DNA of 57,798 bases from assembly GCA_947166275.1 (NCBI GenBank), contig CAMVDP010000010.1, positions 1 through 57,798 of the forward strand. Direction: 5' to 3'. A program made the position numbers and the translations under genes. Of the stretch, positions 1-57,798 are shown in pieces. Within the stretch, counting starts at the first letter, position 1; every line of letters begins with the position of its first letter. A model generated the notes under the pieces. The model worked only from the letters and a program-made list of their open reading frames with translations. It was not told the origin of the DNA and ran no database searches. Source of the DNA: an uncultured Clostridia bacterium. GTDB taxonomy: Bacteria; Bacillota; Clostridia; Oscillospirales; Ruminococcaceae.

Positions 1-121
1 ATCCGGAAGGACCAACGAGGATAATGAACTCCTTATCCTTGATGTTCATAGAGAAGTCGGAAACCGCAACTACGCCGCCGGGGTAGCGCTTATATATTCC
101 TCTTAATGATAAACTTGCCAT
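1..121 (-). CDS. ABC sugar transporter ATP-binding protein, MsmK/UgpC type (N-terminal fragment)
   Basis: Only the first 40 codons are inside the window; the gene continues past base 1. The start ATG (119-121) follows a strong AGGAGG site. The translation begins MASLSLRGIYKRYPGGVVAV and runs into the Walker A lead-in ILVGPSG, the usual N-terminus of MsmK/UgpC/MalK ATPases, which energise MalF/MalG-type sugar importers in the cytoplasm. Such ATPases are often shared between several importers. The sugar importer genes at 42.8-51.6 kb have no ATPase of this type next to them, so this is a candidate partner. Two copies of an 11-bp motif also found upstream of that cluster lie just upstream (193-203 and 226-236). 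Family call is firm; substrate unknown. Confidence 0.85.
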   Translation of the reverse strand, partial: MASLSLRGIYKRYPGGVVAVSDFSMNIKDKEFIILVGPSG

Positions 122-461
122 TTGGGAACCTCCTGTGTGAGTTTTATTTACTCATATATAATAACAGATATTTCAGTAAAATGTAAGTACCTAAATGCCT
201 AAAATTTTTTTCCCTGCTTTATATAAAATGCCTAAACCGGACAAAACCGACCAAATCGCGCCTGTTTTTTGTAGCATTATCAACAAACAAAGGTGTCGAA
301 AAAGTGATTTTAAAGGCGTTTACGGGCATTTTCAAATTCGGATTTGGTCACTTTGCTTATCACAGCCGATACTTTTTGTATAAATTTCCACATATACTGT
401 ATGGAACGGCAAATCCCGGCACTATATTTTGTTGATTTTGCAGAGAAAAGAGGAGCTTTTT
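122..461. other. Intergenic region with a duplicated 11-bp motif
   Basis: AT-rich stretch between two divergent genes. The sequence AAATGCCTAAA occurs at 193-203 and 226-236, 33 bp apart, about three helical turns. Read towards the minus-strand ATPase both are TTTAGGCATTT, and a third exact copy in the same relative orientation lies at 37887-37897. A weak promoter for the ATPase (CTTACA, 18 bp, TATTAT) may lie between the first motif and the start codon. The short reading frame at 195-383 has no ribosome binding site and was not called. Confidence 0.6.
193..236 (-). promoter_or_regulatory. Two direct copies of TTTAGGCATTT upstream of the sugar ABC ATPase
   Basis: Exact 11-bp repeats at 193-203 and 226-236. 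If transcription of the ATPase starts near base 150, they are centred near -48 and -81, typical positions for an activator. The same word occurs once at 37887-37897, near -82 from the predicted start of the large ABC/DUF5696 cluster. The repeats are seen directly; the role is inferred. Confidence 0.5.
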
Positions 462-881
462 ATGAAAACATCTGCATTAAAAGCGCTGTGCGCGGCAGTC
501 CTTTCGGCGATCATCATCGCTGCCGCATCATGCGGAAAGACCTACCCCGCGCACAGCGAGAAGGATATCGAAAAATTCCTGTCGGAGCACGGCATCGAGA
601 CTGCGGGAAAGTCCACAATCAAGACCGTCACTATCCCCGCTGAATTCGGCGCGGTCTACGAGCGCTACAACGAGCTCCAGAAGCGCCAGGGCTTCGATCT
701 CACGGCTTACCGCTCACGCGAGGCGACAGTGTACACCTTCGGCGTGGTGTCTGTCGATGACAAACATACCGACCTCACAGAGGCACACGTAATGGTGTGC
801 GACGATGCTGTGATAGGCGGAGATGTCTCGTCCTACGCCATTGACGGCGGTATGGATGTGATAATCGGCGACCGTGGATGA
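462..881 (+). CDS. DUF4830 domain lipoprotein
   Basis: A 139-residue secreted protein. The start at 462 follows GAGGAGC at good spacing. The N-terminus is a lipoprotein signal: MKTSAL, a hydrophobic stretch, then AASC with the lipidation Cys near residue 24. The mature part carries the features of DUF4830 (TIPAEFGAVYERYNELQK, QGFDLTAYR, VIGGDVSS near the C-terminus), a small Firmicute domain of unknown function. It ends 5 bp before the convergent rimO stop. No function can be assigned beyond a small outer-face lipoprotein. Confidence 0.75.
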   Translation: MKTSALKALCAAVLSAIIIAAASCGKTYPAHSEKDIEKFLSEHGIETAGKSTIKTVTIPAEFGAVYERYNELQKRQGFDLTAYRSREATVYTFGVVSVDDKHTDLTEAHVMVCDDAVIGGDVSSYAIDGGMDVIIGDRG

Positions 882-886
882 CCGCG

Positions 887-2215
887 TCACAGCATCTTGC
901 CTATCGGGTTGTTGTCTATGATGTCCTTGAACCGTATCCGCACGAACTCACCGGTTTTCAGGCGGCGCTTCGCAGAAAAGTAGATCATGCCGTCGATCTC
1001 CGGAGCATACGACGCATCGCGCCCGAAGTACATTTCAAACAGCCTGTCATATCCCTCGCAGACCACCTCTGTCTCGGTGCCGATGAGTGCCTGCAGAGCT
1101 TCACTGACGCGGACTTCCTGCTGCTCCATGATTATCTCGGCGCGGTGCTCACGCTCACGCTCGTCCACCTGATCCGGGAAGTCCGCCGCAGGAGTACCGT
1201 CCTCCTGTGAATACGCGAAACAGCCGAGCCTGTCGAACTTCACCTCGTTCGCGAACTCCGCAAGCTCGGTGAACTGCGCCTCGGTCTCGCCGGGGAAGCC
1301 TGTGATGAACGTCGTGCGCAGCGTAAGCCCCGGTATGCGTTCACGCAGCTTCTTTATCAGCGCGGTGAGACTTTCTCTGTCGCCGCCGCGTCCCATGTCC
1401 TTCAGTATCTCCGCGTTGCAGTGCTGGAGCGGCAGGTCTATATACTTGCAGATCTTTGGCTCGTCGGCTATCAGGCTTATGAGCTCATCGGTCATGCGCT
1501 CGGGATAGCAGTAAAGCAGCCGTATCCATTTTATGTCAAGCTTCGCAAGCTCCTTCAGCAGGTCTGGCAGCGCAAGGCTTCCGTATATGTCCTCACCGTA
1601 GCGCGTCGTGTCCTGCGCCACAAGGACAAGCTCCTTAACGCCGTCGCTCACGAGCTTTTCTGCTTCCTGTACGATATTCTCTATGGTACGGCTGCGGAAA
1701 CGCCCGCGTATCTGCGGGATCGCGCAGTAGGTGCAGCAGTTGTCGCAGCCGTCCGCGATGCGCAGATACGCATAATGCGAAAGCGTCGTCTGCACGCGGC
1801 CGCCTTCCATGTTATGCGAGGTGTTGTCTCCGAAGTCGATGACACGCTCACCCGCAAGAACGCGCTCGATCGTCTCGACTATCGCATCGTTCCGTCCTAT
1901 GCCGAGCACGCCGTCTATCTCGGGAAACTCGACATCCATCTGCTCCTGATAGCGCTGGGCAAGACAACCCGTGACGATTATCCGCTTGTTTATCCCGTCG
2001 TTCTTGCGGCTTATCGCTTCCATTATCTCCTCGATAGCCTCTTCCTTGGCGCTCGTTATGAACCCGCAGGTGTTTATCACCACCACATCGGCAAGCCCCG
2101 CCTCGGGGACTATCTTATATCCCGCATCGGCGATCTTCGCGAGCATCAGCTCGGCATCGCACTGGTTCTTCGGGCAGCCCAGCGATACCATCCCGACTTT
2201 TGCTTTATCAGCCAT
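887..2215 (-). CDS. rimO: Ribosomal protein S12 methylthiotransferase RimO
   Basis: A radical SAM methylthiotransferase (442 residues) that modifies the conserved Asp of ribosomal protein S12. The N-terminal MTTase domain shows VSLGCPKNQCDAE, NTCGF and TGCLAQRYQ, giving the three Cys ligands of the second Fe-S cluster. The radical SAM core has ADGCDNCCTYCAIPQIRGR with the CxxxCxxC triad. A TRAM-like domain ends the protein. The ATG at 2215 is preferred over a GTG at 2224 because GGAG lies about 10 bases before the ATG. It overlaps the end of the NUDIX gene by 8 bp and is the last gene of a six-gene minus-strand operon. Confidence 0.95.
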   Translation of the reverse strand: MADKAKVGMVSLGCPKNQCDAELMLAKIADAGYKIVPEAGLADVVVINTCGFITSAKEEAIEEIMEAISRKNDGINKRIIVTGCLAQRYQEQMDVEFPEIDGVLGIGRNDAIVETIERVLAGERVIDFGDNTSHNMEGGRVQTTLSHYAYLRIADGCDNCCTYCAIPQIRGRFRSRTIENIVQEAEKLVSDGVKELVLVAQDTTRYGEDIYGSLALPDLLKELAKLDIKWIRLLYCYPERMTDELISLIADEPKICKYIDLPLQHCNAEILKDMGRGGDRESLTALIKKLRERIPGLTLRTTFITGFPGETEAQFTELAEFANEVKFDRLGCFAYSQEDGTPAADFPDQVDEREREHRAEIIMEQQEVRVSEALQALIGTETEVVCEGYDRLFEMYFGRDASYAPEIDGMIYFSAKRRLKTGEFVRIRFKDIIDNNPIGKML

Positions 2216-2918
2216 TGTTCTCACACTCCGTAATGTATTTATCCGCTTTCGTCAGAAGCGCCCTGTCTTCAGGAAAGTTCAGAAGCTCCAACGCCTTGTC
2301 AAACGGCACGAGCCAGTCATCGAGTATCTCCTCCTCCTGTATCACAGGCTTCTGATACTCGTATTTCCCGATGAAGAACACACCCGTCTTGACCGTGTTC
2401 TCGCGGGTGTTGTAGGTGTAGACCTCGCGGAAACTACCGAACTGTACAAAGTTGAGCCCGGTCTCCTCGAATACCTCGCGGTCTGCTGTCTCGCTTTCAG
2501 ACTCGCCGTACTCTATATGGCCCTTCGGGAAGCCGATGTGACCGCTCTCGTTCTTTATGAGGAGGTACATGCGCTCGCCCTCCTTCACGGTGAACATCAC
2601 AGCTCCGCAGGTCTTCTCAAACTTCGGATAGAACACATCGCTATCAAGCATCAGGTCTCCGAGAGCATGGCGCAGATTGCACTCGTAGCAAAGCTCGCTG
2701 CCATACTTGTCCGGTGGCACCATGACCGGTATCTCAACGCCGTCACGGTCTATCACCGCGCACGCCGACGCGGGAAAAACTCCTATATCGTTCGGCGGGA
2801 AACCTACCGCATACATAAGTCTTCCGTGACGGTCACCGACAAAGGTCTCGCCTATGCGCTCACTGAACCTGACTGTCTTGACTTCTCCGTATATCTCAAA
2901 ATCTTTTCTCGGGTGCAT
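2208..2918 (-). CDS. NUDIX hydrolase
   Basis: A 236-residue protein. The C-terminal half carries a complete Nudix box (GHIEYGESESETADREVFEE followed by TGL), matching Gx5Ex7REUxEExGU, so Mg-dependent hydrolysis of a nucleoside diphosphate-linked compound is expected. The N-terminal ~90 residues are a separate region I do not recognise, starting MHPRKDFEIYGEV and containing a Cys pair (CYEC). It is translationally coupled to rimO downstream and lies 4 bp after the aluminium-resistance-like gene. Substrate unknown; possibly house-cleaning. Confidence 0.85.
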   Translation of the reverse strand: MHPRKDFEIYGEVKTVRFSERIGETFVGDRHGRLMYAVGFPPNDIGVFPASACAVIDRDGVEIPVMVPPDKYGSELCYECNLRHALGDLMLDSDVFYPKFEKTCGAVMFTVKEGERMYLLIKNESGHIGFPKGHIEYGESESETADREVFEETGLNFVQFGSFREVYTYNTRENTVKTGVFFIGKYEYQKPVIQEEEILDDWLVPFDKALELLNFPEDRALLTKADKYITECENNG

Positions 2919-2922
2919 ATCC

Positions 2923-4182
2923 TTACCTCTTCAAGTATCCTTTTTCCGCCATTCTCTGCGCAGCCAGCATCACGCCCGTGCGCCCGGTATCGTATGTGAG
3001 CCCGCCCTGCATCCAGACCGCAAACGGTTCACGAAGCGGAGCATCGGCGGAAAGCTCTATCGACGCGCCCATGGTGAACGCGCCCGCCGCCATTATCACC
3101 TTGCTGTCATATCCGGGCATATCCCACGCCTCGGGTGATACGAAGCTGTCTATCGGACTTCCCGCCTGTATACCTTCACAGAACGCTGTGAGCGCTTCCG
3201 GTGATCCGAGCTTTATCGCAGTTATCAGATCGGTGCGCGGCTCGCTGTATTTCGGGAAAGCTTCATAACCAAGCTGTTCAAAGAATGCCGACGCGAACGT
3301 TGCCGTCATGACCGCGTTCTCCACCGCTTCCGGCGCATGGAACAGCCCCATGAACAGGCTTCGGTTCATGCCGAGCGTACAGCCGACCTCCTTGCCCGTA
3401 CCCACTGTAGTGAGACGGTATGCGCACAGCTCCACGAGCTCCCGGCGTCCCGCTATGTAGCCGCCGGTCTCCGCAATGCCGCCGCCAAGGTTCTTTATCA
3501 GCGAGCCTATCACAAGGTCCGCTCCCACATCGCAGGGCTCACGCTCCTCCACAAGCTCGCCGTAGCAGTTGTCCACCATGATCACAGCGTCCTTGTTCAC
3601 ATTGCGCACGGCTTCAACTATCCCTCCTATCTGCGCTATCGTTAGCGACGGGCGCAGACTGTAGCCACGGGAACGCTGGATATACGCTACCTTGCATCCA
3701 GCCGCACGTGCGCGTATGCTTTCAAGGTCGGGGGTGCCATCCGGCAGCAGGTCTATCTGGTCATACCTGACCCCGAACTCCTTCAGTGAACCGCCCCTGT
3801 CCGCGAATATCACCTCGCTCAACGTGTCGTACGGTGCGCCTGTGAGCGCCAGCAGCGTGTCGCCCGGACGCAGTACACCGAACAGCGCCGTAGATATCGC
3901 GTGCGTGCCGTTCACGAAGTTATGGCGCACCAGCGCATCTTCGGCACCGAGCACCCGCGCGAACACTGCGTCAAGCTTGTCGCGCCCGTCGTCGCCGTAA
4001 CCGTAACCTGTCGTGCCTTTCAGATGAAGCTCTCCGACACGCTCTTCTATGAACGCCGAGAGCACCTTTTCACTGTTATGACGGGCTGTCCGTCTTATAC
4101 GCGCAAATACGTCAGCCGCAAGCTCCTCCGCTCTTTCCGCGGCAGCCTCCAGCTCCTTGTCAAATCGGAAATAACAGTCCAT
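2923..4182 (-). CDS. Methionine gamma-lyase family / aluminium resistance-like PLP enzyme
   Basis: A 419-residue fold-type I PLP enzyme of the family annotated as aluminium resistance protein or methionine gamma-lyase family protein. Supporting blocks are GTTGYGYGDDGRDKLD and HNFVNGTHAISTALFGVLRP near the N-terminus, MVDNCYGELVEE with the PLP-binding Asp, and DLVIGSLIKNLGGGIAETGG with the Schiff-base Lys. The ATG at 4182 sits 9 bases from AAGGAG; a GTG at 4186-4188 is too close. It overlaps the upstream GNAT gene slightly. The physiological substrate of this family is unsettled. Confidence 0.85.
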   Translation of the reverse strand: MDCYFRFDKELEAAAERAEELAADVFARIRRTARHNSEKVLSAFIEERVGELHLKGTTGYGYGDDGRDKLDAVFARVLGAEDALVRHNFVNGTHAISTALFGVLRPGDTLLALTGAPYDTLSEVIFADRGGSLKEFGVRYDQIDLLPDGTPDLESIRARAAGCKVAYIQRSRGYSLRPSLTIAQIGGIVEAVRNVNKDAVIMVDNCYGELVEEREPCDVGADLVIGSLIKNLGGGIAETGGYIAGRRELVELCAYRLTTVGTGKEVGCTLGMNRSLFMGLFHAPEAVENAVMTATFASAFFEQLGYEAFPKYSEPRTDLITAIKLGSPEALTAFCEGIQAGSPIDSFVSPEAWDMPGYDSKVIMAAGAFTMGASIELSADAPLREPFAVWMQGGLTYDTGRTGVMLAAQRMAEKGYLKR

Positions 4183-4184
4183 TT

Positions 4185-4931
4185 TCACTGTCTCCTTGTT
4201 TCATTCAGATCATATTTTATCTCTGCGGCCTCACCGCATATCTCAAAGCCCGCGCTCTCATAAAAGCGCCGCAGCCTGTCTTCACATATAAGATAGGTGT
4301 CACAGCCGTCATCGCGCCCGGCAGAGCATACCGCTTTAAGCAGCCGTGTGCCGAACCCTTGTCCGCGCTTCTCCGGAAGAGTGCATACGTAAGATATGTA
4401 CGCCACGCCGTTTGACGCGTACATCCTGACCGCGCACGCCGCTTCTTCGAGCAGATATGCCCGGGCTATATTGTGGCGTGTCATGTGACTTATATCAGTG
4501 TACCATGTTTCGCGGTCAATGTCAAATCCGGTGCGGACGATGTCATATACTTCCCCGGGCGACACATCGGTTTGAAGCTTCCCGATACCGTCATCAAAGG
4601 CAGTACCGCGCATAAGCAGCCTGCGCTCCGCAAGCCCGGTGAGCCCGAGACGCTCCGCCGCCGCGTACTGCATAAGCACGCCCGCGAACTGTCCGCAGGT
4701 AAGGAATGACGTAAGCTCCTCCGCACTGTCGGGGTCGGGGTCTGTGGTGAATGCAGCCACCGCGCTGCCGTAGTAGCTGCATATCACGGCGGTATCGTCC
4801 TGCGCGAAGAAACGGCAGAATCCGTACCCAAAACCGTAACCGTCCGCGTAAGCGCGTATCTTTTCCGTGTACACATCGGGAGTGCCGCTTATCAGGCGGT
4901 ACAGCTCACCGCCGCTCACCGTGCGTATCAC
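4185..4931 (-). CDS. GNAT family N-acetyltransferase
   Basis: A 248-residue protein whose C-terminal third is a GNAT fold. The acetyl-CoA loop appears as VCTLPEKRGQGFGTRLLKAV (R/QxxGxG/A), followed by CEDRLRRFYESAGFE, typical of strand 5 and helix 5. The N-terminal ~140 residues are poorly conserved. The GTG start overlaps the stop of the upstream M42 peptidase in a GTGA arrangement, implying translational coupling. Substrate unknown. Confidence 0.8.
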   Translation of the reverse strand: MIRTVSGGELYRLISGTPDVYTEKIRAYADGYGFGYGFCRFFAQDDTAVICSYYGSAVAAFTTDPDPDSAEELTSFLTCGQFAGVLMQYAAAERLGLTGLAERRLLMRGTAFDDGIGKLQTDVSPGEVYDIVRTGFDIDRETWYTDISHMTRHNIARAYLLEEAACAVRMYASNGVAYISYVCTLPEKRGQGFGTRLLKAVCSAGRDDGCDTYLICEDRLRRFYESAGFEICGEAAEIKYDLNETRRQ

Positions 4932-5962
4932 AGCACCGCAAGCTTCGGCAGCACCGCGCGCGCCGTGTTCAGCGTGGCTTCGACATCTTCAGCCTTCATA
5001 ACGCAGGCAGGGGAGTGCAGATACCTTGTCGGTACGGACAAAGCCATCGTGCGCACACCGCCGATAGCTTTGTGTATCGCGCCGCTGTCGTTGCCGCCGG
5101 CTATGAGCGTTTTGGTCTGGTTCTTAATACCGAGCTCATCTGCGGTATCGCGCCCGAGCCTGTATAGCTCGCGGTCATAGATTGTCGAGCGGTCCATAAA
5201 CGATACCACCACGCCATTTCCGAGCTCGCAGACCCGCTTTTCGTTCTCCGAACCCGCTATATCGCAGGCGGTCGTGGTCTCAAGTACCACGGCGATATCA
5301 GGTCTCACGTTGTATGCCGCGCAGGCTGCGCCGCGGGTGCCGATCTCCTCCTGCACCGTGAACACGAACCATGCGTCATAAGGGAGCTTCTCGTTCAGCA
5401 GCGTCAGCAGCATCGCGCAGCCCGCACGGTCATCGAGAGCCTTGCCCTTGATGAAGCCGTCGCCGAACTCCTCATAGCTGCCGGCAAAGTAGCAGTAATC
5501 GCCCTCACGAACGTATTTCTTTGCTTCCTCGGCGTTCTCCGCGCCGATATCTATCGCAAGATCGGATATCTTCGGCTGCTTTTCACGTTCGTCGGAGTTC
5601 ATGTGATGCAGCGCTTTCGCGGCTATAACGCCGGTAACACCGCTGCGGAACACGACTCTGCGCCCGAACACCACTGCGGGGGAAATGCCGCCCACAGCCT
5701 CGAACTTCAGCCTGCCGTCGTCGGAAATGTGGGTAACGATGAAGCCCACCTCATCCATGTGCGCCGCATACATAACGCGGTTTTTCGGTTCCGCGGCACC
5801 CTTTCTGAACACTATAAGATCGCCTATACTGTCTGTCGAGACTGTACAGTCGGCAGGGATGTGCTGTTTTATGAACTCCCGTACATCAGTCTCGTCACCG
5901 CTGGTACCGCAGAGCTTTGAAAGCTTACCGGTCAGCGCGAAGAATTCACGCATATCAGACAT
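4928..5962 (-). CDS. M42 family metallopeptidase (first of a tandem pair)
   Basis: A 344-residue cytoplasmic glutamyl/deblocking-aminopeptidase-type enzyme. Metal ligands are recognisable: AAHMDEVGF (His), KALDDRAGC (Asp), FTVQEEIGTRGA (Glu pair, catalytic base and ligand) and RYLHSPACV (C-terminal His). The ATG at 5962 sits 7 bases from GGGAGGT and overlaps the stop of the other M42 gene. The two paralogues differ enough to suggest heteromeric assembly or different peptide preferences rather than a recent duplication. Confidence 0.92.
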   Translation of the reverse strand: MSDMREFFALTGKLSKLCGTSGDETDVREFIKQHIPADCTVSTDSIGDLIVFRKGAAEPKNRVMYAAHMDEVGFIVTHISDDGRLKFEAVGGISPAVVFGRRVVFRSGVTGVIAAKALHHMNSDEREKQPKISDLAIDIGAENAEEAKKYVREGDYCYFAGSYEEFGDGFIKGKALDDRAGCAMLLTLLNEKLPYDAWFVFTVQEEIGTRGAACAAYNVRPDIAVVLETTTACDIAGSENEKRVCELGNGVVVSFMDRSTIYDRELYRLGRDTADELGIKNQTKTLIAGGNDSGAIHKAIGGVRTMALSVPTRYLHSPACVMKAEDVEATLNTARAVLPKLAVL

Positions 5963-6980
5963 CGCTCTCACCTCCCGTTATAAATGCTGCCATTAACCTG
6001 CCTACTGCCTTGATATCCTCGGTATCCACTATCTCGACAGGAGTGTGCATGTATTTCAGCGGTATGGATATAAGTCCTGTGCGTATGCCGCCGTGCTGTA
6101 CAGAGATATGGTCGGCATCCGTGCCGGTTTTGCCGCCCATGACCTCGTACTGACAGGGAATAGCCTTATCCGCTGCAAGCTTTTTCAGCTCCTCGGTAAC
6201 ACCGCGGTCAAGCACCGGCGAAATGCCTATCATAGCGCCCTTGCCCATGACGCCGCAGTCCTGCTTATTGTCATCGGATGTGTACGCGAAGCTCACATCT
6301 GTGGCGAGCACTACATCCGCGCTGCTGCGAAAGCCCCCGATATCGGCTCCGCGGCTGCCGGTCTCCTCCTGTGAAGCGAACAGCACCTCGATGTTGTACG
6401 CGAGCGGTTTTCCTTTGGTGAGCTCCAGCGCGTACAGCACCGCCGCGACTCCCGCACGGTCATCGAGAGCCTTCGATGTCACGCGCGTGCCGCACAGCTT
6501 CGCAAGCGTATTATCTATGGTCACGCGGTCACCGGGTGAGATGTGCTTTTCGGCGCTCTCACGGTCGGTGAAGCCCGCGTCTATCGCGATATCCTCGGTC
6601 TTCATGGTCTTCGAGCTGTCCGATGCGACATGCGGCGGGAGCGTGCATATCACTCCGCGGATATCGCCGCCGACGGTATGCACAGTAACGGTCTGCGCAG
6701 CGTACAGCCTCCGGTCGGTGCCGCCGCAGTTCCCAACGCGCAGAAACCCGTCCTCGCCGATATATGTCACTATAAAGCCTATCTCATCTATGTGCGCTTC
6801 GAGCATCACAGTGGGTCTGCCGTTTCCGCGCTCGCCTATGAACCCGCTCACACAGCCGTATTTATCCACTGCGGCATCCTGCGCATACTGCGACAGAAGC
6901 TCCCGTGCCGTCTCTGCGGCACAGTCCTCCGCACCCGATACTCCCGCTGCCGCACAGAGCCGTTCAAGCATCTTTTCCAT
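5955..6980 (-). CDS. M42 family metallopeptidase (second of a tandem pair)
   Basis: A 341-residue paralogue of the downstream gene and first in the operon. The metal-binding set is complete: EAHIDEIGFIVTY (His), SKALDDRAGV (Asp), FASQEETGSRGA (Glu pair), GTDADHISV and KYMHTPVE (His). These enzymes trim N-terminal residues from short peptides in the cytoplasm as tetrahedral dodecamers. A promoter at 7088-7116 and a structured leader precede it. Confidence 0.92.
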   Translation of the reverse strand: MEKMLERLCAAAGVSGAEDCAAETARELLSQYAQDAAVDKYGCVSGFIGERGNGRPTVMLEAHIDEIGFIVTYIGEDGFLRVGNCGGTDRRLYAAQTVTVHTVGGDIRGVICTLPPHVASDSSKTMKTEDIAIDAGFTDRESAEKHISPGDRVTIDNTLAKLCGTRVTSKALDDRAGVAAVLYALELTKGKPLAYNIEVLFASQEETGSRGADIGGFRSSADVVLATDVSFAYTSDDNKQDCGVMGKGAMIGISPVLDRGVTEELKKLAADKAIPCQYEVMGGKTGTDADHISVQHGGIRTGLISIPLKYMHTPVEIVDTEDIKAVGRLMAAFITGGESDV

Positions 6981-7022
6981 TTCTTCCGTCCTTTCGGATA
7001 TCCTGTATCCCCATGTATTATG

Positions 7023-7059
7023 TGCGCCTTTCCTTCGCGTCCGGCGGGAGAAAGGCGCA
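7023..7059 (-). promoter_or_regulatory. Stem-loop in the leader of the M42 peptidase operon
   Basis: TGCGCCTTTC (7023-7032) pairs perfectly with GAAAGGCGCA (7050-7059). It lies between the promoter at 7088-7116 and the first gene at 6980. No T-run follows in either direction, so it is not an ordinary terminator; an mRNA-stabilising or regulatory leader is possible. No riboswitch class was recognised. Confidence 0.45.
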
Positions 7060-7087
7060 GCTGACGCCGAATAAGGTCTTGTTTTAT

Positions 7088-7116
7088 ATTATAACATTCT
7101 TACGGATATTTTACAA
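7088..7116 (-). promoter_or_regulatory. Sigma-A promoter of the M42-rimO operon
   Basis: On the minus strand TTGTAA, a 17-bp spacer, then TATAAT. Transcription would start near 7080 and read the six-gene operon ending with rimO at 887. Confidence 0.75.
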
Positions 7117-7156
7117 GTGCAAATACAGCGTCGAATGACAAATTTTTGTAAAGTGC

Positions 7157-7185
7157 TTGAATTATAAAGAAGCGTGTGCTATACT
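7157..7185 (+). promoter_or_regulatory. Sigma-A promoter of the small Nif11-like gene
   Basis: TTGAAT (7157-7162), 17-bp spacer, TATACT (7180-7185), about 35 bp upstream of the start codon at 7221. Confidence 0.75.
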
Positions 7186-7220
7186 TACTTATATAGTATA
7201 GAGATAAGAGGGGGATCGCT

Positions 7221-7439
7221 ATGAAAACATACCGGCAGTTTCTTATAGATACACATAACGACGCTGCACTTGGCGAGTCCATAAACAATGAAATGAAGGA
7301 ACTCGAAAAGCTTTACCCAGATAAAACAGACCGTGAGCTGCTCACTATTGCTGCAAAAGCGCACGGTTACAGTTTCAACGTCCTCGATGTGCTCAACACA
7401 AAGATCGTAGTGACAAAAACCGGCAGTCAGAACAAATGA
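7221..7439 (+). CDS. Small protein, possibly Nif11-like
   Basis: A 72-residue protein that is a complete single-gene unit: promoter at 7157, AGGGGG ribosome binding site, and a strong terminator 10 bp after the stop. The sequence FLIDTHNDAALGESI followed later by ELLTIAAKAHGYSF resembles the Nif11 domain pattern (hydrophobic FL start, a central DxxL, and iAxxxGY/F near the end). There is no double-Gly leader cleavage site and no modification enzyme nearby, so a RiPP precursor role is not supported. Family placement is tentative. Confidence 0.6.
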   Translation: MKTYRQFLIDTHNDAALGESINNEMKELEKLYPDKTDRELLTIAAKAHGYSFNVLDVLNTKIVVTKTGSQNK

Positions 7440-7449
7440 ACCTGATCAG

Positions 7450-7486
7450 AAGCCCGTGAGCTGAAAAAGCTCGCGGGCTTTTTTTT
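7450..7486 (+). terminator. Rho-independent terminator
   Basis: AAGCCCGTGAGCT pairs with AAGCTCGCGGGCTT and is followed by eight T residues. It closes the small gene at 7221-7439. Confidence 0.92.
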
Positions 7487-7515
7487 GCATAAATTCCGCT
7501 TTTATGGCAAAAATA
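7487..7515 (+). promoter_or_regulatory. Candidate sigma-F promoter of the M23 peptidase gene
   Basis: GCATA (7487-7491), a 14-bp spacer, then GGCAAAAATA (7506-7515). This fits the known sigma-F pattern GYATA ... GGNNANAWTR. B. subtilis spoIIQ, which encodes an M23-domain protein, is a sigma-F gene, so the promoter type agrees with the product. Sequence match is direct; sigma-F use is inferred. Confidence 0.6.
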
Positions 7516-7563
7516 CTTCCAAACGGCAAGCAAATCAGCCTGTCATAAGAAAGGAATAGTAAA

Positions 7564-8283
7564 ATGAGAAAAGCAAGATTTTCAAACGGAGTACGCGGTA
7601 AGGGCTTCGCAGCGGCACTCGTGCTGAGCCTTTGCGCAGTGGGGCTTTCGACATACGCGGCGTACAGCGGTGCCAGCAGAAGTATAAGCTCTGCCCAGGA
7701 CGATACCCGCGATGACGGCGTATTCATTTTCACCGAACCCGCCGCAACAGTCAACGCCGAGCGCTATGACATACTCAAAGAGCCCGACGCGCAGATCGCC
7801 GACGAGACCACTGCCGCTGCCGTACCTGCCGATATCACCGCCGACGGTACGGAAACAGGACTGTTCTTCAAGTCCCCCAAAACCATGCCGATCGCCGATG
7901 CAAAAGTCATCAACCCATACAGCGGCGGCGAGCTTGTCAAAAGTGAGACCCTCGGAGTCTGGAAGACCCACGACGGCGCAGACCTCGCAGCTCCCGTCGG
8001 TACCGCAGTCTCCTCCATGATGAATGGTACCGTGAGCGAGGTGAAGAAAGATCCTCTCTGGGGCGTCTGCGTCATCATCGACCACGGTGATAATGTCATC
8101 GGCCATTACTGTAACCTCGATGAGAACGTCCGCGTCAAAGCCGGTCAGAAAGTCGCTATGGGCGAGATCATCGGTCAGGTCGGTAACTCCGCCGATGCCG
8201 AGTGCAAGCTCGAACCACATCTGCACTTCGGTGTCACTGTAGGCGGCGCGTGGACTGACCCGATAAAGTACGTTGAGTCCTGA
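7564..8283 (+). CDS. M23 family metallopeptidase, SpoIIQ-like
   Basis: A 239-residue membrane-anchored LytM-type protein. It begins with a basic stretch and one transmembrane segment (about residues 15-34), followed by a low-complexity linker and a C-terminal M23 domain (about 115-235). The HxxxD motif is present (KTHDGADLAAPVG) and so is HLHFG, so the Zn-binding site looks intact. It sits directly upstream of the spoIIA operon and behind a sigma-F-like promoter, which favours SpoIIQ, the forespore partner of SpoIIIAH during engulfment. A general cell-wall M23 hydrolase is the alternative. Confidence 0.75.
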   Translation: MRKARFSNGVRGKGFAAALVLSLCAVGLSTYAAYSGASRSISSAQDDTRDDGVFIFTEPAATVNAERYDILKEPDAQIADETTAAAVPADITADGTETGLFFKSPKTMPIADAKVINPYSGGELVKSETLGVWKTHDGADLAAPVGTAVSSMMNGTVSEVKKDPLWGVCVIIDHGDNVIGHYCNLDENVRVKAGQKVAMGEIIGQVGNSADAECKLEPHLHFGVTVGGAWTDPIKYVES

Positions 8284-8288
8284 AAATA

Positions 8289-8335
8289 CGGGGGGAGCTA
8301 TCCTGATACGGATAGCTTCCCCCGTGGTCGTTTTA
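8289..8335 (+). terminator. Stem-loop terminator after the M23 gene
   Basis: CGGGGGGAGCTATCC (8289-8303) pairs with GGATAGCTTCCCCCG (8310-8324), followed by GTGGTCGTTTTA. The stem is very strong and the T-run short. It separates the M23 gene from spoIIAA. Confidence 0.75.
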
Positions 8336-8455
8336 TGTGAAAAGGTCGTCGCTTTTTGTCGGACGAAAAACGGACAGGCGACACGAACAGACAGTTCTCG
8401 CGGCGGGAATGTGGTATATTTTAGGAAAACAACACACAGGAAAGCAGGGAGAACC

Positions 8456-8785
8456 GTGGCAGTTGAGATACGCTATGAAAACAATACGATGACTGCGGTG
8501 ATAAGCGGGGAGCTCGACCACCACGCGGCAGCCGAGATACGCATGACGATCGACGGTGAACTCGGACGCTGCTCACCCGAGACTCTCACCTTTGATATGA
8601 GCGGAGTGACGTTCATGGACAGCTCGGGGGTCGGACTTGTACTCGGGCGGCTCCGCACCGTGCAGCAATGGAACGGAAAGGTGAGGATCTCAGACCCGTC
8701 GCCGCGCGCGGAGAAGATACTGAAGCTGTCGGGGCTCAACGCGCTTATCGTGAGAAGCTCCGCAGGAAAGAAGGCAAAGAAATGA
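8456..8785 (+). CDS. spoIIAA: Anti-sigma-F factor antagonist SpoIIAA
   Basis: A 109-residue STAS-domain protein. DMSGVTFMDSSGVGLVLGR contains the Ser (DSSG) that SpoIIAB phosphorylates; the unphosphorylated form frees sigma-F in the forespore. The GTG at 8456 is chosen because GGGAG lies just upstream and the translation then begins at the STAS fold (MAVEIRYENN); reading further upstream gives no domain. The stop overlaps the spoIIAB start (ATGA). The operon order AA-AB-sigF is the classical one. A possible Spo0A-type overlap, TGTCGGACGAA, lies around 8357-8367 but is only a near match. Confidence 0.92.
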   Translation: MAVEIRYENNTMTAVISGELDHHAAAEIRMTIDGELGRCSPETLTFDMSGVTFMDSSGVGLVLGRLRTVQQWNGKVRISDPSPRAEKILKLSGLNALIVRSSAGKKAKK

Positions 8786-9219
8786 AAACTGTGACCAACC
8801 GCATGAAGATGACCATTGCCGGCTACTCAAACAACGAATCGCTGGCACGTATGTGTGTAGCGGCATTCGCCGCCCAGCTCGACCCGACCGTCGAGGAGAT
8901 AAGCGACATCAAGGCTGCCGTGTCTGAAGCTGTGACAAACTGCATCGTCCACGGCTACCGTGACACTATCGGTGATATCGACATAACACTGCGCATTCTC
9001 GACGGCGACACGCTCTACATAAAAATATCGGACAAGGGCACGGGCATCGAGGACATAGAACAGGCTATGCAGCCCATGTTCACGACCTGCCCCGAGGGTG
9101 AGCGCGCCGGTCTCGGATTCGCGGTCATGGAGAGCTTCACCGATACGCTGCGGGTACACAGCAGACCCGGAAAAGGGACTGCCGTGACCATGACAAAGGT
9201 GCTTCGGCGCAGAGGGTGA
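8782..9219 (+). CDS. spoIIAB: Anti-sigma-F factor SpoIIAB
   Basis: A 145-residue GHKL-type kinase that binds sigma-F and phosphorylates SpoIIAA. The ATP-binding boxes are visible: EAVTNCIVHGY (N box), ISDKGTGIEDIEQAMQP (G1) and ERAGLGFAVMESFTD (G2). The ATG at 8782 overlaps the spoIIAA stop, so the two are translationally coupled. Length and order match the family. Confidence 0.95.
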   Translation: MKTVTNRMKMTIAGYSNNESLARMCVAAFAAQLDPTVEEISDIKAAVSEAVTNCIVHGYRDTIGDIDITLRILDGDTLYIKISDKGTGIEDIEQAMQPMFTTCPEGERAGLGFAVMESFTDTLRVHSRPGKGTAVTMTKVLRRRG

Positions 9220-9220
9220 C

Positions 9221-9871
9221 ATGGACAGACTAACGGACGAATTTGTCGAACAGAATATGGGGCTCGTCCATGCTCTTGCAGGACGGTTCCGGGGACGCGG
9301 CATCGAGTATGAGGAGCTTGTCTCCGCAGGCTGCATGGGTCTTGTGAAGGCTGCACGCGGCTTTGATGAAAAGCGCGGACTGTGCTTCTCCACCTATGCC
9401 GTGCCTGTCATACTCGGCGAGATAAAACGGCTGTTCCGCGACGGAGGTACCGTCAAAGTCAGCCGCACTATCAAGGAGCTCTCCCTCCGTATCACCGCCT
9501 ATCGCGAGAAGTGCTCCGCCGACGGCAGGAGCCCCACTGTAGCGGAGATCGCAGATGCGCTCGGTGAAACTCCCGAAAGCGTCACCGAGGCTATTGCCGC
9601 TTCCCGCCCCGCTATTTCCCTCACAAGCGGCGATGAGGACGGTTCCGAGTTCGATATTCCTGTTGAACCGCCCCAGCTCCGGGCGACCGAGCTGATAGCG
9701 CTCGAACAGTGCCTCGGCACCCTCGATCCGCACGACCGCCGACTGATCTACCTGCGCTATAAGCTCGAAAAGACTCAGGCCGAGACCGGAAGACTCCTCG
9801 GTATGACACAGGTCCAGGTCTCACGCAGAGAAAAAAAGATACTCGATGAATTGAGAGGAATGCTAGTTTAG
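9221..9871 (+). CDS. sigF: RNA polymerase sporulation sigma factor SigF
   Basis: A 216-residue sigma-70 family protein that directs forespore-specific transcription after septation. Region 2 shows YEELVSAGCMGLVKAARGFD and FSTYAVPVILGEIKRLFRD; region 3 and the region 4 helix-turn-helix (ETGRLLGMTQVQVSRREKKI) follow. It starts one base after the spoIIAB stop. Release from SpoIIAB by SpoIIAA is known for the family. Its presence is the strongest evidence that the organism sporulates. Confidence 0.95.
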   Translation: MDRLTDEFVEQNMGLVHALAGRFRGRGIEYEELVSAGCMGLVKAARGFDEKRGLCFSTYAVPVILGEIKRLFRDGGTVKVSRTIKELSLRITAYREKCSADGRSPTVAEIADALGETPESVTEAIAASRPAISLTSGDEDGSEFDIPVEPPQLRATELIALEQCLGTLDPHDRRLIYLRYKLEKTQAETGRLLGMTQVQVSRREKKILDELRGMLV

Positions 9872-9882
9872 AATAGAAAATG

Positions 9883-9920
9883 AGGGGACCCTTTCCTGGG
9901 AAAAGGTCCCCCCATATTAT
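9883..9920. terminator. Terminator between convergent sigF and membrane protein genes
   Basis: GGGGACCCTTTCC pairs with GGAAAAGGTCCCC with one mismatch. It lies between genes ending at 9871 (plus) and 9930 (minus) and could serve both. Confidence 0.75.
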
Positions 9921-9929
9921 TTCTGTAGT

Positions 9930-10397
9930 TTACATATCTTTCTTTCTGCCGTCTATCTTCTCGCGAACGAACCTGATAGCGTTTGTGACGAAGGAATTGA
10001 CGATGAAAGCATCGAAGTAGATACCGAGCATAAGAGCATCGGAAGCGTAGGAACGGTTATCAGCGTCTTTGAAGCCGCTGCAGAACTTACAGAGGATGTG
10101 GTTCACGCCGTCCTTTTTGGAGAGGTCGTAATGATAGCCGTATCTGCACGCTTCGTTGACGCACACGCACGCGCATGCTGCGATAAGCTCGATGAGCATA
10201 TAGATGAGGAAAACCCAGCCTGCAATATTGCAGATCTTCTTGAATACTGCGGGATCGATATCCGACTCCCCCTTTTCATAAACATGTTTGTAGATCATGA
10301 ATGCAAAACCGGCTACAAGCACGATGAACGAGGCGATAATAACTATCAGGGGGATGACCGGAAGGTCAAGTCTGCTTAAAAACAATCCGAAAATCAT
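9930..10397 (-). CDS. Small membrane protein, unknown function
   Basis: A 155-residue protein with about three hydrophobic segments: residues 10-35, 58-80 (rich in Ala/Cys, LIELIAACACVCV) and a weaker one near 120-140. Cys-containing motifs (CKFC) lie in the central loop. I do not recognise a family. It is 21 bp downstream of another small membrane protein and shares its promoter, so the two probably act together in the membrane. Confidence 0.7.
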   Translation of the reverse strand: MIFGLFLSRLDLPVIPLIVIIASFIVLVAGFAFMIYKHVYEKGESDIDPAVFKKICNIAGWVFLIYMLIELIAACACVCVNEACRYGYHYDLSKKDGVNHILCKFCSGFKDADNRSYASDALMLGIYFDAFIVNSFVTNAIRFVREKIDGRKKDM

Positions 10398-10418
10398 GAC
10401 AAACGCTTCCTTTCTTTA

Positions 10419-10925
10419 TCACATCATGGGCATATAGGGGAAATGCTTCCCTATGACGATGCCCAGGAACGAGAATATGGGGTTGAACGCGAAGTAAAGC
10501 CACCATGCGGAACCGTTGGAAAGCAGCTCGAACGAACCGAAGATGATAAAGGCTGCCACAAACAGCACGAAGAGTCCGAGATCGATGAACACGAACAGCT
10601 TTGTGCGCTTGATATAGGTAAGCACCACACAAACGAGAGAAGCGATCGTATAGAATGCCTGGACAAACATGCAAAGCTGGAGGCCGTTGAAGTTGTTATC
10701 GAGTATCGAGTTGGTGGAATTGAAGCCCGTGGCGTTGCTCACGAGATCGGTGAGTGTAGTTGCTCCGAAGATCAGAGCCATAACAGCGCCGAGGATCATG
10801 AACGTGCCGATGCAGTAGAACGCGGCTCTCACGATAAGGTAGCCTTTGAGACCGAGCCCGAACTCATCTTCGACGTATTGTTCCTCTTTAACTATATCAA
10901 AATCCTCTTTGGTAAACTCTGCCAT
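10419..10925 (-). CDS. Four-helix membrane protein, unknown function
   Basis: A 168-residue protein with an acidic N-terminus (MAEFTKEDFDIVKEEQYVED) and four predicted membrane segments at about 30-52, 85-102, 110-132 and 140-158. No catalytic motif is seen. It is first in a two-gene operon behind the promoter at 10974-11002. Function unknown. Confidence 0.7.
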   Translation of the reverse strand: MAEFTKEDFDIVKEEQYVEDEFGLGLKGYLIVRAAFYCIGTFMILGAVMALIFGATTLTDLVSNATGFNSTNSILDNNFNGLQLCMFVQAFYTIASLVCVVLTYIKRTKLFVFIDLGLFVLFVAAFIIFGSFELLSNGSAWWLYFAFNPIFSFLGIVIGKHFPYMPMM

Positions 10926-10973
10926 AAAAAAACCTCGCTTTTAAAGGATGATAAGCATAATGCTATATAATAG

Positions 10974-11002
10974 AGTATAGCATATTTTACCGCCACTGTC
11001 AA
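10974..11002 (-). promoter_or_regulatory. Sigma-A promoter of the two membrane protein genes
   Basis: On the minus strand TTGACA (10997-11002), 17-bp spacer, TATACT (10974-10979). A near-consensus promoter, so these unknown proteins may be well expressed in growing cells. Confidence 0.85.
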
Positions 11003-11110
11003 TACAGCACAGCGTTCAAATTTTTACGGTTTATTTCGTGCAAATTTACTGTCCGAAAGGGTCCGGATCGACATCAGTTCAAAAAAAGTGACAATACGGT
11101 ATCTTTCTTC

Positions 11111-11139
11111 TTGATTTTTTCTCTATTATATGGTATAAT
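11111..11139 (+). promoter_or_regulatory. Sigma-A promoter of parA-parB-serS
   Basis: TTGATT (11111-11116), 17-bp spacer, TATAAT (11134-11139), 37 bp before the parA start. Confidence 0.85.
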
Positions 11140-11176
11140 CTTATGATGTAGTACAGATGTTGAAAGGACGATAAAA

Positions 11177-11971
11177 TTGGCTGTTATAATTTCCATTGTA
11201 AATCAGAAGGGCGGCGTCGCAAAGACCACTACCGCTATCAACGCCGCGGCAGCTCTCGGAGCTATGGGCAAAAAAGTGCTGCTCGTCGACCTTGACCCGC
11301 AGGGCAATGCTACCGCGGGACTCGGAATATCGGGCGGAGCAAAGCGTGAACTGCAGTACACTACATACGATGTCATCATGGGCGAGGCAAGACCCGCGGA
11401 GGCGATAGTCTCCACGAAGTTCAAAAACCTCTGGCTCATGCCGTCAACACAGGCTCTCGCCGAAGCGGAAATACAGCTGCTCAAGTTCGAGAACAAGAAT
11501 CTACAGCTCAAGAAAGCTATACTCCAGGTACGCAATGACTACGATATCATAATCATCGACTGCCTGCCCTCGCTCGGAGTGCTGGCACTCAACGGACTCA
11601 ACGCCTGCGACAGGATAATAATACCCATGCAGTGCGAACCGTACAGCCTTGAAGGTGTGGCAGAGCTCATCTCGATAGTAAAGCGCGTAAAGAAGACCAA
11701 CAACCGCAGTCTCCAGATAATGGGCATTGTGTTCACAATGGTGGACACCAAGCTCAAGGTCAACCGCGAGGTCATGAGAGCTATCAAGTCAAAATTCCCC
11801 GAGGACGTATTCTTCAACACGGAGATACCGAGAAACGTAAAGATAACCGAGGCTCCGAGCCACGGCGAGCCTATCATGTATTACGACCCCAACTCGAAAG
11901 GCGCGGACGCATACTCGCGGCTTGCGAAGGAGATCGCGCGCAAGTGCAAGGCTATGGAAGAAATGCTTTAA
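11177..11971 (+). CDS. parA: Chromosome partitioning ATPase ParA/Soj
   Basis: A 264-residue deviant-Walker ATPase. The N-terminus IVNQKGGVAKTTTAINAAAA carries the signature Lys and Walker A, and LLVDLDPQGNATAGLG is the A' motif. It starts with TTG at 11177 behind AAAGGACG. It works with ParB at parS sites in origin segregation and, as Soj, modulates DnaA. It is 15 bp upstream of parB; parS-like sites are found about 10 kb away in rsmG and mnmG, and dnaA about 21 kb away. Confidence 0.95.
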   Translation: MAVIISIVNQKGGVAKTTTAINAAAALGAMGKKVLLVDLDPQGNATAGLGISGGAKRELQYTTYDVIMGEARPAEAIVSTKFKNLWLMPSTQALAEAEIQLLKFENKNLQLKKAILQVRNDYDIIIIDCLPSLGVLALNGLNACDRIIIPMQCEPYSLEGVAELISIVKRVKKTNNRSLQIMGIVFTMVDTKLKVNREVMRAIKSKFPEDVFFNTEIPRNVKITEAPSHGEPIMYYDPNSKGADAYSRLAKEIARKCKAMEEML

Positions 11972-11986
11972 GGGAAGGAGATATAT

Positions 11987-12844
11987 ATGGCAAAAAAATC
12001 CGCTCTCGGCAGTAATTTCGATTCGCTGTTCGATGACGGCGCACTCTTTGGCAGCGATGACAACATCGCGCCTCAGACGCTGCCGCTCTCGATGATAGAG
12101 CCGAACAAGAAGCAGCCGCGCAAGGATTTCGACCAGGCTGCCCTTGACGCTCTCGCACAGAATATCGCGGAACTCGGAGTGATACAGCCGCTCACGGTAC
12201 GCCCTTACGGCGACGGATATCAGATAGTGGCAGGTGAACGCCGTTGGAGAGCTGCAAAAATAGCGGGACTTACCGACGTTCCCGTGCGCATCATGGATCT
12301 CGATGACGAGCAGACAATGCTCATAGCACTTATCGAAAACCTGCAGCGTGAGGATCTGAACCCCATAGAGACCGCACTCGGATATAAGCAGCTCATGGAA
12401 AAGTTCAACCTGACGCAGGAGGAAGTCGCCAAGCGTGTCGGCAAGCCTCGCCCGTCAGTTGCGAACGCTTTGAGACTTCTGGCGCTTCCGGATGACCTTC
12501 AGGAACATGTAAGGAACGGCGAGCTTTCTGTCGGACACTGTAAGGTGATCCTCGGCGTGCAGGACGAAGCAAAACAGCATACACTTGCCGAAAAAGCCAT
12601 GAAAGACGGTATAAGCGTACGGGCGCTGGAGCGGCTCGCAAAGCAGCTCACCGTTGACAAGCCGGCAAAAGAGCGTCCTCCCCGAGATACTTACATCGTG
12701 GAAGCGGAGCTCAGCATGACCGACCATATCGGCAAGCCCGTTCGCATAGACAAGACCAAGGATAAATACATTTTCAGCATCGACTGTGCCAACGAGGACG
12801 AGCTCAAGGAGCTCATCGCGTTCCTGTCGAAGCTTCACAAATAA
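11987..12844 (+). CDS. parB: Chromosome partitioning protein ParB/Spo0J
   Basis: A 285-residue CTP-dependent DNA clamp. The N-terminal ParB/sulfiredoxin domain has [16 protein letters not shown], the CTP-binding arginine patch, and [15 protein letters not shown] central helix-turn-helix ([20 protein letters not shown]) reads parS. A C-terminal dimerisation region completes it. A textbook AAGGAGATATAT ribosome binding site precedes the ATG. The probable targets are the 16-bp palindromes at 22180-22195 and 24293-24308 and a variant at 24327-24342. Confidence 0.95.
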
Positions 12845-12862
12845 AAGAAAGGATTTATAACC

Positions 12863-14155
12863 ATGCTCGATATCAGATTTGTCCGTGAAAATCCGGACGC
12901 AGTAAAGGAAAACATTAAGAAGAAGTTCCAGGATCAGAAGCTCCCGCTCGTTGACGAGGTCATCGCACTCGATACTGAAAGCCGCAAGACCCAGCAGGAG
13001 GCCGACGGGCTGCGCGCTGACCGCAACCGCATCTCCAAGGAAATAGGCGCACTCATGGGTCAGGGCAAGAAGGACGAAGCCGAGGAAGCAAAGAAAAAGG
13101 TCAGCGAATTCTCTGCACGCCTCGCAGAGCTCGAACAGAAGGAAGCCGAGCTGTCCGAAAAGATCACGAAGATAATGATGACCATTCCGAACATCATCGA
13201 CCCCTCCGTACCGATAGGCAAGGACGACTCACAAAATGTGGAAGTCACACGCTTCGGCGAACCTAAAGTACCCGATTTCGAGGTGCCCTACCACACCGAC
13301 ATCATGGAAAAGCTCCACGGTATCGACCTTGATGCTGCAAGACGCGTGGCTGGCAACGGCTTCTACTACCTCATGGGCGATATCGCAAGACTGCACTCCG
13401 CAGTCATCTCCTACGCGCGCGACTTCATGATCAACCGCGGCTTCACCTACTGCGTACCGCCGTTCATGATCCGAAGCAACGTTGTTACCGGCGTTATGAG
13501 CTTTGCGGAAATGGACGCTATGATGTACAAGATCGAGGGCGAAGACCTGTACCTCATCGGTACAAGTGAGCACTCGATGATAGGAAAGTACATCGACACC
13601 ATAGTTCCCGAGGAAACTCTTCCTCACACACTCACGAGCTACTCACCCTGCTTCCGCAAGGAAAAGGGCGCCCACGGTCTTGAGGAGCGCGGAGTTTACC
13701 GTATCCACCAGTTCGAGAAGCAGGAAATGATAGTTATCTGCAAGCCCGAAGACAGCCCGACATGGTTCGACAAGCTCTGGCAGAATACCGTTGATCTGTT
13801 CCGCTCTATGGATATCCCCGTAAGAACACTTGAGTGCTGCTCCGGTGACCTTGCGGATCTGAAGGTCAAGAGCGTGGACGTTGAAGCATGGTCTCCGAGA
13901 CAGAAGAAGTACTTCGAAGTCGGAAGCTGCTCCAACCTCGGTGACGCACAGGCACGCCGCCTGAAAATACGCATAGCCGGCGCGGACGGAAAGAAGTACC
14001 TTGCTCACACCCTCAACAATACCGTTGTTGCTCCGCCGAGAATGCTTATTGCGTTCCTTGAGAACAACCTTAACGAGGACGGCTCGGTAAATATTCCCGA
14101 GGTGCTCCGTCCCTACATGGGCGGCATGAGCAAAATAGAAGTCCCCACAAAATAA
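12863..14155 (+). CDS. serS: Serine--tRNA ligase
   Basis: A 430-residue class II aminoacyl-tRNA synthetase. Residues ~1-110 form the tRNA-binding coiled-coil arm. The catalytic core shows motif 2 as CFRKEKGAHGLEERGVYRIH and motif 3 as LNNTVVAPPRMLIAFLEN. These differ from the common bacterial forms (FRSEAG...RDTRG and NGSGLAVGRTL) and resemble the variant shared by many Lachnospiraceae and Ruminococcaceae, closer to archaeal-type motifs. It follows parB by 18 bp with its own AAAGGA site and is probably co-transcribed. No T-box leader is present at this spot. Confidence 0.95.
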   Translation: MLDIRFVRENPDAVKENIKKKFQDQKLPLVDEVIALDTESRKTQQEADGLRADRNRISKEIGALMGQGKKDEAEEAKKKVSEFSARLAELEQKEAELSEKITKIMMTIPNIIDPSVPIGKDDSQNVEVTRFGEPKVPDFEVPYHTDIMEKLHGIDLDAARRVAGNGFYYLMGDIARLHSAVISYARDFMINRGFTYCVPPFMIRSNVVTGVMSFAEMDAMMYKIEGEDLYLIGTSEHSMIGKYIDTIVPEETLPHTLTSYSPCFRKEKGAHGLEERGVYRIHQFEKQEMIVICKPEDSPTWFDKLWQNTVDLFRSMDIPVRTLECCSGDLADLKVKSVDVEAWSPRQKKYFEVGSCSNLGDAQARRLKIRIAGADGKKYLAHTLNNTVVAPPRMLIAFLENNLNEDGSVNIPEVLRPYMGGMSKIEVPTK

Positions 14156-14169
14156 CGAGACCCGAATGT

Positions 14170-14207
14170 ATTCCCCGGCGCTTGGCGTATTGCTCACGAC
14201 GGGGAAT
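14170..14207 (+). terminator. Inverted repeat after serS, weak terminator
   Basis: ATTCCCCG (14170-14177) and CGGGGAAT (14200-14207) can pair around a 22-base loop, followed by ATATTATAA rather than a T-run. It may attenuate read-through into the next gene. Confidence 0.45.
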
Positions 14208-14233
14208 ATATTATAACAGGGAGGGCTGATGAT

Positions 14234-16078
14234 ATGATATCACGCAGGAGGAAAAACCCGCTCACCTCCATTATTATCACACTTGCGATACTCGGCATTA
14301 CAGCAACATTTTTCGGGCTGTCGGACGTAGTAAAGGACGCTTTCGGCTCACTCGCGAACTTCGCTGATATGAAAAAGAGCGATTTCAGAGACAATGACAT
14401 CATTCACGGCACTATAACCGAAACTATGGGCTGCGCCGCAACAAGAGACGAATACCACTACCGTAAGCACGGAAAGTCTTCGGTCACCACTTACTACTAT
14501 TATGTCGTGCCGTTCTTCGACTCAGACAATTCTCCGATCCCGGAAAAGGTCATTCTGTACCGCACCGCAAATCGGAAGCATATCGACAGTCTCGATGCGC
14601 TTAAAACCGAAACCTTCAACTGGTACTCGGGTACCGATAATAAGACCTACACAAAAGTCACGGTAGACCGAGCCGAGGTCTGTGCGATGTCATCGGATGA
14701 GTGGGACGCGTTTGCCGACTATGTTGACAGGTTTCTTGACGCTTACTATGATGGTCTGAATGCCTCGGAGCTTCAGATTATCAAGGACGGTTACCTTGGC
14801 GCAATGGTACATCATGTCGTGGCATACAGCGCGGAAACGAGCATATTCCTTATCATAGGGCTCGCAGCGCTCGGTGTTCTTGCCCTGATCTTCGTCTTCA
14901 TCGCCGTGAAGAACCGTATCCGGTCGTCCCGACAGTCAGATTTTACATACATCGGTTCGTCAGGCAGCGACCCCAACCTCAATGCTGCCACCGGGCTGAC
15001 GAACGCGTCCGATGACCCTTTTTTCAGCGAAAAGAAAAGCAGCGTAAGACAAGTCACCTCCGCTATCGAAGCGGAACTCGCTTTACGTAAGACCGAACGT
15101 GAGTTCTCAAAGCATACCGGCTTCCTTAACACCGATCTTACAAGGCAAACCAAACGTCCGGTACAGCTCGTCGACAGCGTGACCGAAATTCTGAACAAAC
15201 GCCGCCAAATGATGTCGGAGCGCGAGATGAACTTCGACCCGTATACCGGCAAGCCATTGAACAAGTCTTCCGAGCCGCTTGGAGACAGCATGCCGACAGT
15301 CGACCCGAAAACAGAGGAGAATGTCGACCTTTCAAACGGCGGCATCGCCCCCAATGAAAACGGCACCCGTGAGTTCGTAATGCCGTTCAACGGCGCGATA
15401 CCCGTTGTGAACCCCGACTCGGCACACAACCCCGCTAATTTCGATATGACCTCGGACGGCATTTCCGAAGTTACCCCGATCCACCCCGCCACAAGCGCGG
15501 AGAACATCTCCCTCGACATACAGGTCGAACAGACTGACCCGTCCATGCGCGGCATGATGCCCGGAGCTACCGGCGGTGAGATGAATGCTGTCGACCCATA
15601 CACCGAAAAGAATGTCGATGTCAGCAACGGCGGTATCGAGCTCGATGACGAGTCGGTGAGCCGGATGGCAAGCTTCCCGAAGGCTGCTCCCATTACTCCT
15701 CCCGAGCCGGTGACACCCATAATACTGACAACTCCGGAAGAACCGACAGCACCGGTCGCACCGGTCGCACCGGTCGCACCTGCCGAGACCGTTTTCAATT
15801 ACACTCCCATGCCGGATATCTCGTTCCCGACTGCTGAACCGATCTCGGCTCCGGCAGCTGAAAAAGCCGCCGAGCCTGTAAAGGAGCCCGACGGGTACAA
15901 TATCTTCAAGACCGGAAGCTCCTCTTACAACATCTTCAAGACTGATGATAAGCCTTCAGGCAAGGACGGAAAAGACAACATGGGCTTCCCGGATGAAAAG
16001 AAATTCCCGGAGCTCGATAAGAGCTTCCCGACCGCGGGTGACTCCGATGTCGGAGGACAGGATGATTTCATTTTCTGA
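14234..16078 (+). CDS. Large two-TM protein with repeat-rich cytoplasmic tail, unknown function
   Basis: A 614-residue protein I do not recognise. A transmembrane segment near residues 12-30 and another near 195-222 flank an extracellular region of ~165 residues containing a Tyr-rich strand (SVTTYYYYVVPFFDSD). The long tail has low-complexity repeats: VDPKTEENVDLSNGGI (about 356) recurs as VDPYTEKNVDVSNGGI (about 453), APV is repeated near 506-516 from a threefold 9-bp DNA repeat (15751-15777), and YNIFKT occurs twice near 554-566. Such tails usually act as interaction scaffolds. It ends just before a strong terminator. Confidence 0.75.
   Translation: MISRRRKNPLTSIIITLAILGITATFFGLSDVVKDAFGSLANFADMKKSDFRDNDIIHGTITETMGCAATRDEYHYRKHGKSSVTTYYYYVVPFFDSDNSPIPEKVILYRTANRKHIDSLDALKTETFNWYSGTDNKTYTKVTVDRAEVCAMSSDEWDAFADYVDRFLDAYYDGLNASELQIIKDGYLGAMVHHVVAYSAETSIFLIIGLAALGVLALIFVFIAVKNRIRSSRQSDFTYIGSSGSDPNLNAATGLTNASDDPFFSEKKSSVRQVTSAIEAELALRKTEREFSKHTGFLNTDLTRQTKRPVQLVDSVTEILNKRRQMMSEREMNFDPYTGKPLNKSSEPLGDSMPTVDPKTEENVDLSNGGIAPNENGTREFVMPFNGAIPVVNPDSAHNPANFDMTSDGISEVTPIHPATSAENISLDIQVEQTDPSMRGMMPGATGGEMNAVDPYTEKNVDVSNGGIELDDESVSRMASFPKAAPITPPEPVTPIILTTPEEPTAPVAPVAPVAPAETVFNYTPMPDISFPTAEPISAPAAEKAAEPVKEPDGYNIFKTGSSSYNIFKTDDKPSGKDGKDNMGFPDEKKFPELDKSFPTAGDSDVGGQDDFIF
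15751..15777 (+). repeat. Three tandem 9-bp repeats
   Basis: ACCGGTCGC three times in a row inside the preceding gene, coding for Ala-Pro-Val units. It is in frame and likely to vary in copy number by slippage. Confidence 0.85.
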
Positions 16079-16085
16079 TAAAACT

Positions 16086-16116
16086 AAAACAGCAGACCCG
16101 ATAGGTCTGCTGTTTT
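16086..16116. terminator. Bidirectional terminator
   Basis: AAAACAGCAGACC (16086-16098) pairs perfectly with GGTCTGCTGTTTT (16104-16116) around a 5-base loop, with A and T runs on both sides. It separates converging genes. Confidence 0.92.
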
Positions 16117-16119
16117 GTT

Positions 16120-16866
16120 TTATATCATGGTGTTCATCAGTCCGGTATAGTAGCTTGCCGCAGAATTGTTCTCGTCATTTCCGAGAAAATCCAACAGGCT
16201 GCTGTTCTGTGAGCCGGTTATCGTCGAAGCATAGGTCGATACTGCGTTCGCCGCAGTTGCCACGCTTTCAAGGAAGCCCTCGATGCCAACGCTCTCAAGC
16301 TTCGCAGCATCCAGTGTGAGCGAACCGTCATCATTCACCGAAATGCCTGCCTTTGCAAGCGCATCCGCAGCTGTGTTTGCCGCTGTCGAAAACAGTCTCG
16401 TATACATGATACCCGTTGCTGTGGAATTTGAACGAAGATCGGTAAGCAGCGAGTTGTACTTTTCAGTGAAGTCCGAAACCAGCGGGAGCAGCTTGTCCTT
16501 GTCCGCGCCGTCAGCGGAGCTTAAAAGCTGTACCGCTGAATAAAGTCCGTCTGCTGCCGCCTTGATATTGTTATCTGATATCGGAAGTCCCAACGCTCCG
16601 ACCACTGCAGAAGCTGTAGCGTCATTGTCTGCATTGGTAAGCGCGTAAAGAAGCGTCCTTCCGTTCGGTACGGTCTTCTCCGTTGCGTCGGTATTAATTA
16701 CTCCCACGGGTTTTGTTTCCGAGCCCGTATTTATCATGTACGATCTCAACAGTTCGCTGAAGCTCTGTGTATTATCTGTCTTTTCCCCGTTCATTACCGA
16801 GTTCTTCATGTTTCCGAGCTTGGCATGTACGGCTTCGCTTATCATACCGGATTGGTAAATATACAT
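16120..16866 (-). CDS. FliD/flagellin-like helical protein, orphan
   Basis: A 248-residue Ala/Ser/Asn-rich helical protein without a signal peptide. The C-terminal part resembles the FliD C-terminal domain: FTEKYNSLLTDLRSN, then LAKAGISVNDDGSLTLDAAKLE, as in the filament cap's GI..nxDGtLslDxxkL block. No flagellar gene lies nearby. It has its own promoter (16892-16920), an AAAGGAG site and a terminator, so it is a single-gene unit. It may be an unusual capping-type protein or a secreted helical protein of another kind; the link to FliD rests on pattern only. Confidence 0.6.
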   Translation of the reverse strand: MYIYQSGMISEAVHAKLGNMKNSVMNGEKTDNTQSFSELLRSYMINTGSETKPVGVINTDATEKTVPNGRTLLYALTNADNDATASAVVGALGLPISDNNIKAAADGLYSAVQLLSSADGADKDKLLPLVSDFTEKYNSLLTDLRSNSTATGIMYTRLFSTAANTAADALAKAGISVNDDGSLTLDAAKLESVGIEGFLESVATAANAVSTYASTITGSQNSSLLDFLGNDENNSAASYYTGLMNTMI

Positions 16867-16891
16867 AAAAACGCTCCTTTCTTCTTGTTAC

Positions 16892-16920
16892 ATTATACCA
16901 TATAACAAGTGAAAAAGCAA
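16892..16920 (-). promoter_or_regulatory. Sigma-A promoter of the FliD-like gene
   Basis: On the minus strand TTGCTT (16915-16920), 17-bp spacer, TATAAT (16892-16897). Confidence 0.8.
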
Positions 16921-16927
16921 GCGTTTT

Positions 16928-16959
16928 CCAAAAAAATGTGGGAGCCGAAGCTCCCACAT
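16928..16959 (-). terminator. Terminator of the TIR-like gene
   Basis: ATGTGGGAGC pairs perfectly with GCTCCCACAT around a TTCG tetraloop (minus strand), followed by eight T residues in the minus-strand direction. Confidence 0.93.
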
Positions 16960-16968
16960 AGTATGCAC

Positions 16969-18471
16969 TTAATCCCAGATATCGGGGAACTGCGCTTCAA
17001 GCTCCTTAAGGTTCTTCTTGAGAGTCTCCTCTTCCTCCTTGAGCTCCTGTCTGCGCTTGGGCGTGATGAACGTTTTGTTCAGTTCAGCCTGCACCTCGAG
17101 AAGTGTCTTTCTGAGCGGCTCACGACGGCGCTGGTAGAGTAGCTTGCGCTCTTCCTTCTCCTGACGCATACGGCGCTCACGTTCGATAGCTTCTTTCTCT
17201 TCGCGCTCGGCTTTGAGCTTTGCACGCTGCTCGGCGATCTCACGTCTCTCGGTCTCTATTCTGTCGACTATCGCTCCGTTGAGGGCTTCGTAACGAGCCT
17301 TCTGCTCGGGAGTAGCAAATCTCAACGCCTTCTTGAAATTCTTATCATCAGTAACAGTCTGCGGCAGACCCGGTATCTCATCCTCACTGTGCAGCTTGCA
17401 CTCTGCGAGGAGCTTTCCTATATACGCACGGGAATCCTCGATATCGATATCGAGTATCTTATCGAAGTACTGGTCGGCAGTCTCGAACTCACCGTCCTCG
17501 AGGAACATATACGCACGCTTTATAAGGTTCTCCTTGTTTGCGGCAGTCGCGGTAACGAGTGCGTCCGGAACTATCGCGTTGACTTCGGGCTTGAGTATCG
17601 ACTCGATCTTGTCCGAGATCTCACGCATGAACTCATCCTCGGAGCAATCGAAAATATCATCGCACCATACGAGCTTCTCCGGGAGCTGCTGGAAATTCAT
17701 GGCATGGCTGTTGAATACGGGGAACACGAGTTTTTCGCTGTCTTTCTTCATCTCCGCGGAAAACGTGTTCACAGTGTATTTGAAATAATCGTCATAAACA
17801 TCGTTCTTCTCTCTGAACGACGGGATCATGATCCTGGAATTCTTGAGTGCGTGGACTATCTGTGCGGACTTCTCCACTGCGTCCATATCCTTGAACATTT
17901 CCGGAGCATAGAATGCGCTGAATCCGAGATTTGATGTAAATCGCAGATAAACCTTGTCGCCGTCGAGGTCATCGTCAACCGAAACGCCTTCACGGCTCAG
18001 GATGAACACATCGTAATTCTTTTCCTGTTTGAGAATGCTCTTGGTGATACTGACTGTATCCTCAAGCTGTTCACCGAGGGTCTCGTATGCCTTCTGATAC
18101 TCCTCTGTCGCGTAGTAAAGCGCGCGCTTGTAGTTATTGCTTTCCTTGATAGCGGGAAGCTCGCTTATATCTTTTCTGCAGACTGCGAAACGGCTGCTGC
18201 CCTCTCTGACATACTGTATGCCGTACTCACAGAGTAAAGCTGCCCAATACGCCTCACTGTCTTCGGGCTCGGCTGTTTTAAGCTTTTCCGCAAGATCCTC
18301 TGCCTCTGCAAATCTGAAAGCGTTTCTTAAATATGTGATCCTGTTGAGCTTCTTTATATCAGACTTCGGGAACATCATAGCATGACCGCAGCTCTGGCAT
18401 ACGCCGCCGCCGTTCTCATCCTTATTCACACCGCTGCCGCAGACATTGCAGACAAGCCCGTTATAATACAT
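16969..18471 (-). CDS. Zinc-ribbon, degenerate TIR-like and coiled-coil protein
   Basis: A 500-residue soluble protein. Residues 9-30 form a zinc ribbon (CNVCGS ... CQSCGH). A TPR-like helical region follows to ~145. Residues ~150-290 resemble a TIR domain (KNYDVFILSREGVSVDDDLD, then HALKNSRIMIPSF), laid out as in the Ruminococcus zinc-ribbon/TPR/TIR proteins. The expected NADase/WxxNEW segment reads YFKYTVNTFSAE, so the catalytic Glu context seems lost. Another TPR pair (~310-370) and a long charged coiled coil (~390-490) follow. It stands alone behind a consensus promoter and a GGAGG site. A scaffold or sensor rather than an active NADase is my inference. Confidence 0.65.
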   Translation of the reverse strand: MYYNGLVCNVCGSGVNKDENGGGVCQSCGHAMMFPKSDIKKLNRITYLRNAFRFAEAEDLAEKLKTAEPEDSEAYWAALLCEYGIQYVREGSSRFAVCRKDISELPAIKESNNYKRALYYATEEYQKAYETLGEQLEDTVSITKSILKQEKNYDVFILSREGVSVDDDLDGDKVYLRFTSNLGFSAFYAPEMFKDMDAVEKSAQIVHALKNSRIMIPSFREKNDVYDDYFKYTVNTFSAEMKKDSEKLVFPVFNSHAMNFQQLPEKLVWCDDIFDCSEDEFMREISDKIESILKPEVNAIVPDALVTATAANKENLIKRAYMFLEDGEFETADQYFDKILDIDIEDSRAYIGKLLAECKLHSEDEIPGLPQTVTDDKNFKKALRFATPEQKARYEALNGAIVDRIETERREIAEQRAKLKAEREEKEAIERERRMRQEKEERKLLYQRRREPLRKTLLEVQAELNKTFITPKRRQELKEEEETLKKNLKELEAQFPDIWD

Positions 18472-18587
18472 TTCTATGTTTCCTCCATTTCATTGAAGTC
18501 GCTATGTCAGAATGACCGTTTTTTGCTTACGAAACGTCCCGGTCTGAAAAACACAATAAAATCCTATAGATAGACTGACACAATGAT

Positions 18588-18616
18588 ATTATATAGTAAA
18601 ACGATACCATTGTCAA
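18588..18616 (-). promoter_or_regulatory. Consensus sigma-A promoter of the TIR-like gene
   Basis: On the minus strand TTGACA (18611-18616), 17-bp spacer, TATAAT (18588-18593). It leaves a leader of about 110 bases before the start at 18471. Confidence 0.9.
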
Positions 18617-18662
18617 TAACGTTTGATAACATTTGTTAGAATTGCCTTTATTTATCAGTATT

Positions 18663-19667
18663 TTATACAAGAGGCATAGTAGCGTAAGCATTGAGATCAT
18701 CGGGTGCGGTAACGCCCGCCTCGGTATACTCATAGAACGCCTGACTTCCTATCATAGCGGCATTGTCACCGCAGAGCGCTATCGGCGGGATATAGAGCTT
18801 TATGCCGTTTTCCGCGCAGCTCTGTTCAAGCAATGAACGAAGCCCGGAGTTTGCTGCGACTCCTCCCGCAAGCGCAGCAGTCTTGTAACCGTACTCTTTA
18901 GCGGCAGCAACAAACTTTGATGTGAGGATATCCGACATTGTGTACTGGAACGAAGCCGCGAGGGAATTCTCATCAAGCTCCTCACCGCGCTGCTTTGAAT
19001 TGTGCGCAAGATTGATGACGAAGGTCTTGAGTCCTGAAAAGCTGAAATCGTAGGGCTCGACCGTATGCGGATGCGGCAGTTTGTACTTCGTACGATCGCC
19101 GGTCTGTGATGCTTTGTCGATATGTACTCCGCCGGGATACGGAAATCCGATGACCCTCGCGATCTTGTCGAAGGCTTCACCTGCCGCATCATCGGTTGTG
19201 CGTCCCACAGTCACAAAGCTTGTGTAGCTTTCCACCCGCATTATCTGAGTATGACCGCCCGACGCGACAAGACAGATATACGGAGGTTCAAGCTCCGGAT
19301 GCGCTATGTAGTTCGCGGCGATATGTCCTTTTATATGGTGTACCGGGATAAGCGGCTTTCCGGCTCCCGCGGCAAGTCCTTTGGCGAAGTTCACCCCCAC
19401 CAGCAGAGCTCCGATCAGTCCGGGTGCGTAAGTGACAGCTACCGCGTCAACATCTGAAAGATCCATTCCCGCGTCAGACAAAGCCTTATCTGTTACCCGA
19501 AGTATGTTCTCACAGTGACGCCGCGAGGCTATCTCCGGCACCACGCCGCCGTATAGCTTATGTTCCTCGATCTGGGTGGCTATCACGTTGGAGAGTATCA
19601 CCCGACCGTTCTCTATGACTGCCGCTGCAGTTTCGTCGCATGAGCTTTCGATCGCAAGTATCTTCAT
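18663..19667 (-). CDS. tsaD: tRNA N6-threonylcarbamoyltransferase subunit TsaD
   Basis: A 334-residue ASKHA-fold protein that transfers the threonylcarbamoyl group to A37 of ANN-decoding tRNAs, with TsaB/TsaE. Signatures are IESSCDETAAAVIENG, GGVVPEIASRRHCENI, the metal-binding HHIKGHIAAN, DFSFSGLKT, and LAGGVAANSGLR with CGDNAAMIG near the C-terminus. Length is normal. It is 16 bp downstream of an XRE regulator and probably co-transcribed with it; tsaB and tsaE are not in the window. Confidence 0.96.
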   Translation of the reverse strand: MKILAIESSCDETAAAVIENGRVILSNVIATQIEEHKLYGGVVPEIASRRHCENILRVTDKALSDAGMDLSDVDAVAVTYAPGLIGALLVGVNFAKGLAAGAGKPLIPVHHIKGHIAANYIAHPELEPPYICLVASGGHTQIMRVESYTSFVTVGRTTDDAAGEAFDKIARVIGFPYPGGVHIDKASQTGDRTKYKLPHPHTVEPYDFSFSGLKTFVINLAHNSKQRGEELDENSLAASFQYTMSDILTSKFVAAAKEYGYKTAALAGGVAANSGLRSLLEQSCAENGIKLYIPPIALCGDNAAMIGSQAFYEYTEAGVTAPDDLNAYATMPLV

Positions 19668-19683
19668 TCAGTCTGAACCTTCC

Positions 19684-20016
19684 TTATATCTTCTGCTCGC
19701 TGATCCAATCCAACAGGCTGAGCGCGAGCAGCTGCTTCTCTCGGGGCATTGCTTCGACCTTCATGGCGGCGACCCGCCCGATGTTGCCCATTCCCGACGG
19801 CGTTTCCGCGCCGAGCAACAGCTCATCCGGCGTGGTTTTCAGCACCGCGCACAGCTTCATTATCACATCTATGCTTGGCACCGATACCGCACGCTCGATG
19901 TTCGACAGATATTTATCGCTTAAGCCCGCCATTTCGTTGACCCGCGACTGCGACAATCCGAGCTGTTTTCTCCGGCGTGCTATCCTTCTGCCGAGCTCCT
20001 TATAGTCTGTGTACAT
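19684..20016 (-). CDS. XRE family transcriptional regulator
   Basis: A 110-residue DNA-binding protein. Residues 8-62 form the HTH (RRIARRRKQLGLSQSRVNEM, then LSDKYLSNIERAVSVPSIDV), a classic Cro/C1-type domain; the rest is a short helical tail ending in LLDWISEQ. The upstream 97 bp contain four direct repeats of a TAAGTCGAAT-like word at ~21-bp spacing, so autoregulation is plausible. It probably forms an operon with tsaD. Target genes unknown. Confidence 0.88.
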   Translation of the reverse strand: MYTDYKELGRRIARRRKQLGLSQSRVNEMAGLSDKYLSNIERAVSVPSIDVIMKLCAVLKTTPDELLLGAETPSGMGNIGRVAAMKVEAMPREKQLLALSLLDWISEQKI

Positions 20017-20033
20017 TTTTACGGCTCCATTGT

Positions 20034-20105
20034 ATTCGACTTAATATACGAAATTCGATTTACGGTATTACCAAATTCGACTTACAGTATCCTATTTTCG
20101 ACTTT
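20034..20105 (-). promoter_or_regulatory. Four-repeat operator array upstream of the XRE gene
   Basis: ATTCGACTTA at 20034-20043, ATTCGATTTA at 20053-20062, ATTCGACTTA at 20075-20084 and TTTCGACTTT at 20096-20105, starting 19, 22 and 21 bp apart, about two helical turns each. On the minus strand each core is AGTCGAA or AATCGAA. This may bind the adjacent XRE protein; it is also one base from the Spo0A box TGTCGAA. The repeats are certain, the binding protein is not. Confidence 0.6.
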
Positions 20106-20113
20106 AAATAGGA

Positions 20114-20992
20114 TTATTCTATATTCTGTATCTGCTCACGGATCTTCTCGATCTCGCTTTTCATATCTACCACAAGACGGGTGATACGGATATCCTGTGC
20201 CTTCGAACCTGTGGTATTCACTTCGCGGTTCATCTCCTGGACCAGGAAGTCAAGTTTCCTTCCGATCGGTTCATCGGAGTTCATCATGTCGCGGAACTGC
20301 ACAAAGTGGCTCTTGAGTCTCACCGTCTCTTCGTCGACAGCTATTTTCTCGGCGTAGATGCCTGCTTCAAGCAGAATCCTCTGTTCGTCGATCTGTTTGT
20401 TTTCAAGTATCTCCTGCATCTTCGCGTACAGCTTCTCACGATATGCTTTTACAGTCTCGGGAGCATATTCGCATACCTGAAGCGTCATCTTTTCAATGTT
20501 CGCAAGCTTTTCAAGGACATCTTCCTTCATCTTGACACCCTCTGCCTCACGCATGGAAACAAAACGTTCAAGTGCGGCTTCGGCTGTCTCCCTGACCGCT
20601 TGCCATATCTTTTCTTCGTCAGTTTCGGCACGCACTACCGTAAAAGCATCGGTCATACGGAATATCGTCGACAGTGTGATATCGTCCTGAAGTCCGAACT
20701 TCTCTCCTGTATCACGCAGTACTTTCAGGTAGTTCTCCACTACCCCGTCATTTACCGAAACAGCAGTCTCCGCTGCCGCAATGTTGTATATCGAAAGCGA
20801 TACCTCGACTTTGCCGCGGCTCATTTTTGACTTGACCAGCGATTTGAGCTTTTCCTCAAGGAACATATACTGTCGTGGCAGCTTTGCGTTGAATTCATAG
20901 TATCTCGAGTTGACCGAGCGTATCTCGACAAGGTACTCCTTGCCGTCGATTATCCTGTGGTCTCTGCCGAAACCGGTCATGCTTCTTATCAT
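20114..20992 (-). CDS. yicC: YicC family endoribonuclease
   Basis: A 292-residue protein with both halves of the YicC/YloC family: the N-terminal MIRSMTGFGR, EIRSVNSRYYEFNAKLPR and the C-terminal RILLEAGIYAEKIAVDEETV, KLDFLVQEMNREVNTTGSKA. YicC is an RNase in E. coli; B. subtilis YloC is related. It lies 17 bp downstream of the Wzz/YveK-like gene in the mnmG-rsmG operon. In many Firmicutes yicC is next to gmk and rpoZ, which are absent here. Confidence 0.93.
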   Translation of the reverse strand: MIRSMTGFGRDHRIIDGKEYLVEIRSVNSRYYEFNAKLPRQYMFLEEKLKSLVKSKMSRGKVEVSLSIYNIAAAETAVSVNDGVVENYLKVLRDTGEKFGLQDDITLSTIFRMTDAFTVVRAETDEEKIWQAVRETAEAALERFVSMREAEGVKMKEDVLEKLANIEKMTLQVCEYAPETVKAYREKLYAKMQEILENKQIDEQRILLEAGIYAEKIAVDEETVRLKSHFVQFRDMMNSDEPIGRKLDFLVQEMNREVNTTGSKAQDIRITRLVVDMKSEIEKIREQIQNIE

Positions 20993-21009
20993 AGCATTGT
21001 TTCCTTTCC

Positions 21010-21669
21010 TTATCTTCCGAGATAGTCAATCTCGTCATCAAAATCCATAAGTTCGCCGATCACCGGTACATTATATTGCTCCGAGATGTTGTCGGCGGCT
21101 GTGATCGTGTTGTCAAGCTTCCATATTATGATGATACCGATGACCGAGAGAACCGCACCGAATATTGCTCCGATCAATGTGAACAGACGTTCGTCCGGAA
21201 AGTCCGGGCGCTGCGGCTCCACCGGCGCCGATATTATTTTTATCCTTGCATTTGCCTCATACTCGTCAAGCACTATCTGGACCTGACCGAGGTATATCTC
21301 CGAAAGCTTGTAAGAGTCCGATGAGGTCTGGCAGTCAAACTGCGCCGACACTATCTGTGTACCGTTTTTAGGCTCGACCTTTATCATCTTCGCAAGCTCG
21401 GCGTATGAGAACTTTGTTACAAGGTTTTCGTTTATCGCGTCATACATCTTCGGGCTGGTGAACAGAAGTGCCACTGTCTGCGCTTTTTCCGCTGACGGTA
21501 TCTCATCAAGGCTGTCAACAAGTATGTCGATGTTCGTAAGGTAATGCTTGGTCATGCCATATGATGCGAGGATATATCCCGATATCGCAAGCATTACTGT
21601 CACGACAACAGCTATTCTCCAATTATTCTTTATTGTTATCAGAAGTTTTTTGAACTGATTTCTTTTCAA
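21010..21669 (-). CDS. Wzz/YveK-type chain length regulator-like membrane protein
   Basis: A 219-residue protein with two transmembrane segments (about 18-38 and 178-200) flanking an extracytoplasmic domain, the topology of polysaccharide co-polymerases. The second segment is preceded by a Pro-rich stretch (APVEPQRPDFP), a Wzz hallmark. After it comes a short cytoplasmic tail with no kinase domain, so a separate CpsD/YwqD-type tyrosine kinase would be expected; none is nearby. Its place between rsmG and yicC is odd for a capsule gene. Confidence 0.8.
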   Translation of the reverse strand: MKRNQFKKLLITIKNNWRIAVVVTVMLAISGYILASYGMTKHYLTNIDILVDSLDEIPSAEKAQTVALLFTSPKMYDAINENLVTKFSYAELAKMIKVEPKNGTQIVSAQFDCQTSSDSYKLSEIYLGQVQIVLDEYEANARIKIISAPVEPQRPDFPDERLFTLIGAIFGAVLSVIGIIIIWKLDNTITAADNISEQYNVPVIGELMDFDDEIDYLGR

Positions 21670-21690
21670 AACTATTCCTTCTTTTGTAGT

Positions 21691-22380
21691 TTAAAGGGGT
21701 CTTTTCGCTATTTTTGCGGAAGGCCGCGGATACTGGGGCGGTGTGGAAGATGTCTTCCTTATTATGGTAAGTGTTCTCCTGTCGCCTCCGGGAAGAGCAT
21801 ACTTTTTTATATCTTCTATCTCTCCTCCGAGCTTTTTTATTGCGCTTTCCGCTTCGGAGGTTTCGTCCTTCTCACCCTTGAGAGCAAGGAAAACTCCCCC
21901 GACTGCAACGAACGGCAGACAGTATTCACAAAGCACATTGAGCTGCGCCACTGCCCTCGCGGTAGCAAGCCCGAACTTCTCACGATATGCTTCATCTCTG
22001 CCAAGCTCTTCACCGCGGGCATGGACTGTTTCACAATTGATCCCGAGAAGCTTACATGCGCTTTCAAGGTATGCGATACGCTTGTTTGAGCTGTCAAGCA
22101 GCGTAAATGAAAGATCGGGACGATATATCTTCATGGGAAGAGAGGGAAAGCCAGCGCCTGCACCCACATCTATCGCTTTTGTTCCACGTGGAACATCATA
22201 CATAGTAAGCGGAAGTATGCTGTCTATGTAGTGTTTTTCAGTTATCTCGTCAGGTTCGGTGATGCGTGTGAGATTGACATTCTTGTTATATTCTACCATG
22301 TAATCGGCAAGCTTGTCAAGCTGTATTTTCTGTTCGCCGGACAGAATTATACCGCACTCGCTGTATTTGTCATTCATCAT
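21691..22380 (-). CDS. rsmG: 16S rRNA (guanine527-N7)-methyltransferase RsmG
   Basis: A SAM-dependent methyltransferase of about 229 residues. Motifs seen are [36 protein letters not shown] (SAM loop), [13 protein letters not shown] and [14 protein letters not shown]. Three consecutive ATG codons (22383, 22380, 22377) follow GGGAGGG; the middle or last gives the best spacing. The start overlaps the end of mnmG. The segment VPRGT is encoded by a 16-bp parS-like palindrome at 22180-22195. The gidA-gidB pairing is standard near Firmicute origins. Confidence 0.93.
22180..22195. promoter_or_regulatory. parS-like site inside rsmG
   Basis: TGTTCCACGTGGAACA, a perfect 16-bp palindrome, two bases (one symmetric pair) from B. 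subtilis parS TGTTTCACGTGAAACA. ParB is encoded at 11987-12844. Confidence 0.85.
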
Positions 22381-24343
22381 CATCACCCTCCCTCTTGTTT
22401 CTTGAAGCAAGCCATATAAGCAGTACAGAGATATCAGCAGGGTTTACTCCCGATATTCTTGATGCTTGTCCGATATTTAACGGTTTTCGCTCATTAAGCT
22501 TTTCTCTCGCTTCAAGACGAAGACCGGATATCGTATCATAGTCAATATCCGTCGGCAATGCCTTACACTCAAGTCTTTTCATTTCCTTGATCTTTGTGAG
22601 CTGCGTTCTGATATAGCCTTCATATTTGATGTTGACCTCGACTTTATCGGCTATCAGATCCCCCACATATTCTGATGTTTTATCGAACCTCATCAGCTCC
22701 TTCAATGACACCTGCGGACGTTTTACAAGCTCGATGAGCTTTACAGACTGGGTTATCGGAGATGTACCGCATGCTTCGAGCATACTGTTAAGCTCCGGAG
22801 TAGGATTTATCGATACTTTTCTTATACGTTCAGTCTCTGCTTCCACTTGTTCTTTTATATCGAGATAGTATTTATATCTCTCGTCTGATATCAACCCGAT
22901 CTCATGTCCGAGTTCGGTGAGCCTTTCCGGAGCGTTGTCCTGTCTTATTATAAGCCTGTATTCGCTGCGAGATGTCATCATTCTGTATGGTTCGTCACAG
23001 CCTTTGGTCACAAGATCATCGATAAGCGTGCCAATGTAAGAGTTTGAGCGGTCAAGGATTATCTGCTCCTTCCCGCTTATCTTTCTGCTTGCGTTGATGC
23101 CTGCGAGAAGTCCCTGGGCGGCTGCTTCTTCGTATCCTGATGTTGAATTGAACTGTCCGGCTCCGTAAAGACCGGATATCTTCTTTGTTTCGAGGGTCGC
23201 GAAAAGATCGAGCGGGTCAAGGCAATCATACTCTATCGCGTATGCTGGGCGCATTATCTCCACATGCTCAAGTCCTTTTATAGTCCGCAGAAATTCAAGC
23301 TGTACATCTTCCGGCAATGATGTACTCATACCCTGCAGATAGTATTCATCTGTATCAAGTCCCATTGGTTCCACAAAAAGCTGATGCCTTTCCTTGTCTT
23401 TAAATCTTATCAGCTTTGTTTCGATACTCGGGCAGTATCTCGGTCCTACTCCAACTATTTTTCCGGAATAAAGCGGCGATCTATGGAGATTGTCGAGAAT
23501 TATCTTATGTGTTTTCTCGTTCGTATATGTTACATAACATTTTGCTATGTTCTTCATTTTCTTTCTGTTATCGAATGAAAAAGGAGTTATTACTTCGTCT
23601 CCGTCCTGTTTCTCCATTTGTGAGAAATCGATCGAACGTTTGTGAACTCGTGCGGGAGTTCCTGTCTTGAATCTTCTTATATCAAGTCCAAGCTTGCGTA
23701 GATTTTCTGTAAGTTCAGATGCCGGGTTCACATTATCCGGTCCGCTCTTATATGAAGTCTCGCCTATGAATATCTCTCCTCCGAGATATGTTCCTGTGGT
23801 TATGATGACAGCTTTTGCAGAACAAAATCCTCCGAGTTTTGTCACGACTCCGGTAACATGTCCGTTTTCTGTGCAGACCTCTGTTATCTCTGCTTGTTTT
23901 ACATCAAGGTTAGACTCACTTTCAAGTACATGCTTCATATATATATGGTACTTCACTCTGTCCGATTGAACGCGAAGGGAATGTACTGCCGGACCTTTTC
24001 CTCGGTTCAGCATTCTTGACTGAATAAAGGTGTTGTCTGCGGCTATTCCCATCTCTCCACCGAGTGCGTCTATCTCACTTACAAGTTGTCCTTTTGCCGA
24101 GCCGCCTATACTTGGATTACAAGGCATATTTGCTATAGTATCGAGTGACAGTACAAACACCACAGTTTTCATACCAAGTCTTGCTGCCGCGAGTGCGGCT
24201 TCACAGCCTGCATGTCCTGCGCCTATAACTGCTACATCATAGTTTCCGATGTTATATATGGTATTCAGCTTCTTTCTAAATTCTATATGTTGTGTTCCAC
24301 GTGGAACATCAGAAATCGTATAAAAATGTTCCATGTGGAACAT
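22370..24343 (-). CDS. mnmG: tRNA uridine-5-carboxymethylaminomethyl modification enzyme MnmG
   Basis: A FAD protein (up to 657 residues) that with MnmE builds cmnm5U34 in tRNAs. Motifs are [60 protein letters not shown] and the C-terminal helical domain. The start is uncertain. ATG at 24343 (MFHMEHF) or 24334 adds about 34 residues before the FAD fold, more than usual, and no clear ribosome binding site precedes either. This N-terminal extension is made of two parS-like palindromes, which accounts for MFHMEHF and VPRGT. MnmE is not in the window. Confidence 0.93.
24293..24308. promoter_or_regulatory. parS-like site at the mnmG start
   Basis: Second perfect copy of TGTTCCACGTGGAACA, within the first codons of mnmG. 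Confidence 0.85.
24327..24342. promoter_or_regulatory. Variant parS-like site at the mnmG start
   Basis: TGTTCCATGTGGAACA, one base from the perfect palindrome at the centre, 34 bp from the previous site. It may bind ParB more weakly. Confidence 0.65.
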
Positions 24344-24353
24344 TTTTCATTAT

Positions 24354-24378
24354 TTTACCCCGCCATTGGCGGGGTAAA
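24354..24378. terminator. Strong hairpin between the aldolase gene and mnmG
   Basis: TTTACCCCGCC pairs perfectly with GGCGGGGTAAA around ATT. No T-run follows on either strand. It may end the aldolase transcript or lie in the mnmG leader, because a possible promoter (24394-24421) is upstream of it. Confidence 0.55.
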
Positions 24379-24393
24379 TAATTACTACTATAT

Positions 24394-24421
24394 ATAGTAT
24401 ATGATCGTATACAATACTCAA
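24394..24421 (-). promoter_or_regulatory. Possible promoter of mnmG-rsmG
   Basis: On the minus strand TTGAGT (24416-24421), 16-bp spacer, TACTAT (24394-24399). A modest match. Confidence 0.4.
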
Positions 24422-24430
24422 TATTTTGCT

Positions 24431-25111
24431 TCAGGAGTATTTTCTGTACCCCGGATGCTTTAAAGCATAATTCTTTCCAATCATGCAAAGATCGTCAATT
24501 TTTTCACGAGGAAGTTCACCTGTACCACCAAGAAGCTTTGAAACAATCGTAGTCTTTGCTACCTGCTCAACGCTCTCCATTCTGAAATAAGCCTTCATCA
24601 GATCCGGACCCATTGTCACTACCCCGTGATTTGCAAGCATTATCGCATCATGGTATGGAAGATACTCCGAAATACTTTCTGCGACATCATCCGAGCCCGG
24701 TGTTGCATATTTAGCTACAGGCACAGATCCGAGAAGCATGACAGCCTCTGACATATTGTAATCATCGAGCGGAACATTAGCAACTGCATATCCCGTCGCT
24801 ATCGGAGGATGTGCATGTACCACCGCGTTTACCTCGGGACGCACAGAATAGCATTTCAGGTGCATCCTGAACTCCGAAGAAGGCTTATATCCTTCCGGTG
24901 CATATATGATCTCATTCGATGAATTCATTGTGATCATCATATCGGGTTTCATGTATTTTTTGCTTACTCCCGACGGTGTTGTAATAAACCTGTCATCTCC
25001 TATACGCACGGAAATATTTCCGTCATTCGATGCGACCATTCCGCGGATCCAGAGATTTCTTCCAATCTCACAAATATCTTCCTTAATCTTTAACTCTTCC
25101 TGTTCCGTCAT
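24431..25111 (-). CDS. Class II aldolase/adducin family protein, L-fuculose-phosphate aldolase-like
   Basis: A 226-residue Zn-dependent aldolase. ASNDGNISVRIGDDRFITTP is the phosphate-binding entry region, VVHAHPPIATGYAV supplies two His ligands, and ANHGVVTMG the third. The family cleaves fuculose-1-P or related sugar phosphates to DHAP plus an aldehyde, or epimerises ribulose-5-P. No other fucose or rhamnose genes are adjacent, so the substrate stays open. It is last in the rsmI-led operon, overlapping the preceding gene by 29 bp. Confidence 0.85.
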   Translation of the reverse strand: MTEQEELKIKEDICEIGRNLWIRGMVASNDGNISVRIGDDRFITTPSGVSKKYMKPDMMITMNSSNEIIYAPEGYKPSSEFRMHLKCYSVRPEVNAVVHAHPPIATGYAVANVPLDDYNMSEAVMLLGSVPVAKYATPGSDDVAESISEYLPYHDAIMLANHGVVTMGPDLMKAYFRMESVEQVAKTTIVSKLLGGTGELPREKIDDLCMIGKNYALKHPGYRKYS

Positions 25112-25475
25112 TCTGAATACCTTTCTTTACTATACCCAATATATCGGGATATCTCAATAACACTCTGTATGTATGTCCTTCCGAAAACTTCTTCAGCATA
25201 TGCTCTTCACAAAAATATGTATGAACGTGCTTTTTCCCTATGTATCTGAAATCAACGGTAGTATTTTTAAATTCATAGGTAGAGCTTCCATTATAATTCA
25301 TTGTTGTTTTCGGATCCTTCAAAAAGTCACGCTTTGTTTTTCTTTTACGTACTATTATAATATCACGTTCCTTTGCTTTTCCGTGATTACGATAAAAATC
25401 CACAAAACAAAGTAAAACAACCGTCAGCAATAATCCGATTAAACCAATATATGCAATTATCTTCAAGAACTCCAT
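25083..25475 (-). CDS. Single-pass membrane protein, unknown function
   Basis: A 130-residue protein with one N-terminal transmembrane segment (about residues 5-27) and a basic cytoplasmic linker (VRKRKTKRDF), followed by a small beta-rich domain that I do not recognise. DUF2500/DUF3592-like proteins have a similar layout but no motif settles it. It overlaps the aldolase start and is 10 bp downstream of the radical SAM gene. Confidence 0.65.
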   Translation of the reverse strand: MEFLKIIAYIGLIGLLLTVVLLCFVDFYRNHGKAKERDIIIVRKRKTKRDFLKDPKTTMNYNGSSTYEFKNTTVDFRYIGKKHVHTYFCEEHMLKKFSEGHTYRVLLRYPDILGIVKKGIQNDGTGRVKD

Positions 25476-25485
25476 ATATCCACCT

Positions 25486-26343
25486 CTAAAATTCGGGAGT
25501 CATATCAAGATTGTCACAGCCCTTTTCCTGCGTGAATCCTTCAAATCCGAGCTCTGCACATAAGCCCACCACCTTTTCATATTCGAAGGTAGTCAGCTTT
25601 CTGTTTATCTCTTTATAGTTTTCAGCCCCGTAACATGGAGTATACTGCCGCATAATACTTACCAGCGGTCTGTCCGGAAGTTCACTTATCCTTCTCATCA
25701 GTTCCATGCTGTCTTTGTACGCGTTCGGAAGAACGAGATGTCTCACTATCACTCCCGATGTCATGATACTGCTGTCGTATTCGGCTTTCGGGTGCTGCCT
25801 TAACATTTCTTTCAGCGCGGGAAAGGCATATTCAAAATAATCGGAAGCTCCTGAATACCGAGCGGATAATTCAGTACTGTAATACTTTAAATCAGGTAAA
25901 TATATATCTATCAGCCCATCCAGCATTTTTAATGTCTCGGTCTTTTCATATCCTCCGCAGTTATATACTATCGGGATACCGAGATCCTTTTTGCATTCGC
26001 GCAGCACTTCTGCTATCCTGTCCGCATAATGAGTTCCCGTCACGAGATTGATATTGTGCGCGCCGGCAGCTTTCAGTTCAGACATTATCTCGCGAAGTCT
26101 CTCACTGCTTATATCCTCGCCCTTAAGTTCATGGCTTATCGGAAAATTCTGACAAAAAGCGCAGCGAAGCACACAGCCCGAAAAGAATATCGCACCGCTG
26201 CCGCGAGTTCCGGTTATACACGGTTCTTCACCGAAGTGCAACATATATTTCGCTACTCTTATGTTGTCGGAGCTTCTGCAGTAACCTGTTCTTTCTCTTC
26301 TGTCAAATCCGCAGTTTCTCGGGCAAAGCCTGCATTCAGCCAT
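25486..26343 (-). CDS. PflX/COG1313-type radical SAM protein
   Basis: A 285-residue radical SAM enzyme. The cluster-binding triad is FFSGCVLRCAFCQNFPIS (CxxxCxxC). An N-terminal Cys set (CRLCPRNCGFDRRERTGYC) marks the uncharacterised Fe-S proteins related to pyruvate formate-lyase activase (COG1313, often named PflX). No glycyl-radical enzyme gene is nearby. It overlaps the 409-residue gene upstream by 8 bp. Family is firm, reaction unknown. Confidence 0.88.
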   Translation of the reverse strand: MAECRLCPRNCGFDRRERTGYCRSSDNIRVAKYMLHFGEEPCITGTRGSGAIFFSGCVLRCAFCQNFPISHELKGEDISSERLREIMSELKAAGAHNINLVTGTHYADRIAEVLRECKKDLGIPIVYNCGGYEKTETLKMLDGLIDIYLPDLKYYSTELSARYSGASDYFEYAFPALKEMLRQHPKAEYDSSIMTSGVIVRHLVLPNAYKDSMELMRRISELPDRPLVSIMRQYTPCYGAENYKEINRKLTTFEYEKVVGLCAELGFEGFTQEKGCDNLDMTPEF

Positions 26344-27565
26344 TTTTTTTCAGCTCCCCCGAAAACTTCTCCGCACACTCGAACGCGTACAATATTTCAC
26401 CCTGATATTCGGGATCCTCACGATAGGTTATCGGGTCAAAATGCGCAAGATCATAGCAGAATGTCACAATAACGGAATACTGCTTCATCGTCATAAGCTT
26501 GTCCATTGCTGTCCAATAGTTTTCTATCGTATGTTTTTTCAGGTATTGCTTAAGTTCGCCATTCAATCCGTTATATCTGAACATCCCTTCACAGACTGCC
26601 GCGAGAGAAGCTGTTGCATAATACATGGAATAGTTGTCCATGATGCTCGCAAGGTCATTCATATCCACCGAAGGCAGCTCGGTATTTGAAAAAGAGATTA
26701 TCAGATGGATAAACATATTGGCTATCTCTATCCCATTACCGTTACTGATAATATTGATAAGGTCCGAAGCAAGATCGGTGAGCTTCTTTTCTCTGTCGAA
26801 GCTTGTCGTATCGAACACTGTATTCTTCGAGAACAGGTCACGTATTCTGAAATCACCGTATGCTATCGCAAACAGCGCGGAAAAATTGATACGTGTCTTT
26901 GTGTCCGACAGGTCAGTCAGACATTTTTCTCTGTTGGCATGTAATACCGAATTAACATCCTCTATTGAAGCAGGTCTGTTATTAAGCCGCAGATTTGTAC
27001 TGAACCTACGGTAATTGTATTTATCGATAAGCTCCTTATATTTGATAGTATTCTGCATACCGAACTTTACTGCCGCAAGTCTCACAGATTCAAGCATTGT
27101 CCGTGCCCGCTTGTTAAGTTCAAGAATACCGGTTTTTTCCGTCGCAGGCTCTGGCTTCTTTTTTTTCTTTTTTGGTTTTATGTCATCGTTAAGCAGATTC
27201 AGGACCGCTTCTTCCGGTTCACGAACATACGCTTTATCGCTGTCGCACATTATCTTTGAAATTCGTATTCTGTCATTGTTATACATCTTTTTCAGTAGAA
27301 ACGCAGTTCTGATGATATCCAGATCACGCTCTCTGACTCTTAAAAGATAGTAATCGCAGCAATCGCTGAAGCTTTTTTCCTTGATGAAAACAAGATCGAA
27401 TACATTGATACCTATCTTTTCCGCGGCTTCGCAGCAGCTGTTCCCGAATATGTATTCTTTCATCCGCACAAGGTATTCGACTGTAGTCTTTTCCGAAAGT
27501 ATTATACGAGGAGAAAATGTAAATGACTTCAGACATTTAGGTATATCCGTTACCGTTATTTCCAT
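26336..27565 (-). CDS. Hypothetical helical protein
   Basis: A 409-residue protein with no recognised family. It looks soluble and mainly helical. A Lys-rich linker (KPKKKKKKPEP near residue 133) splits it into a ~130-residue N-terminal domain with a Cys pair (NSCCEAAEKIG) and a ~260-residue C-terminal helical domain. The linker may bind nucleic acid, but this is speculation. It lies between rsmI and the radical SAM gene. Confidence 0.7.
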   Translation of the reverse strand: MEITVTDIPKCLKSFTFSPRIILSEKTTVEYLVRMKEYIFGNSCCEAAEKIGINVFDLVFIKEKSFSDCCDYYLLRVRERDLDIIRTAFLLKKMYNNDRIRISKIMCDSDKAYVREPEEAVLNLLNDDIKPKKKKKKPEPATEKTGILELNKRARTMLESVRLAAVKFGMQNTIKYKELIDKYNYRRFSTNLRLNNRPASIEDVNSVLHANREKCLTDLSDTKTRINFSALFAIAYGDFRIRDLFSKNTVFDTTSFDREKKLTDLASDLINIISNGNGIEIANMFIHLIISFSNTELPSVDMNDLASIMDNYSMYYATASLAAVCEGMFRYNGLNGELKQYLKKHTIENYWTAMDKLMTMKQYSVIVTFCYDLAHFDPITYREDPEYQGEILYAFECAEKFSGELKKNG

Positions 27566-27605
27566 TTTTCCTCATCTCACTTTCTTCTTACTGCAATATC
27601 AGTAA

Positions 27606-28430
27606 TTATTCGTTTACTATTATAGTATATATTTCACTTTTTGTAAACCCATATTTTTTTGCGGCTTCCCTGCAAGCGTCTGAAGGCTTTGAGCCGTTTG
27701 CTATCGCTTGTTTCGCATATTCTACCGCATCATTTATATCAGAATCCTTTTTCTTCTCTTCATGGTATCCGTCAACTATCAGGACATACTCTCCTTTCGG
27801 AGTCTTGTCCGAATAGTATTCGATCATATCCTTTATCGTTCCGCGCTGTACTTCTTCATGTATCTTTGTGAGTTCGCGGCAGAGTGATATCTTTCTGTCG
27901 CCAAGAACTGTAAACAGATCTTCAAGTGTGTTTTTCAGTTTGTGCGGAGCTTCATAGAATATCAAAGTATGCTTATATTCCTTTATTTCATCAAGATGAG
28001 CAAAGCGCTGTTTTTTCGTGACGCTCAGGAAGCCTTCAAACGAAAATCTCGACGTAGACAGTCCCGATATCGCAAGCGCCGACATTGCTGCAGTCGGAGA
28101 AGGTACAACATACACATCTATCCCCCGTTCCGCGCAGATACGTACAAGATCCTCACCTGGATCGGAGATACACGGCATACCTGCGTCGGTAACTATCGCA
28201 CATGTCTCACCTGCTGCAATACGGTTTGCGATATACTCTCCCTTTTCACGGAGGTTATGTTCATAATAGCTTACCAGCGGTTTCTTTATATCAAAGTGAG
28301 TCAGCAGCTTAAGGGTCACTCTCGTGTCTTCGGCAGCAATGAAATCCACCGACGACAATACTTCAAGCGCTCTCGGGCTCATATCCGAAAGGTTACCTAT
28401 GGGCGTACCCACAACATACAGTGCAGACAT
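27606..28430 (-). CDS. rsmI: 16S rRNA (cytidine1402-2'-O)-methyltransferase RsmI
   Basis: A 274-residue tetrapyrrole-methylase-fold enzyme that 2'-O-methylates C1402 in the ribosomal P site. Motifs are LYVVGTPIGNLSDMSPRALE, AEDTRVTLKLL, ATVTDAGMPCISDPG-like (IVTDAGMPCISDPGEDLVR) and FYEAPHKLKNTLED; a C-terminal helix-turn-helix-like extension ends in SEIYTIIVNE. The ATG at 28430 is chosen because GAGG lies about 10 bases upstream, while the ATG at 28439 is too close. It is first in a five-gene operon. Confidence 0.94.
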   Translation of the reverse strand: MSALYVVGTPIGNLSDMSPRALEVLSSVDFIAAEDTRVTLKLLTHFDIKKPLVSYYEHNLREKGEYIANRIAAGETCAIVTDAGMPCISDPGEDLVRICAERGIDVYVVPSPTAAMSALAISGLSTSRFSFEGFLSVTKKQRFAHLDEIKEYKHTLIFYEAPHKLKNTLEDLFTVLGDRKISLCRELTKIHEEVQRGTIKDMIEYYSDKTPKGEYVLIVDGYHEEKKKDSDINDAVEYAKQAIANGSKPSDACREAAKKYGFTKSEIYTIIVNE

Positions 28431-28439
28431 ATATATCAT

Positions 28440-29045
28440 ACCTCATATATACTTGTTCATAACAATTGTTTTCTTATCCATTCAACATGATATAACTTTT
28501 CAGAAAAGTGCGTATTCAAGCGAAAAATCAACATATTCAACTGAGTTTTCAACTGTTCATAGCTATGAAAAGACATTTTTTGGCAGGTTTTCAACAGCTT
28601 TTATCCTGTTTTTTACAGTAAAAATCTTTCTACAAAATGTATTTTACATTAATTTACTATTAATTTACATTATCGATTTACGTTCCTATAAATATTTTTG
28701 ATGAAACCCCGCAAACCCTATTGTTTAATACTATTCAAAGCGTACTAAAGATTGCCCTTATAATCTGTTATATTATGTGCAGTTTGCATAACGAAAATGA
28801 CTCACTGTTTTCATATCTGAAGTTGAAACATAAAGAATGTTAAAAAATCTGCAAAGTCTATTGATAATCGCAAATCCAACACTTTCAACCGGTTTTTCAA
28901 CAAAAATCTCTGTTGAAAACCTGATATCAACATTTTCATCGAACGTAAATCTCAATGCGGAAAAATTATGATTTAAGTTACAGTAAAGTGACAATAATAC
29001 AAAAAGTAGAATATTTTCACTTGACAAACCATAAAAACCTGTTCA
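28440..29045. other. AT-rich noncoding region near dnaA with repeated TTTTCAACA words
   Basis: About 600 bp without a gene, between divergent rsmI and a small plus-strand gene. Exact TTTTCAACA occurs at 28588-28596 and 28894-28902, and its complement at 28911-28919. One- or two-base variants lie at 28479-28487, 28534-28542, 28546-28554, 28821-28829, 28882-28890 and 28924-28932. The word matches the standard DnaA box TTATCCACA at 7 of 9 positions. Runs such as the AT-rich 28621-28680 could be an unwinding element. A candidate part of oriC; not proven. Confidence 0.55.
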
Positions 29046-29060
29046 ATGCGAGGAGATGCC

Positions 29061-29327
29061 ATGCGAGGAGTAAACAAGCTTGTTCTCGAAGTCAGACCCG
29101 AGGACGGTTATTTTGAAAAAGCTCTTCTGTTCATACGACCCGAAAGTATAAACGAGACCCAGAAACAGCTTTCGGAAAACGCAGAAAAATTACTCTCTGA
29201 TATATATGACCGTGATATCAACAGAAAGTCATTCAGATCTGATCATCTTTTTCTGCTGCTTACAGGCATTGCTGCCGGCTTCGGATCGTCATGGCTCATA
29301 ATGCTCGCCATAGGTATGATCAGCTGA
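29061..29327 (+). CDS. Small membrane-anchored protein, unknown function
   Basis: An 88-residue protein. The ATG at 29061 is preferred over 29046 because GAGGAG lies 5 bases before it. A charged N-terminal part (NKLVLEVRPEDGYFEKALLF) is followed by a C-terminal transmembrane segment (about 68-86), so it is tail-anchored. It is the only plus-strand gene between 16.1 and 38 kb and overlaps the convergent remB stop by 8 bp. Family not recognised. Confidence 0.65.
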   Translation: MRGVNKLVLEVRPEDGYFEKALLFIRPESINETQKQLSENAEKLLSDIYDRDINRKSFRSDHLFLLLTGIAAGFGSSWLIMLAIGMIS

Positions 29328-29568
29328 CTCGTCCCTGCTCCACACGCTTTTTCAGAGTAAGACAACTTACATTGCTTATATATACCATATCACAGCAAAC
29401 AATGATGCTTTTCGGCATATCAAGAGACACATAGTATATTTTACCTGTTTTTTGACATACAGATAAGTAATCATTCATGTATTTTTGTACCGTTACCTTC
29501 TCAATATCGAATATTCCAATTATATCTTCGGTATGAACAGAAACATCGCTCCCAAGATGCAGATACAT
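29320..29568 (-). CDS. remB: RemB/YaaB-like extracellular matrix regulator (DUF370)
   Basis: An 82-residue DUF370 protein: MYLHLGSDVSVHTEDIIGIF at the start and VYISNVSCLTLKKR near the end match YaaB/RemB. In B. subtilis yaaB lies directly after recF, and the same order is seen here, 5 bp after recF. RemB is linked to control of biofilm matrix genes; here function is inferred by homology and synteny. Confidence 0.9.
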   Translation of the reverse strand: MYLHLGSDVSVHTEDIIGIFDIEKVTVQKYMNDYLSVCQKTGKIYYVSLDMPKSIIVCCDMVYISNVSCLTLKKRVEQGRVS

Positions 29569-29573
29569 TTATC

Positions 29574-30707
29574 CTACCCCACTTTCGGCTCAAATCTGCC
29601 GCCGTTCACGTTCCAGATCTTCCCGCCTTCAAATTTTTCGGTATCTGCAAGATTACAGGACGTAATAAACACCTGAAAATCATCGATATGGTTAATTATA
29701 AACGATCGTCTTCCTGCGTCAAGCTCGCTCAATACATCATCGAGGATTATCACAGGAACATCTCCGCTCTTATCCTTTATCATCTGTGCTTCGGCAAGCT
29801 TAAGTGCCACAGCGATGCTTCTTATCTGTCCCTGCGACGCATAATCCTTCGCATTCATGTTATCTATCATAAAAGTTACATCGTCTCTGTGTGCACCCAC
29901 AAGCGTGTACTTCATACGAAGCTCACGATCTGCAGTTTCTTTGAGACGATCAATATACGTATTGTACATTAATTCAGTATCGTCCACAGTGAACGATATA
30001 TCTCCCATGACAGTGCTTTCATAGTGCATCGTAAGCTTTTCAGAACCACCGTTTATCATATCATAAAACTTATCCGCATAGTCTGAAAGGCTGCTGAAAT
30101 GACGCAGCCGACCGCACATGACATTCACTCCGAATTTTGCGATAGTATCGTTCCAGCTTTCAAGCATAAAATGCGAGTTTTTATCATGCGGATCCATATT
30201 TATCAGGATGTTGTTTTTCTGTCTCAAAGCCTTATTGTATTCATACAGCTTTGTATTGTGAACACGGTTTATCATGTTCGCAACAAAATCGAGATAATCA
30301 CGACGTACGGAAGGATCTCCTTTTACAATATACAGATCTTCCGGTATAAATAATACATATCTCAACGCGCCGTATAATTTTTCAGCTTCTTTTATGTCTA
30401 TGTCATTGAATTTAAGACGAGAGCTGCTGCCCTTCTGTTCATATCTGATAGTGTTTTCCTTGTCAGGCATATTATCGAACGTGAAGCACAGCTCAATACA
30501 TGTCTCCCTGTTATCCGAACCGAATGGGAGCAGCTCCGCCGGCTTCGGATTGCGAAAGCTTTTTCCGAAACAGACAGAAATAGCCTCACACAGATTTGTT
30601 TTACCCTGGGCATTGTTACCCGTGAAAATGTTCACTTTCGGGTCAAAAATAAAATCAGCAGAGGCTATATTTCTGAAATTTCTTACCGATAAAGATCTGA
30701 TTATCAT
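29574..30707 (-). CDS. recF: DNA replication/repair protein RecF
   Basis: A 377-residue SMC-like ATPase that loads RecA at gaps through RecOR. Walker A is FTGNNAQGKTNLCEAI, the signature region includes YASQGQIRSIAVALKLAEA, and Walker B is VPVIILDDVLSELDAG. Length is typical. It sits in the conserved dnaA-dnaN-yaaA-recF order. Confidence 0.96.
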   Translation of the reverse strand: MIIRSLSVRNFRNIASADFIFDPKVNIFTGNNAQGKTNLCEAISVCFGKSFRNPKPAELLPFGSDNRETCIELCFTFDNMPDKENTIRYEQKGSSSRLKFNDIDIKEAEKLYGALRYVLFIPEDLYIVKGDPSVRRDYLDFVANMINRVHNTKLYEYNKALRQKNNILINMDPHDKNSHFMLESWNDTIAKFGVNVMCGRLRHFSSLSDYADKFYDMINGGSEKLTMHYESTVMGDISFTVDDTELMYNTYIDRLKETADRELRMKYTLVGAHRDDVTFMIDNMNAKDYASQGQIRSIAVALKLAEAQMIKDKSGDVPVIILDDVLSELDAGRRSFIINHIDDFQVFITSCNLADTEKFEGGKIWNVNGGRFEPKVG

Positions 30708-30716
30708 TTATACTGT

Positions 30717-30944
30717 TTATTCCGTTATCCTACACATATATTCTTCGGTGCCCTCTTCGAAATTCACAGACACCTTATCTCCGTCATAGAGCTTCTTTCC
30801 TCGCATAAGGCATACTTCGCCGTTTACTTCCACTATACCGTCGGATATCATAAGTTTTGCCATTCCGCCGGTATCTGCAACATCTGCCAGTTTCAGGAAC
30901 TGTTCAAGCTTTATGAAAGGAGGAACAACTTTAATTTCTGTCAT
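30717..30944 (-). CDS. yaaA: S4 domain RNA-binding protein YaaA
   Basis: A 75-residue protein with an S4-like fold: FIKLEQFLKLADVADTGGMA, then GIVEVNGEVCLMRGKKLYDGD. Small S4 proteins of this type sit between dnaN and recF in most Firmicutes, as here, and are linked to ribosome assembly. Confidence 0.92.
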   Translation of the reverse strand: MTEIKVVPPFIKLEQFLKLADVADTGGMAKLMISDGIVEVNGEVCLMRGKKLYDGDKVSVNFEEGTEEYMCRITE

Positions 30945-30966
30945 TTCTATAACCCTATGTATTATT

Positions 30967-32067
30967 TTACTTACTTCTTACCGGGAGTACAATACCAACG
31001 AAGCTTTCATCGGCAAGAGGAAGTACTCTTATCGGATACAGCGGACCGGAGAAATCAATGCGTACTTCATCACATTCGCTGTTTTTGAGAGCATCTATCA
31101 TATACTTTGCGTTAAATGCGATTTCTAATCTATCGCCTGTATATTTTATCGGCATATCACAGTTCATCTTACCTATAGATGTCTTTATCTCGATGTGCAG
31201 AGAATCATTCTCAAATGTACATATTACAGGACATTTGTACTTATCTGTATTGAGTACGAGAGTTCTGTCAAGAGCAGTTGAGAATTCGAGAGCACTCACG
31301 ATCGCGCGGCACTTCTCCTCAAAGTTCATTATCTTCTCGTAGTCTATGAAATCACCGTCCAGAAGTCTCGAAATGATCATATAATCTTCCTTTGAGAAGC
31401 ATATCTGATTGCGGTCTATACAAATAGTTACTTTTTTCTCATTAGGCTCATCAGAGAGCATTTTCATGAATTCATCGAGTGTCTTTTTCGGCACAACGAA
31501 ATCTATGTCATTATACTGTACAGGCTCTACTCTCTTTGCCATGCGCACTCCGTCCACTGATACCACGCTCAGCACGTTATCCTTGATATGGAATTTGCTT
31601 CCCATATGTACCGGCTTGATATCCGTGACTGCGACAGCGTGTATAGTCTGACGAATCATGCTCTTCATTACAGATTCATCTACTTCAAAGCTGATGTCAC
31701 GCTTAAGCTCGGGAATATTTGGGTAGTTATCTCCGGAAGCTCCGACAAGTTCAACGACCACAGAGCCGGAGGATATCCTTACATTCTCACCGGAAGTGGA
31801 TATTTCGACTGCGCCTGAAGGCATTTTCTTTATCGTATCGCCGAATATGCGTGCGTTTACTACTATTTCGCCTTCCTCGACAGCATCGTCAGGATCTATC
31901 ACACATTTGATACCCATTTCAAGATCGTATCCTGTAATAGTTATCTTATTATTCTTAAGGCATACAAGCACACCTTCAAGAGCAGGTATAGTAGATCTTA
32001 CGGCACTTGCTTTGGATGCGTTGGTAAGTGCATCGGAAAATACATTTTTATCAATAGTAAACTTCAT
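30967..32067 (-). CDS. dnaN: DNA polymerase III sliding clamp, beta subunit
   Basis: A 366-residue clamp protein. MKFTIDKNVFSDALTNASKA and PALEGVLVCLKNNKITITGY begin domain 1, and the C-terminus LYPIRVLPLADESFVGIVLP is the conserved beta tail. The ATG at 32067 follows AAAGGA and starts the family's normal N-terminus; the longer frame to 32151 adds unconserved residues. The 433 bp upstream to dnaA are noncoding. Confidence 0.95.
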   Translation of the reverse strand: MKFTIDKNVFSDALTNASKASAVRSTIPALEGVLVCLKNNKITITGYDLEMGIKCVIDPDDAVEEGEIVVNARIFGDTIKKMPSGAVEISTSGENVRISSGSVVVELVGASGDNYPNIPELKRDISFEVDESVMKSMIRQTIHAVAVTDIKPVHMGSKFHIKDNVLSVVSVDGVRMAKRVEPVQYNDIDFVVPKKTLDEFMKMLSDEPNEKKVTICIDRNQICFSKEDYMIISRLLDGDFIDYEKIMNFEEKCRAIVSALEFSTALDRTLVLNTDKYKCPVICTFENDSLHIEIKTSIGKMNCDMPIKYTGDRLEIAFNAKYMIDALKNSECDEVRIDFSGPLYPIRVLPLADESFVGIVLPVRSK

Positions 32068-32500
32068 ATTGTTTTCCTTTCCGAAAAAAAAATCTCGCGT
32101 TGACTTTGACAGAAGATATAATATTTTAGTGTCTGTAATAGGAGTGGGCAAAGCGTGGAAAAATCTTACATTACGCTTTACAAAGCCTTTTACCCGGTTG
32201 ATTCGGATGTTTATAAAATGTTATATCTGTTAAGATGGTTTTTAACTACTCAACTTTTACATTTTTTACCTTTAACCGGGAAATAATTGTTGAATAAACA
32301 GGTAAATACTATTAGACATACTAAATATTATCATATCAAGAAATATATGGATAATGATATACAATCAACTGACAGATAACCATGTTATTTGTGATATTTT
32401 TACAGTTAATGATAAACTAATGTATTTTAGTTTATCCTGAATGATACCGGGACATGGTTTTCAACAAGCCGCGTGTTTTTCAACGACAATTGAGGAGAGA
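32068..32500. other. dnaA-dnaN intergenic region, candidate oriC element
   Basis: AT-rich, 433 bp. TTTTCAACA at 32458-32466, TTTTCAACG at 32477-32485, TGTTGAATA at 32288-32296, and TATGGATAA at 32346-32354, whose complement TTATCCATA is one base from a standard DnaA box. An AT-rich block lies around 32281-32440. Many Firmicute origins have a subregion here. No exact TTATCCACA was spotted. Confidence 0.55.
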
Positions 32501-33883
32501 TCACATATTGCTTATGTTCTTTATGAGATCCTCGACTGTGGCGCGGTAAGCGGGGTCGGTCTGCATAACTTTCTTTACCTTGCTTGTGGCATATACTACG
32601 GTCGAATGATCTCTGCCGCCGAACTCCTTACCGATATTTGTATAGGAAAGCTCTGTTACCTTGCTTATGACATACATAGCCACCTGACGGGCTGTTGATA
32701 CCTGCGAATTGCGGTTTTTTGAGCGCATTTCGTCCGGGGAAACATTGAATATATGCGAAACATCGGTTATTACATGATCCACGGTCACGGGAACAGGCTG
32801 CTGATCGTTGTTCATTACGTCTTTGATGGTATTCTGCGCCATTATGATAGTTGGAGTAGTGCCGGTAATAAGCACGATATGGTGCATTTTGACAATAGCG
32901 CCTTCGATCTGACGAATATTATTTTTGAGCTTGTCAGCCATATATTCCATGACATTGTTGGGTATCTTGAGTTCAAGCAGCTCGGCTTTTCTCTTGATGA
33001 TAGCGAGTCTTGTCTCAAACTCCGGCGGAGCGATATCCGCGAGAAGTCCCCACTCAAAACGCGTGCGAAGTCTGTCCTCAATGTCGTTGATCTCTTTCGG
33101 AGGACGATCAGATGTGAGGATTATCTCCTTACCATTGCGGTGAAGCTCTTCAAAAGTATGGAAAAGCTCGTTCTGGGATTCCTTCTTGCCGGAGAAAAAC
33201 TGAACATCATCAACGAGCAGCATATCTGCATTTCTGTATTTTTTCTTGAATTCGTCCGTTTTATTGAACTTTACGCTGTTTACAAATTCATTTACGAACA
33301 TTTCAGCCGAAGCATATACTATATTATAATCGGGATGCCGTGACATGACTTCATTCTTTATTGCATAAAGGAGGTGGGTCTTGCCGAGACCGGGCTCGCT
33401 GTAGATATACAGCGGGTTGAAATCAGGCTTGTCCTGGGCGATGGACTTACATGCCGCGCATGCAAGCTTATTGCTCTCGCCGACTATGAATGTATCGAAG
33501 GTATACTTATAGTTACTGTTCATTTCGGTCTCATGCAGCGTTGTCTTGATATATGGGTCATCGTCGAGCTCCGGTATAGGATCGGAGGCTCTTACCTTCT
33601 CCTCGGGAGTAAGTATATTGTCATCGTTTGTGACATACTTGATATCCACGTCAAAACCGAGGATATTCTTGAGGTTTTCCTTGAATACTTTGTCGTAGTT
33701 TTGTTCTATGATGCTTTTGACATAATCATTGGAAATATAAAGTATCGCGGTATTACCCTGGAGTTTTATAGGTTTTATCGGGTCAATGAACAATGACCGC
33801 GCTACTTCCGTTATATCGAGATGTTTTTTCATCAGCTCGAAGATATCGCTGAATGAATTAAGTTCATTTTCAAATGAGCTCAT
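32501..33883 (-). CDS. dnaA: Chromosomal replication initiator protein DnaA
   Basis: A 460-residue AAA+ initiator. Domain I covers residues ~1-80, a linker ~80-120, the AAA+ domain ~125-340 with YSEPGLGKTHLLYAI (Walker A) and MLLVDDVQFFSGK (Walker B), and domain IV ends the protein with FGGRDHSTVVYATSKV. In domain IV the helix reads KNRNSQVSTARQ instead of the more common K-R-S-x-x-V-x-x-PRQ pattern, and DHST replaces DHTT. The two arginines aligned with E. coli R399 and R407 are kept. These changes could alter box preference, in line with the TTTTCAACA repeats nearby. GGAAGGA precedes the ATG. Confidence 0.96.
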   Translation of the reverse strand: MSSFENELNSFSDIFELMKKHLDITEVARSLFIDPIKPIKLQGNTAILYISNDYVKSIIEQNYDKVFKENLKNILGFDVDIKYVTNDDNILTPEEKVRASDPIPELDDDPYIKTTLHETEMNSNYKYTFDTFIVGESNKLACAACKSIAQDKPDFNPLYIYSEPGLGKTHLLYAIKNEVMSRHPDYNIVYASAEMFVNEFVNSVKFNKTDEFKKKYRNADMLLVDDVQFFSGKKESQNELFHTFEELHRNGKEIILTSDRPPKEINDIEDRLRTRFEWGLLADIAPPEFETRLAIIKRKAELLELKIPNNVMEYMADKLKNNIRQIEGAIVKMHHIVLITGTTPTIIMAQNTIKDVMNNDQQPVPVTVDHVITDVSHIFNVSPDEMRSKNRNSQVSTARQVAMYVISKVTELSYTNIGKEFGGRDHSTVVYATSKVKKVMQTDPAYRATVEDLIKNISNM

Positions 33884-33943
33884 TATGATTATCCTTCCAT
33901 ACTATTATATATGTATAATTTTTTCAACATAATACGTATAAAT

Positions 33944-33972
33944 ATTCTACCATAAATGTTGAAAATTTTCAA
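33944..33972 (-). promoter_or_regulatory. dnaA promoter overlapping a TTTTCAACA word
   Basis: On the minus strand TTGAAA (33967-33972), 17-bp spacer, TAGAAT (33944-33949). The word TTTTCAACA (complement at 33957-33965) fills the spacer, so a protein bound there would block transcription. This suits DnaA autorepression if the word is a DnaA site. Confidence 0.65.
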
Positions 33973-34036
33973 TAGTAAAACTTATAAATTTTCTTGTGCA
34001 AATTACCGTCACATTTTAGATATATAGCAGAAACAT

Positions 34037-34060
34037 GTCCCCCACCATGCGGCGGGGGAC
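34037..34060 (-). terminator. Hairpin after recR
   Basis: GTCCCCC (34037-34043) pairs with GGGGGAC (34054-34060). The T-run is poor on the minus strand. Probable terminator of dnaX-ybaB-recR. Confidence 0.6.
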
Positions 34061-34069
34061 GGAGGGTGA

Positions 34070-34669
34070 TCATAGTTCATTTCTGTTTTCTATGGCTCGC
34101 TGGAGAGTAACATCGTCCGCGTATTCAAGTGACGAGCCTGCCGGAAGTCCGTAAGCAAGTCTTGTCACCTTGATACCGAGCGGTTTTATCATCCTGCTGA
34201 TATATGACGCTGTTGTTTCGCCTTCTACTGTCGGGTTTGTTGCCATTATTACTTCGTTTACGTCGCCGGACAATCGTTTCATAAGTTCAGCTATACGTAT
34301 ATCATTCGGTCCTATGTTCTCCATAGGAGACAAAAGTCCGTGCAGTACATGATAAACACCGTTGAAACCGCCGGCACGTTCAAGAGCGGAAACGTCCTTC
34401 GGGGCTTCGACTACACAGATAGTTTTCTTATCGCGTCTGAAATCGCCGCATATCGAGCATTCGTCGGTATCTGTGAAATTCTGGCAGATCTTGCAGCAGT
34501 GTACGCTCTTACGAGCTTTCAGTATTTCACTTGTGAACTTTTCTACGTCCTCAACAGGCTGGTTGAGCATATAATAAGCAAGTCTCTGTGCTGTTTTCAT
34601 GCCGATGCCGGGCAGCTTTGCGAACTGCTCCGCTGCTGATACGAGGGGTGCGGAGTTATATTCCGCCAT
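34070..34669 (-). CDS. recR: Recombination mediator protein RecR
   Basis: A 199-residue ring-forming protein acting with RecF/RecO. It has the N-terminal HhH region (KLPGIGMKTAQRLAYYML), a four-Cys zinc finger (HCCKICQNFTDTDECSICGD), and a Toprim domain (ICVVEAPKDVSALER). It starts one base after the ybaB stop. The dnaX-ybaB-recR order is widely conserved. Confidence 0.96.
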   Translation of the reverse strand: MAEYNSAPLVSAAEQFAKLPGIGMKTAQRLAYYMLNQPVEDVEKFTSEILKARKSVHCCKICQNFTDTDECSICGDFRRDKKTICVVEAPKDVSALERAGGFNGVYHVLHGLLSPMENIGPNDIRIAELMKRLSGDVNEVIMATNPTVEGETTASYISRMIKPLGIKVTRLAYGLPAGSSLEYADDVTLQRAIENRNEL

Positions 34670-34670
34670 A

Positions 34671-35021
34671 TCAGAAGAGTCCCGGGAAGCTTACTCCGCC
34701 GGTCACCTTTTCCATTTCGGCTGCGCTTTCCTCGTCGATCTTGTGGATTATTGCGTTCACGCCCGCAACTATGATATCCTGGAGCTCATCGATGTTGTCC
34801 TTATCAACGATCTCGGGATCGATCTTTATTGACTTGAGCTCTCTTGCTCCTGTCATGGTGAGTTCTACCATGCCGCCGCCGGCTGTCTCGGAAAATTCGG
34901 TCTGTTCAAGCTTTTCCTGAACTGCCTGGATATCTTCCTGCATCTTCTGTGCCTGCTTTACCATGGAATTCATGTTTGCGGCTCCCTTATTTGCGTATCC
35001 TTCGGGTAATCTTGCTCTCAT
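34671..35021 (-). CDS. YbaB/EbfC family nucleoid-associated protein
   Basis: A 116-residue DNA-binding protein. NMNSMVKQAQKMQEDIQAVQ and GGGMVELTMTGARELKSIKI followed by DIIVAGVNAI match the family. The ATG at 35021 follows AAAGGA at suitable spacing; the longer start at 35039 lacks one. An N-terminal extension of about 15 residues (MRARLPEGYANKG) precedes the usual start. It lies between dnaX and recR. Confidence 0.94.
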   Translation of the reverse strand: MRARLPEGYANKGAANMNSMVKQAQKMQEDIQAVQEKLEQTEFSETAGGGMVELTMTGARELKSIKIDPEIVDKDNIDELQDIIVAGVNAIIHKIDEESAAEMEKVTGGVSFPGLF

Positions 35022-35045
35022 AGTTTTGTTTCCTTTCACTTATGT

Positions 35046-36656
35046 TTATTGATATTTTATATTTATGCCCTTTGAAGCGGCAAATTCGAGAAACAGAGCG
35101 ACCTTGCTTTTTTCGGCGGAAGGCTGCTCCACTTCGGTATAGATATCGGAGCCTTTCAGCTTCGCTATTACCACATTTTTACCTATCGCATTTGAAGCGG
35201 CTTTTGTTATTTCCGCGCGGTGTTCTTCGGTAGCGAGCTTTACCGCGAGGTCTCCTCCGTCAACATAGATAGCATTGCCCTTGATGTAAGCTTTCGTATT
35301 ACTGATGCCGAGTTTTATTGACATTGGCAGTGTGTTTATTATATCCTGCCATATCATAAGCGGTATCATATCCGGGGACAGAGATACAGCTTCCACGCTC
35401 TCTTCCGGGGGAGCCGGCTGCGGTATGTCGGAGGGATCTTCCGCCGCATTGACGGGAGGATCGGATGCCGGTGATGGTGGTGTCGCTGACACCGGTGCTG
35501 CCGTAACTGTGACGGAGCCGCTTTTTATCATCTGTTCAAGCCTGTCGAGCCTTGAGTTTATTGTTTTCTCATCAGCATCGAGCTTCGGCGTACAAAGCTT
35601 TATAAAGCACATTTCGAGATACAGCCCCGGAGTACGGACTCTGCCCATTGATGTGAATGTATCGCTGAGTATCTGTATGCAGCGCATTATCTCTGCGAGG
35701 GAATACTGTTCTGCCTGGGTTTTGAGCTGTTCAAAATCCGCGTTTGTTGCTTGTACCGCAAGCCTGTCGGCTCCGGACAGTATCAGCATAAGACTTCTGT
35801 AATGAGAGATAAGCTCCTCGCAAAGCCGGGTCACATCCTTTGATTTCGATACGAGCTCATCGAGCAGAATAAGCAGATCGCATGAGTTCTGTTCCCGTAT
35901 AAGATCACATATTCTGAACAGATAGTCATTTCCGGAGATACCCGCACATTCACGTACGATATCCTCGGTAACGTCGTCGCTTACTGCGAAACACTGGTCG
36001 AGCAGCGACAGCGCGTCTCTCATTCCGCCCTCGGATATCTTGGATATCAGGAATGCCGCATCATCGGAAAGTTTTTTTCCTTCCTGTTCAGCTACCCAAA
36101 GCAGGCGCTTCTTGCTGTCATTTATATCGATACGCCTGAACTCAAAGCGCTGGCAGCGCGAAAGTATGGTCGAGGGGACTTTATGAACTTCTGTCGTGGC
36201 GAATATAAAGACTACATGTGCGGGAGGTTCCTCGATAAGCTTCAACAGCGCGTTGAACGCATAAATTGAGAGCATGTGAACCTCGTCGATGATGTAAACC
36301 TTATATTTACCTGACATCGGAGCATAGAAGGATTCTTCTTTGATGTTGCGAACATCGTCAACACCGTTGTTTGATGCCGCATCTATCTCGATAATGTCGG
36401 AATAGTCTTCGTCGATGCTTCTGCAGCTGTCACATTCGAGGCAGGGGTTGCCGTCCTTCAGGTCGGTGCAGTTGAGAGCCTTCGCGAGTATCTTCGCGCA
36501 GGTGGTCTTGCCCGTTCCCCGGGAGCCCGTGAACAGGTAAGCATGAGAAGACTGTCCGTTTTTAAGCTGGTTTTTAAGGGTCGTGGTTATATGGTCTTGA
36601 GATATCACATCATCGAATACCCTCGGTCTGTATTTTCTGTACAATGCGAGATACAT
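35046..36656 (-). CDS. dnaX: DNA polymerase III subunits gamma/tau
   Basis: A 536-residue clamp-loader ATPase. Walker A is FTGSRGTGKTTCAKILAKAL, the zinc module has CTDLKDGNPCLECDSC, VYIIDEVHMLS is Walker B, and TILSRCQRFEF carries the SRC arginine finger. After residue ~370 comes a Pro/Ala-rich linker (SATPPSPASDPPVNAAEDPS) and a C-terminal tau-like domain. AAGGAGGG precedes the ATG. The SRP RNA gene lies immediately upstream, as in B. subtilis. Confidence 0.96.
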   Translation of the reverse strand: MYLALYRKYRPRVFDDVISQDHITTTLKNQLKNGQSSHAYLFTGSRGTGKTTCAKILAKALNCTDLKDGNPCLECDSCRSIDEDYSDIIEIDAASNNGVDDVRNIKEESFYAPMSGKYKVYIIDEVHMLSIYAFNALLKLIEEPPAHVVFIFATTEVHKVPSTILSRCQRFEFRRIDINDSKKRLLWVAEQEGKKLSDDAAFLISKISEGGMRDALSLLDQCFAVSDDVTEDIVRECAGISGNDYLFRICDLIREQNSCDLLILLDELVSKSKDVTRLCEELISHYRSLMLILSGADRLAVQATNADFEQLKTQAEQYSLAEIMRCIQILSDTFTSMGRVRTPGLYLEMCFIKLCTPKLDADEKTINSRLDRLEQMIKSGSVTVTAAPVSATPPSPASDPPVNAAEDPSDIPQPAPPEESVEAVSLSPDMIPLMIWQDIINTLPMSIKLGISNTKAYIKGNAIYVDGGDLAVKLATEEHRAEITKAASNAIGKNVVIAKLKGSDIYTEVEQPSAEKSKVALFLEFAASKGINIKYQ

Positions 36657-36685
36657 AACCGACCCTCCTTGAAACGCTTAATAAA

Positions 36686-36812
36686 AGCCCTTGATTATGA
36701 ACACAGGCTTGCCGCACACAAGCCGAAAATTTGCTTAATGCTGCTCGGTTCCCCGCCTGACATGGTTCACAACACGACCTTGTACGGGGTCTGTGTTCAT
36801 ATTCAAGAGCTT
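36686..36812 (-). ncRNA. ffs: Signal recognition particle RNA, small bacterial type
   Basis: The minus strand carries the invariant domain IV: CCATGTCAGG, a stem capped by the GGAA tetraloop, then CCGAGCAGCATTAAG. Outer strands CTTGAATATGAACACAG and CTGTGTTCATAATCAAG pair almost fully, giving one long hairpin of about 120 nt with no room for an Alu domain. A consensus promoter (36820-36848) is in place, and dnaX follows. Together with Ffh (not in the window) it directs membrane proteins to the translocon. Confidence 0.93.
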
Positions 36813-36819
36813 TCTATAT

Positions 36820-36848
36820 ATTATATACTATTTCGGGTAAAAAATCAA
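36820..36848 (-). promoter_or_regulatory. Sigma-A promoter of the SRP RNA gene
   Basis: On the minus strand TTGATT (36843-36848), 17-bp spacer, TATAAT (36820-36825). Transcription would start near 36813, at the 5' end of the RNA stem. Confidence 0.88.
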
Positions 36849-36856
36849 GGGTTTTT

Positions 36857-37708
36857 TTATTTTTCGAGAAAGTCTTTTATAATGCCAAGATTTCTTATTG
36901 CGTAATCATAGCCTTCCTTTTCAAATGGCAGCAATATCTTCGGGTCATTTTCGGTGCGGTGTATGCCATAGTCCTTTTCCGGTGCGAGCACGAGTGCTTT
37001 GCCTTCGCGTTCGAGAGCCTCAAGCTCTTCGATCTGGCGGTTATACATAATATGGCGCTTTGACAGAGTTTCCGCGAGCATTGGAAATTTTGGATATGAA
37101 AGCTTCACAAGTCCGGTGAACTTCTCCGCTTTTTTTACATAGCCGCGGGGGCGGGTCAGTATGACTATCACCTTGTCAAGTCCGCTGTCGAGTGCATATT
37201 TAAATGGTATAGAGTCAGTTATACCTCCATCCATATAGTACATTTCGTTTATTTTTATCGGTCTGAACAGTATAGGCAGAGCGCAGGATGCCCGCAGCAC
37301 CGTCCATTTTCTGTCGTCTGCTTTTACACGCATATATTCGGTCTTGCCGGTCTCGATGTTGGTCACGGCTCCGAAGCCGTTCTCGCCGGAGCGGCGGTAT
37401 TCGTCGAAATCGAAGGGAAGCAGATGCGCCGGTATTTCCTCAAATACGAAATCCAGTCCATAGTATGACCGGTTATCGCTTCTGAACATATTTCGCAGTC
37501 CCATGTAACGGCGGTCGTGCATGTATATTTCTGTGATCTTATGGTTTCTGCCGATCTGTTTTGAAAGATATGATACGCCGTAGGAGATACCTGCGGATGT
37601 ACCGGCAACATAGTTGATGTATATATCGTTTTCAAGCAGCGCATCGAGAATGCCGCAGGTGAATATCGTGCGGCTGGCTCCGCCTTCGAGTACAAGTCCG
37701 GTTTTCAT
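36857..37708 (-). CDS. Patatin-like phospholipase family protein
   Basis: A 283-residue serine lipase of the RssA/YjjU-like group. The oxyanion region is GLVLEGGASRTIFTCG, the nucleophile elbow YVAGTSAGISYGVSYL (GxSxG) and the catalytic Asp MDGGITDSIPFKYAL. The ATG at 37708 follows AAGGAG; the frame upstream of it is unconserved. Cytoplasmic, likely acting on lipids, natural substrate unknown. It has its own promoter. Confidence 0.9.
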   Translation of the reverse strand: MKTGLVLEGGASRTIFTCGILDALLENDIYINYVAGTSAGISYGVSYLSKQIGRNHKITEIYMHDRRYMGLRNMFRSDNRSYYGLDFVFEEIPAHLLPFDFDEYRRSGENGFGAVTNIETGKTEYMRVKADDRKWTVLRASCALPILFRPIKINEMYYMDGGITDSIPFKYALDSGLDKVIVILTRPRGYVKKAEKFTGLVKLSYPKFPMLAETLSKRHIMYNRQIEELEALEREGKALVLAPEKDYGIHRTENDPKILLPFEKEGYDYAIRNLGIIKDFLEK

Positions 37709-37748
37709 GATAGTCTCCTTTGTATGAATGAACAGATTGTCAATTATC

Positions 37749-37777
37749 ATAATAACACTTTCCTGTGTAAAAATCAA
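37749..37777 (-). promoter_or_regulatory. Sigma-A promoter of the patatin-like gene
   Basis: On the minus strand TTGATT (37772-37777), 17-bp spacer, TATTAT (37749-37754). Confidence 0.75.
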
Positions 37778-37788
37778 CAAATTTTTTA

Positions 37789-37816
37789 TTTAAGTAAATG
37801 ATAACGATTACTTAAA
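37789..37816. promoter_or_regulatory. Palindrome in the divergent region before the ABC cluster
   Basis: TTTAAGTAA (37789-37797) and TTACTTAAA (37808-37816), perfect 9-bp arms 10 bp apart. It is just upstream of the patatin promoter and about 120 bp upstream of the ABC cluster promoter. The inner part (ATGATAACGATTA) slightly resembles a Fur box. Regulator unknown. Confidence 0.5.
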
Positions 37817-37886
37817 AAGTAATTTTCTGTCAATATGTTGTATATAAAGTGGAAAATTTATCAATATCTGCTAAATTACACAGATA

Positions 37887-37897
37887 TTTAGGCATTT
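37887..37897 (+). promoter_or_regulatory. TTTAGGCATTT motif upstream of the ABC/DUF5696 cluster
   Basis: Exact copy of the 11-bp word that occurs twice upstream of the MsmK-type ATPase at the left edge (193-203, 226-236 on the opposite strand), in the same orientation relative to transcription. Centred near -82 from the predicted start. Suggests a shared activator. Confidence 0.5.
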
Positions 37898-37938
37898 CGC
37901 ATAAGAAAGCAAATGAGTGCAAAAGTTTTTTATAGATA

Positions 37939-37967
37939 TTGACAATGCTGTTGATTTTTGATATAAT
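37939..37967 (+). promoter_or_regulatory. Consensus sigma-A promoter of the ABC/DUF5696 cluster
   Basis: TTGACA (37939-37944), 17-bp spacer, TATAAT (37962-37967). The leader contains a palindrome GGCATA-AC-TATGCC (37983-37996), close to the transcription start, where a repressor could act. Confidence 0.9.
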
Positions 37968-37982
37968 AATATAGAAACCAAT

Positions 37983-37996
37983 GGCATAACTATGCC
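37983..37996. promoter_or_regulatory. Palindrome just downstream of the cluster promoter
   Basis: GGCATA-AC-TATGCC, perfect 6-bp arms, at about +9 to +22. It shares the ATGCC core with the TTTAGGCATTT motif. Operator candidate. Confidence 0.45.
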
Positions 37997-38041
37997 TATT
38001 TGTTGATTTTGCACTGATTTTACATAAGAAATTTACGATTT

Positions 38042-38743
38042 ATGGACAAAATACTCAAAGCAGAGCATATATCCCGTGATTTCGATGTCGGAAACGGGAA
38101 TGTGATACATGCGCTCACCGATGTGGACCTTGAAGTGAATGAGGGAGAGCTTGTCTGCCTGCGCGGAAGATCGGGTTCAGGAAAGACCACGCTTATCAAC
38201 ATTCTCGGCGCTCTTGACAGACAGAGCGGCGGAAGCGTTTACTTCTGCGGTCGGGATATCGGCGCGTTAAGTGATAAGGAACGCGACAAACTGCGGCGTA
38301 ACGAGCTTTCATTTGTATTTCAGTCTGTGGCTCTGATATCCACGATGACAGCGCTGGAAAATGTGGAGCTGTCACTGCGGCTCGCGGGACACCCGATATC
38401 GGGTAGGACAAAGCGGGCTAAAGAGTGTCTTACCCGAGTCGGGCTTGGCAAGCGAATGGATCACAGACCGGGCGAGCTGTCGGGCGGTGAACAGCAGCGT
38501 GCGGCTATTGCACGCGCAGTCGCGGCAAAACCGAAGCTGATATTCGCAGATGAACCTACCGCGGCGCTCGATTCGAACACCGGTACTGCTGTGCTCGCGC
38601 TGTTCCGGGAGCTTGTGCATGATGACGGGATAACAGTAGTCATGACAACGCACGATGAAGCTATGATGGAGCTTGCGGATGTTGTTTACGCACTTGAGGA
38701 CGGCAAAATAGTAAACGTTATCAGGAACGATATACCATTATAA
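38042..38743 (+). CDS. ABC transporter ATP-binding protein, LolD/MacB type
   Basis: A 233-residue ATPase. Walker A is GRSGSGKTTLINILGALDR, the signature is ELSGGEQQRAAIARAVA, Walker B is LIFADEPTAALDSNTG and the H-loop VVMTTHDEAMME. Spacing and the GALDRQSGGSVYFCGRDIG block are those of LolD/MacB-type ATPases, which normally drive FtsX-like permeases, not sugar importers. No FtsX-like permease lies in the window. It is first in the 38-51.6 kb cluster. No strong ribosome binding site precedes the ATG (38042), so initiation may be weak. Confidence 0.9.
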   Translation: MDKILKAEHISRDFDVGNGNVIHALTDVDLEVNEGELVCLRGRSGSGKTTLINILGALDRQSGGSVYFCGRDIGALSDKERDKLRRNELSFVFQSVALISTMTALENVELSLRLAGHPISGRTKRAKECLTRVGLGKRMDHRPGELSGGEQQRAAIARAVAAKPKLIFADEPTAALDSNTGTAVLALFRELVHDDGITVVMTTHDEAMMELADVVYALEDGKIVNVIRNDIPL

Positions 38744-38762
38744 TATATATAGGAAAACAGAT

Positions 38763-39701
38763 ATGCCAAAGACCGTATTGTTAGCGCCCCCCGAAAATGT
38801 CATGGTGCGGTGTGACGATCTCGTAAAGATATACAAAAGCAAGGGTATCGAGGTAATGGCGCTGCAGGGACTCGATCTGACGGTGGAGCGCGGCGAGCTT
38901 ATGGGCATTGTGGGTGCCTCCGGAAGCGGAAAATCCACGCTGCTGAATATGCTTGGCGGACTGGACAGACCTACGGCGGGAAGCCTGTATGTTGACGGCA
39001 AGGATCTGCTGAAATTTTCAGATAAAGACTTTATTGAATATAAACGAAAAACCGTAGGCTTTGTGTGGCAGAACAACGCGAGAAACCTGATACCGTATCT
39101 GACGGCGGTGGAGAACGTTGAAATGCCGATGCTGTTCAGCGGGTATGAAGACCGGCGAAAGCGTGCGGAGCACCTGCTTGAGATGGTCGGGCTCGGCGAG
39201 CGAAAAGGTTCGATGCTCGGACAGCTTTCGGGCGGTGAACAGCAGAGAGTCGCGATAGCGATAGCACTTGCAAACAATCCGAAGCTGCTGCTTGCGGATG
39301 AACCCACGGGAGCTGTGGACACAAAGACCGCGGGTAACGTGCTTGAGGTGTTCAGGCGGCTGAATCGTGAGACCGGTGTTACGGTGATAATCGTGACGCA
39401 TGATACCAATCTCGCAAAGTCGATAGACCGTGTTGTCGCGATACGCGACGGCAAGACATCAAGTGAGATGATACGTCGCAAGCCGGTCATTACGGGAGTT
39501 TCTTTCGAAGAGCTCACCGAACGGCAGCAGGCCGAGATACGCTCGGCAGAGGAAAACGGCGGACAAGATGAGCTTGTGCTGCTTGATAAGGCGGGACGGC
39601 TCCAGATACCGAAGGAGTACCTGAAAACGCTCGGCATAAAGGGCGGCGACAGGGTACGTGTCGAGCTTGAAGACGACAGGATAAGTATATATAAGCAGTA
39701 A
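38763..39701 (+). CDS. LolD/MacB-type ABC ATPase fused to a C-terminal AbrB-like domain
   Basis: A 312-residue protein. Residues ~15-235 form an ABC ATPase (VGASGSGKSTLLNMLGGLDR, QLSGGEQQRVAIAIALAN, LLLADEPTGAVDTKTAG, IVTHDTNLAKS). After a ~35-residue linker, residues ~272-312 (LLDKAGRLQIPKEYLKTLGI then KGGDRVRVELEDDRISIYKQ) read as a SpoVT/AbrB swapped-hairpin domain, which normally binds DNA or dimerises. It starts 19 bp after the first ATPase gene, so the two probably form a heterodimer. A DNA-binding tail on a transport ATPase is unusual; it may simply mediate dimerisation. Confidence 0.85.
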   Translation: MPKTVLLAPPENVMVRCDDLVKIYKSKGIEVMALQGLDLTVERGELMGIVGASGSGKSTLLNMLGGLDRPTAGSLYVDGKDLLKFSDKDFIEYKRKTVGFVWQNNARNLIPYLTAVENVEMPMLFSGYEDRRKRAEHLLEMVGLGERKGSMLGQLSGGEQQRVAIAIALANNPKLLLADEPTGAVDTKTAGNVLEVFRRLNRETGVTVIIVTHDTNLAKSIDRVVAIRDGKTSSEMIRRKPVITGVSFEELTERQQAEIRSAEENGGQDELVLLDKAGRLQIPKEYLKTLGIKGGDRVRVELEDDRISIYKQ

Positions 39702-39750
39702 TGCTGCTTAAATAAAAAAATACCGGTTCGAATGAACCTTAAACATTCGC

Positions 39751-39769
39751 TTCCCGTTTTATTCGGGAA
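39751..39769 (+). other. Short hairpin before the solute-binding protein gene
   Basis: TTCCCG and CGGGAA separated by 7 bases, just before the ribosome binding site. It has no T-run. It may adjust relative expression of the ATPase and solute-binding protein genes. Confidence 0.35.
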
Positions 39770-39791
39770 ATAAGGAAAGGTGGAGCTTATT

Positions 39792-42758
39792 TTGGGCAGA
39801 AAGAAAAAGATACTTGCAATACTTCTGACCGCAGCGATGATGATATCCTCGCAGACATTCCCGTCATTCGCGGACAACGACGGCGATGACAGCGCGCAGA
39901 ACTCCGAGGTATCCACGATAAAGAATATCATGAATACCGGCAACAGGGATTCGACATACAGCGCTTACTACGAAAAATACAAGGACGAGACCTTTCCGAA
40001 GGCGGAGATAGTCATTGAGGCAAAGGACGGTGTTGCCGGCAAGGACGTCTACGAGGAAGAGCCTCTCTATGAGATCACCGATTACAACGGACAGGAGAAC
40101 TGCGTTGTCTGGACGAACAACCGCGGTACCTTCGAGTATGACTTTGAGGTGGAGAAAGAGGGTAACTACTGCCTTGAATTCTTCTATTACACATTATCCG
40201 GCGGAAGCACCACAGTTGACGTTGGTATAAAGCTTGACGGAGATTATCCCTTTACCGCCTGCAACGACATCACCCTCGACAGATACTGGGAGGATGCTTC
40301 CGAGATCAAGAAGGACAGCAAGGATAATGAGCTCAAGCCTACACAGATTGAGAAAGATATGTGGGTAAAATATCCCGTGAAGGATAAGGAAGGCCTTTTC
40401 AACTCGCCCTATTTCTTCCATCTCACAAAAGGAAGCCATAAGCTCCTGATCGAGGGTATCAGAACAAACATCGTGCTCAAGACGATGACATTCAAGAACT
40501 ATGACAATCCGCCCGTTTATGTGGCACCCTCACAGAGCGATATCGAAAATACAATGCCGCTCAACACAGGAAAGAACGATATAGGCTCTACCACCGTTCT
40601 TATCCAGGCAGAACAGCCGGCATACAAGACAGCAGCTACCCTGTACGCGACATTTGACCGTACATCGAGCTATGCGAGCCCCTCACACCCCACAAAGCAG
40701 AGATACAACACCATAGGCTCCGATACATGGAAAAAGGCAGCCCAGGCGATAACATGGAATTTCACTGTTCCCGCCGACGGATATTATAACTTCTCGTTCA
40801 AGGCAAGACAGAACAAGATGCGCGGTTTCTACTCCAACAGACGCATCTACATCGACGGCGAAGTGCCAAATGACCAGATGGATATAGTATCCTTCCCGTA
40901 CGACCCTAACTGGTACACCCAGAGACTCAAGGATGCGGACGGCAACGACCTCTACATATTCCTTGAAGCCGGTAATCATACCATCACGATGGAAGTTGTA
41001 CCCGGCGATATCGGCGAGATCATGAGAAGACTCGATGACCTCGTTTATAAACTCAATTATTATTACAGACGCATACTTATGATAACCGGTCCGTCGCCTG
41101 ACGAGTACAACGATTACCTCGTCGACAGACAGATACCCGAGCTTATCCCCGTATTCAAAAATGCGATAAACACTCTTTATGATGAAAAAGCAAATATAGA
41201 AAAGCTCGGTCAGGGTTCGGAAGCTTCCTCGCTCCAGTCCCTCGCAGTCATTCTCCAGCGCTGCGTTGACAAGGTAGACGATATCCCGCAGATGGTCGGT
41301 ACGCTGAAAGACTACATCTCCGCGGTATCCGCGTGGATGAGAGACTATCGTGACCAGCCGCTTGAGCTCGACTATATCGAGGTTCTCACAGTACATGAAC
41401 AGCCCGGCAAGGCTAACGGCAACTTCTTCGAGGAGTTCGCATTCGGCTTCCAGGCATTCATCGGTTCCTTCTTTGAGGACTATACGATGCTTTCCGACAC
41501 GAGTGAAAAGTCCCTCAACGTATGGGTATCTCTTGGCCGTGACCAGGCTACCGTCGTTAAGGATCTCGTTGATAACGACTTCAACCATAACAATACCGGC
41601 GTTCAGGCGAGCATAAACCTCGTACAGGGCGCTATCCTCGAAGCTACTCTCGCGGGCAAGGGTCCTGATATAGCACTGTTCCTCGGCGGAGACTTCCCGA
41701 TCCAGTGCGCGGCAAGAGGACTTCTCGTAGATATCTCTGAGTTCAAGGACTATGAAGATATCGTAAAGAGCAGATTTACGCCCACCATAGAGACTCTGTA
41801 TTCGTACAACGGCGGAGTTTACGGACTTCCCGTTTCACAGATCTTCCCGATGATGTTCATGCGTACAGATATCCTTGAGGAGCTCGGCATCAAGAATCCT
41901 ATCGATCGTATCAAGACATGGGATCAGCTTATCGAGATAATACCCGTGCTCCAGCGTTCGTACCTCACGGTGGGACTTGTACAGCCTACCTCGAACCTTT
42001 CAAGCTCGATATTCGAGTCCGGTGACACGTTCTCTATGCTCGTGCTCCAGACAGGTAACAACATCTACGTTGACGACCTAACAAAGACCACCTTCGACCA
42101 GAAGGAAGTAGTCGACGTATTCAAGAAGTGGACAGATTTCTATACTATCTATGACTTCGAGCAGACTTACGACCCGTTCACACGTTTCAGGACCGGTGAG
42201 ATGCCGATAGTCATCAACAACTACACGTTCTTCAACCAGCTTACGGTATCGGCTCCGGAGATAAAGGGTCTGTGGGACTTCACACATGTTCCCGGAACAC
42301 CCGATGATACCGATATCCACGGCAATCCGATAGGAAACATAAACTATTCGGCGAACTCCAGCAGCGCCGGCGCGGTAATATTTACAAAGTGCGTTGACAA
42401 GAACGCGGCATGGGAGTTTATCAAGTGGTTCACCTCAGATGATATCATGACCAGCTACGGAAGGACCATAGAGGGTCAGATGGGTCAGATGGGACGTTTC
42501 GATACTGCGAATGTAAATGCTCTCGCACAGCTTCCGTGGTCGAACTCCGAGTACGAGAAGATATCGGATGCAATGTCAAAGACTGTGGAGATCCCGATAA
42601 TCCCGGCTTCCTACGCTACGACGCGTCATGTGAAGAACTCCTTCAGAGCTGTCGTAAACGACGCATGGAACCCGAGATACGCACTCTCGTCCTATAACAG
42701 AGACATCAACTCCGAGATCAAGAGAAAGAACGAAGACCTCGCTCTTATAAGCAAGTAA
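39792..42758 (+). CDS. Large extracellular solute-binding protein with N-terminal carbohydrate-binding-like domains
   Basis: A 988-residue secreted protein. The TTG at 39792, seven bases after GGTGGAG, gives a good signal peptide (MGRKKKILAILLTAAMMISS, cleavage after SFA near 26); no lipobox is seen. Two beta-sandwich regions resembling carbohydrate-binding modules follow at about 75-230 (GTFEYDFEVEKEGNYCLEFF) and 270-400 (ITWNFTVPADGYYNFSFKA). After a helical linker, residues ~570-960 form a family 1/8 solute-binding fold (NVWVSLGRDQATV, GKGPDIALFLGGDFP). Ordinary sugar-binding proteins are 400-550 residues. It is probably the receptor of one or both permease pairs downstream. Ligand unknown, likely an oligo- or polysaccharide. 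Confidence 0.88.
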   Translation: MGRKKKILAILLTAAMMISSQTFPSFADNDGDDSAQNSEVSTIKNIMNTGNRDSTYSAYYEKYKDETFPKAEIVIEAKDGVAGKDVYEEEPLYEITDYNGQENCVVWTNNRGTFEYDFEVEKEGNYCLEFFYYTLSGGSTTVDVGIKLDGDYPFTACNDITLDRYWEDASEIKKDSKDNELKPTQIEKDMWVKYPVKDKEGLFNSPYFFHLTKGSHKLLIEGIRTNIVLKTMTFKNYDNPPVYVAPSQSDIENTMPLNTGKNDIGSTTVLIQAEQPAYKTAATLYATFDRTSSYASPSHPTKQRYNTIGSDTWKKAAQAITWNFTVPADGYYNFSFKARQNKMRGFYSNRRIYIDGEVPNDQMDIVSFPYDPNWYTQRLKDADGNDLYIFLEAGNHTITMEVVPGDIGEIMRRLDDLVYKLNYYYRRILMITGPSPDEYNDYLVDRQIPELIPVFKNAINTLYDEKANIEKLGQGSEASSLQSLAVILQRCVDKVDDIPQMVGTLKDYISAVSAWMRDYRDQPLELDYIEVLTVHEQPGKANGNFFEEFAFGFQAFIGSFFEDYTMLSDTSEKSLNVWVSLGRDQATVVKDLVDNDFNHNNTGVQASINLVQGAILEATLAGKGPDIALFLGGDFPIQCAARGLLVDISEFKDYEDIVKSRFTPTIETLYSYNGGVYGLPVSQIFPMMFMRTDILEELGIKNPIDRIKTWDQLIEIIPVLQRSYLTVGLVQPTSNLSSSIFESGDTFSMLVLQTGNNIYVDDLTKTTFDQKEVVDVFKKWTDFYTIYDFEQTYDPFTRFRTGEMPIVINNYTFFNQLTVSAPEIKGLWDFTHVPGTPDDTDIHGNPIGNINYSANSSSAGAVIFTKCVDKNAAWEFIKWFTSDDIMTSYGRTIEGQMGQMGRFDTANVNALAQLPWSNSEYEKISDAMSKTVEIPIIPASYATTRHVKNSFRAVVNDAWNPRYALSSYNRDINSEIKRKNEDLALISK

Positions 42759-42778
42759 GAAATCAGGAGGAACAGGAA

Positions 42779-43714
42779 TTGACTAAACAGGAAAAGTCTC
42801 TCTATATCGAGGACAATAAGTTCCGATACACATTGAGAGAAATGAAAAAGAATATCGGGGTCTACGGACTTATTGCTCCGTACTTCGTACTGTTCTTGAT
42901 ATTTATGATCATTCCGGTCATCATTTCGCTCCCTATGGGATTTACCAACTTCAATATGGCGCAGTTCCCCCGCTGGGTAGGACTCAGCAACTTCTACTCG
43001 CTGTTTCTTGAGGACGAGGTATTCCTGAAGGCTATCGAGAACACGCTTGTGTTTGCGGTGGTAACGGGACCTATAAGCTACATACTCTGCTTCATACTTG
43101 CGTGGCTCATAAATGAGCTTCCCGGGCCGATGAAAACGATCTTCACATTCGTTTTCTACGCTCCGACGCTCGCAGGTAACATCTACACCACCTGGCAGCT
43201 CATATTCTCCGGTGATACCTATGGTATAATGAATGCGTACCTGATCAACCTCGGTATCGCGAAGGGCGCAATACAGTGGCTCACCGACGCGAACTACATC
43301 ATGGGCGTTCTGATAGTGGTACAGCTGTGGATGGCGCTTGGCGCGGGCTTCCTCGCGATACGCGCAGGTCTTCAGGGTATCCCGAGGGACCGTTATGAAG
43401 CGGGTGCTATCGAAGGCATCAAGAACAGAGGTCAGGAGCTTATCTATGTAACTATCCCGGCTATGGGTCCGCAGCTTATGTTCGCTGCGGTAATGCAGAT
43501 AACTTCGTCATTCACGGCAGGCGACATCGGGCGTATGCTCACCGCCTTCCCGACTACCGACTATGCGGGTCATACGATAATGACTCACGCATTCGACTAC
43601 GGCTCGATAAGATACGAAATGGGCTATTCTTCGGCGATATGCTTCGTGCTGTTCGCGGTAATGCTCATTGCCAACTGGGCAATCAAGAAGCTGCTTGGCA
43701 AGTATCTCGATTAA
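42779..43714 (+). CDS. Carbohydrate ABC transporter permease, MalF type (pair 1)
   Basis: A 311-residue inner-membrane permease with about six transmembrane segments. The EAA loop reads YEAGAIEGIKNRGQELIYVT, which contacts a MalK/MsmK-type ATPase. It starts with TTG behind AGGAGG, 20 bp after the solute-binding protein gene. It pairs with the MalG-type permease that follows. Confidence 0.93.
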   Translation: MTKQEKSLYIEDNKFRYTLREMKKNIGVYGLIAPYFVLFLIFMIIPVIISLPMGFTNFNMAQFPRWVGLSNFYSLFLEDEVFLKAIENTLVFAVVTGPISYILCFILAWLINELPGPMKTIFTFVFYAPTLAGNIYTTWQLIFSGDTYGIMNAYLINLGIAKGAIQWLTDANYIMGVLIVVQLWMALGAGFLAIRAGLQGIPRDRYEAGAIEGIKNRGQELIYVTIPAMGPQLMFAAVMQITSSFTAGDIGRMLTAFPTTDYAGHTIMTHAFDYGSIRYEMGYSSAICFVLFAVMLIANWAIKKLLGKYLD

Positions 43715-43768
43715 GCCGAACGGCTGTCACAAAACAAAAAATTACGATCAACCGAAAGGACGGTAGTC

Positions 43769-44629
43769 ATGAGACCCAGAAAATCCAGAAAGAAATATGG
43801 CGGGAGCCGCGGCGGCGACATAGCCATTTTTATACTGCTGATGCTGCTCGGACTGTTCATGCTGTTCCCGATCTATCTCTCGGCGATACAGTCCATAAAG
43901 CCTTCGGAGGAACTGTTCCTCTTCCCGCCGAAGCTTTACGCTATGGCACCTACAAATCAGAACTACGTTGACCTTATCAACACAGCTTCGAACATGTGGG
44001 TACCGTTCAGCCGATACATATTCAACTCCGTATTCGTTGCGATAGTAGTTACCGTCGCGCAGCTCTTATTCTCCTCCTCCGCGGCGTACGCGCTCGCGAA
44101 GGTGCAGTTCCCCGGCAGAAAGATGCTCAACAAGATAATTGAGATCACCCTTCTGTTCACGAGTACGGTACTTTACATAATGCAGTACATCGTAATGGCG
44201 ACCATCGGTATCATCGATACCTACCTTGCTATAACGCTTCCGTACATTGCGACTTCCATGGGACTGTTCCTTATGAGACAGTTCATAGGTCAGCTTCCCG
44301 ACGCGCTCATTGAGGCGGCTTACCTCGACGGCGCAGGTCAGATAAGGATATGCTGGCAGATAGTTATGCCGAACGTAAAGCCTGCGTGGCTCACGCTTAT
44401 GATCTTTGCGTTCAACGGCGCATGGCAGATCAACGGATATTCATTCATCTATAACGAAGCATTAAAACCGATCCCTACGGTATTGCAGCAGATAAGCGCC
44501 TCGGGTATCGCACGTGCGGGTGTCGCGGCAGCGGCTACCGTTGTGCTGATGATACCGCCGATGCTGATATTCCTGCTGTGTCAGAGCTCAGTCGTTGAAA
44601 CAATGGCACAGAGCGGTCTTAAAGATTAA
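43769..44629 (+). CDS. Carbohydrate ABC transporter permease, MalG type (pair 1)
   Basis: A 286-residue permease with six transmembrane segments. The EAA loop is LIEAAYLDGAGQIRICWQIV. The basic N-terminus (MRPRKSRKKYGGSRGGD) precedes the first membrane segment. It partners with the upstream MalF-type protein; the cluster's own ATPases are of the LolD type, so an MsmK-type ATPase must come from elsewhere, possibly the gene at 1-121. Confidence 0.93.
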   Translation: MRPRKSRKKYGGSRGGDIAIFILLMLLGLFMLFPIYLSAIQSIKPSEELFLFPPKLYAMAPTNQNYVDLINTASNMWVPFSRYIFNSVFVAIVVTVAQLLFSSSAAYALAKVQFPGRKMLNKIIEITLLFTSTVLYIMQYIVMATIGIIDTYLAITLPYIATSMGLFLMRQFIGQLPDALIEAAYLDGAGQIRICWQIVMPNVKPAWLTLMIFAFNGAWQINGYSFIYNEALKPIPTVLQQISASGIARAGVAAAATVVLMIPPMLIFLLCQSSVVETMAQSGLKD

Positions 44630-44654
44630 CAGATATCAAGAAAGGATGATTTTA

Positions 44655-46250
44655 ATGTCGTTACGCAAAAAGCTTGCGGCTGTGGCTATGGCTGCCGTCG
44701 TATCGCTTACCGCTCTTTCGGTCTCGGCCGGTGCCGACGAGCCGTATACGGGCTATAACTACGACTGGTGGGGCGACCCGATACCCTCGCAGAACGGCTT
44801 CGTAGTCGACAAGGTCGTTGACGGAAGCGACATGGGACTTGACAAGCTCGATTACAGCGACAAGTCAAGCACCATGCAGGCGCAGCTCAAAAACCTCTCG
44901 GAGCCTGCGGATATATTCATAGATCAGAAATTCGGAAAGTTCTATATCGCGGACAGCAAAAACAACCGTATCATTGTTACCGACGAGAACTTCGACCCGA
45001 AGAATACAAGAGTCATCGATACTCTGCACTACGGGAGCGAGTTTCCGGAAAGCACCAGTACGATAAAGAAGACGACATTCAAGAACCCGCAGGGCGTGTA
45101 TGTCAGAACAAACACAGAGGGCTACACCCGCATATACGTGGCGGATTACGATAACAACAGAGTCGTTGCCTTCAATGAAAACAATGAGATCGTAATGGAG
45201 TATGTACGTCCGTCAAGCGATGTGTTCGATGAGGATAAGACTTTCAATCCCAAGAAGGTCATTGTTGACAGCGCGTTCAACGTGTATGTCATCGTTCCTT
45301 CGATAACACAGGGTGCTCTCCAGTTCTCGGAGTTCGGACTGTTCAATTCCTACTATGGCGCGAACCGAGTAGAGGCTACCGCCGAGGTCATCGCACAGCA
45401 GTTCTGGAAGCTCATCTACACCCGTGACCAGATAATCGCGATGCGCCGTTCGGTCGCTATCTCGATATCGAACCTCGATGTTGACGAGGAAGGCTTCATC
45501 TACACCGTTACCGAGACCAAGAGCGCCGATACCGACGTTCTGAAGAAGCTCAACCCGGCGGGTACGAACATATTCATCAAGCTCGGTTATTCGGAGAACA
45601 CCTTCGGTGATTTCGCAACAAGATATTACAAGGGTACCAGCTACTCCTCCGCGATAACGGACGTTGATGTTGACGAGCAAGGCAACATCTACCTGCTCGA
45701 CTTCGCAACGGGACGCGTGTTCCAGTACACCGACGAGTGCGACCTTCTGTTCATCTTCGGTACGAAGGGCTACAAGAACTCGCAGGGCACCCAGAAGGGC
45801 ACGTTCCGCTCGGTATCGGCGGTCGAGACATACCATGACAAGGTTTATGTAGTGGATAACATCAAGAACAGCATAACCGTGTTCAAACAGACGGAGTTCG
45901 GCGCTATCGTGCAGAAAGCGATAAAGCTCTTCAATGAGGGTCTTTACGATGAGGCTAAAGCTCCGTGGGAGGAAGTATTAAGGCGCGACGCGAACTATTG
46001 GCTCGCTTATATCGGACTCGGAAATGCTTACCTGAACCAGAATGATTATCAGACGGCGCTCGATTACTTCTACCGCACTTCACGCGCGGGCTACAACAGA
46101 GCGTTCAAGAGCTTCCGAATCGAATTCATAAGGGCGAACTTCAACTGGATGCTCATAATAGTGCTTGTTATAATCGTGGCTCTGATAGTTTTAAGCTATG
46201 TGCGTAAATCTATCAGGAAGAAAAAAGCGGCTGCAAAAGGGGGTAAATGA
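44655..46250 (+). CDS. Secreted NHL-repeat and TPR protein with C-terminal membrane anchor
   Basis: A 531-residue protein. The ATG at 44655 (after AAAGGATG) gives a signal peptide ending SVSAGA. NHL-type propeller blades appear as FYIADSKNNRIIVTD (~95), IYVADYDNNRVVAFNE (~160), NIYLLDFATGRVFQYTDE (~344) and VYVVDNIKNSITVFKQ (~397). TPR repeats follow (~430-480) and a transmembrane segment (~500-520) with a Lys-rich cytoplasmic end. Propellers of this type bind proteins or sugars. It overlaps the YIP1 gene (ATGA). A membrane-anchored scaffold on the outer face is the likely role. Confidence 0.82.
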   Translation: MSLRKKLAAVAMAAVVSLTALSVSAGADEPYTGYNYDWWGDPIPSQNGFVVDKVVDGSDMGLDKLDYSDKSSTMQAQLKNLSEPADIFIDQKFGKFYIADSKNNRIIVTDENFDPKNTRVIDTLHYGSEFPESTSTIKKTTFKNPQGVYVRTNTEGYTRIYVADYDNNRVVAFNENNEIVMEYVRPSSDVFDEDKTFNPKKVIVDSAFNVYVIVPSITQGALQFSEFGLFNSYYGANRVEATAEVIAQQFWKLIYTRDQIIAMRRSVAISISNLDVDEEGFIYTVTETKSADTDVLKKLNPAGTNIFIKLGYSENTFGDFATRYYKGTSYSSAITDVDVDEQGNIYLLDFATGRVFQYTDECDLLFIFGTKGYKNSQGTQKGTFRSVSAVETYHDKVYVVDNIKNSITVFKQTEFGAIVQKAIKLFNEGLYDEAKAPWEEVLRRDANYWLAYIGLGNAYLNQNDYQTALDYFYRTSRAGYNRAFKSFRIEFIRANFNWMLIIVLVIIVALIVLSYVRKSIRKKKAAAKGGK

Positions 46251-46891
46251 ATATGAGATTTGATCTTGATCTTCCTGCCTGGAAATGGCCGTTTTACGTG
46301 ATGAGGCACCCGTTCGAGGGTTATGAAGACCTTCGATGGAAAAAAGGCTACAACATGAAAGTCGCGTGGGTCATCGTTATCGCGTTCTTCATCATAAGCG
46401 TCGCGAGCGCGCAGTTCACGGGCTTCCTGTTCAACAGGACCTATGTAAAGGTGTTCAACATCGTTCCGTATTTCTCATCGTCGGTAATTCTGTTCCTGAC
46501 ATGGGTGATAGGAAACTGGTCGCTGTGTACGCTGTTTGACGGCGAAGGTACCATGAAGAATATCTTCTGTGTATCGGCATATGCGCTACTGCCTTATCTC
46601 TTCTCCGAGGTGATAGTTATAATCGCCAGCAACTTCCTGCTTCGCACGGAGGGCGGATTCATAACCTTCTTCAGATACCTCGGCATCGTATGGTCGGTCG
46701 TGCTGATGATATCAGCTATGAAGACCGTACATCAGTACTCGATACCGAAAACGCTCGTCGCGATGTTCTTCACGGTCGTTGCGATGGCAATCATCCTCTT
46801 CCTTGCGGTACTGCTGCTGACACTGTTCCAGCAGGTATTCGTATTCGGTTATTCCGTATATACGGAGCTTATGTACAGATTCAGTATTTAG
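46247..46891 (+). CDS. YIP1 family membrane protein
   Basis: A 214-residue protein with about five transmembrane segments, starting with a Trp/Pro-rich cytoplasmic part (PAWKWPFYVMRHPFEGYEDL) typical of bacterial YIP1-domain proteins. The segment GTMKNIFCVSAYALLPYLFS is also family-typical. It overlaps the NHL/TPR gene stop. Its role in bacteria is unknown; its repeated association with DUF5696 and sugar permease genes suggests a membrane component or assembly factor of this system. Confidence 0.82.
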   Translation: MNMRFDLDLPAWKWPFYVMRHPFEGYEDLRWKKGYNMKVAWVIVIAFFIISVASAQFTGFLFNRTYVKVFNIVPYFSSSVILFLTWVIGNWSLCTLFDGEGTMKNIFCVSAYALLPYLFSEVIVIIASNFLLRTEGGFITFFRYLGIVWSVVLMISAMKTVHQYSIPKTLVAMFFTVVAMAIILFLAVLLLTLFQQVFVFGYSVYTELMYRFSI

Positions 46892-46936
46892 CAACGGTAA
46901 TTCGTAAAGATATGACCATATATTGGAGGTTATAAA

Positions 46937-49279
46937 ATGCAAAGTATAAGGAAAAGGCTGCTTGCCTGCTGCCTCGCCGCGGTGATATCGGTCTCCGCAG
47001 CTTCGACAGCAGTGTTGTCGGTGGCGGACGATACCGCAGATATCGCGGATGCTCCCGCAGATGACGGTGCCGCAGCCGAAGAGATATCGGAGGAGGATAA
47101 CGGCATATATGTGACCGAGGAAGACGCTCTCGCGGATATGAAGGTATTCGCCGAGAACTCCCGTCTCGCCCTGTATGTCAATGAGAAGACCGCCGTGTTT
47201 GCTATCGAAGACAAAAAGAACGGACACAAGTGGTGGTCGGCTTACTACAACACCGATTCTTCCAACAAGACAAGACTCAGCAAACGCAGCACGCCTATAT
47301 CCATAGATGTCGTAAGCACCGAGACCAAGACAGTGGAAACATCGGTACGTGCGTACGATTCAAACGTCAAGAAAAAGGTCGAGAAGATCGACGGCGGTGT
47401 GCGCTTTACATTCAGCTACACAAAATATGATATCGACGTACCGCTTGATATCATCATCAACGCCGACGGTACGTTCAGCGCTACGGTACACTCGGACATG
47501 ATCGCCGAGAACCGTCCCGAGACAAATCATACCACCGGTGATACGGGATATCAGATACTCAACATTCACGTGCTTGAGAACCTTGCTTCGACAGCATACA
47601 CCGAGGAAGGCATGATAGTCGTTCCCGACGGCTCCGGTGCAGTTATCAACTACAACAACGGCACGAGCTACGGCGACAACAACACTTTCAAGTCAAAGGT
47701 GTACGGTGATGACCTCGCGGTCGGCAAGCTTTACGCGGGCGACCTTATCGAGAAGGTAACGATGCCGGTAATGGCGAATATAAATAAGTCCGCCGGCGCG
47801 ACGCTCGTTATGATAGCTACCGACGGTGACGCGTATGCTACCGAGCACGCTATGGTGACCGGACAGAACGTTACAGACCTCAACTCGTGCTGGTTCGAGT
47901 ATTCCGTCAGAACGAGAGACAACTACTTCATGGGCAACAGCAACACGGCGCTCACAGTTTATGAGGCCGAGGGTATAAAGGTCGGCGACCTTACCACCAC
48001 ATACTATCCGTTATACGGTGATGATGTTTCTTTCACCGACGTTGCCGATGTTTACAGAGACTACCTTGTTAACACGATGGGTGTTCAGCAGAAGGTGAAG
48101 GCCGAAAAGGCTCCGTATTACCTCACGCTGTTCGGCGGAACGGTCAAGACCCAATCCGTGCTTGGCTTCCCGGTGGATATCCAGACTGCCGCGACGACCT
48201 ACTCACAGGCGCTCGATATGGTGAAGCAGCTTGAAAGCAAGGGTGTAAACGACATCAAGATAATCTACGAGGATTTCAGCGAGACCGGTATAGTCGGCGA
48301 GATAGCCGCGAACTTCCAGTATTCATCAAAGCTCGGCGGTAAGAATGATTACGTCGAGTTCAAGAATTACATCGAGTCGCAGGGATATGAACTGTTCCCG
48401 AGCTGCGACATTATGGAGTTCTACAAGTCCGGTAACGGCTACTCGTTCACACTCAACTCGTCGAAGCAGATAACCAAGGCATACGCAACGCAGACACCGT
48501 TTGACCTCGCGTTCGGACTGCCGCATCTTACCAAGAAGAGCTGGACGATACTATCGCCGTGGTATTTCCCGGATATTTTCAACAAGCTCAGCGACAGCTT
48601 CAGTGCCGAGAATACAAAGTGCATCTCGCTCAACCAGGCTTCGAATACGCTGTACAGCGATTTCAGTCGCGAGAACAGCGACGGCAGGGCTTACATAGTA
48701 AGAGAGGATACGATTAATATCCTGAAGGACGGCTATTCCAAGCTCAAGAATGACGGCTTCACGGTACTTGCCGAGAATGCTAACCAGTATCTGCTGCCGT
48801 ATGTGGACTACATCAAGGATGTTCCGCTCTATTCTTCAAACTACGATATCTTCGATTATGATATCCCGTTCGTGGAAATAGTGCTGCACGGTCTGATACC
48901 GTACACCACAAGGGCGATAAACAGATGCGCGGATGCTGAAGAGCTGAGAATGCTCGCACTTCTTACGGGTACACCGATACATTACGAAATGATGTACAAC
49001 AACCCGAACAAGTTCGCGGACAGCGAGTATGATGTACTCTACTACACCAACTACACCGGCTGGATCGACCGCTCGGTCAATGAGTATAAGCTCTTTGACG
49101 AGATCGTGAAGTCCGTTTCGGATCAGCAGATCAAGAAGTATGAGAGACTCGCGGCGGGTGAGTATCAGACAACATTCGCAAACGGCAAGACAGTATATGT
49201 CAACACCGAAACTAATGAAGTGAAGTTCAACGGAAAATCGGTGAGCTTGAAAGATTACGGATTGGGGGTCGATGAATAA
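46937..49279 (+). CDS. Secreted DUF5696 protein, possible glycoside-hydrolase-like fold
   Basis: A 780-residue exported protein with a signal peptide (MQSIRKRLLACCLAAVISVS, cleavage near residue 30). Residues ~50-330 look like a beta-sandwich domain (NGIYVTEEDALADMKVFAEN, NKKNGHKWW-like opening, VPDGSGAVINYNNGTSYGDN). Residues ~400-740 alternate strands and helices in a way that suggests a TIM barrel (KGVNDIKIIYEDFSETG, ECISLNQASNTLYSDFSREN-like, FTVLAENANQYLLPYVDYI). DUF5696 proteins recur beside sugar ABC and YIP1 genes in Firmicutes. A carbohydrate-active enzyme or binding protein is my inference; catalytic residues are not established. Confidence 0.8.
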   Translation: MQSIRKRLLACCLAAVISVSAASTAVLSVADDTADIADAPADDGAAAEEISEEDNGIYVTEEDALADMKVFAENSRLALYVNEKTAVFAIEDKKNGHKWWSAYYNTDSSNKTRLSKRSTPISIDVVSTETKTVETSVRAYDSNVKKKVEKIDGGVRFTFSYTKYDIDVPLDIIINADGTFSATVHSDMIAENRPETNHTTGDTGYQILNIHVLENLASTAYTEEGMIVVPDGSGAVINYNNGTSYGDNNTFKSKVYGDDLAVGKLYAGDLIEKVTMPVMANINKSAGATLVMIATDGDAYATEHAMVTGQNVTDLNSCWFEYSVRTRDNYFMGNSNTALTVYEAEGIKVGDLTTTYYPLYGDDVSFTDVADVYRDYLVNTMGVQQKVKAEKAPYYLTLFGGTVKTQSVLGFPVDIQTAATTYSQALDMVKQLESKGVNDIKIIYEDFSETGIVGEIAANFQYSSKLGGKNDYVEFKNYIESQGYELFPSCDIMEFYKSGNGYSFTLNSSKQITKAYATQTPFDLAFGLPHLTKKSWTILSPWYFPDIFNKLSDSFSAENTKCISLNQASNTLYSDFSRENSDGRAYIVREDTINILKDGYSKLKNDGFTVLAENANQYLLPYVDYIKDVPLYSSNYDIFDYDIPFVEIVLHGLIPYTTRAINRCADAEELRMLALLTGTPIHYEMMYNNPNKFADSEYDVLYYTNYTGWIDRSVNEYKLFDEIVKSVSDQQIKKYERLAAGEYQTTFANGKTVYVNTETNEVKFNGKSVSLKDYGLGVDE

Positions 49280-50448
49280 TGAGTGAGCTTGAAAACGAGA
49301 AGCTCGAAGGCGCCGTTTCATCGACTGCCGACGAGGTCACGGAAACAGTGACAGAGACAGTGACCGAAACTGTCGCGGAGAACATCACCGAGGTCGCCGA
49401 GGAGGCACCGAAGAAGAAAGCGGCAGTTCACATGACCGCTTCCGCAGCGGCACTCAACGCCGAGGGCGAGGTGGATATCCGCCGCAGAAAGCCCCGCGAG
49501 GTAAAACAGATAAAGGAATCGAAGATATCCTACGAGCGCAAGAAGGGGCTGTATGGCTATGGCTTCGTGGCTCTGTGGATAGTCGGCGTGCTTTATATGT
49601 TCATAGTCCCGATGTGCCAGTCGCTGTGGTACGCGATGTGCAAGACCGAGCTCGTTAATGATGCCGCAAGACAGGCGGAGCTCGGAATGAGCGGCCCGGG
49701 CATCTACACCGAGTGGAACAATTTCGAGAATATCCGCTGGGCATTCACTATAAACCCGGATTACCCGAAGAACCTCGCTACATCGCTTGGCGAGACAGCG
49801 TACACCGTACCGCTCGTACTCGTGTTCTCGCTGTTCGTGGCGCTGCTGCTCAATGACAAGTTCAAGGGCAGGACTCTGGCGCGAGCGATATTCTTCCTGC
49901 CGGTACTGATAGCGACAGGTCCCGTGCTCTCGGTCATCAACGGTGATATGCTTTCGCAGGGAATATCCGACGCGGAGCAGTTTTCCGCCTTGTTCAAAAC
50001 GAACTTCGTTGAGGACTTCCTGATGTTCATGGGTCTCAATAATATCAGCCAGTCGCTTGCGGACGCGGTATCCGAGGTCACGAGCTCGATGCTTAACCTG
50101 ATCTGGGATTCCGGTATCCAGATACTGATATTCATATCCGCGCTGCAGACGATACCGACCTCCGCGAAAGAGGCGGCATCCATGGAGGGCGCTACGGGCT
50201 GGGAGTTCTTCTGGAAGATAACCTTCCCGACCATCTCCCCGATGATCCTTGTAAACCTCGTTTATACGACCATCGACGCGTTCGTAAAGTCCGACAACCC
50301 CGTAATGCGTCAGGTAATGACCTACATCAAGCAGTGGGAGTATGACCACGCTTCGGCAATGGCTTGGATCTACTTCGCGATAATCGGCGTGATACTTGCG
50401 GCGATAACCGGAATAGTTTCGAGATTCATATTCTATCAGGTAGATTAA
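49279..50448 (+). CDS. Carbohydrate ABC transporter permease, MalF type (pair 2)
   Basis: A 389-residue permease. An unusual acidic, Thr/Glu/Val-repeat N-terminal extension of ~90 residues (ETVTETVTETVAENITEV) precedes six transmembrane segments. The EAA loop is SAKEAASMEGATGWEFFWKI. The stop of the DUF5696 gene and this start share a base (TAATG), so the two are translationally coupled. The extension may mediate a cytoplasmic contact not present in pair 1. Confidence 0.9.
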   Translation: MSELENEKLEGAVSSTADEVTETVTETVTETVAENITEVAEEAPKKKAAVHMTASAAALNAEGEVDIRRRKPREVKQIKESKISYERKKGLYGYGFVALWIVGVLYMFIVPMCQSLWYAMCKTELVNDAARQAELGMSGPGIYTEWNNFENIRWAFTINPDYPKNLATSLGETAYTVPLVLVFSLFVALLLNDKFKGRTLARAIFFLPVLIATGPVLSVINGDMLSQGISDAEQFSALFKTNFVEDFLMFMGLNNISQSLADAVSEVTSSMLNLIWDSGIQILIFISALQTIPTSAKEAASMEGATGWEFFWKITFPTISPMILVNLVYTTIDAFVKSDNPVMRQVMTYIKQWEYDHASAMAWIYFAIIGVILAAITGIVSRFIFYQVD

Positions 50449-50460
50449 GGAGGTGCTTCA

Positions 50461-51567
50461 ATGGACAACGAAAATATTCAGGCTGTACCGGAAGCAGCTT
50501 CCGTAAAGACAAAATCCAGAAGACAGCTCAAGAAGGAAGAAAAGAAGCGCTTGAGCAAGTTCCATGTCAGCAGCTGGGAGATAATCACCCACTACTTCAA
50601 GTATAACGACGCGGAAAAGAAGCATTACAAGTACATTCTCGGCAGACGCGTGGGCGAGAAGGTATGGCCCGTGTTCCGCTTCCTTATCCTCTTCGGACTC
50701 GCTTTTGTCGTAGTTTACCCGATACTTTACATGATCTCCTGCGCGATAAGACCGCAGGTAGATATGACAGACCCGTCCATCATGTGGATCCCGAAGACCT
50801 TCACGCTTTCGAACCTGGTCGAGACATGGGTGGCTATCGACTACCCCGAGCTCGTATGGGATACCGTGACCGTCAACGTGGTCTGCTCGATAATCCAGGT
50901 ACTTACCTGCTCGATAGTCGGATATGGCTTCGCGCGATTCAAGTTCAAGGGTAAGGGTATTATGTTCGGCATAGTTATAATGCAGATCGTAGTTCCTACA
51001 CAGGTAATCCTTATCCCGCAGTACATGCAGTTCAGATACTTCAACCCGCTCGGCATCGTCGGTCTGTTCAACGGCGGCGAAGCTGTGAACCTTGCGGACT
51101 CGCCTCTCGCACTCTACATGATGGCGTTCTTCTGCAACGGTATAAGAGCCGGTCTGTTCATCTTCCTGTTCAGACAGTTCTTCCGCGGACTTCCGAAAGA
51201 GCTTGAGGACGCTGCATACCTTGACGGCTGCGGCCCGTTCGAGACCTTCGTAAGGATAATGATACCCAACGCGTCCAACTCCTTCCTCACCGTATTTATC
51301 TTCTCGGTAGTATGGTACTGGAACGACTCGTATGTTTCGGGAATGTTCTTCACCAAGTCCAATACTGTTGCGCTTATGGTAAGCAACCTGCATCAGACAA
51401 TATCCGCGTACTACAGCCCCACCGGCACCCCGACGGGTGTTGCGTCCGACTGGCTGGTATGGATCGAGTCAGGATGCTTGCTCTCGATACTACCGATACT
51501 TGTTATGTACATCTTCTTACAGAAGAACTTCGTTGAAGGTATCGAGCGTTCCGGTATCGTCGGTTAA
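50461..51567 (+). CDS. Carbohydrate ABC transporter permease, MalG type (pair 2)
   Basis: A 368-residue permease with a charged ~70-residue cytoplasmic N-terminus (RRQLKKEEKKRLSKFHVSSW) and six transmembrane segments. The EAA loop is ELEDAAYLDGCGPFETFVRI. It follows the second MalF-type permease by 12 bp with an AAGGAGG site. It is the last gene of the cluster and is followed by a strong terminator. Confidence 0.9.
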   Translation: MDNENIQAVPEAASVKTKSRRQLKKEEKKRLSKFHVSSWEIITHYFKYNDAEKKHYKYILGRRVGEKVWPVFRFLILFGLAFVVVYPILYMISCAIRPQVDMTDPSIMWIPKTFTLSNLVETWVAIDYPELVWDTVTVNVVCSIIQVLTCSIVGYGFARFKFKGKGIMFGIVIMQIVVPTQVILIPQYMQFRYFNPLGIVGLFNGGEAVNLADSPLALYMMAFFCNGIRAGLFIFLFRQFFRGLPKELEDAAYLDGCGPFETFVRIMIPNASNSFLTVFIFSVVWYWNDSYVSGMFFTKSNTVALMVSNLHQTISAYYSPTGTPTGVASDWLVWIESGCLLSILPILVMYIFLQKNFVEGIERSGIVG

Positions 51568-51585
51568 AATCCCGATATAAACAAT

Positions 51586-51620
51586 ATCTCCCGCTTGCAG
51601 GTGCAGGCGGGAGATTTTTG
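51586..51620 (+). terminator. Terminator of the ABC/DUF5696 cluster
   Basis: ATCTCCCGC pairs with GCGGGAGAT around a 12-base loop and is followed by TTTTTG. It is the first of three related ATCTCCC hairpins in 400 bp. Confidence 0.9.
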
Positions 51621-51800
51621 TTATTTGCCGAGAAGCATGTCGAGCCGTTCGAGGAGCCGCCCTTTGTTCTGCGGTGAGAGCGCGCGGTATTTTTTGAGCA
51701 GTATAGTTTCGTCTTTCGGCAGTTCGGACTTTGTGAGACCGCGCTTGTCGTTTGTTAGTCCCGCAATGTAGTCGAGGGAGACATTGTAAAATATTAAACA
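51621..51800 (-). pseudogene. C-terminal remnant of an XRE family regulator
   Basis: On the minus strand a frame ending in TAA at 51621-51623 reads FYNVSLDYIAGLTNDKRGLT and ends ALSPQNKGRLLERLDMLLGK. This is the conserved end of XRE regulators (the helix 5 motif fNVSlDYLlGlt plus a tail). Upstream the frame hits a stop at 51798-51800, and no HTH or start codon remains. The break coincides with the start of a hairpin at 51803. It is therefore a decayed gene fragment. Confidence 0.65.
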
Positions 51801-51802
51801 AC

Positions 51803-51838
51803 ATCTCCCACTGCCGCGAGGCAGAGGGAGATTTTTTT
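51803..51838 (+). terminator. Hairpin with T-run, related to the one at 51586
   Basis: ATCTCCC (51803-51809) and GGGAGAT (51826-51832) flank an inner CTGCC/GGCAG pair, followed by seven T residues. It lies at the truncation point of the XRE remnant. A third, partial relative (TATCTCCC ... GGGAAATA) is at about 51925-51955. Confidence 0.8.
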
Positions 51839-51848
51839 ACAAAAACTA

Positions 51849-51877
51849 TTGACATATCGGCGGTTATGGTATATAAT
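51849..51877 (+). promoter_or_regulatory. Consensus sigma-A promoter of the metal efflux genes
   Basis: TTGACA (51849-51854), 17-bp spacer, TATAAT (51872-51877). Confidence 0.9.
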
Positions 51878-51903
51878 AACAATTGAACAAACGTTCAAGT
51901 GTT
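51878..51903 (+). promoter_or_regulatory. CadC/ArsR-SmtB-type operator
   Basis: AACAATTGAAC-AAAC-GTTCAAGTGTT, with arms imperfect at one position, abuts the -10 box and covers the transcription start. It matches the known TGAACA...TGTTCA-like sites of metal-sensing ArsR/SmtB repressors. No arsR/smtB gene is nearby, so the repressor is encoded elsewhere. Confidence 0.7.
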
Positions 51904-51983
51904 ATTGCTCTTTTAAGTCAGAGTATCTCCCCCGCCGCAGGTGTGGGAAATACCGAAAACAATATATCAACGGAGGTATCATC

Positions 51984-52202
51984 ATGAAGAAGAAATTCAA
52001 ACTCGAAGACCTCGACTGCGCGAACTGCGCACAGAAAATGGAAGACGCTATCAAGAAGATCGACGGAGTGACTGACGCGTCGGTAAACTTTATGATGCAG
52101 AAAATGACCATTGAGGCTGACGACGACAAGTTCGACGAGATCATGGACCAGGTCCGGGAGACTATCAGCAAGGTCGAGCCGGACTGCCGCATTATAATGT
52201 GA
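51984..52202 (+). CDS. Heavy-metal-associated (HMA) domain protein
   Basis: A 72-residue single-domain protein. The metal site is LEDLDCANCAQKMEDAI (CxxC), and the rest follows the ferredoxin-like HMA fold. CGGAGGT precedes the ATG. It overlaps nothing but ends 1 base before the ATPase gene, so it is a split-off N-terminal metal-binding domain or a chaperone for that ATPase. LDCANC instead of MTCxxC favours Zn/Cd over Cu. Confidence 0.9.
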   Translation: MKKKFKLEDLDCANCAQKMEDAIKKIDGVTDASVNFMMQKMTIEADDDKFDEIMDQVRETISKVEPDCRIIM

Positions 52203-52203
52203 T

Positions 52204-54066
52204 ATGGGAAGCCTGACAAAAAAGCAGAAAAACACGTTCTTGCGTATCATAGTCACGTTCGTGCTGCTCGCGGGACTTATCGTCTGTGAGCATCTCGGAG
52301 TGTTCGGCGAGCTTCCGTGGTGGGCGCTGACGCTGATATTCCTCGTGCCGTACGCGATAATAGGCTATGACATTGTCATCAAGGCGGTTAAGAACATTGC
52401 CCGCGGGCAGGTGTTCGATGAGAACTTCCTCATGCTCGTGGCGACAGTCGCGGCGTTCTGCATCGGAGAGTACTCCGAGGCAGCGGCGGTCATGCTGTTC
52501 TATCAGGTAGGTGAGCTGTTCCAGAGCTACGCCGTAGGCAAGGCAAGGCGCTCGATTACCGACCTTATGGACATTGTTCCCGAGTATGCCAATATCGAAT
52601 GGGACGGCGAGATAAAGCAGGTAGACCCGGATGACGTTGAAGTCGGCGATATCATAGTGATAAAGCCGGGTGAGCGCATACCGCTTGATGCGGTAGTTAC
52701 CGCGGGCGAGAGTATGATAGATACCGCGGCGCTGACGGGTGAGTCCGTGCCGCGCAGAGCCGCACCGGGCACAGAGCTTGTAAGCGGCTGCATCAATGTG
52801 AGCGGTACCCTCAAAGCGCAGGTGACAAAGGCATTCGAGGACTCCACAGTTACGCGCATACTTGAGCTTGTCGAGAACGCATCGAGCAAGAAGGCTCACG
52901 TTGAGAACTTTATCACGCGTTTCGCGAAGGTATATACTCCCGCGGTGACTGCGGGGGCAGTGCTGCTGGCGGTGATACCGCCGCTGTTCGACGGGAACTG
53001 GGGCGAGTGGATAGCGAGAGCCTGCACGTTCCTCGTAATTTCATGCCCGTGCGCGCTGGTGATATCGGTGCCGCTGGGATTTTTCGGAGGCATAGGCGCG
53101 GCATCGCGTGCCGGAGTGCTCGTCAAGGGCGGCAACTACCTCGAAGCCGTGTCGAAGCTTGACACGATAGTGTTTGACAAGACAGGAACGCTCACAAAGG
53201 GCGAGTTTCGAGTAAACGACATACGCCCGGCAGGCTGCACGAAAGAGGAGCTTCTGGAGACAGCGGCGCTTGCGGAGTGCTTTTCCGACCACCCGATAGC
53301 GGTTTCGGTACGCGAAGCATACGGCAAGTCTGTTGACCCGGCGCGGGTGGCAAATTCGGGAGAGACTGCCGGACACGGCGTGACTGCCGAAGTGGAAGGG
53401 CGGCAGGTGCTGCTCGGTAACATGAAGCTGATGCGGGCGAACGGGATAACTGCCGAGCCGCTTGACTGTGCAGGCACGGTAATATATGCGGCGGCTGACG
53501 GAGCGTATCTCGGAGCGATAGTGATATCCGACGGTATCAAGGACGGTTCCGCGGAGGCAATAAAAGCGCTCAAAGCCGCGGGAGCAAAGCGCACGGTCAT
53601 GCTTACGGGTGACCGCAAGCCGGAAGCAGAAGCTGTGGGCGCACAGCTTGGCATAGATGAGGTTTACCCCGAGCTTCTTCCGGTGGACAAAGTAAACGCG
53701 GTGGAGAAGCTGCTGTCTGAAGGCGGGCGGCTCGCGTTTGCCGGTGACGGCATCAATGACGCGCCGGTCCTTGCACGCGCCGATGTAGGTATCGCCATGG
53801 GCAGCATGGGTTCTGACGCGGCTATCGAAGCTGCCGACATTGTTATAATGGACGACGATCTTCGCAAAATACCCACTGTTATGCGTATAGCGTCAAAGAC
53901 CATGCGTATAGTTCGCGAGAACATCGTATTCGCACTGGCGGTCAAGGCTATCGTGCTGGTGCTCGGTGCGCTTGGCATAGCCAACATGTGGCTTGCAGTA
54001 TTTGCCGATGTGGGTGTTGCCGTGATCGCGATACTCAATTCGATGAGGACACTTCGTACAAAATAA
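52204..54066 (+). CDS. Zn/Cd/Pb-translocating P-type ATPase, CadA type
   Basis: A 620-residue P1B-ATPase exporting divalent metals. The actuator TGES is at ALTGESVP, the metal-binding CPC at residues 281-283 (VISCPCALV), the phosphorylated Asp at about 325 (DKTGTLTKGE), HP at about 363 (SDHPIA) and GDGINDAP at about 514. It lacks an N-terminal HMA domain; that domain is the separate preceding gene. The CadC-type operator upstream supports a Zn/Cd role. A bidirectional terminator follows. Confidence 0.92.
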   Translation: MGSLTKKQKNTFLRIIVTFVLLAGLIVCEHLGVFGELPWWALTLIFLVPYAIIGYDIVIKAVKNIARGQVFDENFLMLVATVAAFCIGEYSEAAAVMLFYQVGELFQSYAVGKARRSITDLMDIVPEYANIEWDGEIKQVDPDDVEVGDIIVIKPGERIPLDAVVTAGESMIDTAALTGESVPRRAAPGTELVSGCINVSGTLKAQVTKAFEDSTVTRILELVENASSKKAHVENFITRFAKVYTPAVTAGAVLLAVIPPLFDGNWGEWIARACTFLVISCPCALVISVPLGFFGGIGAASRAGVLVKGGNYLEAVSKLDTIVFDKTGTLTKGEFRVNDIRPAGCTKEELLETAALAECFSDHPIAVSVREAYGKSVDPARVANSGETAGHGVTAEVEGRQVLLGNMKLMRANGITAEPLDCAGTVIYAAADGAYLGAIVISDGIKDGSAEAIKALKAAGAKRTVMLTGDRKPEAEAVGAQLGIDEVYPELLPVDKVNAVEKLLSEGGRLAFAGDGINDAPVLARADVGIAMGSMGSDAAIEAADIVIMDDDLRKIPTVMRIASKTMRIVRENIVFALAVKAIVLVLGALGIANMWLAVFADVGVAVIAILNSMRTLRTK

Positions 54067-54094
54067 AAAATCCCCCCGGCGGGGGATTTTTTAT
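54062..54094. terminator. Bidirectional terminator
   Basis: AATAAAAAATCCCCC pairs with GGGGGATTTTTTATT around CGGC. It serves the ATPase gene (plus) and the ABC-F gene (minus). Confidence 0.95.
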
Positions 54095-56016
54095 TGGTCT
54101 ATATCTTCGAGTCTCTCACTTGCCTCCGCCCATTCGTCGGTAACGGAGTCCAGCTCTGACTGCAGCTCGCCGAGTTTCTGCGACAGCTCGGCGGCTTTTT
54201 CATAATCCGCGGCAATACCGGGAGACTGCATCTGATCGTTGATCTTCGCGATATCGGCTTCGAGCTCCGCAATGCGGGCTTCCGCACGGCTCACCTTCGT
54301 GGTGAGCTTGCGTATCTCGCTCTGGAGCTCTTTGCGGCGCATGTAATCCTGCTTGTTGGCACTGTCACCGGCGGCGGGTTCTTTTGTCTTTGCCGCGGAG
54401 AGGACTGTGGCACCCTCGGTCGCGGCGATGTAGTCGTCGTAATTGCCGTCAAGGCTCTGCGCGCCGGCGGGAGTCAGCTTGTACAGGCGAGTCGCGAGCT
54501 TATTTATAAGGTAGCGGTCATGGGAGATCACGAATATCGTTCCTGCGTACCCCGCAAGCGCATCCTCAAGAGCTTCGCGGGAGTTGATGTCAAGGTGGTT
54601 GGTAGGCTCATCCAGCAGCAGAAAGTTGCATCCGCTGAGCATCAGCTTCAGCAGCGCTACACGTGCTTTCTCGCCGCCGCTCAATGCTCCGATCTTCTTG
54701 AATACGTCCTCACCGCCGAACAGGAAGCTGCCGAGTGCGGTGCGCACCTGGGTCTGCGAGAGTTTCGGGTATGCGTCCCATATCTCGTCCATGACTGTCT
54801 TGCTGTCCGTCAGTCCTGTCATGAGCTGGTCGTAATAGCCCTGCTTCACGCCCGGGCCGTAGATGACATTGCCGGTGGCGGGTGCGAGCTGCTTCATCAG
54901 TATCCTGAACAGCGTGGTCTTTCCGCTGCCGTTTGCGCCGAGCAGGAACACTCGCTCGTGCTTGCGCACATCCATGTCTACTCCGCGGAACAGCGTCTCG
55001 TCGTCAAAGCTGACGGAAAGGTTTTTCGCGGTCATTATCTCGTCCGTCACCGGGTCGGTGCAGTGAAAGCCGAACCGCAGCTTCTTCGGAAGCGTCTGCG
55101 GCTTCACAAGGTCGGCTTCAAGGCGTTCTATCTGCTTTTCCTTGCTTGCTATCGTGATGTAGTTGCGCTCCTGGTTGAAGCGCTTCTGCTGCTCGATTAT
55201 GCCCTTGATGCGGTTTATCTCCTCAAGCTGGTTCTCGTAATGCCGCCACGCGATCTCAAGGTCTTCCTCTTTCTTACGGCGGTAGGTGCTGTATCCGCCT
55301 TTGTATGCGGTAAGGCGCTTATTTTCGAGCTCGAAGGTGCGGGTAGTCACCGTATCGAGAAAGTAACGGTCGTGGGAGATGATGATGTATGCGCCCTTGT
55401 ATTCGAGCAGGAACTTTTCGAGCCATGTGGATGCCGCGATGTCAAGGTGGTTCGTGGGCTCGTCCAGCAGCAGCAGGTCGGCTCCCGATAGCAGCAGCTT
55501 TGCGAGCTGTACCTTTGCCTTCTCGCCGCCGCTGAGCACCGATACGGGTTTTTCCTGTTCGGGCAGGGTGAACCCGAGACCCAGCAGGCTGCTCATGGCG
55601 CGGTTGCGGTAGGTGAGCCCGCCGTCGGCCTCAAAGCGCTCACGCAGCGTCATCTGCTTTTCGAGCATCTCCGGGGAGTTATTCCCCGCGCCGATGAGTC
55701 CGTTGAGCTCGTCGAGCTCGCTTTCGAGCTTCATTACGTCCGCGAACACGGACAGCACCTCGTCGTATACGCTCACCGAGCTTTCGCGGATCACGTGCTG
55801 CTCCATGTAGCCGAGGACGGTGTCTTTTGCCTTGACGAACTCGCCGGAGTCATAGTCGACTTCGCCGCGTATAGCCTTGAAAAGCGTGGTCTTACCGCAG
55901 CCGTTGACTCCGACGAGTCCGATGTGGTCGCCTTTTTCGACTTCGAATGTGACTCCGCCGAATAGCTTTTCGGCTCCGAAGTAAAGGGTTATATCTTTTG
56001 CGTTGAATATTGCCAT
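54091..56016 (-). CDS. ABC-F family ATP-binding cassette protein
   Basis: A 641-residue soluble protein with two ATPase domains and no membrane segments. Domain 1 has LVGVNGCGKTTLFKAI, SVLSGGEKAKVQLAKLLL and LLLLDEPTNHLD; domain 2 has LLGANGSGKTTLFRIL, ALSGGEKARVALLKLML and LLLDEPTNHLDINS. The P-site tRNA-interaction linker lies at about 245-315 (EEINRIKGIIEQQKRFNQER), and a C-terminal coiled coil at about 560-640. ABC-F proteins act on ribosomes as translation factors or antibiotic-resistance proteins; which one cannot be told here. Confidence 0.94.
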   Translation of the reverse strand: MAIFNAKDITLYFGAEKLFGGVTFEVEKGDHIGLVGVNGCGKTTLFKAIRGEVDYDSGEFVKAKDTVLGYMEQHVIRESSVSVYDEVLSVFADVMKLESELDELNGLIGAGNNSPEMLEKQMTLRERFEADGGLTYRNRAMSSLLGLGFTLPEQEKPVSVLSGGEKAKVQLAKLLLSGADLLLLDEPTNHLDIAASTWLEKFLLEYKGAYIIISHDRYFLDTVTTRTFELENKRLTAYKGGYSTYRRKKEEDLEIAWRHYENQLEEINRIKGIIEQQKRFNQERNYITIASKEKQIERLEADLVKPQTLPKKLRFGFHCTDPVTDEIMTAKNLSVSFDDETLFRGVDMDVRKHERVFLLGANGSGKTTLFRILMKQLAPATGNVIYGPGVKQGYYDQLMTGLTDSKTVMDEIWDAYPKLSQTQVRTALGSFLFGGEDVFKKIGALSGGEKARVALLKLMLSGCNFLLLDEPTNHLDINSREALEDALAGYAGTIFVISHDRYLINKLATRLYKLTPAGAQSLDGNYDDYIAATEGATVLSAAKTKEPAAGDSANKQDYMRRKELQSEIRKLTTKVSRAEARIAELEADIAKINDQMQSPGIAADYEKAAELSQKLGELQSELDSVTDEWAEASERLEDIDQ

Positions 56017-56083
56017 ATCTTTTCCGTTCTATGTTAAATTCTATATATCTACACTATATTTCTATACTATTCGTACATTATTC

Positions 56084-57385
56084 CTATATATTTGCCGTAT
56101 TGTAACCGACAATATGCAGCACGCGGAACTCCGTGCGCCCGAGTGTCATCAGCGAAACGGAAGCATACCGGTCATTTGACAGGAGATAGTCTTTCACAGT
56201 ACCGTCGGATGCCGCTATGACACCGGTCACCATGAACTCGGCTATCGGCTCGCCGTCCTGCATGAGCTGGACGATATCGCCGATCTCGCCGCCTCCCGTG
56301 GTGGTCTGGCAGCCTGCCATGCCGAAGCCCTCGTTATCGCGTATGTAGCGGTAGAATGCAGCTCGTTCGTACCAGCTTGCGGAGCAGCCGACCTTTCTGC
56401 GCTCGGTGTTGAGCTCATCGTCGTACCATTTCCACTGGTCGTATTTACCCCCTTGAGAGTCCATGGGTATGCCGCTTTCGAAGAGGCAGCGGGAGATGAA
56501 GTTTGCGTCATCCTCGTCGTACTCGCCGAACGCGCCGCTGGTTTTGAAGCCTGTGATAGCGGCATTTGCGGCAGTGCTGCGGTCATAATTGTACTCGGCG
56601 GTGGGGTAGACGGAGATGTCTGCGGGTGTAAGCTTAAGGCTGTCGGTCTCCTGCAGGAGCTTCTCGAGCGCGGGAGCGGTGTATTTCGGGAAGAAGGTGT
56701 AGTTGAGGTCACTTCGCGTGTAGTGATTTGCAGCGAGAACGCTGTCGAGCCCGTGCATAGTTGAGAGATATACCGGCGCGTCGGAGGAGTGCTCTTCGAT
56801 GCGGAGCTTTTTGTTCTCAATGTTGAGCACGAAAAAGTGCTGTTCGGAGCGTATAACAGTGGGTCTTCCGATGCCGCGGCGGCCAAGCTCGCCGGACAGT
56901 GTGAGGTCGATCTCGATCTTGTCGGACTTCTGTACGGAGTGGCGGCGGCGGACATTTAGCGTGAGGGTGCAGCTTTCAAATGAAAGATCGAGAGGACAGC
57001 GAGTGGCAAGACTGGTCTCGTAGTCGAATGCGAGCTCATCGAACAGCTCGGAATTTGCTTGTGTTATATACAGGCGTGAGATGTTCTCGGACTTTCTTGC
57101 ACCGAGTCCCGCGTACCAGTATGTGAACCAGTCACGCAGGAGCAGTTCCTCCGCATCGGTGAGCTGCTTGCCGTCAAAAGTGATATCTACGCTGGTGGAG
57201 GAGTCGGGGGAGTATTCTTTCGCGTAAAGATCTTTCTCCATAAGTCCGTCGAGCGAGTCCCGCACATTGAAAACGTCCCACAAAAGAAAAATGCCGACAA
57301 CGTAAATTGCCGTCAGAACGACGACCACCATCGCTGTCAGCACAGTTTTGAACCTCGGACCCATATTATGACCAACCGCAGTCAT
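56084..57385 (-). CDS. Membrane-anchored protein with Amidase_6-like C-terminal domain lacking the catalytic Cys
   Basis: A 433-residue protein. The ATG at 57385 follows GGCGGAG; the longer frame overlaps the small upstream gene. One N-terminal transmembrane segment (about 15-35) is followed by a ~230-residue extracytoplasmic beta-rich domain. Residues ~270-430 resemble Amidase_6 (YDRSTAANAAITGF, DDANFISRCLFESGIPMDS, ASWYERAAFYRYI). The usual DCxNFxSQ motif, whose Cys is the expected nucleophile, reads DDANFISR here, so the enzyme may be inactive or use another residue. It overlaps the 56-residue gene by 20 bp. Confidence 0.7.
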   Translation of the reverse strand: MTAVGHNMGPRFKTVLTAMVVVVLTAIYVVGIFLLWDVFNVRDSLDGLMEKDLYAKEYSPDSSTSVDITFDGKQLTDAEELLLRDWFTYWYAGLGARKSENISRLYITQANSELFDELAFDYETSLATRCPLDLSFESCTLTLNVRRRHSVQKSDKIEIDLTLSGELGRRGIGRPTVIRSEQHFFVLNIENKKLRIEEHSSDAPVYLSTMHGLDSVLAANHYTRSDLNYTFFPKYTAPALEKLLQETDSLKLTPADISVYPTAEYNYDRSTAANAAITGFKTSGAFGEYDEDDANFISRCLFESGIPMDSQGGKYDQWKWYDDELNTERRKVGCSASWYERAAFYRYIRDNEGFGMAGCQTTTGGGEIGDIVQLMQDGEPIAEFMVTGVIAASDGTVKDYLLSNDRYASVSLMTLGRTEFRVLHIVGYNTANI

Positions 57386-57536
57386 CGTACTCCGCCCATT
57401 TATTGAAGGCGGTCTGCTGGGTGAGTTTGAAAACAATATATACTGCAGCTGAAATTATAAGAGCTACCGCGGCAAATACGGGAATAAGCATAGATGCCGA
57501 TGCGGCGGTCTTTTTTGCGGCGGGAGAAACATTCAT
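57366..57536 (-). CDS. Small single-pass membrane protein
   Basis: A 56-residue protein: MNVSPAAKKTAASASMLIPV, then a transmembrane segment (about 15-38) and a short tail ending KWAEYDDCGWS. GAAAGGAA precedes the ATG at 57536. Its end overlaps the start of the Amidase_6-like gene by 20 bp, so the two are translationally coupled and may form a complex in the membrane. Family unknown. Confidence 0.7.
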   Translation of the reverse strand: MNVSPAAKKTAASASMLIPVFAAVALIISAAVYIVFKLTQQTAFNKWAEYDDCGWS

Positions 57537-57656
57537 AATATCATTCCTTTCGATAAATATGATAATATTATACTATATAAAAAAGGTTTTGTCAATCACC
57601 GTGTAATATTATATGAAGAATTTTAATTATAATTTGGAAAATTTTTAAAAAAAGCC

Positions 57657-57685
57657 TTGACAAGCAGTAAGTGGCATGATATAAT
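57657..57685 (+). promoter_or_regulatory. Consensus sigma-A promoter, first of a tandem pair
   Basis: TTGACA (57657-57662), 17-bp spacer, TATAAT (57680-57685). Confidence 0.9.
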
Positions 57686-57763
57686 ATATCTACTATCCAC
57701 CTCGGAGGGTATCGCAAGTTTCTTGATAAATTGAAAATTTTTCAAGAAATTTGAAAAAAGGTA

Positions 57764-57792
57764 TTGACAAATGACGAAGAGTGTGGTAGAAT
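57764..57792 (+). promoter_or_regulatory. Sigma-A promoter, second of a tandem pair
   Basis: TTGACA (57764-57769), 17-bp spacer, TAGAAT (57787-57792). Two near-consensus promoters ~107 bp apart are typical of rRNA or tRNA operons; the gene is off the right edge. Confidence 0.85.
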
Positions 57793-57798
57793 ATTAAA

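Follow-up and report, generated by a model that had tools for sequence, protein, structure and literature searches.

Background

A described counterpart of the gene cluster analysed here comes from the hot-spring bacterium C. bescii. According to the passages on its xylan degradation locus in Rodionov 2021 (PMC8579813), this locus contains the operon xloEFG-X-GH129-axoFGE, for which regulon and transcriptome data exist, which is induced by xylan, and which is named there as two transporters, XloEFG and AxoFGE. The cluster of this study lies in a stretch of 57,798 nucleotides from an uncultured Clostridia bacterium of the gut or rumen, the whole stretch being referred to as the window. The initial annotation of the window knew of no characterised system with the composition of the cluster, a statement that has to be withdrawn, as the C. 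bescii operon has that composition.

Results and discussion

Ten closely spaced plus-strand genes, where nine had been claimed, fill positions 38042-51567 (Table 1), and the first two encode ABC ATPases that had gone unmentioned. The consensus promoter reported ahead of the cluster was found as TTGACA-17-TATAAT, matching at 12/12 positions; a scan of 17.5 kb gave 41 promoter-like sites where 21.6 were expected, but only two of the 41 reach 12/12. The terminator at the end of the cluster is likewise present. Of the four joints described as overlapping or nearly so, two truly overlap (NHL/Yip1 by 4 bp, DUF5696/F2 by 1 bp), whereas F2 and G2 are 12 bp apart and G1 and NHL 16 or 25 bp, the latter because the NHL gene starts at 44646 or 44655 and not at the TTG at 44595; the control of stoichiometry that had been read from these joints is not demonstrated by gene overlaps. 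A P-type ATPase gene lies directly downstream, and the nearest genes around the cluster in the window include no glycan enzyme, regulator or second solute-binding protein (SBP).

Table 1. Features of the cluster and the basis of their assignment
Feature	Position	Strand	Basis
Sigma-70-type promoter match, 17-nt spacer, TG before -10	37939..37967	+	12/12 consensus match only
ATP1, LolD/MacB-type ABC ATPase, 233 aa	38042..38743	+	profile searches
ATP2, LolD-type ABC ATPase, C-terminal MazE/AbrB-like domain, 312 aa	38763..39701	+	profile searches
Large SBP, 992 aa	39780..42758	+	profile searches and structure model
F1 permease, MalF/UgpA type	42779..43714	+	weak NCBIfam matches
G1 permease, MalG/UgpE type	43769..44629	+	Pfam, NCBIfam
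Secreted NHL/TPR protein, start 44646 or 44655	44646..46250	+	profile searches
Yip1-domain membrane protein	46247..46891	+	Pfam
DUF5696 protein, GH129-like fold, 780 aa	46937..49279	+	Pfam and fold search
F2 permease, MalF type, long charged N-terminal extension	49279..50448	+	Pfam, NCBIfam
G2 permease, MalG type	50461..51567	+	Pfam, NCBIfam
Intrinsic terminator, 13 pairs, T-rich tail	51586..51615	+	sequence scan

A DUF5696 relative is confirmed in at least 568 of the 593 pattern-matching stretches listed from the GTDB collection, and each of 130 scored loci holds at least two core genes of the module, which is therefore a common glycan-uptake piece among bacteria that degrade plant fibre; R. 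flavefaciens is one such degrader represented in the named loci. The 80 named loci lean to close relatives, because they were chosen as the best-scoring 80 of the at least 568 against the window. Conservation of the gene order, whose lack the initial annotation had taken to speak against its reading, was checked and the order is kept across loci: the eight core genes stand in order in 67 of the 80 named loci and in 24 of 50 loci sampled across the phylum, and 30 of the latter encode Yip1 and NHL/TPR as a single protein, which upholds the claim that the parts form one unit. The cluster is more than a chance assembly, its order being widely kept in the phylum.

The same order argues against two independent importers transcribed together, in which NHL/TPR-Yip1 and DUF5696 would serve one of them as a sensor or enzyme and would not be a scaffold for both. 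I regard this as rather unlikely, even though in 14 of the 50 phylum loci SBP-F1-G1 lies more than 700 bp from NHL/Yip1-DUF5696-F2-G2 or is lacking nearby, in five loci it sits behind G2, and the C. bescii counterpart is, in the passages cited above, named as two transporters (PMC8579813).

Genes flanking the core in the phylum sample often encode glycan-degrading enzymes (tallied for 47 of the 50 loci over 200 proteins, none shorter than 230 aa, second SBPs removed first, top 25 families per tally). Together with the xylan induction described for the C. bescii counterpart, this supports the glycan role that had been proposed.

Two traits of a CUT1 ABC importer, an MBP-like SBP and a MalF/MalG-type permease pair, are present, and there are indeed two such pairs: BPD_transp_1 scores above its cut-off in G1, F2 and G2, and F1 is recognised only by weak UgpA-type NCBIfam matches, with no Pfam match at E<=0.1. 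EAA-like loops, a motif typical of these proteins, are seen in the permease sequences. In its structure model, the large SBP has beta-strand regions at residues 77-239 and 273-406, a helical linker and an MBP-like domain at 575-990. The two extra beta-sandwich regions attributed to it stand as two beta-strand stretches before the SBP domain. CBM_35 matches occur in 16 of 44 relatives, though the SBP of the window itself gave no CBM match at E<=0.01; the match list of a fold search with the whole SBP was filled by the MBP part. That a single SBP is a design feature of the system is not supported, as further SBPs lie beside the core in 37 of the 50 phylum loci and the assembly has SBP genes without adjoining permeases; a second SBP from that cluster, linked to the core, was nevertheless seen in 0 of the 80 named, closer loci.

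As described initially, the NHL/TPR, Yip1 and DUF5696 proteins lie between the permease pairs. The first has a hydrophobic stretch near its C-terminus, a putative membrane segment, and the last matches DUF5696 (PF18952) at 450.2 bits against a cut-off of 25.6, over model positions 2-612 of 612. The name DUF5696 was absent from the papers searched in the open-licence PMC literature. The model of this protein shows a predicted GH129 fold resembling two active GH129-type enzymes, NagBb and ZgGH129, at about 14% identity. If it were an active exo-glycosidase, as the label GH129 implies, the operon would be an ordinary import-plus-hydrolase cluster, which I hold possible rather than probable. Besides the fold match, D575 (56/56 close and 16/20 diverse members of the DUF5696 alignments) and D640 (54/56 close members, acidic in 18/20 diverse ones) speak for activity; against it, Pfam GH129 (PF11308) does not match the protein at E<=0.1, the columns of the NagBb metal site, as aligned, are not conserved in DUF5696, and no barrel acid is invariant across both alignments (56 close, 20 diverse). 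Asp435 of NagBb is conserved with ZgGH129, and Glu478 is presumably the second member of this GH129 catalytic pair; the HMM alignment of DUF5696 with NagBb stops short of both residues. A single alignment column had suggested that DUF5696 lacks the GH129 catalytic Asp, a reading I rejected, as this column is one of the four that differ between NagBb and the quadruple mutant 5wzq and is not the nucleophile. PF11308 has no match in the assembly at E<=0.001, and the one PF11308 protein among 398 phylum genomes (G325) aligned poorly with DUF5696 in the barrel.

The LolD equivalog TIGR02211 is the best-ranked family for both ATPases, with 209.6 bits for ATP1 and 230.2 for ATP2, below the NCBI cut-off of 307.75, and PF04014 matches ATP2 at 24.9 bits against a cut-off of 24.7. 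An MFP and an FtsX permease (about 950 aa, two FtsX stretches) are encoded outside the operon, both on contig C6. ATP1 and ATP2 open the same apparent operon as the importer and stand directly before the SBP in 25 of the 80 named loci and in one other locus (L072), which is a point against their pairing with FtsX and suggests dedicated ATPases of F1G1 and F2G2, i.e. a CUT1 importer with LolD-type ATPases in place of MsmX. I nevertheless consider this improbable: the pair is missing from the operon in the remaining loci, of 21 genomes in which ATP1/ATP2 are linked to the operon, 20 have the FtsX permease, against 0 of the 27 without ATP2 among 33 other genomes; in the 11 genomes of the phylum sample that belong to other families than the window, ATP2 adjoins an FtsX-like permease; and OB_MalK ATPases exist in the assembly. 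There are two of these, neither linked to the cluster; the one at the edge of contig C38 is the only free candidate, because the other adjoins its own permease pair (L181). ATP1 and ATP2 as plain replacements of MalK were rejected, given the FtsX co-occurrence, the ATP2/FtsX adjacency and these OB_MalK ATPases.

The reading towards which I lean, with some reserve, is that of a CUT1-type importer with two permease pairs held on a scaffold, which takes up plant-type oligosaccharides and has co-expressed pump ATPases. Gene order, fusions, folds and co-occurrence were computed here, and that xylan induces the C. bescii operon is taken from PMC8579813; the physical complex, the role of DUF5696, the ATPase pairing and the substrate in the source organism are what I infer. 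The large SBP would capture chains through CBM35-like modules and an MBP-like cleft, while a membrane-anchored NHL/TPR-Yip1 unit may keep SBPs and the GH129-like DUF5696 protein, which would bind or trim the glycan, beside the permeases. F1G1 and F2G2 could import overlapping product ranges, F2G2 probably being fed by smaller, exchangeable SBPs as well, and a shared MsmX-type ATPase, encoded elsewhere, would energise both pairs. In A. bescii, msmK and a transporter locus have already been deleted. ATP1 and ATP2 would drive the MFP-FtsX pump, co-expressed with the importer, and not these permeases. Should uptake depend on NHL/TPR-Yip1 and DUF5696, a description of Gram-positive sugar import by SBP, permeases and ATPase alone would be incomplete. 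The MFP-FtsX link is an additional puzzle.

A further and very doubtful idea is an envelope machine, in which the Yip1-anchored NHL/TPR scaffold would couple both permease pairs, together with a GH129-like protein put to a new use, to the FtsX-type pump. The ATPases of this pump would be made from the importer operon, and its ATP-driven mechanical work outside the membrane would help to pass long glycans on for import. That ATP1/ATP2, FtsX and importer co-occur is compatible with it, as is the linkage of operon, GH26 and MFP-FtsX on the same strand in L139 and L144; it is weakened by the five genomes that have the ATP2 family but not DUF5696, and by the many with DUF5696 that do not have the ATPase-pump cassette.

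Comparison with known systems

MacAB/LolCDE-type ABC systems share the LolD-type ATPases and, here on another contig, the MFP and FtsX permease. However, ATP1 and ATP2 are unlike each other, ATP2 carrying a MazE/AbrB-like domain, the permease differs in its size and its two FtsX stretches, and the genes are split over two loci. CUT1 importers (MalEFGK2, MsmX-dependent) are alike in the MBP-like SBP domain, the MalF/MalG-type permeases and an OB_MalK ATPase elsewhere in the genome, whereas in the window a second permease pair and the NHL/TPR, Yip1 and DUF5696 proteins are encoded within one cluster with the first pair. The C. bescii operon, as read from a genome (G179) that I take to be C. bescii, partly from its gene order, has the same order of large SBP, F, G, NHL/TPR-Yip1, DUF5696, F and G. 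It differs in that Yip1 is fused to NHL/TPR, where the window has separate genes, and in that a second SBP (AxoE) and xylanolytic enzymes follow, where in the window neither adjoins and the P-type ATPase lies downstream; LolD-type ATPases are not ahead of the C. bescii operon, in contrast to ATP1 and ATP2 in the window. The cluster belongs to a type of plant-glycan uptake operon that is conserved widely.

Results and discussion

The glycan cluster described in the initial annotation stands as an observation, with corrections. It comprises ten plus-strand genes, preceded by a 12/12 match to a promoter and followed by a terminator of 13 pairs. The window is contig C10 of a 1.88 Mb assembly with a completeness of 81.4%. 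Among the matches listed, the closest named relatives of its DUF5696 protein are rumen and gut Clostridia MAGs (at most 79% identity), followed by Ruminococcus flavefaciens and its kin. The F2 permease counts 389 residues, versus about 300 in many R. flavefaciens loci. The close relatives G398 (L084) and G399 (L085) carry a pair of ~1000-residue open frames, each matching SBP_bac_1, which suggests a second copy of the large solute-binding protein (SBP) there.

Table. Locations of features in the window and in compared loci
Feature	Sequence	Coordinates	Strand	Remark
Operon	window	38042-51567	+	ATP1, ATP2 (LolD-type ABC ATPases), SBP, F1, G1 (MalF/MalG-type permeases), NHL/TPR, Yip1, DUF5696, F2, G2 (second such pair)
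DnaX, patatin	window			nearest upstream neighbours, ordinary genes
ABC ATPase with C-terminal MazE/AbrB-like domain	window	38763-39701	+	also in L169-L179
SBP	window		+	third of ten genes, 992 aa
F2	window	49279-50448	+	charged N-terminal extension, some 60-90 residues
G2	window	50461-51567	+	charged N-terminal extension, some 60-90 residues
Second promoter match	window	51849-51877		12/12, 5' of P-type ATPase gene
P-type ATPase	window	52204-54066		nearest downstream neighbour, ordinary gene
Split G1	L062	3672-6531		interrupted by an ORF of 1.3 kb on the opposite strand, a possible insertion element
Tandem SBP genes	L042	13155-19999		about five of the same cluster, directly behind core operon
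Tandem SBP genes	L037	10525-17400		about five of the same cluster, directly behind core operon
BioY-like gene (by eye), GH26 lipoprotein gene	L139	14545-20786	same as operon	between operon and MFP-FtsX

At E<=0.001, 46 of the 398 phylum genomes have a DUF5696 match; 39 exceed the curated cut-off and 37 match at E<1e-100. From the 56 full-length places listed, 50 loci were fetched, the other six being the window, G179 (L191/L192), G082:C81, G323, G240 and G204. Gene order was scored in these 50 and in 80 named loci, the best of 568 relatives, with matches >60 bits and gaps <700 bp. An unbroken, ordered run of all eight core genes, from SBP to G2, is present in 24 of the phylum loci and 67 of the named loci; 12 of the remaining 13 named loci abut a locus end. 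The remaining 26 phylum loci comprise 14 with NHL+Yip1-DUF5696-F2-G2 alone, five with SBP-F1-G1 behind G2, five cut by the locus end, L062 with an interrupted G1, and L069, in which Yip1 falls below the score limit. NHL/Yip1 immediately precedes DUF5696 in 48/50 phylum and 77/80 named loci. The most tightly linked set is thus NHL/TPR-Yip1-DUF5696-F2-G2, usually accompanied by SBP-F1-G1. A single protein with Yip1 joined to the C-terminus of NHL/TPR occurs in 30/50 phylum loci; the 80 named loci show no such fusion. A ten-gene operon of Clostridia type also occurs in a record titled Bacteroides sp. (L089), probably a mislabelled or misbinned MAG.

A tally of 200 proteins around 47 of the 50 phylum loci gave GH42, GH26, GH31, alpha-galactosidase, GH29, GH3, GH10, GH43, GH95 and alginate lyase, with the regulators LacI and AraC, among the commonest families, each with two to six members. 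This mix suits a general glycan importer with locally set specificity. Further SBPs of one cluster adjoin the core in 37/50 phylum loci, with up to five in tandem (L042) and one on the opposite strand in L073; a linked SBP of this cluster was found in none of the 80 named loci, nor in the window. That one SBP serves two permease pairs is nevertheless not established, because the window's genome holds SBP genes on contigs C15 and C40 with no permease among the neighbours read.

ATP2 homologues (E<1e-85) occur in 13 of the 398 phylum genomes; the other 385 give weaker, shorter matches to ordinary LolD-type ATPases. In 11 of the 13, all outside the window's family, ATP2 adjoins an FtsX-like permease (read by eye; split into two ORFs in L173), and nine of these also have an MFP-like lipoprotein, the two making up a putative membrane pump, MFP-FtsX. 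In L169, the FtsX and HlyD-type domains are confirmed by Pfam matches. DUF5696 (37/398 genomes) is present in 8/13 ATP2 genomes (p = 2.4e-6, kinship ignored), three of the eight bearing one genus label. An FtsX-permease profile was run against 54 genomes. It matched strongly elsewhere in 20 of the 21 that have ATP1/ATP2 before the operon; the one left, G401, is a 1.6 Mb assembly. Of the 33 without such linked ATPases, six bear the cassette elsewhere and 27 give weak matches only; among these 27, 18 lack an ATP2 homologue at E<1e-85 and nine lack one >260 bits. In the window's genome, MFP and FtsX both lie on C6. A search of 130 loci found MFP-FtsX only in L139 and L144, downstream of the operon on the same strand. 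Both also carry a GH26 lipoprotein gene 3' of the operon. The segment after the Q-loop of ABC ATPases faces the membrane partner, and here its RNL-PYL stretch is invariant and common to operon-linked and FtsX-linked ATP2. An OB_MalK domain ATPase is present in 19/19 genomes tested; the window's genome has two, of which one adjoins a permease pair of its own and the other lies at the edge of a contig. Read most simply, ATP1/ATP2 would power MFP-FtsX, and the F1G1 and F2G2 permeases would use an MsmX-type ATPase. The MazE/AbrB-like domain at the C-terminus of ATP2 is kept in FtsX-linked and operon-linked copies, and I know of no description of its pairing with an ABC ATPase. In G337 the MFP-FtsX pair adjoins ribosomal protein genes of an S10-type region, and such genes lie 3' of the operon in up to 12 named loci (by eye; L117, L118, L122, L123, L132 and others).

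The composition, initially thought new, is not, because the core is already annotated as a xylan-induced operon in C. bescii. Table 3 of Rodionov et al. (2021, PMC8579813) lists, within its xylan degradation locus, the operon xloEFG-X-GH129-axoFGE-xynF-xynE-xynD-xyn10A-xynX-xynB, reports its differential expression on xylan and Avicel and assigns XynR and AraR as regulators. PMC12285236 reports measured binding between XynR and the operator of this locus. In G179, the genome taken as C. bescii, the core part reads SBP, F, G, NHL/TPR-Yip1, DUF5696, F, G, the order of the C. bescii operon, followed by a 601-aa SBP, GH43, GH10, GH39, GH10, esterase and GH39. By this match, 'X' corresponds to the NHL/TPR-Yip1 fusion (NHL, TPR, then Yip1 at 521-691 of 716 aa by Pfam) and 'GH129' to DUF5696. 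PMC5865380 places Athe_0181, an SBP, with the proteins of highest specificity for complex substrates; by counting along the locus, it would be the SBP after G2. In Paenibacillus O199, GH129-annotated proteins (annotation only) were detected solely on crystalline cellulose (PMC4867992).

The proposed device for glycan capture and import is reasonable and has gained comparative support, though I infer its physical mechanism throughout. The open-licence PMC papers searched yielded no account that treats the module as a unit shared across the family, and none that covers its Yip1/NHL component. Added here are the family-wide conserved unit, the identity of 'X', doubt on the GH129 label, exchangeable second SBPs, and the association of the importer operon with ATPases of the putative MFP-FtsX pump.
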